From NCBI GenBank assembly GCA_902728285.1, contig CACVBU010000050.1:1894060-1958059 (forward strand): 64,000 nucleotides of DNA. Direction: 5' to 3'. Shown here one piece after another: positions 1-64,000 of the stretch; position 1 is the stretch's first letter; each line of letters starts with the position of its first letter. The notes beneath the pieces were generated by a model. It was not told the origin of the DNA. It saw only the letters and a program-made list of their open reading frames with translations, and ran no database searches. The translations under genes and the position numbers were made by a program. This DNA comes from Clytia hemisphaerica. Taxonomy: Eukaryota > Cnidaria > Hydrozoa > Leptothecata > Clytiidae.

Positions 1-611
1 TTATAAATAGTTATTGTATTCTAACAAAAGCTTTAGAAAAAAGTTGACTGAGTTTAAATTGCTTATTTTATCCTAAATATTCAATAAATTACGGTTTAAA
101 CGATATATTTGACATTAAAAATAAATTTGTATTGGAAAAGTGTCAATTTTTATGACACCTTACTGTCAGAAATGTCATCATGCTCAAGGTGTGAAAGATT
201 TTAGGTGTCAAATTTTTTTTCATTTTAAGGATTAATAAAAGTTAGGAATTTACAGAAAATTTCACGGCAAAAGCTCTATTATTTCAGGAGCTATTACCAA
301 TAGTTTGACCTCCGAACAGAAAGAGCCCCCCCCCTAGGCCGAATAGGGTTAAGGGAACTTATATTGGTGAGATTTGACCATTTTTTTAATTTGGGCTGAT
401 TTGGGCAAAAATTGATATTCGCCATAATTTATACTAAAGGGCATCATCTTATGCATCTACCATTTGCTTACACAGTAGTTTTAAACAAGACAAAAAACAA
501 CTTTCTCCCTCTTATGCCAAACAGGCATGAGAAGAATGCCTCCTTTTATATCATAACATACACTTTATTAGATTTGCGTTATGAATTGAGTCTGTTTGAA
601 TTTCTTTTTAG
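1..611 (+). other. Intron of the RRM1 gene (3' part)
   Basis: This stretch precedes the first visible RRM1 exon and ends in a pyrimidine-rich acceptor with AG at 610-611. I see no earlier RRM1 exon in any frame, so the exons for the N-terminal ATP-cone region must lie upstream of the window. A short C-run near 328-336 is the only notable feature. The small open frame at 412-636 does not resemble RRM1 until it meets the exon, and there it is in the wrong frame. Confidence 0.75.
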
Positions 612-3600
612 ACCCTCGAAAGATCGTACCTTTTAAGGATCAATGGAAAGCCTGCAGAGCGTCCACAGCATATGTTAATGAGAGTATCAGTTGGTATTCA
701 CGGTAAAGATATTGAGGCTGCTATTGAAACGTACAATCTGATGTCTGAAAAATGGTTCACACACGCCTCTCCTACTCTTTTCAATTCTGGTACCCCAAGA
801 CCTCAGATGTCAAGTTGTTTTTTGTTAGCAATGAGAGATGATAGCATTGAAGGCATCTTTGACACTCTAAAACAGTGTGCTGTAATTTCAAAGTGGGCTG
901 GTGGTATTGGTCTTCACACACATTGTATAAGAGCTTCTGGAAGCTACATAGCTGGGGTAAGCTTCAATGATATATTTGAGTGATTATTAAAGTAAAATCT
1001 TTCCTAGTAGATTTCTTTGCAAAAATAGAAATAAGTTGCAAAAAACAGATGTTGAAACAAGGTTCAAAATCCAAAGTCTAAAAGAAATTCCAAGTGTTTT
1101 GACCGTCTGTTATATTATCTTATATTTGTTTATATTGTAAAGGTATTTTAAAGTCATTTTATTCTTTTAAAAATATGAACAAAATTTTTGTTTGATTTAG
1201 ACAAATGGACACTCAAATGGTTTGGTTCCAATGTTGCGTGTTTACAACAATGCTGCTCGTTATGTTGATCAAGGTGGAAACAAGAGACCTGGATCTATCG
1301 CTGTTTATTTGGAGCCATGGCATGCTGATATTCTGGAATTCTTAGATTTGAAGAAAAACACTGGAAAAGAGGAACAGGTAACCTACAGTTTATTCACAGG
1401 ATCCTGTGAAAGTTGAACCACTTAACAAAAGTGAGATTCTTTGGATCAAAATTCTATAATACTTTGTATTTTGCTTTTTAGAGAGCCCGTGATTTGTTCT
1501 TTGCACTCTGGATGTGTGACTTATTCATGAAAAGAGTTGAGACTAAAGGAACTTGGTCCTTGATGTGTCCACATGAATGTCCAGGTCTCTCAGACTCCTA
1601 TGGTGAAGAATTTGAAAAGTTATATGAAGGTTATGAAAAAGAAGGTAAATTCAGAAGGCAAATTCCAGCTCAAAAACTTTGGTATGCAATCTTGGAGTCT
1701 CAAGTCGAAACTGGCACACCTTACATATTATACAAAGATTCTTGTAATAAGAAAAGTAACCAAAAGGTATGTAGTTTTGACTCTTTCATAATTATCATTT
1801 GCAAAGTAGTTCAAATTTTGTTTACCAAATGTTATTCTTTACTTAGATTTCTGCTAACTTGTATTCAAAGTTATTTCAGCTTTGATTAAACTTAAAGAGA
1901 TACACACTCTTTTTTATAAGAATACTTGTTTTTGGCTGAGGGTGAGCTATTCTTATTTTTCAATTGATCTAAACAATACGCCTATTGTTTTAACTCTGAA
2001 ATCTCAACCTGATATTCTTATAAAAATTTAAAAAAGTGTGTATAAACTGTTGTAACATTCTTAGAAAATAAAGTATATCTTATATAAAGTATATATAATT
2101 TACCTTGGCTAGCTATTAAAAATTTGAAAGCTCAATAAACAATTGACTGATTTTTTATTACCCAACATGCCCAGTCAAACTTATATTTTTCTATTCTAGA
2201 ACCTTGGTGTCATTAAATGTAGTAATCTTTGCACTGAGATTGTTGAATACACCGCTCCTGATGAGGTAATCCTAATTTCCTTAAACTGTTATCAAACGAT
2301 AATGAACCAAACTAAGGAAAATTCTACTGCTCGTGGCAATGAACTCAAAAATACAAACTTAAATTTCCGGACTAAAGACAAATGCAAAAAAGGTTTTAAA
2401 ATGACGTTTGGTGAGGACTGAGAGTTTTTTTTTATCTGGTTATCCCTTTGAGCTGTGTCCATAAACATTTTTTTGTAACCTCTGGTGAGACCAAGACCCA
2501 TAATTCAATCAATATCTGTTATCCTTTAGATTGCTGTTTGCAATTTGGCATCTATTGCTGTCAACAAATTTGTCACTGAAAATAGAGAAGAAGTTCAAAT
2601 GCCAAATGGAGAAATTAAAATAAAGAAGAGTGGAACTTTTGACTTCAACAAATTGAAAGAAGTTGCCAAAACCGTCACTAAAAATCTGAACAAAGTTATT
2701 GACAGGAATTTCTACCCTTGTGAAGAAGCTCGCAACTCCAACATGAGACACAGACCCATTGGTATTGGAATCCAGGTAATGTTTTATTTGTATCATAATT
2801 AGCCGCTTTAGATTCAACTGGCAAATGATGACTTTGTGCCCTGAATTGGAAATCTGTGCCTTCTAAACAAACTTGAATGAGGATTTTTACTGTTCTTTAT
2901 CTTATCTGTTACATTAAGATACTTGTATCAGTTGTAAAGGGGAACAAAAATCATAAATTGACATTCTGGCTGATTACGACATCTTGTGTCTATAACTACA
3001 TGGTGTTTTCTTGAAATGTCAAACATTTTTGGCTCGTCTTCAAATCCAAGTTCAGGTGTTTAGTCGAGGCTTCCTTTAATGCTGCATTCTTTAGTAATCT
3101 GATGCCTATTTTAGAAAATCAACTGATAGTCTTGGTTCCTATAAAAATGAAAAATTTAAAGCTTATAATTTTTCCTTAGGGTCTTGCTGATGCGTTCATT
3201 CTCATGAGATATCCTTTCGAATCAGAAGAAGCCGCAGATCTGAACAGAAAAGTCTTTGAAACAATATATTACGGTGCATTGGAATCCTCATGTGAATTGG
3301 CTGAGCGTGACGGCACTTATAAAACTTATCCTGGTTGTCCAGTTAGCCAAGGAATTTTGCAATACGACATGTGGAATGTTACCCCTTCCAATATGTGGGA
3401 TTGGGCAGCACTCAAAGAAAAGATTGCTAAGTAAGTCTTTTTCAAAGTTCCACTTCCAGTAGACCTATTCATTTAACCATTTACAATGTTTTCAAAATTT
3501 TCCATCCTTAATCCGTGAAAGTTTGTAGACGAATTCTTATTCTCATGTCTTTTACTTTTTAGACACGGCATCAGAAACAGTCTTCTGTTAGCTCCAATGC

Positions 3601-4505
3601 CTACAGCATCAACAGCTCAAATTCTTGGCAATAACGAATCGTTTGAACCATTCACCAGTAACATCTATTCAAGACGTGTTTTATCTGGCGAATTTCAAGT
3701 GGTCAATAAACATTTGGTTAAAGATCTTACTGAATTAGATTTGTGGAATGATGATATGAAAAACACCTTGGTAGCTCATAACGGATCTGTACAGGTAAAA
3801 ATAGTTTTAGCAAATAATGCTCATTGATATCCAAAATTTCGTTTTCAACGAAAAGACTTTTAGAAAAATACTCCGCTTATAACTTCAAACCACATCAGAC
3901 GAGCATTAAGAAAATTTGTTAATTTGTTTAATCTTTCATTTAGAATATTGACGAAATTCCGAGCGAGATCAAAGCATTGTACAAGACAGCCTGGGAAATG
4001 AAGATGAAGACAATGATCAACATGGCTGCTGATCGAGCTGCTTTCATTGACCAATCTCAGTCATTCAATATCTTTGTTGGAGTACCAAACTTTGCTAAAT
4101 TGACCGCCATTCACTTTTACGGATGGAAAAAGGTAATTTTAACATTAAATTTTCTTTGCAATCACACATAGCTCTTGCACTAAGTGAGGTATTTTAAATT
4201 GGTATTAATTATGATGATTCTTTGTTTGTCTTTTTATTTGCTTGCTACACTATTTCGTCAAAAATTTATGCGTAATTGCGGGTCTACTGCTTTGGTGTTT
4301 TTTACTTTGTGTAGTCAAAACTATTGTATTTACCTTTATTTTCCAGGGATTGAAGACTGGTATGTACTACTTGCGAACGAAGCCAGCTGCAAACGCTATT
4401 CAATTCACTGTTGACCAAACCAAACTGAAAAATCGCGAAAAGAACGAAGCTGACATTATGTGCTCTATCGATAACAAAGAAGCCTGCATTTCTTGCTCAG
4501 GTTAA
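612..4505 (+). CDS. RRM1: Ribonucleoside-diphosphate reductase large subunit, 5'-partial (9 exons)
   Basis: This is the large (R1) subunit of class Ia ribonucleotide reductase, which reduces ribonucleoside diphosphates to deoxyribonucleotides in the cytosol together with the R2 subunit. The exons are 612-956, 1201-1377, 1482-1766, 2200-2265, 2530-2775, 3180-3430, 3563-3794, 3944-4132 and 4347-4505. All have GT-AG borders, the phases agree, and together they encode 649 residues. Human RRM1 has 792, so about 155 N-terminal residues (the ATP cone and nearby) are missing upstream. Visible catalytic elements are the SSC motif (human C218), NLCTE (N427, C429, E431), AVCNLAS (C444), the tyrosine pair in GMYYLRT (Y737/Y738) and the C-terminal redox pair CISC just before the stop. 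The motifs [24 protein letters not shown] and RRVLSGEFQ are family signatures. One oddity is SKWAGGIG, where human has SKSAGGIG and yeast SKTAGGIG. Identification is very secure; the boundaries are sound by reading. Confidence 0.96.
1901..2043. repeat. Short hairpin-forming inverted repeat in RRM1 intron
   Basis: TACACACTCTTTTTTATAAG at 1901-1920 is matched in inverted orientation by the sequence ending at about 2043 (ATTCTTATAAAAATTTAAAA then AAGTGTGTA). The arms are about 24-29 bases with a small gap, and the loop is about 90 bases. It is probably a decayed MITE inside the intron between the exons ending at 1766 and starting at 2200. Confidence 0.55.
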
Positions 4506-4614
4506 CAAGTGAGACTTTAGATATTGTTTAAGTGTGGTATCTATTGAATCTGCGCCGTAGATGTGAATACTGTGTGTGCAGTTACCCTCCGGGAAGGGAA
4601 ATTTCAAAGGACTC

Positions 4615-4620
4615 AATAAA
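4615..4620 (+). terminator. Polyadenylation signal AATAAA for RRM1
   Basis: A canonical AATAAA hexamer lies 110 bases after the RRM1 stop codon, within ACTCAATAAAAAGATGTG. The next downstream sequence is T-rich and G/T-rich, as expected for a cleavage region. Confidence 0.6.
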
Positions 4621-6745
4621 AAGATGTGTATATATTTCTAAAATTTGTATAAAAATAATCTACTTATATTTAGTATTCGGTTACGTTTAACTTTTATTTA
4701 CTTAGCATAACATGTAAAGAAATAACAAAAGACAAAAAATTTTAAATTTGCAAGATATTTTGTTTTGCAAATTCATTTTCTAGATAATTTTGATCATTTT
4801 TATTAATGAACTTGTAAAACTATATAAACCTTCATAGAAAAACTACAAAAATATAATACAGATCAAAAATGTTTAACTTGCTTGCCTAATGCTTTTCCAA
4901 CGTTTCTAGATTAGATTGTATGAACTGGTCTCACGTATCTTGTTCGTCATAATTCCAAGTAGGGTAAACATGCTTAAACGTTCCGTAGTTCTCTCGTAGA
5001 TTCTTATCGATCCTTAGCTTAAAGAAAGCTGCAATAAATTGTTCAAATTTTTACTAGCAAAATAAAGTCATTTCTCAAATCAAATGGATAAGTTTTTTGA
5101 AATGCTGCAATAGACCTTGGGCTTGCTTAGTGTTCTACTTTATGATTAAGAAAATGTCACGAATACTATGTATTCTACGCCTGTAATTTTTTAGCTTCAT
5201 TAAGCTCTATTGTCATCAAACGATACTGTTTTCCCCGTTCAACCTGCCTTATATGCGTGATTTTAATTTCTGAAGGATGTTTGACGTTAGCATTTTTTTA
5301 GATTTTCATGATCAATCGTAGGATGACTGAACTTTCTCCTAAAACATTCTTGGTACACTTCCAGGATATTTTCGATGTTTTTTTAGCACACCGGGAAAAA
5401 TTACTTTCTAAAGCGTAGACAATATGTTACTTTTTCACCTACAATCATGGTAAGACTATGTTGACATTTTTGAAAGTAAATTAACGATTTACAGAATTAA
5501 AAATTCGGATGACTATTTTATTCGAATGGCATTTTCAGGCTCGCAACTTTATCTAATGGCATATTTCGATTTGGTAAGGCTAGTGGGACTTTCCCATGCT
5601 TTTGGATCCTAAGTCTCATGCTAAAACTCTACTTTCTAACCCTTAAAAACTACTTGACTTTTTTGAAAATTTGGAGCGTATACCTTTTTTGCCATACATC
5701 CTGCCAATGATTGTACCCAAAGTCTTTGTCTTTTTTCACTGTAAAGTGACAAATTCGACGAAAAGGAGCCTACCAACGCTATTTTTGTACACCAGTGGAT
5801 TTTAGATTTTTTAAATCCCTGTATCCCATATCCTACTTGGGCAAAGACAAATCATTTATCATGATGTCTACTACTTTAGGCGTACAAACTTTCTCGAATT
5901 TTCGCTTTTGCGAAAGTAAATGGAAAATTCTTGACAGGGCTATTCGTGAACGTTTATGTTCGCGAAAAATTTTTGGCATATGATTATCCTTTGAAAGCTC
6001 TTTTTAAAGTCCGTCTTTAGCGGATTTAAGGAATATTTTTCACTTTTAAGGCAATTTTTATTCGAAAATTCTCATTTTTATCCAACGATTTGCGAAAGTT
6101 TATGCTCGCGAAAAACATTTATTCCTCAAATATTCGCAAAATTAAATGTTGCAAATTTCGCGATTGTTCGAACTCGCGAAAGTTTCTGCCCGCAAAAGTT
6201 TGTACGCCTAAAGTACCACCTAGGTCAGAAGAGCTAGGATTCATATATATCTTTGGGAATCTCCACCAAATCAATGATGTAGAAAGGGAAAAGTTTTGTA
6301 GTATATTGAGGATGAATTCCGTATCTTTCCAATCCGGGTGCCGGTGGTCCAAATGGGGTGCTATTTCAGCTTTACATTGTAGTGTCTTGACACCAAAAAA
6401 GTTGAATTTGTATCCATCCTTTGTTTTGATTAATTTGTGGCACATAAAGCCAGGGGTATGGTAGTAACATAGCTCCATGATCTGGCATGATACTCGAGAC
6501 ATAAAATTAATTAAAAAATTTAAATGACCAGGGTCTCTTAAAACTATTCACATTGTTATGATTTTTTTATCGAACAGACGCTAAAAATTTACATAAACCC
6601 TTCAAAAATAACAATTGTTTGTTTGGCCTATTTATATTTAATACACTTGGATGCAAATCATCAGAATGGGATTGATTCAAACCCTTTTTAATGGTAAAAT
6701 GTTTATGTTGTTTGTCGGGACATTGTCTTTTGAATGCAAAATTAT
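4621..6745. other. Intergenic stretch between RRM1 and the phospholipase gene
   Basis: I see no convincing exon here. It lies between the 3' ends of two convergent genes. The only structured element is the MITE at 5872-6215. The overlapping open frames at 6090-6464 (+) and 6119-6502 (-) start inside that MITE and have no recognisable domain. Confidence 0.6.
5872..6215. mobile_element. MITE with perfect 21-bp terminal inverted repeats and TA target site
   Basis: The left end TACTTTAGGCGTACAA-ACTTT is repeated exactly in reverse complement at the right end (AAAGTTTGTACGCC-TAAAGTA, ending at 6215). The outermost TA on each side is probably the duplicated target, as for Tc1/mariner-type elements. 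The interior (about 300 bp) is rich in TTCGCG and GCGAAA words arranged as smaller inverted repeats. There is no coding capacity. A similar architecture (TACTTTAATGTCAG ends, TTCGCG interior) recurs at 46334-46732. Confidence 0.85.
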
Positions 6746-9700
6746 TCAGATGACCATGGATTCGATTGTTGAAAAGAGTTCTTCATTTTCAAGAATATCT
6801 AGATGACCTACATCCGGTAACTCATGAATGGTCACATTCTCTTTCTGCAAGTCTGCAAACATTTCACATAAAACTAAAGATTCCAAATTGACCGAACCAT
6901 CTCCATGCCCATATTCAAACCCGATCGGATGATCGGGAAATCCGGATTTGTCAAAAATTAACCGGTTAACAGTAGAGTTAAGTTTGTTACCATAGAAACA
7001 TGATATTGGAACACCAGGTGACATTTTCATAAGTTCAGTATTATTGACTATTTGCTCCATCATTAGCGTTCCTTCGTGAAAGCCAACTTGGTCTAGATAT
7101 CCACTAATATTTGATATGATGAATGTTTTGTTACTGATTTGTGCAAACACGTAATCGTCACTCCAGGCAAACCGACTTGGCAATAAAACTAAATTACTTG
7201 TAAAAGATCTTTGACCAGCGCGTACGTCTAAAGGTTCGATCACTCGTTCTAATTTCTTATCCACGAAGCCGGATGCATAGACGAGCGTCTCCAAAATACT
7301 ACCACCGAACGGGGCTGGAAACAAAAGGAAATTATTAAGAATTTATGTTAGTAAGCACAGACTTTCTACCCTCAAGAGCCGAAGTTAAGTGCCAGCTTTT
7401 TTATAATAAAGCTCTTTTATCATATATTTAATTATCATAGCTTCACAGCTACGGTAGCAAAGACACCTCTTTCCCAGCAACATTCAACTATTGAGCAATT
7501 TTTTAGTTATTACTGATAGAACAAAGGAGCTACCGCTGTTTACGGTCTCAGTATCTTATCTTAAGCGACTGTTGATAGCTTAAAAGTTTATTTCAAATTC
7601 TCATAGATTCAATGATCTTTCCATTTGTGAAAAGAATTCAGTGTGTTTATTTCTAATGGGAATCCAGTTCCAAAACACTCATTCTTGCATATTTCCTGTG
7701 GCTGAGAAAAAGAACAAATATAAATTTTCGAAGATACCTATGTTTGTTTTAGGTACATTTAAAGAAATGGCTAATTACCTGCTAAAGCAATCCACTGTTT
7801 GATGAATTTCTTTTTCCATGATTTCGATACTTTATTGAGGAAATATAACGTCATCAATCCACCATAGCTGTGAGTGATTAGGGTTACCGCTTCGTTGTTG
7901 TTAAGAACGTATGTTTCTTCGATCAAATCTTTCAGCTCATTGAAATAATTGTGTGGTGTCGTATCTGGTGTAAAGAATTTATTTATTTGAAAACAAAATA
8001 GTGGTTTCCCTTGACAAATCTTTTGATAAATCTCATAAAAATAAGTGAAGAAAAGTTTTCGAAAAATTACTTCCCAAAACGAGTTAAAGAGCTTTGTGAA
8101 TAATTTTTCTCCTCACGATAAATTCAAAGTTCTAGGGACAAAATGATTAGATTATCTCCACCGTTACTACTAGAAATAAAAAAAGTTTTCTTACAACGAA
8201 ACACAAAACAGCCAGATTCTACCTCAAATCGTTACTTAGAATAAGTGAAAGTTTTCTTAAAACAAGACACGAAATGACCAGATTCTACCTCAAACCGTTA
8301 CTTAGAATAAGTGAAAGTTTTCTTAAAACAAGACACAAAATGACCAGATTCTACCTCAAATCGTTACTTAGAATAAGTGAAAGTTTTCTTAAAACAAGAC
8401 ACGAAATGACCAGATTCTACCTCAAATCGTTACTTAGAATAAGTGAAAGTTTTCTTAAAACGAGACACGAAATGACCAGATTCTACCTCAAACCGTTACT
8501 TAGAATAAGTGAAAGTTTTCTTAAAAGAAGACACAAAATGACCAGATTCTACCTCAAATCGTTACTTAGAATAAGTGAAAGTTTTCTTAAAACAAGACAC
8601 GAAATGACCAGATTCTACTCAAATCGCTACTTAGAATAAGTGAAAGTTTTCTTAAAAGAAGACACGAAATGACCAGATTCTACCTCAAACCGTTACTTAG
8701 AATAAGTGAAAGTTTTCTTAAAACAAGACACGAAATGACCAGATTCTACCTCAAATCGTTACTTAGAATAATTGAAAGTTTTCTTAAAACAAGACACGAA
8801 ATGACCAGATTCTACCTCAAATCGTTACTTAGAATAAGTGAAAGTTTTCTTACAACAAGACACCAAATGACCAGATTCTACCTCAAATCGTTACTTAGAA
8901 TAAGTGAAAATAAGTGAAAGTTTTCTTAAAACAAGACACAAAATGACCAGATTCTACCTCAAATCGTTACTTAGAATAAGTGAAAGTTTTCTTTCAACAA
9001 GACACCAAATGACCAGATTCTACCTCAAATCGTTACTTAGAATAAGTGAAAGTTTTCTTAAAAGACGACACGAAATGACCAGATTCTACCTCAAACCGTT
9101 ACTTAGAATAAGTGAAAGTTTTCTTAAAACAAGACACGAAATGACCAGATTCTACCTCAAACCGTTACTTAGAATAAGTGAAAGTTTTCTTAAAACAAGA
9201 CACGAAATGACAAGATTCTACCTCAAATCGTTACTTAGAATAATTAAAAACTTTCTTAAAACAAGACACAAAATGACCAGATTCTACCTCAAACCGTTAC
9301 TTAGAATAAGTGAAAGTTTTTTTTAAAACAAGACACGAATTGACCAGATTCTACCTCAAATCGTTACTTAGAATAATTAAAAACTTTCTTAAAACAAGCC
9401 ACAAATTGACCAGATTCTACCTCAAATCGTTACTTAGAATAAGTGAAAGTTTTCTTAAAACAAGACACGAAATGACCAGATTCTACCTCAAATCGTTACT
9501 TAGAATAAGTGAAAGTTTTCTTAAAACAAGACACGAAATGACCAGATTCTACCTCAAATCGTTACTTAGAATAAGTGAAAGTTTTCTTACAACAAGACAC
9601 CAAATGACCAGATTCTACCTCAAATCGTTACTTAGAATAAGTGAAAATAAGTGAAAGTTTTCTTAAAACAAGACACAAAATGACCAGATTCTACCTCAAA

Positions 9701-12321
9701 TCGTTACTTAGAATAAGTGAAAGTTTTCTTTCAACAAGACACCAAATGACCAGATTCTACCTCAAATCGTTACTTAGAATAAGTGAAAGTTTTCTTAAAA
9801 CAAGACACAAAATAACCAGATTCTACCTCAAACCGTTACTTAGAATAAGTGAAAGTTTTTTTAAAACAAGACACGAATTGACCAGATTCTACCTCAAATC
9901 GTTACTTAGAATAAGTGAAGTTTTCTTAAAACAAGACACAAAATAACCAGATTCTACCTGAAATCGTTACTTAGAATAAGTGAAAGTTTTCTTAAAACAA
10001 GACACGAAATGACCAGATTCTACCTCAAATCGTTACTTAGAATAAGTGAAAGTTCTCTTACAACAAGACAAGAAATGACCAGATTCTACCTCAAACCGTT
10101 ACTTAGAATAAGTGAAAGTTTTCTTAAAACAAGACACGAAATGACCAGATTCTACCTCAAATCGTTACTTAGAATAAGTGAAAGTTTTCTTACAACAAGA
10201 CACCAAATGACCAGATTCTACCTCAAATCGTTACTTAGAATAAGTGAAAATAAGTGAAAGTTTTCTTAAAACAAGACACAAAATGACTAGATTCTACCTC
10301 AAATCGTTACTTAGAATAAGTGAAAGTTTTCTTACAACAAGACACCAAATGACCAGATTCTACCTCAAATCGTTACTTAGAATAATTAAAAACTTTCTTA
10401 AAACAAGACACAAAATGACCAGATTCTACCTCAAATTCGTTACTTAGAGTAAGTGAAAGTTTTCTTACAACAAGACACCAAATGACCAGATTCGGCCTCA
10501 AATCGTTACTTAGAATAAGTGAAAGTTTTCTTAAAACAAGACACAAAATGACCAGATTCTACCTCAAATCGTTACTTAGAATAAGTGAAAGTTTTCTTAA
10601 AACAAGACACGAAATGACAAGATTCTACCTCAAATCGTTACTTAGAATAATTAAAAACTTTCTTAAAACAAGACACAAAATGACCATATTCTACCTCAAA
10701 CCGTTACTTAGAATAAGTGAAAGTTTTCTTAAAACAAGACACGAATTGACCAGATTCTACCTCAAATCGTTACTTAGAATAATTAAAAACTTTCTTAAAA
10801 CAAGCCACAAATTGACCAGATTCTACCTCAAAACGTTACTTAGAATAAGTGAAAGTTTTCTTAAAACAAGACACGAAATGACCAGATTCTACCTCAAAAT
10901 GTTACTTTAAACAAGTAGAAATTTGATGATAAGAAATTCACGCTCCAAAGAAGTATAAATTTTCTAAAATAAGAAATAAGAAATCGAGAACAACAAATGA
11001 ATTTCAAATCACCTGGAGAGTACCTAAAGTCATATGGGGCTGCTCTTATTTCTTTGTTTCGCTCGTAGCCCATGGTAACAAAATATTCGACCAGTGATTT
11101 CATGTAAGGAATCACACCAACACTATCGAGGTACTCAACGCTCTCTGTCCGCCCAAACTCAGGAACTTTAGTTTCGACTCCTTGAACATCGCTTGTCGTC
11201 ATCTTCTCCAAATCCCATTCCAACCTTCAAATAAGAATGTAAAATTTCTTTTGGTGATAATTCAATATACCCTTGTACCACAGACCATGGTAGAACCCCC
11301 TTTCCCACTGTCAAAATAGCTCGAGAAATTATCCTATGAAATGTTTTCCACATCGCAACTCACTAAGCTCACTGTCATTCCCAATTGGAAGTTACTGTAA
11401 AATTTGAGAATCCTACTTGATATCTGAGCTGTAAACAAAAAATCATATCCAAGCGATTTCTAATCCCCATTGGTATTTAGTTATTCCGTGTTATCCTTGC
11501 TGGACAATAATTTCTCATCGGGTCACTGGGACAAGGGTTGTTTGAATATTTAAGGGTTGTCTACTATTTACTCGTCACCATTGCTAGTTTATCAGTTTTT
11601 TTGTATGTTTCTTGAATTCATAGCGTTAAAAAATATTTTTTTTGTTAAACTGATTTATAAAAGCCCACTGGGGGTTTGTGATGGTGTAGCAAAAAGAAGC
11701 TCATTTAACGATTCAAAATTTTACGAGTGTGTACAGATAAAATTGAACAAGTGAAATCTTTCTCTGGTTGGGTATTGTTTTGTTGAATATCTGATAATAC
11801 CTGATATTATCAGCCCAGCATTTTGTGAAGCCAGGGAAGGGTGCCGTCAAATCAAACCATAGAGTATAGAAAGTGATTGTGGATGATAGACAATACCAGG
11901 CTGGTTTCCATTTCTTGCCTGTTAATTTTGCTTCCAGACGGTTTCCACCTGTTCCTGGGACTAAAATTAAAAAAATTAGTAAATCATTATCACGCAATTT
12001 AACCACTCTGGTATAAAGTTTGAATTCCAATGCTGGTAGTCTAGCATACTGATTTCCAACTATTTTTTTGGATGGTTATTCATGACGTTGTGTTTTCTAC
12101 GGAAAGACCCCATTTTTTGTTGGCGAAAACTGGTTGTTTCCGTAAAAATACATTACGTCATGAATATCATGAATTGAAAAAAATTATCTACAAGATAAAA
12201 GAGAAGACATTTTACTCAAAGAAGACTTACTCAGTATAATGGGAGACTTTGCAATCGACACATCAACTACAATGACCAACACAATGAAGAATGTTGGAAA
12301 TGAATTCGAAATCCATTGCAT
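6746..12321 (-). CDS. PLA2G15: Lysosomal phospholipase A2 / LCAT-like acyltransferase (5 exons, complete)
   Basis: This is a group XV phospholipase A2-like enzyme (LCAT family), which hydrolyses or transfers acyl chains of phospholipids in lysosomes. Exons on the minus strand in transcript order are 12321-12231, 11960-11801, 11224-11013, 7964-7779 and 7314-6746, giving 405 aa (human 412) with consistent phases. It opens with a hydrophobic signal peptide (MQWISNSFPTFFIVLVIVV). This is followed by PIILIPGTGGNRLEAKL, the Cys pair of the lid loop (WYCLSS ... FTKCWADNIR), APYDFRYSP, the nucleophile elbow THSYGG (Ser187), APFGG, the acid in GDGSVN (Asp355) and the base in VGHLD (His387). Several N-glycosylation sequons fit a lysosomal or secreted protein. 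The third intron (7965-11012) is dominated by a 66-bp satellite array. The start is the only ATG leading into a signal peptide. Orthology to PLA2G15 rather than LCAT itself is my judgement from overall similarity. Confidence 0.93.
8136..10910. repeat. 66-bp minisatellite array, about 41 copies, in a phospholipase intron
   Basis: The tandem unit of 66 bases starts ATGACCAGATTCTACCTCAA and ends in GACACGAA. Copies differ mainly at a few positions (AAATCG/AAACCG, GAAATG/CAAATG/AAAATG, AAGTGAAAG/AATTAAAAA). Because 66 is a multiple of three, the plus strand reads as an open 22-residue repeat (MTRFYLKSLLRISES...). This is interrupted only where copies carry an 11-base insertion or a base change. 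The first copy (about 8136-8215) is strongly diverged, which suggests the array grew from unique intron sequence. It ends about 100 bases from the exon at 11013-11224. It lies antisense in an intron, so coding is unlikely. Confidence 0.95.
12076..12167. repeat. Small inverted repeat in first phospholipase intron
   Basis: TTATTCATGACGTTGTGTTT at 12076 onward pairs with AAATACATTACGTCATGAAT ending near 12166. Both arms continue into TTTCTACGGAAA/TTTCCGTAAAAA. The total is about 92 bp with a short loop, probably a tiny MITE. Confidence 0.55.
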
Positions 12322-12489
12322 TTTTTATCAAAAAACACCATAATAATCCCTTAATTGTTTTCTTTTGCAACATCTAGAAAATAAACTGCAGGATAAACTA
12401 TCGAAGATTGAAGTATGCAGAAAATGATTTAATTATCATAGTTTGGTTTTATGTTTCCTTTGTTTGAGTATAATTTACAACCATTGAGG

Positions 12490-12694
12490 TTGAAGCCCCG
12501 ACGGGACTAGACGACAAGGCTAGAGAAGAGCCGTTTACCTTTCTCAAGCAAGAAAAAGTGAAGCCTTAAATTTGTCTCCCATTTTGAAATTTTGTTTGAA
12601 AAATACACGGGTCACGTGTTCTGGATGAGAAATAATGGCTTCATTTCCCAACCAGGAGTTTCAGATCTACTGTAGTCCCTTCGGGGCTTTGAAA
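12490..12694. mobile_element. Short inverted-repeat element, AAGCCCCG ends
   Basis: TTGAAGCCCCGACGGGACTA at the left end is mirrored by TAGTCCCTTCGGGGCTTTGA at the right end (arms of about 20 bases with a few mismatches), enclosing about 160 bases. There is no coding capacity. It is likely a MITE. Confidence 0.5.
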
Positions 12695-12969
12695 TCAATG
12701 TTTACAACAGCTTTTTTGTAAAGATCAGATCTTATGGAATCCTGTTTGAAGCAACAATTGCCCTGCCTCATTCTACAAGTTAATCACCCTGTGTTGGAAA
12801 ATAAGAAAGAAAACCCAGTGAGTAGAAGACTACGTTTTATGCAAAATATGCAAAAATCTATTGTTTTGAAATATTGGCGGTAAATTGAGTTTCAAATGTC
12901 TAAAAGTTCGAGGATAGTCATGGCTTCACCCCCCCTGCGAGCGGGTTAAAAGGTCTCAGGGCAACTGGT

Positions 12970-13200
12970 ACCTACAAATAGTCTTTGGCCAGGGGCCACC
13001 TACTGAGCTAGGGGGGACCTAATTTTTTACATAATGAACTGGGGGCTAAATCCTGATTGAGTACATTTTTTCAAAATTTGTGTGTTTGCAAAAACTTTCT
13101 TTAAAAAAGATGAATTTATTCAAATGAACTTTTAGGGGCCACCTAGAATATTTTTCCAATAGGGGCCACCTAAATTCTTAGGGGGGACCTAGGACCTGCT
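12970..13200. repeat. Cluster of GGGGCCACCTA / GGGGGGACCTA direct repeats
   Basis: AGGGGCCACCTA occurs near 12975, 13133 and 13162. AGGGGGGACCTA occurs near 13010 and 13180. The alternation suggests an internally duplicated repeat element; no clear terminal inverted repeats were found. Confidence 0.5.
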
Positions 13201-13361
13201 TATAAGCCATGCTAGCTATGAAGGAGGCATATATACATTGTTAATTGATGCAAAAGTGTAACGAACCAAAATTTTTCTGTAGTGAAAAGACTAGAAATCT
13301 TTAAATTTAAATCAAAATTGACGAATTTTATACACGAACTAATTTTGAGATTTGTATTTGA

Positions 13362-13653
13362 ACACCCCTGCATCACAGACCTACTGGGACCAAACCCCCA
13401 CTGGAAAATTTGACAAAAATTTCACCTGCCTGGTGGGAAAATACCCTGGAATTTTCAGCCCCACTGGGAAATTGACTTTGATTCCATCCCCATTCGAAAT
13501 AACAGTAAATGTTGAAAAAAATGAACTCAAAAACCATCCCCATAGGATTTTTTAATCTTAGAACAATAGAATTTCTATCCCCATTGGGATTTCTATAGAC
13601 ATTTTTATCCCCACTGAGGAAAAAATTCCACCAGGGCTATGAGACAGGGGTGT
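13362..13653. mobile_element. Inverted-repeat element with ACACCCCTG ends and 6-bp direct repeats
   Basis: The element begins ACACCCCTG (13362) and ends CAGGGGTGT (13653), exact inverted repeats. It is flanked on both sides by ATTTGA (13356-13361 and 13654-13659), a likely target duplication. The interior contains degenerate CCCCACTGGGAAAT-like words about every 40-60 bases. A relative with G-rich orientation lies at 46763-47129. Confidence 0.7.
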
Positions 13654-13754
13654 ATTTGAGGCTTACTATTAGGATTAATCAAATAGGTATTGTGCATTCT
13701 TTTAGGTCTATATTCAATTTTCAATAACAATATTTTATGGTATAAAATAAAACT

Positions 13755-13860
13755 CGAATCCAGTCCCTTAGTTCGTTGTTTTATGGTTCTGATAGCGCTC
13801 TCGATTGTAGTTAGTAAGATCAAAAGTGGTGCATGTGGTTCTGGATACGAGTTTGATATA
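13755..13860. repeat. Dispersed copy of the repeat amplified at 61.2 kb
   Basis: CTCGAATCCAGTCCCTTAGT, followed by GTTCGTTGTTTTATGGTTCT and GATAGCGCTCTCGATTGTA, is nearly identical to 61150-61208. Similarity then decays through AGATCAAAAGTGGTGCATGT. This is a single unit here but a tandem 117-bp array near 61.2 kb. Its origin is not recognised. Confidence 0.8.
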
Positions 13861-15092
13861 AATTTATATTCGAAGCTTTTTAGCATACTTAGATATTCTA
13901 GAATAATTATATTACTGTCTAATATTTTATTTTATAAAAGGATGAGAAGAGGAAGATTTGGTTGAAGCCAAACCGTGTATAATGTTTGAAATATCAATTG
14001 GAAAACGAGTTCAAATATCTTATCGGTTGTCATTATAATAATTATATTATCTTAAATAAATTGGAAAACGAAATTGGAAAACGAAATTAGAAACTCAGCT
14101 TCACTAATATCACAGAGATCCCTCCTTAAACACAAATATTGTCGGTTCCCACTAGAGTGTGGAAAATTAAAAATATCGGCTTTTGCTTTTGGAAATCCTT
14201 CAGAAAAAATATAAGTCAAAAAGTAGAAAGAATTAAAAAAATATGCTAGAAAAAGTAGTGCTCAAATATAAAAAAAGCAGAATTCATAATATTAAAGTTC
14301 CTTGAAAATATCAATATGAAATCGAATTTAGAGTTTGAAAGATTTGCAAACAAACATATTTGACAGCTGAAATTTGTTTATAACAAAAATTGGATTACGT
14401 AAGTTTCTTTGATCTTTAGACTATGGGACTCTGTCCAATACAGTGCGAATCAGCTTATTAAAATATTAATCCTTATCTAATGATATACAGTAACATAAAT
14501 TTTTTGTGCAATAATTTTATAGTTAATAAATAATTCTAATACGTTTAATTTAAAATGTTTATTGAAAGAAATTTAGAATCATATTTACAGTGAAGAAATT
14601 TTAATAATAATGCACTTTTCCAAAAAAAGATACGCACTGCGCTAGAAAAACCTAGAAAAATCCAGGAGAGTCAATTAGATTTTTTTTAATTCAGGGAGTC
14701 TCTGTAAAATTCGACAAAAAATCCAAAGTGTCTAGAAAATCCAGGATGGTCTTTAAAATATCGGAAGTCGGGGTTTAATCTTTTTCTGGAATAGCTGATT
14801 CTTATAAATAGTAAGTCAAAGTCGGTTTTAATCCAACACAATAAACGAATGCTAATTTTGGAGATTATTCGAATCGGTGCTTTCTTAGGTGAATGACTAT
14901 TAAATCTACTTAATAAAAATGTTTTGTTTGTTTGACGCAAGAATTTCAATCTACGCTGGTTTTGAGTTAAAGTGATAAAGACGTTATTTTCGAAAAATCT
15001 AATAATACTCATTAAATGATTCCAAAGGCTTCCAATATGATTGGATAGGTATTAAAAAATTAACATATAAATTAGCAATTACAAAATTATAA

Positions 15093-18000
15093 TCATTCCC
15101 AAACAATTTCTTTACTAGACGCCAGAACCATAGCAAATGCTGCCTTCTTATCTGAAACTTGAATATAAGTTTTATTTTTCTTTTGCATGAAGCTCAACGA
15201 TTTTATGGTGAGTGAAACAGGTCCTTTTTTGCCGACAATTCCTTCGTTGAGTGTCAACGAACCCGAAGATATATTTCCCGACAACTTTTTACCGAGAATC
15301 AACGATGCACCAATGGCGAGTTTATTTCCACTGGCGTTTTCATCGATGCCGACTATTTTTCCCGTGGCTGATCGTCTTAGCTCTAATGAGAATATCAGAT
15401 GATCGGTGGCGTCTCCCTGAATATTCCACGACTTGATGCATCCATTTGTTGGTAAGATGCGCTCGAAAATAGCAACCCACTCCTCTGTATACGGTGTATG
15501 CGACGCTACATCAGCTAACGCTTTCTTTCGACATTCGTTAGATCTTTGAAGACGCATTTCCTTGGTTTCCTTAACAAATGGAGGCGGTGGTTCGTTCGAA
15601 TCTTGAGGATCTTTTGGTAAGATGTCTTTATCTATGGACGGCTGGGCAAGCTGTAGATCGAGGGCGGACGGGCGGTCAAAATCACCCGTAAGGTTAGAGT
15701 TCAAGACACGTAAACACTGTAAAAGGCTGGTCCAATTTGCATTCCAAGCTGAGTTTAACCATAGATCACGTTGAAGGAAAAACGAGTATTTGTACGCTTT
15801 ATAGTCGACGTATTTTTCAAGTGTTACTAAAAGGTTTCTACCGTTCTTTTCTAGACGGAGGTATTCATCTCTGTCCGATTGGAATTCGTGTAAATCGTAG
15901 TATGTTTTGTTATTCTGTACTGCTTCGTATGAAGGTGGTGGTGGTAGCCCGAGATCGGTAGGTGGTAAGGGTGGTGTTAACTGGCTGTTGGTGGCAGCTT
16001 CTGGGTTGTGGTCTATCTGTAGTGGTGGAGGTTTGATTTCTGCTGAAGGAGGGTCGAAGGTGATCTTGATATCTGGAGGGCCTGATGGTTCTGCAGCTTG
16101 AGGATCAGTTGCTGGTGCTGGTTGGTCGGTATTCTGCTCCTCGATAGACGAGCTAGAGTGCAATGAGATCTTGTCACCTTCTTTTTCGAAGTTATTCAAC
16201 TCGATGGAATCGTCTGAAGTTGAAGGAGGTACAAAAGGTGGTGGAGCTTGAAAGGATTGGTATTTAGATTGAATTGATGGAGTTGCTACTAGATCGGTTT
16301 TGGGAGATAGCGATTTGTCAAGTTTTTGTGCAGATCGTACGGATTTGATTAGACGGTTCCACGTTGACGATCTTTTCTCCCATCCTTTCAAAAACCATTT
16401 GTTCTTTTGTATTCTGTTCTCTAAGTTCATGATTTCTTTACGAAAAAGTTCGCGGTCTCGTTCGACGTTACTGATTTGACGTTGTTTGATTGCGACGATG
16501 AGAGAGACGATGAATACGACTACGACACCGACACACATGATGATGAGAGGTGTCTTAGAAGATGGATCATCCATCACAAATGCTACCAGGACGGCAACAA
16601 CAACCACACAACTCGATACAAAAGTACACAATCTCCAGACAAGAACACTGATAAAATTACATGGGTAGAATTTGAACATCATTTTGAAGCCAAATGTAAA
16701 CAAGATGGATAGTATGTTAAAGACAAGTAAACAGATCAGAGTGACGTAGGGCGTTTTGGTGATTATGGTGGCGGAGACAACCATACCCGCCTTCAGGATG
16801 TTGATGACAGTAGTGTAGATAGGGGAGAAGCCTATATCCTGATCGACTGTGTCTGGATCCCCGTAGGTGGTATCAAAGATCAAAGCGGTGGTGGTGTACC
16901 ATACCAGACCAAAGAGTCCGAAAGCAGCATAATCTCGGTGGGGTTCGGACCAGCATTGCATGGAGGTATCCTCGACGAAGGTTGATTGTAGACAAGTGGC
17001 GTTAGATTGGATATTACCGAGGGTGAAATTTGATGAGCAATGTTCATAATTACACGCACTAAATGATATAAAGTTCTCGACGAAAAATAAAAATAATGTG
17101 TTGGCAAGAAGCGATATGGTTAATCTCCAACTTGGTCGTTTACCGAATGTTCCTATAGGGAAATCTTCAAGAATGTTCTCGAAAATGATTGGCGCACCAC
17201 AGCTTAAGAACCAAAATACAAAAACAGAGACGGTTATCCAAAAGATCGGTTCAAACGGTAAAAATGAGAATAAAAGAATTTTCGAAGCTTCTGATAAATA
17301 GTTTGAGCCATACATTGGGATGTCTGTTAATTTGAAAATCAATGCAATCGATTGGAAGAATTCTAAACCTTCGAACACTAACACGTGCATGTTGTACCAG
17401 TTAAATCGAACGTAATCGGCATCTGGCATTTTCAACAAGAATACCTTCTTTTGATCACGAATTAGACTGATAACCATTGTTAAAAGAACGAATAACAAAA
17501 TACCAATGAAAACGCTGATGAAGATCATATTTGTCGAAGCTAGTCCGTATTCGATTATTTTCTCGGCACCGTAAAACGAGTACGCGAATGGGAAACCCAT
17601 GAATATCAGGTACAAGAATAAAGTGATTAAATATGCGATACACTTACTGCCTGTGCAAACTTTTCCAACGGTCAAAAATAGGTCGGCCGGCATGAAAAAT
17701 CCGAAAAGTAGGGCGGTAAGAAGAAAACGGGGCGTTTTCCATGACAGTAACGCCTTAATCAACAAATAAATGTCCTCTGCTATAAAACCAGGGTACTCTT
17801 TAACAACTTTCCGAACAGCAACCCAGCTACGTTTTTCGACGATGCAATCGAAGATATCAGCCAGCATAAACGGCGCCCGATACAGGAACAAAACAACGAA
17901 AATGATGCGTAGAATGGTCAGGAAATCTAACGCATATTCATAAAGAGTTTCTCGTAAAATATCAAAACGTGCATACCAACGACGAACTAATCGATAGATC

Positions 18001-20156
18001 AACTTCGGCGCACGGTAAAGTGGCAAACAACAAATTAAAACGCCAAAAATAACGGGCAGCCCACCACGTGGTAATGTTTTGATTAAAACTTTTTTTGTCT
18101 CGTCACGTGATCGAAGAGAGAAACCAGTTTTGGATTCGTATAAAGGGACATGAGGTGGAGTGTAATTTTTTAATTTCTCATAAACTCCACCTAGGTTGCG
18201 GTCATATTCAAATTTCTCGCGTTGTAGAAGAGCGAGGTTTTGTGCACGAATCTTTGTATCTGGTCGACGTAAGAAGTGATGTTCCGCTGTGTACAAACGC
18301 ACCAACTTTTGTGTACGTTGCTTTTCGTAAAAGATAACAGTCTTTACGAGAGTCACAAATTCGTCTTCAATTTCATGTTTAGAGAGCTTATCAAGAATGG
18401 TATTTACACGATCAATAAGGTCATCCATTTCATTATTCAACTTACTCAAACATTGAAATTCTTTTTCAACATTCTTAAAACTTAAACTTAAAACGTCATC
18501 TAATCGTTGGTAAACTTCATGTCGACTATTGGCGATGTCTGGAAACCACTTCATAATTTCTTTCAGTTCCCTATGTTTTTGATGTTCCTCGTCCTCTAGA
18601 ATGTTAATCCAGACTTGAATAGGTCGTAACACCATTAACACCAAGAACAAACAAATAAAGAAAACATCAATCAAGAAATGTAACGCGTGGTAATACACCG
18701 ATACTGCAAACAACATGTAGAATTTCCCGCCAAGCAAATCGGATAACAATCGGGTTGTCCGTAAAACGGTAATCAAGAGAAACAAACAAATCGGTATAGC
18801 TGGTAGATCGATGATTAATAAAGCGAAGTGCATACAGATTGTTTTTCGGATTTTGGTCATGCATTTGGACCAAGTCAAGGGTGGTTTTTTCTCAGCTTCC
18901 TCTTCTCCCTCCTTTTCGTTTTCAGAAGAAATAGGTTTCTCTTCAGAGTTGTTCGTTTCGACTGTAGATGTTGAAATTGGAGTGTTTTCTGATGGGACTA
19001 TCACTTTCACTTTCTTATCTTGGCTGTATCGTTTCAAATAACCTTTAACGTCTTTGATGATGGGGTAAGTACGCCATAACGTGAAGAATACGATCACGAA
19101 AAGTATGAAGCAGAAAAAATCGACGAAAACCATACAAAATTCTTGAAAACAGACAATACGAAGGTGCATTTCTTTCTTATAGAAAGCAGTCTTATTACGA
19201 ACGATATCAAATTGCTTTTTACATCTCCGGATAAAAGTTGGTAATCTCCACAGAGTACCAAGGATCAATATGGAGCAAATAATACAAGGAATGTCTAAAA
19301 ACAAGTACAGAAATTGTAATGTGACAATTTTCCTTATAATCATCTGTTGTTTCTTGCGATAGAAAGCTCGATCAGGGTTGCTGAGCTGCCATAACATGAT
19401 GGGGGAACGCCACGTGACTAAAGTGATGAAGAACATAACGAGACATGGTATATCCAAGAATAAATAAAAACATTGGATAATTCCAAGGAGTCGAATTTCG
19501 TCCCATTCATCGTTGTTCTTGATGGCTTTTCTCACTTGATAAACGTAAATCGGTAGTCTCCAGGAGAGGATTGCTGGAATGGTAACAATCAAAAGTGGTA
19601 TGTCTAACAACAACTGGAAGAAATGTTTGAAACAAGTTTTACGACGATCCGAATCCGATTCTGCTTTCTTCATCTCATTGATGAATAAAACACATCTCCA
19701 TGACAATAACAATATCAAAGCCAGTGGAAAACAGAAAATATCAATGCATGATTTGAAGAAATTGGTAATAACAATTTGTCGAATTTTCCATCCATAGTAT
19801 TTAAATCCACTGTCATTAACGCTCCAGTCTTTTAAATGAAGCTCTTCCTTCAGTTCTTTATAAGTTTGAGGTACACGCCATAAAGTAAACAAGATGAATA
19901 ACCCCATTATGAAGATCGGTATATCGATCAAGAAAATGAAGAATTGAACAAAGCCGATCCATCGCCAGCCCCACATGGACATTTCTTGGAAACCGGCGAT
20001 CATGTGTGGTAGCCGTACTATTGTACAACATGCTAACAGGTTGAAGATCAATCCAAGTAAATCAAGTAATCGTAGTCCAAGGAATTTTAGTAGTACCCCA
20101 AAAGACCAGAATGTCTTACGAACGATCCATGCTATACAATCAACAATCTCAGACAT
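15093..20156 (-). CDS. Uncharacterised 1687-aa polytopic membrane protein with repeated D-I-P...W-R-x-P modules
   Basis: This is a single uninterrupted frame of 1687 residues; I do not recognise the family. Residues 30-515 contain tandem units of about 50 residues, each a long hydrophobic segment with D-[IFLV]-P near its start. W-R-x-P or a variant follows 13-15 residues after the Asp: Asp78/Trp93, 139/153, 185/199, 235/249, 288/303, 346/361, 450/Leu465, 497/Leu510. Weaker units follow near 697-717 (YRAP), 744-762 (YRAP) and 795-809 (WKTP). A charged insert (380-425) and a helical soluble stretch (515-690) interrupt the series. Residues 695-1225 form a second polytopic part with a Cys-rich loop bearing sequons (about 1035-1068). 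After a short coiled coil (1230-1255) comes a Pro-rich tail with a PPSY motif (1407-1410), then a possible globular C-terminal domain (1555-1685). Start: ATG at 20156, giving a plausible first hydrophobic segment. Function is unknown; transport or membrane scaffolding are guesses. Confidence 0.85.
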   Translation of the reverse strand: MSEIVDCIAWIVRKTFWSFGVLLKFLGLRLLDLLGLIFNLLACCTIVRLPHMIAGFQEMSMWGWRWIGFVQFFIFLIDIPIFIMGLFILFTLWRVPQTYKELKEELHLKDWSVNDSGFKYYGWKIRQIVITNFFKSCIDIFCFPLALILLLSWRCVLFINEMKKAESDSDRRKTCFKHFFQLLLDIPLLIVTIPAILSWRLPIYVYQVRKAIKNNDEWDEIRLLGIIQCFYLFLDIPCLVMFFITLVTWRSPIMLWQLSNPDRAFYRKKQQMIIRKIVTLQFLYLFLDIPCIICSILILGTLWRLPTFIRRCKKQFDIVRNKTAFYKKEMHLRIVCFQEFCMVFVDFFCFILFVIVFFTLWRTYPIIKDVKGYLKRYSQDKKVKVIVPSENTPISTSTVETNNSEEKPISSENEKEGEEEAEKKPPLTWSKCMTKIRKTICMHFALLIIDLPAIPICLFLLITVLRTTRLLSDLLGGKFYMLFAVSVYYHALHFLIDVFFICLFLVLMVLRPIQVWINILEDEEHQKHRELKEIMKWFPDIANSRHEVYQRLDDVLSLSFKNVEKEFQCLSKLNNEMDDLIDRVNTILDKLSKHEIEDEFVTLVKTVIFYEKQRTQKLVRLYTAEHHFLRRPDTKIRAQNLALLQREKFEYDRNLGGVYEKLKNYTPPHVPLYESKTGFSLRSRDETKKVLIKTLPRGGLPVIFGVLICCLPLYRAPKLIYRLVRRWYARFDILRETLYEYALDFLTILRIIFVVLFLYRAPFMLADIFDCIVEKRSWVAVRKVVKEYPGFIAEDIYLLIKALLSWKTPRFLLTALLFGFFMPADLFLTVGKVCTGSKCIAYLITLFLYLIFMGFPFAYSFYGAEKIIEYGLASTNMIFISVFIGILLFVLLTMVISLIRDQKKVFLLKMPDADYVRFNWYNMHVLVFEGLEFFQSIALIFKLTDIPMYGSNYLSEASKILLFSFLPFEPIFWITVSVFVFWFLSCGAPIIFENILEDFPIGTFGKRPSWRLTISLLANTLFLFFVENFISFSACNYEHCSSNFTLGNIQSNATCLQSTFVEDTSMQCWSEPHRDYAAFGLFGLVWYTTTALIFDTTYGDPDTVDQDIGFSPIYTTVINILKAGMVVSATIITKTPYVTLICLLVFNILSILFTFGFKMMFKFYPCNFISVLVWRLCTFVSSCVVVVAVLVAFVMDDPSSKTPLIIMCVGVVVVFIVSLIVAIKQRQISNVERDRELFRKEIMNLENRIQKNKWFLKGWEKRSSTWNRLIKSVRSAQKLDKSLSPKTDLVATPSIQSKYQSFQAPPPFVPPSTSDDSIELNNFEKEGDKISLHSSSSIEEQNTDQPAPATDPQAAEPSGPPDIKITFDPPSAEIKPPPLQIDHNPEAATNSQLTPPLPPTDLGLPPPPSYEAVQNNKTYYDLHEFQSDRDEYLRLEKNGRNLLVTLEKYVDYKAYKYSFFLQRDLWLNSAWNANWTSLLQCLRVLNSNLTGDFDRPSALDLQLAQPSIDKDILPKDPQDSNEPPPPFVKETKEMRLQRSNECRKKALADVASHTPYTEEWVAIFERILPTNGCIKSWNIQGDATDHLIFSLELRRSATGKIVGIDENASGNKLAIGASLILGKKLSGNISSGSLTLNEGIVGKKGPVSLTIKSLSFMQKKNKTYIQVSDKKAAFAMVLASSKEIVWE

Positions 20157-20207
20157 GGTGGTGGTATCAAGCTAAAACGAATAAGAAATGAGCAAATTTA
20201 CTCTTAG

Positions 20208-20460
20208 GTGCCAAATAAACGCCCCCCCCCCCCCACTTGTTAATTTTTCGAAAATTTTCCATCCCCCTGGACCTTATTAGGACCCCCCATTTATTAATTT
20301 TTAAGAATATTTTCAGTTAGCAAGAAGAAGTCGCCTTATTTTGCTCAAAAAAGCCTGATTTTAGCCTATATTTACCTCGTTTTTGGGTTATTAGAAGTAC
20401 AATCTCCAACCCCCCAGCAATTAGGTCCCACCCGTTTATTAAAACTTCGAAAAATTTCCA
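20208..20460. repeat. C-rich repeat related to the MITE at 38275
   Basis: A 14-C run is followed by TTAATTTTTCGAAAATTTTC, then further C-tracts each trailed by TTTATTAATTTTT or TTTATTAAAACTTCGAAAA. The MITE in the last KIF9 intron (38275-38401) shares CTAATTAATTTTTCGAAAAT. This copy starts only about 50 bases upstream of the 1687-aa gene's ATG, so it may sit in that gene's 5' UTR or promoter. Related C-tract/TTTATTAGA sequence also lies at 34360-34450. Confidence 0.55.
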
Positions 20461-21675
20461 CTCTGATTTAGATAAAAAATAAAAAATAAATTGAATGAAA
20501 TATATTTATATATTTAAGAACAGATTTCTAAAAAAAGTTCTAAAAAATTGTGCTCAAATAGCGTGAGAGGGGATAAAAATTGTGTACGCAAAACGTTTAA
20601 ATGACGTATTTTAAGTTAGTCAAACCTTCAAAGCCTCCAAAATATAATGGTAACGTAGAAATGTAAAAACAATGACGTAAAAAATGAAAAGTAAATAATG
20701 AAATTACCTTGGCTCGATAACAACCGTTTTATTTGATAAGATTGTAAGAAGGGTCAGAAGTTTCAATCATTCATTTTTTCATTTTTTATTGTCTAAAAGC
20801 AAAACATAAGGTTTATCATAATCTTCATTCTGAAAAGTAAACAGGAAATCAAGCTATGGCACTAAATAAACTAATAAATTTAAATCTGATCACTTAAAAA
20901 GCTCACTGAATAAAAGTCAGTTTTAGCTTTACCATACGTTTACTTTCATTGCATTTTTTTGATTTTAGAAATTCAATCTATGACTAAATTTATTCCAAGA
21001 TTTCACAGCAGCTTAATAAAGATCAAAATTAATATTTGGCTATTTTGTTGATGTATGGAGCATTCTGTAACTGCAGTATTGTTATGAAAATTTTGATATT
21101 GTCGTGAGAGTTTGAAATATTGTTGTGAAAGTTTGAGATATTATTTTGAGAGTTCGAATATTGTTTTAATAGTTTGAAATATTGTTGTTGTTGTGGCCAC
21201 TCAGGGCTTCCGTACCTTTAAGCATTTTTCAGCCTTGTCAATTTCCTGACATTATTGAAGCTAATAAATGTTTATACTTTCATACCTTGTCACATTGTTA
21301 TGGAGTTATTTTACTAAACAATGAAAATGAAAATGGTTTTACCGAAAAGCTTTTGCTGAAAATAAAAATAAAACTTGTTTTCTTATTTTCTCACAACAAT
21401 ATTACAAACTTCCACAACAATATCAATATTCTCACAATGATATCAAAAATTTCATAGCAATACCAAAAATTAAAAAAAACGCTAAAATGCTCTCCGGCAG
21501 CAACGTCTTGATAATGAAAAATCTTCCTTGAGGACAAGGCCTTCAGTTACTACAAACCTAGAGGCACCTGCATGTAGGTTAATATTTTACGTAGTGATTG
21601 AATCGGTCATACAGTTACAATAAATTTACAGAGAGTCTGGTAGTCATTGGAGTGCTGTGTGTCGAGAAGTCCACG

Positions 21676-21736
21676 ATGGCAACTACTAAATGGAATGTGG
21701 GGGAGACTACACCACATTTATCTTATATATTTGATC
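21676..21736 (+). CDS. Possible short first coding exon (20 codons) with strong donor
   Basis: ATG in the context CACGATGG opens a 20-codon frame, MATTKWNVGETTPHLSYIFD. It runs directly into a consensus donor, GATC|GTAAGT, at 21737. I could not find a matching downstream exon before the KIF9 gene, and I do not recognise the peptide. It could be the start of an unannotated small gene interrupted by the inverted-repeat elements downstream, or chance. Confidence 0.22.
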
Positions 21737-21949
21737 GTAAGTATTTTTCTGATTGATCGTTAGAAGTTGGTTCATACCGTCCATAAAGCTTATGATGGTT
21801 TCTCTGGAAATTGAAAACTTTTGCAGCTAAACACCAGCGGCTTAATTTTTTTTAAATCACAAGGGTTACCCTGGATGTAGCAAAGGACAAGTTTTCAGAG
21901 ATATTTATTCGAGCTGTGATACTCACGTAAGGGACAATACTACCGTAGG

Positions 21950-22700
21950 ATCGTCTAATATCGACATGTGTCTTCTAATTTCGACATAGCTGTAGGCTGG
22001 TCTTCGAGATAAAAAATCAAACATAAACAAATACATACTAAAGTTATCAATCAATCACTAAATTGTACTCTCCCTATCACATCACAGATTGTTAATATAA
22101 TATGAGAAATGTGAAGTGTTATTACTTATATTTGAAAAGAAAACTTTAACGATGTATTAATCACTAAAAAATTAATTAGCATGCTTTCAACATAGTCATA
22201 TAAAAGAAACATATTTCATATGACTACGCTTTCAACGAAGATGCCCAAATCACAACAACATTTTGCACGCGAGGAATTTTTTAGTAGACTTTTTTACCGT
22301 GAACCGAAAATAATTAAAAGAACCCGGTTTCCTCTTTCCGCGGCCTCTTAGCGCCTAGAGCTCGTGCTTGCAATAAACAATAAGGACGGGGAAACCAGGT
22401 CGACTAAGCGCGCAAATTATTTTTATCACGTGACTTGAAGCGTAATAAAGTTGTAAAATTTTAATGATGGGCACGAGAAAGTTACGAGGAAGTTTACATG
22501 CGTTTCGTGTGTTGTGTGAAACTGCTTATAATTTGGCTGCTTTTTTAATTGAAAGGATTGCAATGTTTACTGAACTTCTAGTTTGATGGATGAACTTGTA
22601 TGATAAGAATGATACTAAGAATTTCATTCAAGGTTTGTTTTGATTATTTTACAGATCCGGTGTCGAAATTAGAAGACGCATGTTGATATTAGACCATTCT
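21950..22700. mobile_element. Inverted-repeat pair, possible non-autonomous element
   Basis: GTCTAATATCGACATGTGTC followed by TTCTAATTTCGACAT (21953-21987) is matched in reverse complement at 22661-22696 (GTGTCGAAATTAGAAGACGC then ATGTTGATATTAGAC). The arms are about 36 bases with three mismatches and enclose about 670 bases without a coding frame. GGGACAATACTAC-like words next to each arm lie in direct rather than inverted orientation, so the true ends are unclear. Confidence 0.5.
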
Positions 22701-22947
22701 TTGGTACTCAAGGGACGATACTACTCAAGGGACCATACTACTCAAGGACGAATACATGAAATGCACGTGAAGGCGCCTCCTACGTGTAGTAACTTAAGGC
22801 CCTGCCTGGACGGAAGATTTTTTTTTCATCATCCACGAGATGTAAAAGATCACTGTGGGAGAGAGCACTTTAGATTTTCTGATTTTTCATAATGTCGCTT
22901 TGAGAATTTTGATATTCGAACAAATCGAACACCGAATCAATTGAACG

Positions 22948-25058
22948 CAATACACCTTATCGGAAATTCCACAAAAACAATCGCGCTAAAATGGATCCGT
23001 TGAAATTGGGAGGTAAACATAAATGGTAGCGCGAGTAGCGGCGGTATGGCTAACAATACATGGAGTACGCTCGCGTAGCAGGGCCCAGCTTCAACACTAC
23101 ATTTCCGTCACATAAATATACTAGATGAATTCTATACGCTATAAAAGTTCCCGCATAAAACAAGAACTCATTTGCTTATATCCAGTGAAGTCAAGTTTGA
23201 AGATATTCTTTATTAGAAAAACAGTTAAAAGTAGTCAAAAGGCAATTTACCTTACCTCCTGAGTTTGTCTTTGTTATGCTAAAATATAACAAACCTTTGT
23301 CATGCTGTCTAATTACAAAAACCTCCAATCACTACTTCTCCGCCATCTTGCTTCACTTTAAATGCCGTGTTTTAAAATTCCTTAGCTACATTATATGTAC
23401 GGAAAAGGTTTTCTCCAGGTTTTTTCAATCCCGGGATTAAACTACGAGGGCGGTTCCGCCCGCTTATTTTTCTTTTGGCGTTGAGCCCTGCTGGGGATAC
23501 TTCACAATAAAAGAGATTTTAACCCTTTGAGTGCCAGGGTCTTTTTTTCTAAGTTTTTTTTTAAAAATCGCTAGTTCAAACTTTAAGGGCTTATATCTCC
23601 TGATCTAGAAAGAATTAGAAGCTCGTATATAGCTCGTTGGATAGCTTAGAGTCTCCTCTTTCTTTTGGGCGCCTTCGGCGCCGCCCAATTGAGGAAGGGC
23701 GTGGTGGGCGGCGGCCAAGGGGGGGGGTACGTTAGGGGAATTAAAGCAGTCAGGCCCGCTGCGCGGACCTGACTGAATGATGGAAAGGTGCCCAGTGGTA
23801 AAACTTCAAATCAATTCACTAGAAGACAGAATAAAGTAAAACAGGGCCAAATTTGGAGGTTCTTGGATCACTCGTTGACCAAAAATAGTCAAAAAACGGT
23901 CAGAATCTCAAAAAAGTGAATTTTTGTCAATTTTTTGCATTTTTTTGACTTTTTTGCTTAAAATCTCGCTGGAAAGACTCATTTTTTGAAATTTTTTTTG
24001 CTTGACCATAAAGGACAATCTAATTCCTACGAGTTCGACCAAAAATAACGATTTCTAACTCAAACTGGGCATTACAGGAGGGCTTCGCCCTCCTATATAG
24101 CCCATGTCGTATATATACGACATCGGCACTTAAAGGGTTAAGATTAATGTTGAAAAGCATATTTTTTCGATAAATTTAGCGATACTCAACAAAAAATAAG
24201 GTGGTTTTAAACAAATCTTTGACAAGTTGGCGTTTCTTTCTGTTCTAATATATGCAAATAACATCGAAAAAAGAATATATTTCCGCCTTTACTTTCACTT
24301 TCGCTTTCGTGTTACGCGATTCCAATTGGATGAATACCGCTCGCTAACAAATTCTGATTGGCTGTAAGTCTTTAGTTTTGGGATTCTGATGGAATCATTT
24401 CCCGCGTCACGGTTGAATTTTGATTGGTTGAAAGTTTCTGAGCATGAATTCTGATTCGATTAATACCTGAAAAGTAAACAATAGTATGTAAGTATTTTGC
24501 TTATCAAAACCTGAAGAATTCCAGGGGGTTTTATTTACTTTGGATGACGATAATTAAGCCTACAAAACACCGAGAAAAAAACCCAACATAGAACAGGTGT
24601 ATTTTGTAATGTAGAATATGATAGCGTGAATCTTTTTGAAATTCTATGTCAGGATTTTTTCTCAATGCCCCGTAACTATGCCCGGGGTACTCGTTGCTAA
24701 GACCTTATGTTAAAAACGAAAGCGATTACGGCAAAAAGTAGCGATTTTCGTAATACCTCAAATATTGATACTTGACTGTACTGATATCTGGCTTGTTTAT
24801 GTTCCTAAAAATACACTAAATTTGAAAAAAAAACAAAAAAAACAAAGCTTTCAAGATGCTAGCAGAAGCTATTAGAAAGAGAAAAACAACAACTTCGGTG
24901 GTTCTTCAGTTGATTTGGAGGCTCTTTTGGCATCAATACTATTTGGGTGTTTTGTAAGGCTTTTTGCCTGAAAACCGCAATATCGAGCTTTGTTTACCTC
25001 CCAAAAAGTGTTGCGTAGCAACAACGCGAGAAGGTGGAATTTCCGATAAGGTGTATTG
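22948..25058. mobile_element. 2.1-kb inverted-repeat element (CAATACACCTTATCGG ends)
   Basis: CAATACACCTTATCGGAAAT followed by TCCAC at the left end is matched exactly in reverse complement by the right end, which finishes GGTGTATTG at 25058. A second matching block, TTGGGAGGTAAACA, occurs about 60 bases in on both sides. I see no transposase, so this looks like a non-autonomous element. It later received the TTAA-flanked MITE at 23523-24137. Its right end carries GTTGCGTAGCAAC (25010-25022), which resembles an RFX X-box. Confidence 0.7.
23523..24137. mobile_element. piggyBac-like MITE with TTAA target duplications
   Basis: Both ends carry TTAA (23519-23522 and 24138-24141). The termini CCCTTTGAGTGCC and GGCACTTAAAGGG are inverted repeats of the CCCTTT type known from piggyBac elements. 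The 615-bp interior is locally GC-rich with small hairpins (GGGCGCCTTCGGCGCCGCCC, GGGCTTCGCCC) and has no transposase. It is nested inside the element at 22948-25058. Confidence 0.8.
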
Positions 25059-25059
25059 A

Positions 25060-25400
25060 ACACAATCGAATAATCGCAATTCGATTGTATTAGATTTTAT
25101 TTGTTTCGTACGGTACACTTAAGCACTCGGCCGCCCACGCTAAAAAGCCCTAACGAAGTGATCCAATTTAATTTAATCGCAATCAAACTCATCGAACATA
25201 ATCGTAATCGAACGAAATCGAAGATTAATCGAATGTAATTCACAATCATCAATCAAATCAATATAACTTTACTGGAACGCAATCAAACACAATCGGTTAT
25301 TACCCAGGAATCAGTCGTTCGATTGAGATTCGATTACGTTCAACAATCGAATTGTAATTATTCAATCGCGTTTCATTATGTTCAATTGATGAATTTTTGT
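25060..25400. repeat. Cluster of AATCGAA/TTCGATT words
   Basis: This is about 340 bases packed with AATCGAA, AATCGCAA, AATCGTAA and their complements. Similar words (TCGAACAAATCGAACACCGA) lie just left of the 2.1-kb element at 22918-22940. The 2.1-kb element may therefore have inserted into a repeat whose sub-terminal region carries this motif. Confidence 0.5.
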
Positions 25401-25924
25401 TTGAAGTTGTTTGATTGACACTGTCTTGATGTGTCGTCCACATCCCTCTTCTAAAAGTCTGACACCTTTTTTTTGAGCTATAGAAATAATAGGAAGGTCA
25501 AGATTTACACAAAATTTCATCAGGTTAAGCTCTCCCTCTAAGTTTTTTAAGGTAGGTACTTATTTCTTATTCAAAAACACAAACATGAACCTCTTTTTAT
25601 ACACTAAATTAAAAGAAATCATCATCAACCAGAGACCTACCAGCACACAAAAAAACACACCAAAAAACATGTAATAGAGAACGATATAAATCCATTGATC
25701 ATCAAATACTCTATGAATACCTTAAATACTTTAATAATACAGCTATCCCTTGTATTCGTTCATCTTTTGTGGGCGTTTCATTATTCTGATTTGTAAGCAA
25801 AAAATGACGCCGTGGGGGACATGAACAACACATCCTACTTTCATTTTCAAATATTTTTTTCCGCCATATTTGTTTTGATTGAATTTTGCAGAACATCATT
25901 TCATTCGGTAAAGTAGTTCTTGTG

Positions 25925-25938
25925 GTTGTTTCGGCAAC
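25925..25938 (+). promoter_or_regulatory. Candidate RFX X-box upstream of KIF9
   Basis: GTTGTTTCGGCAAC fits the X-box layout, with imperfect half-site GTTGTT, spacer TC and perfect half-site GGCAAC (RGYAAC). It lies 166 bases upstream of the chosen KIF9 start codon. RFX factors control many genes of motile cilia, and KIF9 is a ciliary kinesin, so the position makes sense. The match is to a degenerate motif and is not proof. Confidence 0.4.
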
Positions 25939-26103
25939 ATGACTTTTGTTTACAAGATGGTAGACATAAACATTCGAAAACACATGTCAAAGAGACTGCT
26001 CATTTGACCCGTTTTTTGTTCCGTTTTTTGCATAGTTTTGGTTCTTTGTACGTTTTTTACTTCTTCAGACGTTCAAATATTTATTACTATATACACTATC
26101 GTG

Positions 26104-29100
26104 ATGCAAAACTCACAGCAGCGACACGTCCAGGTTTTCGTCAGAATTAAACCAACTGATAAGTATGCTGTAAAAAATATTGAATTATCTTCTGACAACA
26201 AATCATTGACTATTCATGCTCAAGAAGACAATACTACGAAGTGTATGAATCATCAAATTGCTGACTGGCAGTACAGGTATTCCATTCAATTATTTAATTC
26301 GTGTTTCAAGCTAGGCAATATTCTGATATAAGCTGTAATAGGATGATTCCAGAGATTACTAGTGAGTTTCAGAAAACAACATCAGTTCAGATCAGTAATA
26401 TTGTCTTCTATCTTTTTTAATGCTTTTTATAATGCTCAATTTTTTTTAAACCCTCAATTGATGTGAGGAATCTTCAAATGATAAATTATTTGTCTGACTG
26501 AAAGCCACAAAGTTTTAGCTCATTTATAACTAAAACCACCAAGCTGTTATAAATAATTGGGGGTGGGGTTTGTAGGGGTTCGAAATACAGTTTTCTTGTC
26601 AAAATTTTGACTTAAATTCCAAAATCCATACATAAAAAAAGAACAAAAAAGTCTACACCATCATCATCTGTTTGAAAAAATTATTTTGAGCCACAAAAAG
26701 TCGTAAAAATATAGATAATTTTCTTCCCATACATTGTGGTTAAAGAGCGTCATATAGTTAATTAACTACAGTTTAGCAATAATTTTGTTTGGATAAAAAA
26801 GAAAAGTACATTTTTTGTTGCATCTTAATTCTTTAGATCATCAACAATCCTTTAACAAGGATTGGGGCGGGGGTTTATTTCTAGATAAAAAAACAGCCAG
26901 TGGGTAAAGTGCTTAGAATTTTGCCTGATCAAGCATAATTTGAAATTTTTCTATACCAGTTAATAGAAAGTATAAGAATGTTGAGTTAAAAGAATTTTAA
27001 AGAAAAAACAATCTACGGTTAAAAGGTTTGCTGTGTTGTAATCAGTCAAAAATAATTCAGCATGTGTAAATGGCTTATATATTTGATATAAATATTGCTT
27101 TACCAATTTGATTTATTTTAGTTTTGGCTACTTTCAGTCAGTCATTTCTTACATTCCTTAGCCCTAATGATTACACTTTGATTAACTGAAAATTATTTCA
27201 TGAAAATCCTTCTCTTTCCTAAAGTAATGAACCTTTGATAAAAGAAACACTTAATAGTAAAATGTTAACAGTCCCTTTTATAAGAATGCCAACTGGTTGA
27301 CTTAGGGCGATATTGGGCTGGTCTTATATTGAAAAGGATTTTCTATAGACAGAAATTTTTCCCTCCTGTTGAAATACAAATACACTATTTTGGTTTTAGC
27401 AGTTAGAGTGTTTTGGAAATAAAAGAACCATTACTCCCAGTTTTTTGGTAATCTAGAAATCCCTTTCAATAGCACTTTCTATTAAGCCCAGACACAAAAT
27501 TTATTCCACTCTCAATCTATGTGACAACAAACACCATCCCATTACAGGTTTCTTGAACTTTTCTCATTTTTAACTCAGTGTTGATGGTATATTGCACAAT
27601 GCATCACAAGAGGAAGTATACAAAAAATGCACAGCAAACCAAGTTACACTTGCACTTAACGGATATAATAGCACAATTTTCTCTTATGGTCAAACGGGAG
27701 CTGGAAAAACATTCACAATGACGGGTGATTATGGTTTCACATTTTTTCTAATTTTCATCCTCCACAGCAATTCAACTACCACCCATTTGTGCAAAAAGGT
27801 GCACGAAGCTTGAGTTTATACAGGGTGAAAGACTTGGAATGTCTGAGTCATTACACCGATGCATTTTACGTCATTAAAGGCTTGTAAACTGGAAGCTAAT
27901 CATCTTGTCACTAAAGGGTGAAATAAAACTGCTCCACCTTTTTATGGACACACTGTAGTTGCAAGATTCACTTTTTTGAAAATGTTATCTTTATTTCCAT
28001 CAACCGCTCATGCAATGACGAAATTCTATCACAGATTTTCAGAATTTAATACCATCTAAATGTTTCTTTCTTTAAAGGTACAACCAACAATTTTCAACAA
28101 AGAGGAATCATACCGAGGGCAATCAACCAATTATTTTCCGAAATCAAAGAAAAATATGAAAATGACATCACAGTCCGTGTATCATACCTTGAAATTTACA
28201 ACGAGCAAATGTTTGATCTCCTCTCCACCATGTACGGAGGAGGGAAAGAAGCAAATCTTTCCTTCGCAGAGGATAATGATGGTGTGACATACGTCAAAGG
28301 ATTGGCCTGTTATGTTGCCAAAACTGAAGAAGAAGCACTCAATTATCTTTTCGAGGTAAGGAAGGCGATTTTTTTTTCTCAAACTATCAACAAATATGGT
28401 ATTTTTATCTCCTCAAAATGTATTGATATTCATTCTGATCTAAGATGAAGAGTAGCATATATTTTCACCGACCTTAAATTTTGCCGAGCCAACTATTAAA
28501 TTTGAGTGTAGTATAGGGGAATTAGCCAAAAAATCAACCGAACCTTAAAAAAATTGATATAAAGCTGAAATTTTGCACAGAGTTCAGGGAAGGTGTCAGG
28601 AAACCCACATTAAAACCCCCCACCTTCAGCACCTTGGCATCCCCAGTTATGACGTCATAATCAATGATGACTGTCACATATTTTGGTCAAAATTCAAGTT
28701 GTCCAAATATGCAAGTTTTATATATCAATCGATCGCAAATTGAAAGCTGAACAACTTTTTAGCCTATGAAAAATCCTAAAAATGTACTGAATGTGAGTAA
28801 ATTTAAGGACAAGGTTGATGACGTCATCAGGACAAATATCCTTAAAATTTACGTTTGCCAAATATACAAGTATTATATATCAATCGATCGTAAATTGAAA
28901 GCTGAACAACTTTTTAGCTTGTGAAAAATCCTGAAAATGTACTGAATGTGAGTAAAATCAAGGACAAAGTCAATGACGTCATCAGGACAAAAATCCTAGA
29001 AATTCAAGTTTGCCAAACCTACAAGTATTATATATCAATTGATCTTAAATTGAAAGCTGGACAACTTTTTTGCTTACAGAAAATCCTGAAAATTTACTGA

Positions 29101-32100
29101 ATGTGAGTAAAATGGGTAGAACCTTCATGTTGCTAATTGCATAATAGAAAATAATCGGTAGTTATCATTCTTAGATTTAGACTATTTTGATTTCATGTCT
29201 CAGTCTATTCTTCTTTATTTATAAAGTTTAATTTTTAGATGTAATTCTTTAAAGACTTGATTAATTAAGTAATTACATAGGAATTTTGATATACTTGGTA
29301 CAAAAAAGTAAAAGACGTAATCTGAGCTTTAGATTTTCCTAGGTCCACTTTAATCTCGTCGTTTTGTTCATATTTGCTAGTTCTTATTTGGATTTGTAAA
29401 ATATGCGTCAATTTTTCCCTTCCTAAAGGGAGCTGAAAGAGGCGAGTTCAAGCAATAAAATCAGAGTACACGAAGCATGTAGGAAAAAGATTATCGATAA
29501 GCGTAGTATCCCAGACAACTCAGACAACCGACCTGAAAACGTTTAAGATCATCGTGTTCCGCCGAGCCAGTCTTTGATTGGAAGAAAAACTGTTTTTTGT
29601 GCAACAGAAAAGCCAACCCTAAATATTCAACTGTCATAAAAGTGGAAACCCTACCTATTAAAAACCGCTTACTTGAATGTTCACGAGAGAGAGCCGTTGA
29701 CTGGGGAGCGAAGGTGCATGGTCGTTTAAACTCTTGCATTGACCTAGTTGCAGAGGAAGCTGTATACCACATCGTATGCATGAATTGTTTCCGACTGATC
29801 AAATCCAACGGCGACAATAACGACACATTTTCAGGTAGAAAACCCGATGCAATCCAAACTGAAAATTTCAAAAAGGTATACCAATGGCTTGACGAAGGTG
29901 ACGGAGAGCTGTACACTTTTATTGAAATTTATGATAAGATGGTCGAGTTGAGTAAAGGAACTGACTGCTACCATAGAAATTATTTGAAAACGATTAACTA
30001 ATGCAAAACTATAAAGATCATATATAATTCATTCAAAGTGAAGGGCGAAGCGATATAATTGGTTTTAAACACATGAGCAAATTTTTCATGGAAGAGTTCA
30101 TGAAAATAAAAGAACGAAGACCGGTTGACATGATAATAGCTGCTGCAAAAATCATCAAAAGTGACATTAGAGAAATGCCATTAGATAAGACTTTTTATCC
30201 TTCTTTGATTGAAATGAAGAACTTAGATTATCAAGCAGACTGGGTACCTGAGAGTTTGCAGATATTTCTCGAACAAGTATTCACTTCAAAGCTCAAACAA
30301 ATCAGCATCGGCCAGACAATCACACTCGCATCAAGACCGAGGTCATCAATTGCTCCGATACCTTTTGGAATAGGCGTAGATCTTGACAAATCTTTCGCAA
30401 CTAGATGGTTTATTGATCATTTAGCGAAATTTGGATTTTCCGTATCCTCTGCAGAAGTTAAATTGTTCAAAGAATCTGCTATTGCATCCATATCATCAGA
30501 GACAAATCCGTTAACCAACCAAACGACAGCCGATACAAATCCGTTAACAAACCAAACGACAGCCGAGACAAATCCGTTAACCAACCAAGCGACAGCCGAG
30601 ACAAATCCGTTAATCAACCAAACGACAGCCGAGACAAATTCGTTAACCAACCAAACGACAGCCGAGACAAATCTGTTAACCAACCAAACGACAGTCAACC
30701 AAGCAACATCCGAAACGAACTCGTTACTCAATGAACTTACAACAAACCAAGTTAATGAGAAACCCATTTTGGAACAATTTTCGGCAGATAACGCTGATCA
30801 CAACATTCGTACACTCAAGCTGGAAATGGAACCTTCCATGGTATGGGAATAATAAAGATTTCTACGAAAAAGCCCACCAAAGTACGAGCCATTAGACGAC
30901 TAAAGCATCGCAGTCAAAGCAATCTTTCAGATTCCTCAATACCAATAGTGGAGTTTTATGGATCAAGCTTCAATGGTCTAAAAGACTGAAACAATATCAG
31001 CTGCAGAAATGACTCTTGATTTTCTTTGGCACTCAGCATGGTTCTTTGCGTCATCTAAAAGTCCTCGTCCAAACTGGTCCGGTTTCATGATGCATGCCAC
31101 ATCACAAAGCACAACTGTATACGATGTAGCTTCCGTTGACTTTCTTCCTATCATCGATTTGAATTCTTCAAACGAAAGTTGTATCCATTCAACACTTCTT
31201 TATGTGATCGAAGAAGCAAAAAAATCTAAGATTCCAGTACCTGTTATCACATTTGATCAGCCATTATGGCAGAAGACTTTGGGTATCAACAAGCTCAAGA
31301 AACTACACATTGTTTGTCGATTAGGAGGATTTCACACCCTAATGAGTTTTCTTGGAAGTATCGGGAATCTTGTGAAGGGGTCAGGTTTAGATGAGTTGTT
31401 TGAAGAGGTTCATGCTGAGGATACCGTCAAGCATATTAATTCTGGTCATGCCGTTGCAAGAGCCATAAGGGCCCATCTTCTGGTACAAAGTGCTCTTATC
31501 AACCATATTACATGCACTTTAGTCGACGAAAACAAGTTGGTTATTGAAGATCTCGAGTCATCGTATAAGAAGGCAATGGATGAAGGCTTCACGAACGACA
31601 ATCTTGTGACACTTAGTGAATCCAAGGCCATCAGAGATATGGAGGAGAGCATTGCAACGTTTTCAAATACAATGTCGGAAAAATCGCGAACTGCAAAGCT
31701 TTGGTTATCCTACATCAATTATATCAAAGTGGTAAAAGAATTCATCGTTGCTGAGAGAAGCTGTAATTGGCCAGGGGGGGTACAGAGGCAGGGTACTAAC
31801 CCATAGGGTACTAACTTGATTTTTCACTCAATTTCTTTTTAGTACCACCCACCCATATTTAGTACCGGGTACTACTTCATTTTTGTTGTAAAAAATAGAG
31901 ACACCACCCCCTAAAATCTTATATTTTACAGATTAGACCAAAAGAGAGGGTACTATGTTAGTTTTTCTGACTGAAATGGACAGATAATTCAAATAAACTA
32001 TCATTGATTAAGTCAGAAGCTTTTGTCCTTTGATTTTAATAACACACTTCTTGACCATTTCGGAAGTTTTGTCTTCACAAAAATCAAAAAATTTCTCAAA

Positions 32101-35100
32101 AGAGTAAAAAAAAGTTTCTCAATTAAAAAAAAAATTCAAATCAAAAAAGTAATATTTGAAAAAAGTCAAAATATTACAAAATACTACTTTTTTTATTGAA
32201 AAAGGAGCAAAACTATGTGAAAAAGTACCCAAATAGTACCCTGTACTTGCTAGAAGAGTGAAAAATACACACCCCACCCCTAAAGTAGCACCGGGTACTA
32301 ACCTTTTTGAAATGCAAAAATAGACACCACCACCTGGGTATGGGTCAGTACCCTGCCTTTTGTACCCCCCCCTGAATTGGCACCTTCATATCCAATCAAT
32401 CATCAAGATGCAAAACCTATTCGCAGCTACTGGTCATCGAAACTATGCAAAGTGCTCACGAATCTGTCCAAGAGATGGAGAGTTGGACATCTTCTAATGG
32501 ATGGCTTCAAGAACAGTTCGAGGCCGGACGACACGCAGTGAGATGATCAAACAGATTTTGGGCTGGTATTTGGTCAGAATTGGTAATAGACAACAAATAA
32601 ACTAAATTTAACTACCCTTAGTATTTTTACCCTGATGACGTCAGAGGGAATATTCCATTTTACTCACATTCAGTACATTTTCAGGATTTTCCGTAGGGAA
32701 AAAAGTTGTTCAGCTTTCAATTTACGATCGATTGATATATAATACTTGTATATTTGGCAAACTTGAATTTCTAGGATTTTTGTCCTGATGACGTCATTGA
32801 CTTTGTCCTTGATTTTACTCACATTCAGTACATTTTCAGGATTTTTCACAAGGTAGAAAGTTGTTCATCTTTCAATTTGCGATCGATTGATATATAAAGC
32901 TTGCATATTTGGACAACTTGAATTTTGACCAAAATATGTGACAGTCATCATTGATTATGACGTCATAACTGGGGATGCCAAGGTGCTGAAGGTGGGGGGT
33001 TTTAATGTGGGTTTCCTGACACCTTCCCTGAACTCTGTGCAAAATTTCAGCTTTATATCAATTTTTTTAAGGTTATGACCTAATTCCCCTATACTAGTGG
33101 TTTTCAATGGTTGCTCAATACGTTAATGGGCATTTTAAAAATTAATTTGTAAGAAACAAAATTGTCTTCTGAAGTTACGTCACTTGTACAATAGCTGATT
33201 GGTTGCAAATAATAAATTCGGTAGGAAAACCAGCGAAAGTTGCATAATTTCCATAAAGTCCTTACGGAACGATGGCAGTGTAATATAAGTAGATCTAGTA
33301 GTGGTTCTAAAAATAAAGCATAAACCTTGGTTGCTTTCCCATGTAATGCTACTGGTTACTTTTCCAAGTTTTCGTAGGTTTTTATTGGAGTTACATAATA
33401 ACTAAATACCAATTAATTCATTGGCTATTATTTGATGAGCGATTGATGAATTTTTGGACCTTTTTTATGTGCTCAATAGACAAATGTTTCTCACAGAAAC
33501 AGAAAAATTATGGTGTCAAAGTTAAATTCTTTTGTAATTTTCAATCTAACTTTTGCCAAAAAACTCATTGTTAGGCAAAGCGATACTGATTGCAATGTCA
33601 TTTGCCAAATTTTTTTGATCGTCAAAATAAAACAAAACAACACTATTACATACAATATAAACTATTCCCGGTATTTCAGACAGTTGCAGCAGAACTAGCC
33701 CCGAACTAGCCCACAAATCTGGCAACGAAAACCCGTTTGCTTAATCCGATTTTTTTGATTTTTATAATGCGATGGCTTCAGCAACGTGTTGGATCACTAG
33801 GATAGAACTAGCGTTCGTAATTTGATTAGTTTAGAACCCTCGAGAAAGCGATTATTTTAAACGTAATGTCTTTTTTGAGAATTCTCTATAATACTTAAAA
33901 AGATTCGATACATTTGCCATGTCAAGTTAAGTAAAAAAGAACAACATTTGTTAAAAATTGAAGCAGAAGCTTTTCGGTCTTATGCCATCATCAGTGTTAT
34001 AGATAGAATCTATAGCACTATCTATAGCACTGATGATGGCATAAAAGACCGAAAAGCTTCTGCTTCAGTTTTTAACAAATGTTGTTCTTTTTTACTTAAC
34101 TTAAAAAGACAAAGGATGTTATGTTACGTAGCTGAAAAGACAAACGTTTATTCATAATATTTATAATTGTGTCGCTTCACAATGTAGTGAGATGTGGTAT
34201 TTTTTCGCCAACAGTTATACTCTCAGTATCTAATAAAGTTTGTTAATTATTTGATTTTTATCACCCTGGCTCTTATGGCCCCGTTAAAATATTCTGAAGA
34301 GTCCCGTATTTGCTCTAAATAGGCTGGTTTTAGTCTATAATAAGGTTCACCTGTTAATTATATTAAAATTTTAAGATTTTCCCAACCACCCCTCCCCTCG
34401 TTTAATAGATTTTTAAGATTTTTCCAACTCCCCCTCCCGTTTATTAGACACTTCAGAGTAACAAAAAAGAATCAAGTCCTGATCCACTGGGTACAGTAAT
34501 ATTTGCAATGATTGAAGAAAGAGATGAATTAAAACTTCAACAAACTAAACCTCAAAAATAGAAAACATTAACCTGAAAAAGGTTACTCTCCAACCATAGC
34601 AGAACGTTTATGATTTTTACCTAAATATTTTGATTTCGATATAAACCTTACTTGGTTGGTATCAGGGAAAGGATCTGCTCCATTATCATTTTTTAAGTGA
34701 AACACTAAAAATCAAACAATTTCAATCAACTGTTTCAATCTTTCTTCTGATAATCTTCTCTTCTCCATTTGAATATTTACTTTAAAAATATATTTTTATC
34801 TTCCTATTTTTTACCTCGATAAAGCTATTTTTAGGTGAAATGTAAAAGGTTCTTGAACTATAATATGACTCTTATTCGAACTCGAAAGGCAATTTTTTCC
34901 ATATGTTATCGAAAGTATATATCTGAAAAAGCTAATTAAAATTCAGAAACAACGCTAGCTAAGGTAAAAAAAAGATTGTTATCGTTGATGGTAAGAAGGT
35001 CGTCTATAAAGCAATAAGTATTGCTAAAATGTCTAGCGTTCTGAAGATTTTCTTTTTTCAAGCTCTTGATCCACTTTGACTCAAAATAATAAAAGAAAAG

Positions 35101-38100
35101 ATTAGTCATAAACGGTGTCGGATCCGACCCCATTGGAATTCCAATGATCTGACGGAAAATATTATCCCCAAAAGTGAAATAAAAATTCCCCATAAGATAT
35201 GAGAGGGCCTCTTTGAATATTATGAGGTTTTGTTTCGGTCAGTGGTCTAAAGCTTGAAACCAGTTCCCGGTTATTTCCCGGCTGGTTGTGGACCACGTAA
35301 AAACAATCGAAAGTCTGACTGTCTAAAAGACTTAGATTACTGGCTATCTACGTATAATACTGAGTCTAAAACTTATGAAAGATTCAAAGCATTGATCATG
35401 TTAAGTCAGTGACTATTTTTAAGTAATTATACTTTTTCTTCTATCAGGGTGAATCAAACCGAATCATATCTCGCCATCAATTAAACCATTTATCATCCCG
35501 ATCTCATTGCATCTTTACTCTACACATTGAATCACACAGTAAAACACAATCACAAACAAATTACATCAGGGCTAAATTCAATTTTGTCGATCTGGCTGGT
35601 TCAGAACGGCTTGGTAAAACAATGAGTAAGGGACACACTCAAAAAGAGGCTACATACATAAATAAATCTTTAACATTCTTGGAACAAACGATTATTTCGT
35701 TACAAGACAAGAGCCGAAAACATGTGCCTTACAGACAAAGCAAATTGACACATTTTTTGAAAGACTCTTTGGGTGGAAAATGCTATACAACAATGATCGG
35801 TAATATTTGGGGTGAAGCAGAACAACTGGAAGAAACTGTAAGTATTTGAATCGTTTTAACCTTTGTGTATTTAACTTTTACCCATATAGATGCTCAATTT
35901 TTTACTTTTTGAAGTTAAACAGGATCAAATGAAGTCATAGTTTGATAATAGCCTCAGACAGTTTGGCTCCATTCGATTTTGGAAAATCAAGATAACCAAC
36001 TTCCTTTAAATAGCTTTAATTGTTCGAAAACTGAACTGATTTACCCGCATGATTTAAACTATTAGTAACATTGTGCTTAAAGGACTGCTGTTTTGTTAGT
36101 GTAGAGAATTCTTATTGGATAAAGGACGAGTCTAAACACCTTCGCGGTTTTGAAGTTTCTTATTGGTTTCTTAATCCAGTTTTGTACAGTTGCCTAGCAA
36201 CTTTGTAATAAATAAATGCTTGAATTCAAAATCAGTGGCAAGCTCGGTGTACCATTCTTTGTATCTTCTGAAAGGTTTTTGTATTGACTTTTTCATTTCT
36301 TACGTTAATAATACTTTCTCGTGTGTTATCAATTTTTAATACGACTTTTCTTTCCTCTCTCATGGTACTGAGAATGTTTTTGTTCGCCTTACCCGAGATC
36401 TGAGATTATATATTACAAAATTATTGTTGTTGAAAAATGTTGTTTTGATTCTTTGATTTGGGAAGATTTCAGATTTTTTCTGTGTTGCAATGTTTGGATG
36501 AGAACCTCTGAAATTTTATGCATTGACGTCTTATTAAGATGACTTATCCTGGTAGAATTACTTACAATAACAAATTTGAGATTTTCACTTCAGTTTAGTC
36601 GCCTGTTCCAGCCCCTCGAGTAGATACCAACAGTAACAAAATTTGAGAAAAAGTCTGCAAATTTTAGAAGAACATAGAAAGATCAAGTATTCTAAAATTA
36701 GAGGTTTTTGTTTTTCCTTCTAATTACATTGTAATATAATGGTTTGGAAATTCTTATCTTTCAGCTATCAACCCTTCGGTTTGCCACAAGAGTCATGAAC
36801 ATTCCATCTCAACCAGCTGTCAATAGTTACCAAGATCCTGTGAAATTATGTCAAAAGTACGAAAAAGAAATTACACATTTACGTAAAGAACTTGCTATGT
36901 ACGACACCCTTACTAATCGTAACCAAGTGAATTACGAACCGCTCTCTGATGTTCAAGTGCAAGACATCAGACATCAAGTTCGTAAATATCTCGATAATGA
37001 TATTAGCGAGATTGAAGTATTGAATTTACGACAGATACAAGAGACTTTCGTACAATTCAAGTATTTCTTGGACAACATGGAGAAGGAAGGGGAAAAACGG
37101 TTGAAAGAAAAGTATGTGGTGATGGGAGAAAAAAGCGTTGAATCGAATGACGCTGGTGAGTATCTCCGTCCAAATTGCTTCTTATCTTAGCAGAATTTTG
37201 AGACATAAACATATACTTCACGGAGACAGTTTTGATTTTACTTGTAGGAGTAGGTTAAAGACTGCCAAAACTTAGACAAAACTAGTTCATTGTTCAGTGA
37301 TACTTTTTTAGAAAAGTCCATATCCAGGAACACTTGGGCACCCTAGATTCAGGATATATCTATCTTCCTGGCGATGGTTTACTTAAGTGGATTAATTTTC
37401 GAGAGAGATTTTTTTTCAAAATAATTTAATTTTTACGGGAGTTGTTTTCACGATCGGCCCCTTTTCAACTAATTTTCATTTTCCCAGTGCTTCCGGAAAA
37501 AATCTTTGCGAGCATTAAATTTCGCTATTTATCGGAGATATTATTCTGTATTTCTTGTTTATTGTTCCAGTTGTGGACAATGTATTGATACCAGCTGTCG
37601 AACGTCATGGATTGGTTGGTGAAAATGATGGAACCACATTCAGTGTTGGACGCGTCATGAATGGTGCAAAACAAGCTCATGCCTCCCCTGCTGTTGCCGC
37701 TAGAAAGGTATCTTGCTCGCTTGTTTTGTCATATTATTTCTACATACGAATCATTTTCATATTAAGGGGGCAAATTGAGAATCAATGTCAGAAATGTTGT
37801 TTAGCCCAGTAATCTTTGACCAATTTTTAGTTTCCACGGGCCGAAAACAGATTTACTCTTCATGATACATTTCAGTGTTAACTTTTCTAGCGAAACAAGA
37901 AAGGAAAAGAGAGCACCTTAGATCAAGAACGGAAATGTTCCGCCAACACTGGCGTTTCCATCACAGCCAGTTACAATGCTAATGAGACAACGAAAACGTC
38001 TGCGGAGGAGCCCAGCTCGACCTCGGTCAACGTTGATAAACAATCAGATGGCACTCCACCGTCGAGAGAAGAAGGATTCATTATGTTCAAATCGGATCAA

Positions 38101-39058
38101 GGCAGTTCTTTGAATAAGATATTTCTTGAAAATAAAGGTAATGATTGTCAGATTCTAACTGGATATCAGTGATTTAAGTCAACATCAAAAGTTTCTCTCT
38201 TTGAAAAATTCATAACTGTTGTTCGTCACCAAGTGCGTTGCTCTCGCCTCTCACCGTATTTTTTTTCATATCTACTCTCGGGTACCTAATAGCCGCCCCC
38301 CCCGCTAATTAATTTTTCGAAAATTTTCCACCCAGGACATTCTTATTCCAACGCAATCCCCCCGCTTATTCAAATCCCCCCGGCTATTAGGTACCCGAGA
38401 GTATTAATTCACCCAATCTTGTTTTCCCATTTTAGAAATTTTACACGAGAAGAAGTGTAGTGCCAAACATCTTACCGAACAAATTAATCAAACCAAACGA
38501 GATATCGATGACACCAAAGCACAACTCGAAACTGCTCACCAAAGCAAAGAGTATTTAAAAGAAAAAACATCCGAGGGTGAGATCATCATGGATGAGAATG
38601 AGTTTGATCTCCTCCGTACTTTGAAAACGTCTAAAAACATTTACCGTGAAAATTACGAGCAGCTTCAAAAAGTACGCGCTGATATTGTGTATTGCGAAGA
38701 CCTTGTCAAGCAATGCCGTCGTAAATTATTGACAGAGTTTGAACAATGGTATTCGGAGAGTTTCCCCACTAAAGATCAAAAAGAGGGCGCCGCTAATAAT
38801 AACACTACTGCTGAGTCGGCCAAAAATTCACCAACCAAAAACACTTTCCAACGTTTTGAGGACGATGGTGAGAAATTTGATAAAATTCAAAAACAAGCTT
38901 TAATGAAGGACCCTGAATCCATTGCGTTTTATAACGCCCGTCTACAAACAGAACGACGTAAATTGTATGGTGGAAGCGCCCAACCAACCCAACGCCCTGG
39001 ATCAGTGACATCCAGTTTACGAAACGCCCCACCTAAAACAATGATGATCCACTCATAA
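26104..39058 (+). CDS. KIF9: Kinesin-like protein KIF9 (kinesin-9 family), 8 exons, complete
   Basis: This is a kinesin-9 motor; family members act in the central apparatus of motile cilia and flagella. The exons are 26104-26276, 27579-27724, 28078-28355, 35448-35837, 36765-37155, 37571-37707, 37891-38137 and 38436-39058. All are GT-AG with agreeing phases, giving 794 aa (human 790). The motor domain shows FVRIKPTD near the N-terminus, the P-loop GQTGAGKT (95-102), VSYLEIYNEQMFDLL, switch I NHLSSRSH (212-219), switch II DLAGSE (247-252), ATYINKSL and LKDSLGG. Then come the kinesin-9 neck region (KELAMYDTLTNR, RKYLD) and the C-terminal helical stretch ending with the FYNARLQ-type motif. An ATG at 26038 is also in frame, but the family alignment begins at 26104. 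Intron 3 is 7.1 kb and holds a decayed transposon, a palindrome and a reverse transcriptase remnant. Intron 7 holds a 127-bp MITE. Confidence 0.95.
29540..32590 (+). pseudogene. Decayed ORF of an uncharacterised TIR-transposon protein
   Basis: The coding remnants lie at about 29570-30001, 30073-30985, 31009-31770 and 32380-32590. I recall this protein family as an abundant, unnamed one in cnidarian and other invertebrate genomes; the mechanism of its presumed transposase is not known to me. Recognisable pieces are CFLCNRKA and HIVCMNC (a probable zinc-binding start), FSADNADHNIRTL, TFHGMGII, PVITFDQPLW, LGGFHTLMSFLGSIGNL and FAATGHRNYAK. Frameshifts occur before NGTFHGMGII (near 30815) and near 30985, and a TGA interrupts the frame near 32540. 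The C-terminus is missing because the right TIR follows at once. A 30-base tandem repeat (NPLTNQTTAE units, 30500-30740) expands one segment. The 603-bp hAT-like insertion splits the frame at 31771. Confidence 0.8.
31772..32374. mobile_element. hAT-like 603-bp element nested in the transposon ORF
   Basis: It starts CAGGGGGGGTACAGAGGCAG and ends with the reverse complement (CTGCCTTTTGTACCCCCCCC then TG). It is flanked by AATTGGC on both sides (31765-31771 and 32375-32381). Removing it and one AATTGGC rejoins the transposon reading frame (RSCNW to HLHIQ), which confirms the insertion borders. CAGGGG ends and a 7-8-bp duplication are typical of hAT-type elements. There is no coding capacity. Confidence 0.85.
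33921..34110. repeat. Near-perfect 190-bp palindrome in KIF9 intron 3
   Basis: Two arms of about 85-90 bases are almost identical inverted copies. They include AAGAACAACATTTGTTAAAA, GAAGCAGAAGCTTTTCGGTC and GCCATCATCAGTG. A short loop near 34005-34020 separates them. It could fold into one long hairpin. It is probably a fold-back MITE; no target duplication was evident. Confidence 0.8.
34936..35225 (-). pseudogene. Reverse transcriptase remnant, Penelope-like type
   Basis: The minus strand reads EALSYLMGNFYFTFGDNIF followed by IGIPMGSDPTPFMTNLFFYY. Near its end comes YCFIDDLLTIND, the FIDD catalytic box of a reverse transcriptase. IPMGSDPxP with FIDDL is what I associate with Penelope-like elements, but assignment among RT classes is from memory. 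Only about 95 residues remain, from the palm domain. The flanks show no intact gene, so this is a fragment stranded in the KIF9 intron. Confidence 0.7.
36189..36201. promoter_or_regulatory. Perfect RFX X-box palindrome in KIF9 intron 4
   Basis: GTTGCCTAGCAAC matches the X-box consensus GTNRCC-N(0-3)-RGYAAC without mismatch. It consists of two half-sites separated by one base. It lies inside the intron between the exons ending at 35837 and starting at 36765. RFX factors regulate ciliary genes, so an intronic enhancer of KIF9 is plausible, though chance or a repeat origin is not excluded. Confidence 0.45.
38275..38401. mobile_element. 127-bp MITE with perfect 21-bp inverted ends and TA duplication, in KIF9 intron 7
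   Basis: CTCTCGGGTACCTAATAGCC then G at the left is an exact reverse complement of the right end (CGGCTATTAGGTACCCGAGA then G). The dinucleotide TA flanks both sides (38273-38274 and 38402-38403). The core is C-rich with TTAATTTTTCGAAAATTTTC, shared with the repeat upstream of the 1687-aa gene at 20208. Perfect ends suggest recent insertion. Confidence 0.9.
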
Positions 39059-39092
39059 TCACTTTGAAAAACATTTTTTATTTTTTGAGAAT

Positions 39093-39098
39093 ATTAAA
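39093..39098 (+). terminator. Candidate polyadenylation signal ATTAAA for KIF9
   Basis: ATTAAA lies 35 bases after the KIF9 stop codon (GAATATTAAACGAATG). It is the commonest variant of AATAAA. The signal is close to the stop, so a longer 3' UTR using a later signal remains possible. Confidence 0.4.
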
Positions 39099-39889
39099 CG
39101 AATGCACATTTTATATAAAATATTTTTTACATTCTTTCGTTTTGAAATTTTTTACAATTTTGTGTATCAAAGCTGAAATAAGATTTCCAGATTCTTTAGT
39201 CATTTGACTGCTAATTGCTTATACCGCCTCAACAATACTTTTTTTGATTGAGCAAAAATATTTTTTCAACTCCTAAAAAGGTTTTATCTTGAAAAGTAAC
39301 TCGAGAAAAATATTCACGGTATTTTTTTTAACCTGTAATCTTTTTCTTTTTTCATATTTTGACAAAATTGACAGCAACATTTAATACCTAAAATCAAAAT
39401 TTGTAGTTTCATAATTATATCTTTTAATCATGCATTATATAATTTCGAGTGTGTAAATATGAAATCCTATTTTCTCCCGAAAAAGAAAGCTTTATGGTTT
39501 GTTTGAAAATTTTCAGTATTTCTACCGGGTGTGTAAGGGTTTGATGGCTGACTGTGTCCGAAGTAATCTGAACTTTTGATGAATTCTTTTGTCATTACAA
39601 AGTGACTTTCCAAGGCAAACTTGAAATTTAGTTTAAAACTTTTTAAATTTAGTTCAGTGGTTCTCATGCAGAGCACTATAATTTCAGAGAAAAATAATTC
39701 AAAACATTTTAGAAAACGAAGATGAGAAATGAAGAAGAAAACAAGTGATACTTTTATGGACCTACCTGGTTATGCATTTAACACATATATAAATGATATC
39801 TACGTGAGCGCGACCATTAAACAATCATCCAGAACACAAATAGTGACGATCTATTATAATTAGTCGTTTGTTTCTTATTAAAAAAACGT

Positions 39890-40810
39890 TTAGAAACCAA
39901 AATTTCATGCTCTTGAAATGTTCTTTCATATTCAAGACTTCGTGAGCAAAAAACCATCTATCTTATAAAAAAATTGAGTAATTTGGCTAAGAACATTGAT
40001 TTATGCTTAATAATAGTGATTCTTATAGATAAACATGCGTTTTTTGAGCCAACAAAAATTTTTTGAAAAAATCTGCTTGAGCCATCTTTTACCTATGATG
40101 GTACCCTACTTTCATGCAAAAATTCAGAAAAAGTTAATAATCCAAATTTTCACAAAGTCCTAAAAACCCGTTTGGCCGGGTTTGGCCCAAATTTGCCCCA
40201 AATTTTTTTTTCGAAAATCGAGCTCCGTAACATTCGAGGGTTTACAGTTAGTGCATCTTTGTGCAAAAAAATCATAAAGAATCAAAGAGCCAATCTCGAG
40301 AAAAGCTAATACCTAAGTAATTGATAATGTGCTTATAAATAAATATCGAATTTAGCCAGTTTTTCTATAAAAACACGCCAAGCAACCAAAATGTCATGTC
40401 TAAACACACACATTCTTCAAAAGTAAGCCCTCATGAGCAAATAAAACATCTATATCATAAATAAAATTGAGTAATTTAACTAAGAACATTGATGTATGCT
40501 TATTGATAGTGATTCTTATAGATAAACATGCGTTTTTTGAGCCAACAAAATTTTTTTGAAAAAATCTGCTTGAGCCATCTTTTACATAGGTAAAAGTAGC
40601 CTACTTTCATGCAAAAATTCAGAAAAAGTTGATGATCCATTTTTTCACAAAGTCCAAAAAACCCGTTTTTTAGCCGTTTTTTGGCCCAAAATTTGCCCAA
40701 TTTTTTTTTGAAAATCGGGCTCCGTCACATTCGAGGGTTTATAGTTACACATCTTTGTGCAAAAAATCTAATGAGCCAATCACGAGGAAAGCTAATAACG
40801 AACGGACAAA
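39890..40810. repeat. Tandem duplication, about 450-bp units offset by 493 bp
   Basis: The block containing GATTCTTATAGATAAACATG, TTTTTTGAGCCAACAAAA and CTGCTTGAGCCATCTTTTAC occurs at 40018 and again at 40511. Similarity extends from about 39890 to 40320 in the first copy and from about 40380 to 40810 in the second. Copies differ by scattered substitutions and small indels. It is noncoding. Confidence 0.75.
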
Positions 40811-42391
40811 GGTTAATTTATAGGACCTCCACTCCACCGGGGTAGGTCCAAAAATGCAAACTTCGATATTTTATGGCAAAAATAACGATATTATAGCTTT
40901 AATCAGGAGACTACCTCTGTACCAAAAATAAGATTTCTAGCACCAAAGGAAAAATAAGTTTTAATTTTCTTCTTCATTTTCCAAAATTGTTTGAATTATT
41001 TTTCATAGAAATTAAAGTGCTCTGAATGATCTTTTCAACGGTATATAATTTGTAAGATTCGAAGTTGGAAAATGGCAAGCAAAACAAAGATTAGTGCACA
41101 CTAAATGCGAATGAACTTTAAGATGGAATAATATGGTGACAAAAAAATTAATTCAGAAAACCACCTGAAAAGAGTCACCCCACCTAAAATTTTGTAGCAT
41201 CCCAAATCCCACCAGCTTAAAAATTTCTGAAAACCGCCAACCCCCCTCCAAAAGAATGGATAATATTAACCAATTTGGTCTGTAAATGAAATTCATGTAT
41301 TTTATAAACAAAACGAAGAAGGATAAAATTTAAATGCTGATATTGACAAAAATGAGAGTGTATAAATAAGTTAAAGTTTAAAATAAATATTCAAAATATT
41401 TTCCTACATTTTTTTATTACAAATAAATACTTAATCTAGCTGTCAAGAACATTGTTAAAAGAAAACTGATGCTCAATAAATTTCCCAACCATCGACGGTA
41501 GAAAGGTAAAATGCCGATCGAAATTAAATGAAGTATAACCGAAGACTAAAGTGAGCCTTCTTTGTATGATTTTATGTCGTTGCTTGGTTTGCACTTAAAA
41601 GTTACATTTAACGCCTCTGCTTACTCTGCCCTGGAGCTCAACTCCATTTTCAAATTCATCCCGCCTCCTAAATTATTCCCTTTCTAGTGACCTAGAATCG
41701 TCTAGGAAAAATGTACAACGCAAAATCAAACAAAAAGCTTTATATCCAATCAATCATCCGAATTGGGACACAAGGCATTAATTTTTCTTTTGCTTCTATG
41801 CCTTCTAACCTTCGGTTATACTTTATAATCCGGAGGGCGTCACCAAAACTACTGTTCAGAATACTGTTAAAAAGAGCGAATGATGAGCAACCATGAAGAT
41901 ATCATAATATTATGATCAATAGAGATAAAATAAACTTAGCCTGAAATATTTGTACGTATTGCATATAAAACCTATTCGTGAAGGGGATAATATTCAGAGA
42001 GATAACCAAAAACTCCTGAATTCAAATAGTCTTACTTGAATAGGGATTTGACTAAAATGAAAATAATCATTTCTAATAGCGGCTAACGTAAACATATACC
42101 TATTCACTTATGGACCCTTGCGCTAAAAGCAGCTAAAAGACGTGCAAAAATATGATAAGTTAGGACTGGAGAATTTTTCCCGAGGAATCCCTTATTGTCT
42201 AATTGTGTTGGATGGTGACAAATATTCTTGATAAATAAATGACTGCATTTGTCACTGTCTAAGATAAAAATTTCCCCGACAGTTTGCTAGACGTGGCCCT
42301 AGTCTAACAGAAGTTCAAGTACATCACATCAAGCAATGGACCAGGAATTTTTCTCAGAACCTAACAAAAAATTTTCGTTTAAAGGTCCAAG

Positions 42392-43747
42392 CTACAGTTT
42401 GTCGACTTTTTTATCTACCAATGGTGACTTGGTTGGTTGATACTCAGATGGGTTGTTATTGTTGATGTTCAATTTGACAATACTACAATTACCGTCGCTG
42501 TATCGAATCGACGTTTCGTAAGCTCTCTGCGGCGTCAAATACGGAGAAGACGTGGCACGAGTGCATCCGTCATCTGTAAAAGACGTACGGTTACTGGAAG
42601 GCGTACGGTGAATCGAGAAACGGTTTAACAAGCCATGAACGTCTAATTTACTCGGGCGACGACTTGAAAAGAAATCGACAGTTTGTTCATCATTTTTACG
42701 GCAAATATAAGCGATAATTGTTTTATAAAATTCTTTGAATGTTTCACGAAAGCGTTCGTTAAACACATTGTAAATAATTGGGTTTAAACAGCTATTGACG
42801 TAGAGGAGCATGTATGAGCCCAACAAAATGTCGTTGAAATATTTAGTATGGGCACCATGGAATTCAGATACCAATCCCATCACATGGTAGGGTAGAATAC
42901 AGAAGAAGAAAGATGCAGTGATAATGACCAACAGTTTCACCACCTTTTTATTCTCAGTCTGTTTTTTTTTGTTCACTGCCAACATAGCGTCTGAGGCTTG
43001 CGTGCGAAAGGAGAGTTCGTATACGATGTAACAATAGGCTACACTCATGATGAAGAGAGGTAAAACAAACTGGAAAACGAAAATAGCCACTGTATATATA
43101 CGTTTCTGATCATCTGTCCACGTTTCCCGGCAACCGTTTGCTTCGTCATATCGTAGTATACTGATGTAAGGGATCACGAAGATAACGCTGAGGATCCAGA
43201 TCACTCCGATCATGATTTTCGCGAATCGCACGTTCGGTTGCGTTCGAAAGGGTTTCGTGATGGCCCAGTATCGCGAGAAACTTAATACGACTAACGTGAG
43301 AACACATCCGTAGATGGAGGCAGTTTGTATGGGGTAAAAGATATGACAAAAAACACTACCGTAAATCCATTTGTTCTGAATTTCGATGGGTATTTCGAGA
43401 GGAATACAAATAACGGCAACAGAAAGGTCGGCGATGGCAAGGTTAAGCAATAACCAATTAGTGAATGTTTGCATACGTCGTTTCTTGGTGATAATAAGAA
43501 CAACAATGGAATTGCCAATGAGTATAATCAACATGATTAGAATCAACATGGCCACAACAACTGGCATGGAGACGAGGTGATAGCCTCCACCACCAGCATA
43601 TTCGTCAAATTCATCTGTATTATTGCCAGAACTGTTAGCACCATAAGAGCTTCGCCAGCTCGAGAGTGAAGGATAAAAGATTTGTGATGGTGCAGAGTTA
43701 TTGAACATCAAAGACATCTTCATTTGAATGGTGGCCAACCAATTCAT
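42392..43747 (-). CDS. Class A (rhodopsin-like) G protein-coupled receptor, single exon, 451 aa
   Basis: This is a seven-transmembrane receptor, probably for a neuropeptide or other small ligand, at the plasma membrane. The extracellular N-terminus has sequons at about 16, 38 and 42. TM1 carries IGNSIVV (Asn79) and TM2 has LNLAIADL (Asp107). The conserved disulfide pair is probably Cys134-Cys206. TM3 ends SFSRYWAI (Ser158-Arg159-Tyr160), where the family norm is DRY. TM6 has FFCILPYH (CxLP, where CWxP is usual), and TM7 has SCLNPIIYNVF (NPxxY, 322-326). A long Ser/Thr-rich cytoplasmic tail (350-451) could be phosphorylated. The overall pattern resembles neuropeptide receptors of the galanin/NPY/somatostatin broad group, but the ligand cannot be named. 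Several Met codons (1, 9, 11, 14) could serve as start; the first was chosen because nothing argues against it. Confidence 0.93.
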   Translation of the reverse strand: MNWLATIQMKMSLMFNNSAPSQIFYPSLSSWRSSYGANSSGNNTDEFDEYAGGGGYHLVSMPVVVAMLILIMLIILIGNSIVVLIITKKRRMQTFTNWLLLNLAIADLSVAVICIPLEIPIEIQNKWIYGSVFCHIFYPIQTASIYGCVLTLVVLSFSRYWAITKPFRTQPNVRFAKIMIGVIWILSVIFVIPYISILRYDEANGCRETWTDDQKRIYTVAIFVFQFVLPLFIMSVAYCYIVYELSFRTQASDAMLAVNKKKQTENKKVVKLLVIITASFFFCILPYHVMGLVSEFHGAHTKYFNDILLGSYMLLYVNSCLNPIIYNVFNERFRETFKEFYKTIIAYICRKNDEQTVDFFSSRRPSKLDVHGLLNRFSIHRTPSSNRTSFTDDGCTRATSSPYLTPQRAYETSIRYSDGNCSIVKLNINNNNPSEYQPTKSPLVDKKVDKL

Positions 43748-46172
43748 TCACAAAGTATCAATTTGATGTGTATTTTCCTCTGTAAAAGTGAAAAAAAAAG
43801 ATATAAAATCTTTGTTCTTGTCAAAGTTTTAACGTCTTCCCAGTTGAAAGGCCAATTTTGAAATGAGCTCAAACCAAAGTTTGACCTTCTATTTATTGCA
43901 AAAAAGAGGCTGAATATGAAGGAATTTTAAAGAAAGAAAATAACACTTTCTTCTTTAATTCTTCTGCCCCTTATTGTTCTTTAGCTTTTCATAAGCAACT
44001 TTTTTATAAGCATATATTCCAACTTCCAGCTTTTTAACAAAACTACAACTAGAATTAGAACATATATGGCATGGTTTTGGATGGGAAATGCGTGAGTGTT
44101 TGGCCAAGGTGTGGTTTTCTTTTTATTTTAATTTTTTAATGCAAGAGTGCTTGAAAATAAAACAGGAAAGATAATTTATTCTTAGGGTTTAAACGTTAGT
44201 AGCACAATAAAAAAAATAAGAGGGAGGAAGCATTTCCAAGAAGGCTTGTTCGAGATAATCCATTCGACCTTATAAAGAAAATGGACCAATTATGACGTCA
44301 TAAGCTCCTGTTTCTATTTTCTTGCTCAGATTAAAGCACTGTGAGAAATCATGCTGTTATTAAAATGAAACTATTTGAAGGCCTTTGAAAATATGTAGCA
44401 AAATATTCCCGAACACTATGATTAGGGTTTCCCTGCTATCCCAAATTCACCCAATATAAAAATAGTATTTCTTATTTTAATAACCCCGTTATAACCTTTA
44501 AGGTTTGATGTGAAATAACATTTTATTATCGATCCATAGAACGACACCGTTGAGAATGTCTGAAATAGAAATCATTCAAAATACTTTTTGGCAGATAATC
44601 ATTGAAAATGAGAATGTGGGAGATTCTAGGGCGTCATGAGGTCGAGGGAATAAAAAAAAAAAAAGTCAGTAAGAAAAACAACAATACATATACATTCAAT
44701 TTCCCTCATTTGTAAGCGGGTTAAAATCACCTATTACTTATAACTTAGGGACAAACCCATGTCAAAAAGGTTAAAATTAAGGTGAAATTTAAATGACATA
44801 CAATTTCAAAGATCCGACTCTACACCACATCCCAAAAATCATTTCTTTTGAGAAAACATAGGTAAAAGCCAGAAAGATTATCTGAACAGTAACCTACATT
44901 TGTTTTATAAGAACATAAGGCTTTGCTAAATACTAAGGGAAAGTCACGAACACTCTAAAACACCCAAATTTTTTGGAAAATGGGCAAAAATACTCACTCA
45001 CAATACTCAAAAATGCTGAAAATAAGAACATGTAAAGAACATTTTTAGGCTTAAAACTCAAAAAGTTAAGTTAATCTGAAGGCTTCAGAAATTTCGGATT
45101 TGAAAAGAATCTTATAAAAACGTGCGTGTTCTACTTCCTTTTGACGTGGTGAAGTTGTGACCAACAATGACAATTCAACGGGTGCATCACAAGAAAATCC
45201 AATCAAAATTTCATAATCATAAAATAGTTCTAATAAATCTAGTGCTCATCAAAAGGCATCTCAAAATCTGCGTTTGACTATCAAAAAACGCAAAAGCAAA
45301 AGTCAATCTCGTCTCAGTCCATCACTCCTGCTTAATCGGTTTGTACGAAACTCATATTTGCTAAAGAACTTTCTCTTTTTTTGGAGCATTTTATCAAGAT
45401 CAATCCAAAAGGACTAAGAGGTCTTAAAAAAGCCATTCAAATATAAACTTGAACGACGATGGAGAGGAGAACATTTTCGGACCGTTAACAAGAAAACAGG
45501 CTTGTTTGGAATAAAATACAGAAAATTAAAAGATCCCCTTCACTTATAATATGATTCATTACTGGGCTAAATATGAATGGAGGGAGGGATTTGAAACAAA
45601 AAAGAAGAAAAATAGATATAACATAAAATAGAATATAATGTTAATATGGAAAAACAGATGAAGATTAGCTAATATCCAAATAAATGAAGTTTTTAAAGCT
45701 TTTGTTTTCAAATATGAGTGATATCTTTTGCTTACTCATCAATTTTAATTTACAAGCTTTTTCACATTGGATTGACACAGATGTGGAGCAAGATTGGCCA
45801 GAATTCCATCGAAAGATAGAGTCCAAAGTTTATCAATGCTTGACTACAAAAATCATAAAAAAAAACACATTTTTTTAAGTCAATCAGGGCAAAATTTTAA
45901 GCTGTATTTTTTGATATTTTTTCGCATTTATGACGTTCTAAGATTGAAGAGTTTCTGATACAAAAATGGAAATCATAGCATTTTTCTACAAGAAGTTGAT
46001 TTTCGTCTTCTTCATTTTTCATCTTCGTTTTTTAATTACAATTCTCAATTTTTTTTCTTTTTTGATAATATTTCACTCCGGATTATCTTTGTAACGAGCA
46101 CAAAACCGCTAACTAACTCAAATTCTAAAAGTTATTGAGGTTTGAAAAAATACTGCCGGCTAATTTGGAATA

Positions 46173-46327
46173 CCTTATCGGGAAAAACTTCGTCGGGGAA
46201 AAGTGACGAAATTTTGGCCAAGTGACGAATATTTTTCCCCGACGAAAATTTTCCCCAGCCTTAATGCGTTTACCAACTACCAGCAAGTGACGAATATTTT
46301 TCCCCGACGAAGTTTTCCCCGATAAGG
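46173..46327. mobile_element. 155-bp MITE, CCTTATCGGG ends
   Basis: CCTTATCGGGAAAAACTTCG at the left and CGAAGTTTTCCCCGATAAGG at the right are inverted repeats with one mismatch. They continue through TCGGGGAAAA/TTTTCCCCGA. AAGTGACGAATATTTTTCCC also occurs twice internally as a direct repeat. It is noncoding. Confidence 0.8.
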
Positions 46328-46335
46328 TTGATTTA

Positions 46336-46730
46336 CTTTAATGTCAGAAGTTTTCGCGGACAGAAGGTGAATGGCCGCAAAACTAAATCAATATTGTTGA
46401 TTCGAGAAATTAAATTTAAATTTCCCGGAAAAAAAAATCAAAAGTACTTCAAATTCGTGATTTTTTTTTATCTTTTTAAGCTCACTCATCAAAAATGTTG
46501 ATATTTTTTCGAAAAATAGAACGACCAAAAAACAAATTTCCATCACTCTCTACTTAGAAAATATAAGCAAAGCTAGGAAAGTGTTTATTCTATCCTCATG
46601 ATTCACGAAATTAAATTCCCGCGAAATATTTCATTAAGTCAAAAAATCGTAAAATTGAATTCCTGCGAACAATTCGCAAATGGCCCAATTCTTGAAATCT
46701 TATAGCCGCAAAAATTTCTGACATTAAAAG
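46336..46730. mobile_element. 395-bp MITE with TA duplication, same type as 5872-6215
   Basis: The ends CTTTAATGTCAGAAGTTTTC and (reverse complement of the right end) CTTTTAATGTCAGAAATTTT form inverted repeats, flanked by TA (46334-46335 and 46731-46732). The interior carries TTCGCGG, CGCGAAAT and TTCGCAAAT words like those in the MITE at 5872. It directly follows the 155-bp MITE. Confidence 0.75.
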
Positions 46731-46762
46731 TAGATACAGGTTGTGTCATAAATACTTATAAA

Positions 46763-47129
46763 GCACCCCTGTCTCAGTGGTACCCAGTGGCCCATTGAAG
46801 TTTTAAAATCCACTGGGGTGGCTATGAAAAAAGGATAATTTCACGGGGTGAGAACTTTTTAACTCAATTTTCGACGGGGCGGAGTTAACGAATCTGGTTT
46901 TTCTAGAGTTCATTGAAATGTGTTTTTTTCTAATTTGAATGGGGTGACCTATTTGATACCTTTATTGACGGGGTAGGACCATGAATTTCCCAGTTTTGAT
47001 CAGGATGCAGAATTTCAATCACTCATTATCTTACCGGGGCTTAAAATTAGGTTTTTATTTTTGGTAATTATTTTGACCAGGGGAATTCACCGGGTCACGT
47101 GACGCTGTATCAGTCTGATACAGGAGTGT
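46763..47129. mobile_element. Inverted-repeat element related to 13362-13653
   Basis: It begins GCACCCCTGTCTCAG and ends CTGATACAGGAGTGT, imperfect inverted repeats matching the ACACCCCTG ends of the 13.4-kb element. Its interior has recurrent CACGGGGTGA/GACGGGGCGG/GACGGGGTAGG words, the opposite strand of the CCCCAC-type words in the other copy. Confidence 0.6.
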
Positions 47130-48828
47130 TATAGTGTTACAGGACTGTCTTTAATACCACTGACAGGATTTGTTCTCTAAAAAAGATCACAAACACAGGA
47201 TATACAGGGCAGCGCATCAATTAAAATATGAAGCTGTGTAAAGATAACAGTAAAATGTTGGTTTTCAACTTGTAATATTGGATGAAAAAGAAATTGAAAT
47301 TAAAAGGAAATTGGAACCCATCAGAAAATTTCAGTAGCCTATTCAGACATTTAACAAGAATTCATGAAAAGGAAAGAAAAAAGCTAATTAAATTTTTGGT
47401 CACAGATTTATATGATACGATGTAGCACAAAATAATGAAAATCTCAGATCAGTATAAGGAAAACCCATTCACAACGTCAAATTATGAAAAACATTCAAAA
47501 CGAAAACAAGAACTTGAAACTTCAAAGTGAAGGTCGTCTAATCGAATAGACTTCGTATTAATAGGAATTTAGAAGCCCCTGACAACACCACCATATTAAC
47601 AATATCCAACTTTATCGCTTGATGACCTTGGATGTCTACAAATTCTTGAAAATTAAGAAAAAGAAACTATAATGCTTTTTGTTAATAACATTTCAAAGCG
47701 AGATTGTAAGCCTAATAAACCTCAATTTCGTACAAATAAAATGACAGGATAGTAAGAACAATTTGAGCCCAACATGGCCCCCGGGCGTGCGAATCGAATC
47801 GAGGGGGCCAAAAAAATATGTCGCCCACCATGGTTGGACGACGAAGAAAATTTTCGACTTTTCACCCTTCTTTCACCCCTCTAAATGGTATATATAAGAT
47901 TTTTTAAACTAAAAAAAATTACTCTGCAAAATATTAGGGGGGGGGCATGCCCAAGCAAACCTTTACTGGTTTTTATAAAAAAAAAGTATAAGACCTAAAA
48001 AGAAAACTCATTAAAAACTTTTTTTTGGCTAACTGTTGCAAAAATAAAATAAAATAATCAAAACCTGACTTTATAACAAGTTGAGACCGACTGGTTAAGG
48101 TAAAGATCCAGATAAGAGCAAGAAATTGTTTTTCTGAATCATAGTGAAATTCAATTGTCGTGACATTCACTCCTAATATCCTAATAAGCCTCTTTTCTTC
48201 TGAACACAAACACACACAAAAAAGTTTCGGAGGGAAACCACAACTGACTTTTAGAGGCGAAAATTCTCCCAAGAAGTATTAAGTTAAGGAGGCACTGATA
48301 ACTTAATTTATCAATCTTATCTTAAGTACACTTAAAGATTAAACAGTGTTGAAACCATTAATTTATGTACTAAGATAAGATTAAGAGTGTATGGGATAAA
48401 ACACTGGACCAATATACTCTTTTATGATTCATGTTCAACTTAAGGTAGTTGCCTCATTTGTTGGAGGGTGTATAACTCACCGATCCTTGCCAAAAATGAA
48501 AAAAATGCATGGATCAAAACAATAAAAAAACTCATCCGAAGAAGATTATTTTTCTTATTTGCATCTCAAAGCTTGGAATTCAGTTTATCAAAATGCGATT
48601 TGCGACATTGCAATACATTTATTGTGACTAAACTGTAAAAAAAAACAAACAGATTTCCTAAAAAGCGAAAAGTGAAAACTTTTATAATAAAAATTGCTAT
48701 CACTGGATTTATTTTTCGCTCAAGGTTTTCCCCGGAAAATTGATGGTTTTCAAGGTCCCGTAGACATCCTGTTATAGATTAGGGGTCTGAAAAAACAGAA
48801 ATAAAAAAATATTGCCTAATAGTCCCTT

Positions 48829-48926
48829 CCCAGGCGGCACACGACGTCAAAACAACGTCCATGTGACATTCATAACGTCCAAATAACGTTATTTAAACGT
48901 TAAAACAACGTTGTGTGCCAGCTGGG
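48829..48926. mobile_element. 98-bp MITE made of AACGT words, CCCAGCTGGCACACAACG ends
   Basis: The left end CCCAGGCGGCACACGACG and right end CGTTGTGTGCCAGCTGGG are inverted repeats. The interior repeats AACGTC/AACGTT about every 12-15 bases. I recall similar CCCAGCTGGCACACAACGTT ends in MITEs of other animals; family naming is not attempted. Confidence 0.7.
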
Positions 48927-49636
48927 TTATAGAGTGTGTGCTTAGTTAATAACGTTCTGGCAAGTTCTGGCCTGGGTGGAATCTTTTGAAAAAGAAGAAT
49001 CGAGGCATGAGGGCAAAAGAACGAACGAACTTTCAAAAATATTTTTCTCACCCCTATATCGCGGACCCGGTGGGAGCGGACCCGAAGGGACCGCCTAACC
49101 ACTGGTAATGTCGGCTAAAAAATTGTTCAAATCTTTGAAATTAGCCTCTCAAAGCAATGATTTTATAACTAAAATTTCGCCACAAACATAATATAACCTA
49201 ATATACTCTCACATTTGAACAAAATACTAAAAGCAATGTTCGTTTTGACAACGATAAGCACTAAAAATATTTTTCCCAGCAGTCAAAGGCGACCAGAAGG
49301 CTTCTTTATCATAACTCCTTTCCATGGATTTCTCTACTTTACCCTTGATAGTATATCTTGTCTTTAATTGCTGAGCATTAAAGCAAAGAGTCAAAGAGGC
49401 ATATAGTAACATTTTTTGAATCTTTTTTACTTCACAACCCTTCGCACTATAGCCGAATGCTTAATTTACCTAATGTGCTAAAAGGCCTTGATTAGAGAGC
49501 TGGTTCTCACAATATATCAAAATTAAAAAAAAAGTTTATAGGTCAAATAAAAATGACAAGGATAATATAGTTTATTGCGGTATGTATTTTCCTACATTTG
49601 ACCATAAATTTTGAAATATTTTAACTTGCGGCACTA

Positions 49637-50229
49637 CCGTAAAACCTCCAATTGATGGACATTCTCAAAGGCGCTCAAACACCTTTCTATTTTCCCCGGG
49701 CATTTCCTACTCAAATCCTTATAAAAAATTTCCAAAACGCGGACACTCAATTAGCGGATCTTCCAATTAGCTTTTTACACTAAATAGCCAAAATCCTACA
49801 TTTTCCCTTCCTAATTAACGAACATCAACGGTCAAACTGGTCACAAAAAAAAATAGACAGAATTGATTTATCCAAACTATTTATTTCTTAAACACTTCAA
49901 AGTTTCACTGAAAAAATTACTTTTAGACGTTTGGAGTGTTCCCTTTATGTAGTCGGTGAATTTGCTTACGCCATAAAAATGATAGATTACAGGGACCAGG
50001 ACCAACTAAGATGCATTTAAATAATCATTCTCTTTTTCTTCCATGTCCTAGTGTTTCTAGAAAAGCACTTTTGACCAAAATTTTACATACTTAACCCTTC
50101 ACTAGTACATTATAAATACCAAAATTAGAGCATAGAATTGAAAAGTTTCTAAAATGCGGACACTTCTAATTAGCGGTCAATAACCCATCACTATTCTCCG
50201 ATGGTGTCTGCTTATTGACAGTTCCACTG
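49637..50229. mobile_element. Tigger/pogo-like non-autonomous element, 593 bp
   Basis: The left end is CCGTAAAACCTCCAATTGAT and the right end, reversed, is CAGTGGAACTGTCAATAAGC. Both are flanked by TA and followed inside by GGACA/AGACACC. Repeated GCGGACACTxxAATTAGCGG words inside are typical of Tc1/mariner-Tigger relatives as I remember them. No transposase frame remains. Confidence 0.6.
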
Positions 50230-53200
50230 TATATTATTCATCTCACTTGCTACTCAACAAAGAGCACTGTTTTCCTATTTCTGTAAGTATTAGCTGTCTT
50301 CAGACACCAAATTTCTTGAACGATCTTCCACCTCCTTGCTATCTCCCCCTTTTTCAGGAAGATTTATGACCCCCCTTCCTCAGTTTATCGGAAGATATCA
50401 TCATCCCCTTAAGAATTCGGGATTCGAGCTGTGGAAGAGCGGAAGAGTCAGATTGATGCTCGAGGTGAACTTCGTGGGTAAGGAAGGTTTTAACCCCTCA
50501 AAATACTAATTCTAAGCTAATCTTATAGAGAGCAAACGCACGCGCGAAAGGGCTGATAAAAATGAATCATCTCAGCACGAATTTTACTTAAAGCTAACAA
50601 CTTTAATTTTACCTGATATACTGCCCACCTCAAAGTTCAAAATAAAACCTCAGAAATATCGGGTTGGAGAATGAAACAAATCGCAGGGGTCTGAAGAGGG
50701 TGAAATTAAAAAAAAGGGGAAAAGGCTGGCGAAAGATAAAAAGTTTAAATAGTAAAATTAATGGATAGATCGATAGAAGGGGTTCGATAATTGATATTTT
50801 CTTTGACTTAATGAGAGGCACACAGGAATATCGTTTTCAGTATAAAAAGAAAAATAGATAGAAAATGAGAGATATCAATTTCCCTTCTGTTTACTGTTGA
50901 TAAAAGGAAACTTTTTTGAATTTTGCTGATTGGTATCTTACTGTGCAAAACATAACGATTCAATCTTTTCTCAACGGTCCGACGACGTCGCTGCACATTT
51001 TTGAAGTCCAATATTTTCATTCAAAAATGAAATCATATCTAATATAAAAAATCAACAAATGAAAAAATGAAACACAGTTTAGGAGCTGTGTAGAAAACCG
51101 ATGAAAGAACAACAGAAGAAACATCAAAATATATTTCAAAGCAGTTCAAAGTCTTCTGGAACCCGACAGAAAAATGTTCTCTAAAACAGAAAAAACATAA
51201 AAAATAATCGCAAAAATGTAACAAAAAAGTTGTTACCAAACAAAGCTGAATAAAGCATAATACTGTAAAGATTACCATGACTCGAATTCCATTCCATGAC
51301 GCGCCATATAGCCCAAAGCATTTAAAGATAATCTGATATTATAGTCTATCCAAAGTTATAAAACTTTCTTTTTTTGAAAGCTGCCATTAAAAAGTACTTC
51401 AGCTCAAAAAACTTCAGCTCTCTAAAAGACTTTTGACAATCAGTTGCCTTCTGTTCTGATAGATCAAGAATACCAAGTGCTAAGGGTTAAAAAATAACAA
51501 AATCCCTTTAAGTACGGTACGTATCTCTCACCCAGTTAATCTAGATGCTTAGCTCAATTCAATTATACCCTGAAAGTGAAATAATGGAACAATATTGAAT
51601 TGAAGTTTACTAAAAAGAATTTTGAGTGTCAGAGAGTTCTTGAGACTCTCTTTGAGAGTTCTTGAGACTCTCTTTGCTCTAAAGGTAAACATGGGACAAA
51701 GTGAATAGAATAACGAATAAGTTGTTGAACCCGATCTCTGAAACAATATTGTAAAATTTAGAGAGTTGTACAATAAATCATTCTAAAAAGTTCTACATCA
51801 GCGAAAGTTTAGCATTCCAGAAAACCCAAACTCCCAAAAAAATTCATATTCAAAATTCACCCCTGAGAATTTTTTTCCTAAAAATTTTTCCTTTCTGGGC
51901 TATGCCTTTGAAAATTCCTAACCCTACTCTGGGAATCTTAACGATTTCCGCCATAATCTGCAAATATTAATAATCGAAAAAGACAAATTAGCAACCCCTC
52001 CAAACTTCTCCCTACTGGAAGCAAAGAATGAAATCGTCAAAATTCTGTACAGTACTGGGTCAATTTTTTTTTTCAAGGAATTTATTTATCGAATACATAA
52101 AATCCCCGTGGCAAACAAAACTTTTAGACAACGTATGCAACGTATTCATTCTCAAATTGTTTTTCGGGCCATGCAGATCAAATAAGGGTGCCGACACAGT
52201 TTGTCAGGGTCAAACTAAACGTGCCATAGATATCAAAATCAAACAGCTCAAGTCAAAAAGGCAAATATAGAAAAAAGACTGTGCCAAACATAAAAAACAT
52301 TTGACCAAATAGACTTCTCTACTCAGCCAGGCTACATGAAGCACTCGATTGGCCTTTCTAGGACACCCATCGTGATAGGAATGTTTTTAGGAAGAAGAAC
52401 CAGAGGATTCTACTAAATTTGGATTCAATCAAGAGAAACAAATTAAAAATTGAATTATCAATAAGTGGTTGAAAATAGCGAATTCTATGTATACTTTTTT
52501 AAACACTTCATTCAAAAATTGTGCATAATGCATAGCTTCTTGTTCTGCTTCTTCTTCCCTTAGTTTTTTATTTCTTGTACAATGTCAAAAAGTAACATTT
52601 TATGCAAAATTAGGGGGAAAAACAGTTCCGAGTTGTTGCAATGCTATTTCAATCCTCAATGCGAGGATATCTTCGCTTCATACATAAGAATTTTTAGGAC
52701 TCATCACATGTCAAATTTTCACATCCCATCCAAATCCAACATTGACACAGCAAAACTCTATGTACCAGCCAGTCGCACTTTTATTTTTGATTTTCTTGTT
52801 TTCTTTATTTTGGGCTTTTTTGGAAATTCGAACATTCGACGTTCGAATTCGAATCTATAAATAGCCGTTCAAGTTTCTAGCATTGCAATGACTTCTTTTA
52901 TTAAAGAAATAAAGAGAAAACGAGTACACACACACTCCCTCCAACTCCTCCTTCACCAAAGAAAAAATAGAACAGTGGGGTGGTGACATAACGAAAAAGC
53001 ATTTGAAAGTTCATATTAGGGGACAAATTACTGGGGGGGGGGCACTCAATCTGAAAACCATACCGTGTTTGTACAGGCAAAATCCGATCCTCGCGGACAG
53101 GAAATAATTTAGTCTTGAGGTAAACTTGGGATAGCAAAATCGACCTTTAGTTACGTTGAATTTGAAAAAACTTGCACGACAGAAGTTATGGAGCAGGTTC

Positions 53201-56186
53201 GAATCTAAATATAGAGACTTTGCTGTGCACTAAGATACAAAAAACAACAAACCCATATCCAGACAGAATATCCTCAAATAGAAAAATGAATCAAACCCGG
53301 ATCAAACCGCATTCTTTCGACATACATCTTGACTTAGCTTTTTCAAAGATCTTAACCTTGAAAATTCGCAACTTTAGTTTACCCGCACGAAAGGAAAGGA
53401 ATAGACAAACGAAAAATAATCTAAAAATGAAGGGCTTTCATTAAAGCCCTATCATTAATAATTCCGAGTTTTCGGCGATGATATACAATGAAAATTATCT
53501 GCAAAACTGTCTGAAAACTGTAAGATTTTGTCTGTCCCCCTTACGATGTTTCTATAACCTTATCAATACTTTAAACGATTTGAAATTGAAAAATAAAAGC
53601 GCTTTACTCCTTTTTCCCAAGAAAAACCTCAATCAAATATACTTCAAGTCAAACTAAGGAATGAGGAAACACCCGCATAGATATTTCGAAATTTTAAAAG
53701 CATGTCTGAAATCTAGACTTCTGCTCATCATCCCATGTCGGGGTAGACTATCAAAAAACATCGCCCATGACACTGCATGCTTACTCTATCTAGTTATCTC
53801 CCAAATTAGTTTACGGCTTTTTCCCTATTCTTTTCATTATCGTTTTTTGACTTACTTTACCAATTTTTGAGTAGGAAAAGCAACTGTTCTACAGTCTACT
53901 ATAGCGAGGCGGTTTCCTGTTCCTTGTACCCGCACTCAAGGTAAGCGACTTACCGTGGGTGTCGCCTTTAAGATAACGTTTTCAGGCTTCCCAAAATATA
54001 CATCAATAAGGACCATAATGAGAGAGGGTGTACTGTAAGGTGTGTAAAAAGTGAGAGCAATGACCAAAATCTTTTATTTTTCAGATCGAGTGCCCCTTTC
54101 CTGGTTGAAGCTCTAAAGACGTGGGCGAAGATCTGCAAGGCAAGTTTGCAGCGATCTTTTCAGCTTCATCGTATCGCGTTAAATCTCGACAGCTAGTATC
54201 AGGACACAAAAACGCCGGACTTTGATTGATCATTTAAAAAAGCTACTTTTGATGTATAAATGACCCATTTTTTGCGTCCCTTCCCACCTTTAGTTTTGCC
54301 TGTATGTCAGACATCTATCAAACTCAGTCATAACAGAGGGATCCATATTATAGGTCTTGTAATTATTAAAACAACCAAGTCAAGCTTTGCTCCATTTGAA
54401 GCAAACCTAATGAGCTAAAAATGAATTTGAAGACAAGTAAAGCCTTATCTCGTACAAAAAGTCTTCACGGAAAAACAAGACGCGGAATTCCTGATGATTA
54501 TATCAAACTTCCTTCCGTTCCGATCATCGTATTTTTTTCTTTTTGAATCTGTGTAAAATTGACCATTCAGATTTCCAAGAAACGCAGTTCTTGATCGACT
54601 CCAGTTCCAAAAAATTCACCCAATGGCCAAACACTTCCAGTAGAGGAAGTCAAAACATCTTAATCAAAATCAAACTTTCAAGCAAATAAACCAACCGAAA
54701 ACAGGTCAAAAGCAGTAAAAGAAGAAAGAAAATACTTTAATATAATATTTTTAGTTGTAATATATGTTTCATTAGAAGGAAAGATTCCAAAGGCAAACAG
54801 AAAAAGAATCGAAAGAAATATTTTAAATTGAAATTTGTAGAAAAAGAAAGGATTCTTTGTACAATATCTAGACAAACACTGGGACAGAAAGAATCCGGTG
54901 TTTTAACGACGATCTGCTAAATAATGATTCTGAAATGTAACGTAACGAAAAATAATTAAAAAATACCCGCGTCTATAACATGTCTACATGCTTAAGTCCA
55001 GTTGAGTTCAAAATTACTGCATCTATAGACTATCTTTACATTCCTGCCTCGTTACTGTTTTTCGGGTAGAGGTTTCTAGTCTCATAACTGATCATTCATT
55101 CAGTCAGTACCACGCTGTGCTCTACAAAAGGATGCGGCCGTTCAATCAAACATCAGTGCCGTAGGAAGCCTTTTGCTGAAGTTAATTAAATCGAGGGCAA
55201 TTAAATTTTAAAAACTTAAGCACAAGAAAGCCGGAAAAGCACTCAAAATGAAATTGTATTTGGAGAAATGGATCGAAAAATCAGAAATATCAGAAAACAT
55301 ATAAAAAACACCCGGTAGCTAGGTACTGAAACTGTCAAAGCCGCGAGGTTCACTTTTTGTATGAAAAAGAAAAAGAAAGAGACTGAGTTCTAAGATCTTC
55401 TAATGTATTGTTTTATTTTCAGCCAATCACCACACTCGCAAAAATTTAAATTTGGAAATTTGGGTGGGAATTTGCAAAGGAAACCATAAACCGGCAACGG
55501 ATTGTTTTACGTCGTTGCGGTCTTTAGGATGAAAGTGTGTCTTCAGCGGAGTTTTACCACAAGAGAATTTTACCACAAGAATTTAGAATAATGAAAACAG
55601 AATTGAGAAAGCAAAGTTTTAGGCAAAATTAATTCTTTAACCCTAATTTTTGCGAAAACGCTTATTTTAATACGAAAAGGATAATCGCAAAAATTAATCC
55701 TCACCAAAATTTTAGTCTGAATCGCATACCTCTACAAAACAGCAGGTAGTATAGGAGCACGAATCCATTAGTGGATGCCAGCAGCCTAGCCAAATTTTAA
55801 AAAATTCCTTACTCGTCAAAATAAGTTCATGCCATTGTGAAGGTCGGAGCCGTTTTTAGTAAATGAACCTTGAATCTGCTAATTTTTTCATTGAGAGGAT
55901 CATTTACATACTTCATTAGGATAATTTTACTGCGATGCTATAATAGTAACATTTTACCCAAATATGAAAATAAAGGGGCACTTATTGAAACATCTAATAA
56001 CTTCTGCCTTTTGTGAATCATGGACTTGCTTGTTTAAGACGAGACGAAAAAATGTTTGAAGCTCAATGGGAAATAATAATAAAAGAAGCAGAGTCGCAGT
56101 CACTTAACTGAGCAATATTTGCTTTTGTTTCATCCCTTCGTAAGAATCTCAACGAACCAGATAATTTCACAGCAGAAATCATTACC

Positions 56187-56350
56187 CTTTGTCATCTATA
56201 TTCATGCTATGCATCAGTGCAATGTCTTCCGCGGACCCAATAACTGATTGGTTACAAGTGACGTATTGACTGATTTTACGTCACTTACAACCAATCAGCT
56301 GTTGGTTCCGTAGCAATGGTGCATAGCATGAATATAGATGAGGTGACAAA
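56187..56350. repeat. Palindromic element, about 164 bp
   Basis: TCATCTATATTCATGCTATG at the left pairs with CATAGCATGAATATAGATGA at the right exactly. The arms go on through TGATTGGTTacAAGTGACGT and ACGTCACTTACAACCAATCA. Arms are about 70-75 bases with scattered mismatches and almost no loop. It is noncoding and likely a fold-back MITE. Confidence 0.8.
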
Positions 56351-56439
56351 AGTTGTTTGATGATGATAAGTGTCATGTGCTAACTCCGGAAAATTCCGGA
56401 ATATCAAACAGGCAAATCACTAGACATACGGTGAATCAG

Positions 56440-56790
56440 TTTTAGAGGACGGAGATGAAGAAAATGATCCCGGTGTGGCAATCGACAGTGAACTTTGAAG
56501 AGCAAGTTCTCTGCAAGGATCGACAAGGTCAATTGAATGTTCGGAACGATGGTCATCAAAAGTTTCAACTATCCATTCCAACTCTCTATATTACGTTAGT
56601 AAGACCTCAACTTAAATATGTACAGACAGTTGGCCCCTACAACTCAAATCAGCTGATGCTATCGAGGTAGTTAAATGCCAACGAGTCTTGCAAGTGGATC
56701 ATAAACTATTCCTACGAGAATCGTATCCGTAGCATGAAACTTATGGTAGAGGTATATAAGCATCTGCATGTCTACGACATCTTAAAAACT
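56440..56790 (+). pseudogene. Non-LTR retrotransposon (LINE) reverse transcriptase remnant
   Basis: The pieces read DPGVAIDSEL in one frame, then NFEEQVLC, LYITLVRPQLKYVQTV and GPY in another, then YENRIRSMKL and EVYKHLHVYD further on. These correspond to the thumb/connection region after the LINE reverse transcriptase palm domain (VRPxLEYAxxVW...). A frameshift near 56490 and others after 56650 disable it. It is followed directly by the 25-bp minisatellite. Confidence 0.75.
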
Positions 56791-56869
56791 CGATCATAAA
56801 ACTGTCAAACTTAATCAAAATCGTTTCATGGAGATCAATAGACCTGTGACACTTCCATGAATAATTTTC

Positions 56870-57295
56870 GTTGGAAAAATGAGTGATTATCTTTGGGAAA
56901 AATGCAAGTGATTTTCCTTTGAAAATACAAGAAAAATTTTCCTTTGAAAATAAAATAGTGATTTTCCCTTGAAAATACAAAAATGATTTTCCTTTGAAAA
57001 TATAATAGTGATTTTTCTTTTAAAGTAAAAGTGATTTTCCATTGAAAATACATGAGTAATTTTCCCTTGAAAATACAATAGTGATTTTCCCTTGAAAATA
57101 CAAAAAAATACAAGAGTGATACTCCTTTGAAAATACAAGAGTGATTTTCCTTTGAAAATACAAGAGTGATTCTCCTTTGAAAAAATACAATAGTGATTTT
57201 CCTTTGAAAAAGTACAAGAGTGAATTTCCTTTAAAAAATACAATAGTGATTTTCCTTTGAGAATACAATAGTGATTGTCGTTGGAAAATAGAATT
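56870..57295. repeat. About 25-bp minisatellite (AGTGATTTTCCTTTGAAAATACAA units)
   Basis: Roughly sixteen imperfect copies of a 24-29-base unit containing GATTTTCCTTTGAAAATACA run in tandem. Each unit contains the partial palindrome TTTTCC-TTTGAAAA. Variation in unit length breaks any reading frame; minus-strand open frames across it are by-products. A few diverged copies continue at 57400-57500. Confidence 0.85.
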
Positions 57296-57315
57296 ACGCA
57301 CCCTTCACACGACCT

Positions 57316-57334
57316 TATCTATCTATCTATCTAA
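57316..57334. repeat. (TATC)n microsatellite
   Basis: CTTATCTATCTATCTATCTA is a short run of four to five tetranucleotide units just after the 25-bp minisatellite. Confidence 0.8.
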
Positions 57335-58489
57335 ATATACCTTAACCTTTAATCTGCCTTAAATACAAGAAGTACTTGTCTCGAGGAACAAAAACTATTT
57401 CCCTTGAAAAAGCACGTGAATTCTTTTCCTTGGAAAATACAAGAATAATTTTATATATTAAAATGAAGATGATAAAAATGAAAACACAAAAATGATTTTC
57501 ATTGGGACACAAAAACCAACTATAACATACTATTTTGATGACCAAAGTTCCACAGTTTAGTCCAAAACGGTAAGATATTCATTTTCCTTTACCGACCAGA
57601 AAAAGATTTTCCTGGTATCCATTTCCATAGAAACTATCTAGTTTTTCATAATTCATAAACGAAAGTAAAAAAAATCAAAGCCCTTATTAACTTGCTTTTA
57701 TTTCATATTTATACAAACAAAAATTATTTCATTTGGTCGGGCATTTGTTCCAGTGACAAGAATGTAGATAATTCATACAAAGCCAATAATTAATGGTGTC
57801 AATCCTTTATTTTTGATAAATGCAATGATAAAAAGGCAGTGCTATGAGGGGGATGTGCTATCTCTAACCTACCCACAATTTTTTTCTGTAACAGTTTACC
57901 TGTTTAAATCATTATGTTTGTATTTTGGTGAAGAAAATAATGTCACACGAATGTGTATAATTTTAGTGAAATATGTCGTTTTTTATGAAATTTGTCGTTC
58001 TTTTTGTCTATTTTTAGTAATGCAAGATTTGTTGGATAGACCCCCTCGTATGTAGAGTAGTTCATCATTTAAAAAACACTGGAAAATCTTAGGTTCAATC
58101 CATTGAGCAGAATCCAAATGAACAATATTTTGTTCTGCCTTTTACAGCTGCGACGACATTTCAACGCCTTTTTTTTGGACAATATCCAAATAAGTAACAA
58201 GAAAATCAAAATAGTTTGTGATAATAATTTTCAAACACGCTGGTGACTTTTTGTTACTTAGGAAAGTTATCTTTATTAAGATCTAGATCTGTTTAATACA
58301 TGTTGACTAACACATGGCTTAACAATAACTCTATTAGCACGAATCCCCTTTAAGACTTATGGTAAGACCTGAGGATTTTAAAAGATTTACTTGCGATCAG
58401 CCTCAAAACAATAAGATAGATTTCAAAGGATGGAAAAATATCAAATGAAATGGAATGCCAATACTTTCTGTAGAGACAAAGTTAAGAAA

Positions 58490-58750
58490 ATAGGGGTTTG
58501 TAGGGGTTCGAAATACTGTTTTCCCGTCAAATTTTTTTCTGAATCCCGGAATACCGAAAATTGAAAAAAATAATAACACCGTCACACCGGTTTGTACAGG
58601 TTCTAATACCGGCATAATGACAAAAAAATAAGACCAAATACAGTCACCGTCTGATTTTAAAATACCGTTTTCCAGTTTTTTTTTCTCGTCAAATCCCGTA
58701 ATACCGTACTAATAAAGAGCCAATCCCGTCACACCGTAAAAGTACAACCC
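58490..58750. repeat. Dispersed repeat with GGGGTTTGTAGGGGTTCGAAATAC
   Basis: The block GGTTTGTAGGGGTTCGAAAT at 58494 recurs at about 26571 in KIF9 intron 1, followed in both by GTTTTC-like sequence and GTCAAA. Here it continues through repeated CCCGTAATACCG/CACCGTCACACCG words to about 58745. The family is unknown. Confidence 0.55.
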
Positions 58751-59613
58751 CCCTGCAGGTACACTCTTTTTTTAAGAACAAGTAAACATTTGCTCAGACA
58801 TATTCCAGGCTAAGAAATGTTTCTTATTTTTTGGCATTTTTGAGCCTCATTGTACTTATACACGTTTTTTTATAAAAAAAAATTACAAAAGAACATGGCA
58901 AAAATATTAAGGACAAGTTAAGAACATTTTGAGGTTTCGTGGACCCTAAAACAACAGATTTCTTAGAAAAACGGACAAAGTTACTCACAAAATGGTAAAA
59001 AAATAACATGTTAAGAACATTTTCAGGCTAAAAGGTCAAAAAGTTAAGAGCACCTAAAAGCTTAAATTTTTAGATGTTCTTATAAAAAAACATGTGAAAG
59101 AAAAAGAGTGTTCTGAAATCTATAATTCTGAGCTAATTTTAAAAGCTTTTTTTCAAAATCTAATTTTCGTTCTATACAAATATGGATGCACTTTTCAGCT
59201 TCATTTCCTCCCACCATCATAAACATGTTACATTTAGCAGAGATCAGAAGTGGTACTCGTCGTAAACAATCCCTCGTCCCTGAAGGAGGACATGGCTCCT
59301 ATTATGTTGCAAGTTATATATATTGCACAACCGTAATAGGTCAAAAGACCTGAGAAATTGTACTTTTGAAAAAAAATTATAAAATTTAAGAAAGCAACCA
59401 AAAATCAAAGACTTATTTTGGACACCATTCGAAACAATATATCAAAGAGGTGAAAAAGATCTTTTAGAACAAAATTTCCCGTCACTGAAAATTTCTCACA
59501 CTTTCCACTTCAACCACACTCAACCATCATCATATAGTAAACAAGTGAAATCTTAACATATTGCAGCCGTCTGTTTTTATAAAGGGAATACATAATTATT
59601 CCCTTTCCTGAGG

Positions 59614-59836
59614 TTAATGGTCAGAAAAGATATTTCTTTCATAAGACACGCAACTATTTTTGTCTTCTATTGTAAATTTTACAGCTTTTAATGGCTTTCC
59701 CAGATAAGTAATTTGATAAATTACTGTAAGAAATGAATTACGTCCCAGGGGTAACCTTTGTATGACGGTGAGCTCACTAATGCTCATTTCAATGCGGACC
59801 ATAGCGGCCGAACCTTCTAGGAATTTTAAAGGAATC
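59614..59836 (-). CDS. Possible orphan exon, extracellular-domain-like
   Basis: The minus strand reads IPLKFLEGSAAMVRIEMSIS then ELTVIQRLPLGRNSFLTVIY, QITYLGKPLKAVKFTIED and KNSCVSYERN before a stop. An acceptor-like AGAGCCAG precedes it. The alternation of beta-strand-like stretches and the richness in codons unlike the AT-rich flanks suggest real or former coding sequence, perhaps a beta-sandwich domain. I do not recognise the family. No neighbouring exon was found. It could equally be a gene fragment or chance. Confidence 0.22.
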
Positions 59837-59869
59837 TGGCTCTCTCTTTGCTGTTTTTATCGCGATATT

Positions 59870-60070
59870 AGACCTTTCCATAAATTACGTCACGAACATC
59901 ACTTGCCTCGTTTTGAAACAATTACCATAGTGATCACATCCCTTGAGACATTAAATGATTTTTTTATGAATGGAAAGTAGTTGTAATAAAATCCGCTGGG
60001 AGTTAATCACCATGACAATAATTTCAAAACGAGGCAAGTGATGTTCGTGACGTAATTTATGAAAAGGTCT
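59870..60070. repeat. Palindromic element, 201 bp, AGACCTTTTCATAAATTACG ends
   Basis: The left arm AGACCTTTCCATAAATTACG, continuing TCACGAACATCACTTGCCTC and GTTTTGAAA, is matched in reverse complement by the right arm ending at 60070. Arms are about 50 bases with one or two mismatches; the loop is about 90 bases. Probably a MITE, inserted next to the possible exon at 59614. Confidence 0.8.
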
Positions 60071-61166
60071 TCTATTGTAAACTGTGCATAATAGTTTGGA
60101 AATTCAAACTTTACTGTAAAAAATGTACAGAGACGAGAAAGTAATATAAAAAAGGGTGACATATTCTTATCCTTCTTCAAAATTCTATAACCACATCTAG
60201 AAAAAATATTTAAATATTGTCACCGAAGCTTGAACTAAAGTGCTGCCTCTAGAAAACGTACTTTGACTTACATAATTCAAAACTCAACTTAAGTTCCTCG
60301 CTCAAGCTTTCCAAGCGTTCAAAGATTTTTTTTTTTTAATTTTTGTATTTTGCAGAAATGTAACTTTCTGAGTTGATTCCAAAGCAGGGGAATAAGCTAT
60401 TTCAATCCAAAAAATTAAATTTGCCCGCCACCCAAAACCAATCTCGGTCCAGTCTCCACCCCTACTGGTCCTGACAAGATTACAATTAATACCATGCTGA
60501 AAGTTAATCCACGATGGACCAACTACAAAATTAGAAATCATTTTATTGCTTCTTTTATATCAACACAGAGAATTAGGGTGTATTCACACTGAAAGTTTCA
60601 AGCTAATGGCCTTAATGTGTCTAAATCATAGAAATGTTTTGTTGATAGAAATGACGAAAGAAAAGAAAGAATTTTTAATATTTCTTGCTGATGTACGTGA
60701 AACGTTCAAGCGAAAGTAATAATTGCCTTTGCGATTCTTTGTTCCCATATTTTCAAGCAACTTTTAAGCAACAGTGAGGATACACCCTTATCCCTTGTGA
60801 GAAAATTCGACAAGTGCATACACAGTACATACAAACTAGATATCGTCGTTTAAGAACTACACTCTAATCTGTAAAAACGTAATGATAATTAGTATTATTA
60901 TTAAAGATTACAGCTTTTTGTTGTTGATATAGAGTTTTCGAATAGGTAATCAGATTCATTAGTAAATTAAATCCCCTCCTTAAGAAAGACTGACAAGAAA
61001 ATAAGCTTCATTAAAATAAGATGCCTTACTCTATATGTTAAGACAAGAAGAAAATAAAGGATTACACTTTGTTAGATATACCGCATTTTTCATATCGTCA
61101 TCAACAATTTTTATCTATATCAAACTCTACAGGGCTAACCCCGACAAACTCGAATCCAGTCCCTTT

Positions 61167-61540
61167 GTTCGTTGTTTTATGGTTCTGATAGCGCTCTCGA
61201 TTGTAACGTGTCCACAAGTAAAATCAAAAAGTGGTGCAAGTGGCTCTGGGAAAAAAGATTTGGTTTTCGGTGTAGCAAGATTTGTTCGTTGTTTTATGGT
61301 TCTGATAGCGCTCACGATTGTAACGTGTCCACAAGTAAAATCAAAAAGTGGTGCAAGTGGCTCTGGGAAAAAAGATTTGGTTTTCGGTGTAGCAAGATTT
61401 GTTCGTTGTTTTATGGTTCTGATAGCGCTCACGATTGTAACGTGTCCACAAGTAAAATCAAAAAGTGGTGCAAGTGGCTCTGGGAAAAAAGATTTGGTTT
61501 TCGGTGTAGCAAGATTTGTTCGCTGTTTTTAGCGGACAAT
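61167..61540. repeat. 117-bp tandem repeat, three full copies plus part
   Basis: GTTCGTTGTTTTATGGTTCT begins units at 61167, 61284 and 61401. A truncated, diverged unit starts at 61518. The unit is nearly identical between copies and, being 39 codons long, keeps a frame open on both strands. The first unit is preceded by CTCGAATCCAGTCCCTTT, which also precedes the single copy at 13755. No homology is recognised. Confidence 0.9.
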
Positions 61541-61627
61541 AAGTGGTTTTTGAGAGGTTAAGTCGACATAAATATTCCGTGTCTTTTAACTCGAGTCGAA
61601 TCGAATTGCGGCCAATTCTCCGAGTAC

Positions 61628-61866
61628 TTCTGACTGGAGTCGATTCGAAGTTCGACCAATTCTGATTGGAGTCGATTCGAAGTTCGACAGCTTCTGACCG
61701 GAGTCGATTCGAAAGTTCGACCACTTCTGACAGGTGTGACAGGAGTCGATTCGAAGTTCGACCACTTCTGACAGGAGTCAGAGATTCGAAGTTCAACCAA
61801 TTCTAACTGGAGTCGATTTGAAGTTCGACCACTTCTAACTGGAGTCGATTCGAAGTTCTGACTGCC
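61628..61866. repeat. About 32-bp minisatellite (GGAGTCGATTCGAAGTTCGACC)
   Basis: Seven to eight imperfect copies of GGAGTCGATTCGAAGTTCGA followed by CCACTTCTGACT run in tandem. TTCGAA palindromes sit in every unit. It is noncoding; minus-strand frames across it are artefacts. Confidence 0.85.
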
Positions 61867-61989
61867 ATAAACTTTATAACAAACGATTTGAAGGTTTGAA
61901 AAGAACCCTGGCACACCGACAGGGTACAAAAAATAAAAGGTACACTGACTAATTTAAACCTATCGAACAATGTTAATCAACTTTTTCTG

Positions 61990-62100
61990 AGAAGAAAATC
62001 AAAGTATAAAACCATTTTCCTATCGAGATAACCAATTTTTATGACAGAAAACCAAAGTATAAAAACCATTTTCCTATCGAGATAAACAATTTTTATGATG
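61990..62100. repeat. Two-copy tandem repeat, about 55-60 bp
   Basis: AAAATCAAAGTATAAAACCA then TTTTCCTATCGAGATAACCA then ATTTTTATGA is followed at once by a second copy with a few differences. Confidence 0.7.
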
Positions 62101-62756
62101 ACATTGTATATCTATGACGCAGCGAACGAGGAATGCTTTCTAGAGTAGGATCATTGAGTAGATTCATTAAAATGAAATCTGTCCCCAGCTCCCGGGCTCT
62201 TAAAATGTTAATATTACGCTCTTGATTATCTTTTCAACGATAAATTAATCTTTTCAGAATTCTATTAAAAGTTTCAGCATTTTTGGTTCCACTGCTGATA
62301 ATACATACAGTATGTGGCCCCCAAAACGTCGATCAAATTTAAAATTTCTCTCAAATCTAGAGGAAAAGAAGTTTTACAAATATTTTTGCTGCATTAAAAA
62401 AACTTTAACATCTCTACTTTATTTCCTGGAAGTTTTTTTTCAAAATTTTTGATTTCAACAATATTTTTCAATGGTTGACCTTTAAAGATGCTATATCTTT
62501 TACCCATCCTCTAAAGTCACAGATGTAGCTGCATTTTCTGAACGGCATTTGGTGACAAAAGTTTGCTATACCCCATTTTCATAACTTATTTTCATTATTC
62601 AAGGAGAGTGAGTTATATGCAATTTTTATCTAATTTTGGTGTTGAAACATTTCCTTCAGGCGCAAATATGTTATTTTGAATCTGTTTCAAACCATCAAAA
62701 ACATGCTCATTTTTAAGTATGACCATCATTCTTTCAAAATAAACAAAAACCTTCTA

Positions 62757-63308
62757 AAGTCTGTCCAGATATAATTGGCAGTGGAAACAAGAATGCCTGT
62801 AACTTTTGATAGTCAAATATAATTATGAAATTTTTTTGCTTGTTTCAAAGAATCGAAAGCGCTATATTTGAATGTATTTTTGGTTGAAAAATTCGCGATT
62901 TTTAGCGGTTGAATTTGCGATTGAAAAAATTGAGCTTTTTTTCTACTTATGCTATAACGTTCATTTTTACAGATTTGATATTTCACAGAAAAGTGCTACC
63001 AAGGGGTATTCCGGGTCCCATATCTTCCGAATGACTTTTCTGTTTGCCTTGAAATTTAACAAACTTCTTAACCTAAGGTTGAACTACCACTGGTGTAAAA
63101 TGAACGTTATAGGATAAGTAGAAAAAAAGCTCAATTTTTTCAATCGAAAATTTAACCGCTAAAAATCGCGAATTTTTCAACCATAAATACATTCAAATAT
63201 AGCGCTTTTGATTCTCTGAAACAAGCAAAAAAAATTCCATAATTATATTTGACTATCAAAAGTTACAGGCATTCTTGTTTCCACTGCCAATTATATCTGG
63301 ACAGACTT
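62757..63308. mobile_element. 552-bp fold-back element with about 215-bp arms and TA duplication
   Basis: The left arm starts AAGTCTGTCCAGATATAATT (62757) and the right arm is its near-perfect reverse complement, ending AATTATATCTGGACAGACTT (63308). TA flanks both sides. The arms stay similar for about 215 bases (through GCGCTATATTTGAATG, AAATTCGCGATTTTTAGCGG and AATTGAGCTTTTTTTCTAC) around a loop of about 120 bases. High arm identity suggests a young insertion or strong hairpin-driven conversion. Confidence 0.9.
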
Positions 63309-63336
63309 TAATTCTGATAAATCTACAGGTCAGAAT

Positions 63337-63619
63337 CACAGATCTGTAAAGCCCGAAGGGCTAGATATGCAACTTTAAGCTTTCTCCAGCAAAAAAAAAT
63401 GAAGCAAAAAATTGACTTTTTAAATTTCGTGCCCGCGGATAGGATCTAGCATTTTAATTGTTTTTGGAGCGCGAGATAAAAAAAAGTAGGCGGCAAACGC
63501 AATTTCATATCTCTCAAACCGGCGAAATTGCATATTTTAGTCACGTGACTTTGGTAGGAAATCCTTCCACTTTTCGATAAAAGTCGCTTATCTAGCCCTT
63601 CGGGCTTTACAGATCTGTG
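63337..63619. mobile_element. 283-bp hAT-like MITE with 8-bp target duplication
   Basis: The ends CACAGATCTGTAAAGCCCGA AGGGCTAGATA and TTATCTAGCCCTTCGGGCTT TACAGATCTGTG are exact inverted repeats of about 30 bases. GTCAGAAT lies directly outside both (63329-63336 and 63620-63627), an 8-bp duplication as made by hAT-type transposases. The interior is noncoding. Confidence 0.88.
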
Positions 63620-63702
63620 GTCAGAATCCTCATTTTATTGACGACCTCCGTTTCGGGGGCTATATACTGTATTGACTTTGGTACAACTTTCTCTGTGTTT
63701 AA

Positions 63703-63972
63703 ACATAGTCCGTATAAGAAACCCCGATCTGGAAGCCTTTTGTTTCTTTCTATTGTTGCGAACTTGAACTTGCGTTGAGAAATTATCTTGTTTTGCTCAC
63801 CTTTTGATCATGTGATTGACTTTTGAACAAATCCCAAGAGGAGTATTTGGTAACGTGATCAAAAAATGATTCAAAAAACTCGATTTTTATAATCGTTATT
63901 AACAAAGGAAAAAGTTAACAAAAAGTTACAACAATAGGCTTCCAGACCAGGGTTTTTTATACGGACTATGTT
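63703..63972. mobile_element. About 270-bp MITE, ACATAGTCCGTATAA ends
   Basis: ACATAGTCCGTATAAGAAAC CCCGATCTGGAAGCC at the left matches, in reverse complement, GGCTTCCAGACCAGGGTTTT TTATACGGACTATGT at the right, with three mismatches in about 36 bases. TTTAAA borders both sides, so TTAA duplication is possible. It ends about 30 bases before the window ends. Confidence 0.8.
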
Positions 63973-64000
63973 TTAAATTTCATTCTCCGAAAGTTTACTT

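Follow-up and report, generated by a model that had tools for sequence, protein, structure and literature searches.

The N-terminal third (residues 60-523) of a 1687-aa protein, encoded on the minus strand of the window (the whole stretch of 64,000 nucleotides analysed here, part of a 417-Mb assembly of 951 contigs), contains eight copies of a hydrophobic unit that share an Asp and a downstream Arg. We tentatively read the protein as a membrane scaffold, in which an N-terminal array of putative hairpins would enter the membrane from the cytosolic side and impose or sense curvature, followed by a C-terminal multipass anchor and a PPxY tail that might bind WW domains.

A repeat unit with invariant Asp and Arg residues

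The initial annotation had placed the Asp residues of such units at positions 78, 139, 185, 235, 288, 346, 450 and 497, and we found an Asp at all eight positions with an Arg downstream of each. The units are encoded as follows.

19875..19964, minus strand, unit 1 (residues 65-94, Asp78)
19695..19781, minus strand, unit 2 (residues 126-154, Asp139)
19557..19643, minus strand, unit 3 (residues 172-200, Asp185)
19407..19493, minus strand, unit 4 (residues 222-250, Asp235)
19245..19334, minus strand, unit 5 (residues 275-304, Asp288)
19071..19160, minus strand, unit 6 (residues 333-362, Asp346)
18759..18848, minus strand, unit 7 (residues 437-466, Asp450)
18624..18707, minus strand, unit 8 (residues 484-511, Asp497), marginal

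Alignment of the units gave the consensus R-x5-[QHNE]-F, then a run of five hydrophobic residues, D[ILVF]P, another hydrophobic run of about 12 residues and [WL]Rx(P). Two columns, those of the Asp and of the end Arg, are invariant. The Arg follows the Asp at a distance of 14-16 residues in all eight units and is directly preceded by Trp in six of them, while Pro is found at D+2 in 5/8 and two positions after the end Arg (R+2) in 4/8. Upstream of the Asp, D-7 is polar in every unit (Q, N, H or E), six units have Phe at D-6, and seven have Arg at D-13, where unit 8 has Ala. D-13 and the end Arg delimit a nearly fixed span (27-29 residues in 8/8 units), and the seven inter-unit distances range from 18 to 75 residues. 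Consecutive Asp residues are 46-61 positions apart, but 104 between Asp346 and Asp450, where the spacing is widened by an acidic low-complexity insert.

A leave-one-out profile test showed that the repeat signature is real. For seven of the eight held-out units, none of 2000 shuffles, in which core and flanks each retained their composition, matched the real score, in a test that is partly blind because the alignment was built from all eight rows; unit 8 was marginal, its score being attained by 45 of 2000 shuffles. We also compared the unit profile with 177,635 distinct PDB sequences and obtained a single match at E<=10, to chain TMH4C4 (E 0.056), which we take to be a designed protein and whose match falls on its Trp-Arg end. 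Hence, the D...WR pattern goes beyond that of the ordinary transmembrane helices found in solved structures.

An extension of the array beyond the eight units is not supported. The weaker YRAP/WKTP units that had been proposed near residues 715, 760 and 807 were rejected, as 437, 286 and 69 of 2000 local shuffles, respectively, equalled their scores; the last figure, for residues 775-815, corresponds to 3.5% and is not convincing when six stretches are examined in this way. Local shuffles likewise attained the scores of residues 15-60 with Asp32 (501/2000), 920-960 (713/2000) and 1155-1190 (582/2000). The unit profile scored 1.1 bits at residues 1168-1183 and was negative in four further weak stretches.

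Pairwise identity between units is 9-41%, with a mean for adjacent units (30% vs 26%) hardly above that of distant ones, suggesting that the duplications are old or that the units diverge fast. Where two units have the same residue, the third base is shared in 61 of 141 cases. A recent duplication of units is therefore unlikely.

Domains that follow the repeats

In the remaining two-thirds of the protein, the following features were distinguished.

18087..18590, minus strand, charged stretch lacking any hydrophobic segment (residues 523-690)
16488..18062, minus strand, C-terminal multipass region (residues 699-1223)
16932..17054, minus strand, predicted lumenal/extracellular-type loop (residues 1035-1075)
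15927..15938, minus strand, PPSY, a PPxY-type motif inside a Pro-rich stretch (residues 1407-1410)
15096..15926, minus strand, C-terminal part in which the hydropathy rule finds no hydrophobic segment (residues 1411-1687)

The charged stretch is probably cytosolic and helical. In the multipass region, the hydropathy rule gives 11 hydrophobic segments and manual assignment 12; most of its loops are poor in Lys and Arg and show no clear alternation. The loop at 1035-1075 contains four Cys, two N-glycosylation sequons and one Lys/Arg in 41 residues. PPxY motifs are ligands of WW domains.

Loop charges and the topology of the units

Two arrangements of the units were weighed, hairpins that turn back at the Asp and helices that cross the membrane once each. 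If the units cross singly, successive loops should lie on alternating sides, and we compared the positive charge near the loop ends between the two parity sets. With the motif Arg excluded, Lys and Arg make up 16/86 and 11/65 residues over seven loops (Fisher p 0.83). Including this Arg and shortening the rim gave 16/64 and 14/64 over eight loops. As a control, a GPCR encoded in the window, whose loops we assume to be inner or outer as in its class, gave 15/62 for inner and 5/80 for outer loops (p 0.003), with 6/7 helices found by the hydropathy rule and loop ends set by hydropathy rather than by a motif. The parity sets resemble the inner loops of this GPCR (p 0.42 and 0.38) and differ from its outer loops at p 0.020 and 0.061, comparisons in which loop counts are small. 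Both sets are also more basic than the predicted lumenal loop at 1035-1075 (1/41; p 0.012 and 0.027). We preferred this single-loop control to an alternative that adds loop 1096-1111 (1/57), because the two loops flank one hydrophobic segment and may differ in side. As positive charge does not alternate, hairpins whose loops are cytosolic are moderately favoured over helices that cross once.

The segment after the end Arg adds to this picture. When averaged over the units, the hydropathy of R+1..R+16 shows its maximum at a period of 105 degrees, and its moment at 100 degrees was attained by 1/5000 residue shuffles and 157/5000 column permutations. Other features that agree with a hairpin are the near-fixed span, the Arg at both ends and the mid-span Asp with its frequent Pro at D+2, together with the basic loops in both parity sets. 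A motif with one direction in all units is expected if all of them face the membrane alike.

Some observations do not fit a hairpin as well. In seven units (all but the one with Asp235), the first arm, before the Asp, has a lower hydrophobicity than the second. It carries Lys in four units (those with Asp139, Asp185, Asp288 and Asp450), confined to its outer end in the units with Asp288 and Asp450, so that this weaker and partly Lys-bearing arm might lie at the membrane surface. For the second parity set, the difference from the outer loops of the GPCR reaches only p 0.06, and clear alternation is also lacking among the mostly Lys- and Arg-poor loops of the C-terminal region. In addition, each Asp is surrounded by 17-22 residues without another charged residue and without N, Q or H, which could form one ordinary transmembrane helix.

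It is thus possible, if somewhat less probable, that each unit is such a helix, with neighbours alternating in direction and packed into a bundle by Asp-Arg and polar contacts, perhaps as a channel, transporter or sensor array. Besides the uncharged stretch, the invariance of the Asp and the end Arg in 8/8 units and the more hydrophobic stretch after the Asp in 7/8 are consistent with this arrangement. Asp and Arg could approach each other in antiparallel neighbours and, by helix arithmetic, D-7, the Asp and the Arg would roughly share a face of a single helix. However, the positive charge between units does not alternate, and a direction-dependent motif would need to function in both orientations. 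Two of the mechanisms offered in the initial annotation fare differently on this evidence: a charge-paired single-pass pore is disfavoured by the loop charges and a curved-membrane scaffold fits somewhat better. We prefer the scaffold by a small margin.

In the scaffold that we favour, each module would be an intramembrane helical hairpin with about 12 residues leading in, a turn at Asp-x-Pro and about 14 residues leading out, with Arg at both rims and a short amphipathic segment thereafter. All inter-unit loops would be cytosolic and the hairpins would all enter the membrane from the same side. Lined up in this way, the wedges would mainly occupy one leaflet and could bend the membrane or sense its bending, while the C-terminal multipass domain with its Cys-rich, glycosylatable loop would serve as an anchor and the PPxY tail, if cytosolic, may recruit WW-domain proteins. 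Should the hairpin reading hold, a single polypeptide would line up several leaflet wedges. This would be a novel means of generating or sensing curvature and would offer a simple setting in which to test how curvature depends on the number of hairpins. Otherwise, the protein remains a membrane protein with repeats for which neither Pfam nor NCBIfam has a named profile.

Comparison with known membrane proteins

We asked which known proteins the array resembles. Reticulons and REEPs bend membranes by paired transmembrane segments and an amphipathic helix, with two segment pairs, a cytosolic loop between them and hairpins thought to span the bilayer (PMC7835363). By analogy with these proteins (e.g., Yop1), we propose paired hydrophobic segments, an amphipathic helix and cytosolic loops here, in eight shorter units with a conserved Asp-x-Pro and Trp-Arg instead of two pairs. 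The loop charges and the helical moment agree with a reticulon/REEP-type architecture, whereas the weak, Lys-bearing first arm of some units does not. Pfam includes the reticulon and REEP families, and neither was found in Pfam scans with the whole protein, three parts of it or the eight units.

Caveolin, oleosin and atlastin-type proteins have hydrophobic stretches of similar length that are thought to turn back inside the membrane, roughly the length of the units described here. They differ by having one or two hairpins per chain, instead of eight units, and other motifs. No Pfam match to these proteins was obtained with the whole protein, its parts or the units.

Like the protein described here, Piezo is large and has membrane repeats arrayed in its N-terminal part and a membrane domain in its C-terminal part, the latter with an outer loop (a predicted one in our protein); the Piezo blades are built from four-helix units. 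The profile and PDB libraries include Piezo, and we obtained no match to the Piezo profile in Pfam or to solved Piezo chains among the PDB sequences. Mouse Piezo1 has 2547 residues and 38 transmembrane helices and forms three blades (PMC5880808). The protein described here is shorter (1687 residues) and has eight units.

Searches for relatives

The absence of a named family for the signature, as noted previously, held in Pfam, NCBIfam and the PDB sequences. The whole protein had no named family above the curated cut-off in Pfam or NCBIfam and no match among PDB sequences, and the eight units, compared with Pfam only, had none above the cut-off. Below the cut-offs were DUF4834 (E 0.43 with the whole protein and 0.098 with residues 1-545), PRK14976 (E 0.011, 15 bits vs a cut-off of 347), SLATT_1 (E 0.33) and, in one of the eight units, Bee_toxin (E 0.48). 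The multipass region gave no match in Pfam or the PDB sequences, and the tail (residues 1400-1687) gave no family match in the same two collections and one chance-level match to a PDB sequence (E 1.1). Among the papers listed in literature searches, no title or abstract opening describes a D...WR unit.

These results bear on a further reading, namely that the units are an N-terminal accessory to a receptor or transporter family that is already established but has escaped recognition here, with the C-terminal multipass domain as its core. The Cys-rich, sequon-bearing loop and the 11-12 hydrophobic segments of the C-terminal half are what such a core would contain. A Cys-Trp...His...Ala stretch near residue 1068 may resemble uncharacterised multipass proteins of protists. 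We consider this reading unlikely, as Pfam, NCBIfam and the PDB sequences gave no family match. We are equally doubtful that the protein belongs to an undescribed class of membrane-shaping proteins, in which a solenoid-like series of eight Asp-x-Pro hairpins, rimmed by Arg on both ends and inserted from the cytosol, would be joined to a multipass anchor and to a tail that binds WW domains, much like reticulon wedges strung together in a single chain.

The sequence collections searched outside the own genome were, by their descriptions, those of viruses, plasmids, bacteria and archaea. Using tblastn, we found no match to the 1687-aa protein in phage and plasmid records, and a prokaryotic or viral origin of this gene with its intronless coding sequence was rejected. 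Peptide-pattern scans, which detect close relatives only, yielded 0, 226 and 1 stretches in viral contigs and 199 and 11 in genome contigs, none of them confirmed; the scans with 226 and 199 stretches used three of the eight units. When the full-length protein was compared with its own 417-Mb genome, its sole match at E<=1 was itself. Residues 60-373, comprising 6/8 units, found themselves and one weak match (E 0.105), and residues 1400-1687 found themselves and weak matches with E 0.159 and 5.45.

Gene structure and neighbourhood

The minus-strand reading frame at 15093..20156 runs uninterrupted from an ATG at 20156 to a TGA stop ending at 15093, while the remaining five frames of the same DNA contain 53-114 stops each. 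Its codon use correlates with that of three adjoining ORFs with a rho of 0.64, compared with 0.45 and 0.52 for the two shifted frames. The ATG has a Kozak-like context, ACCACCATG, and is preceded by one further feature.

20172..20188, minus strand, tract resembling a 3' splice site and ending in AG, as read from the sequence

This tract, TTTCTTATTCGTTTTAG, terminates 15 nt upstream of the ATG, suggesting that the 5' UTR may be spliced. The gene had been described as a single exon without introns; this stands for the coding sequence and is in doubt for the 5' UTR. It is very improbable that the frame is a non-working gene or an assembly artefact, given 1687 stop-free codons against the stops in every other frame, gene-like codon use, the splice-site-like and Kozak-like 5' context and the one full-length copy that the whole protein finds in its own genome.

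The adjoining ORFs match the ribonucleotide reductase large chain, LCAT and kinesin in Pfam. Elsewhere in the window, a rhodopsin-type GPCR of 451 aa is encoded at 42392-43747 on the minus strand, with its 7TM domain within one ORF (7tm_1, E 7.8e-55). A 66-bp repeat is present in about 41 tandem copies (91% match) at 8182-10907, and the plus-strand frames of this array are open as ISESFLKTRHEMTRFYLKSLLR repeats. It is flanked by minus-strand ORFs that resemble LCAT exons, of which 6746-7342 matches LCAT (E 1.2e-11); placing the array in an intron is a guess, because the other LCAT exons were called by eye.

Between two kinesin-matching ORFs, three successive plus-strand ORFs lie at 29537-31806, with a 33-bp repeat at 30499-30694. 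Scanning two of the three ORFs gave only sub-threshold matches, to FOXP-CC (E 0.0049) and Caudo_TAP (E 0.023), and the stretch is perhaps an inserted mobile element. Finally, a 117-bp repeat with 3.1 copies at 99% and several open frames is located at 61164-61529, and a stretch that appears related to it by eye is present at 13605-13931 on the minus strand.
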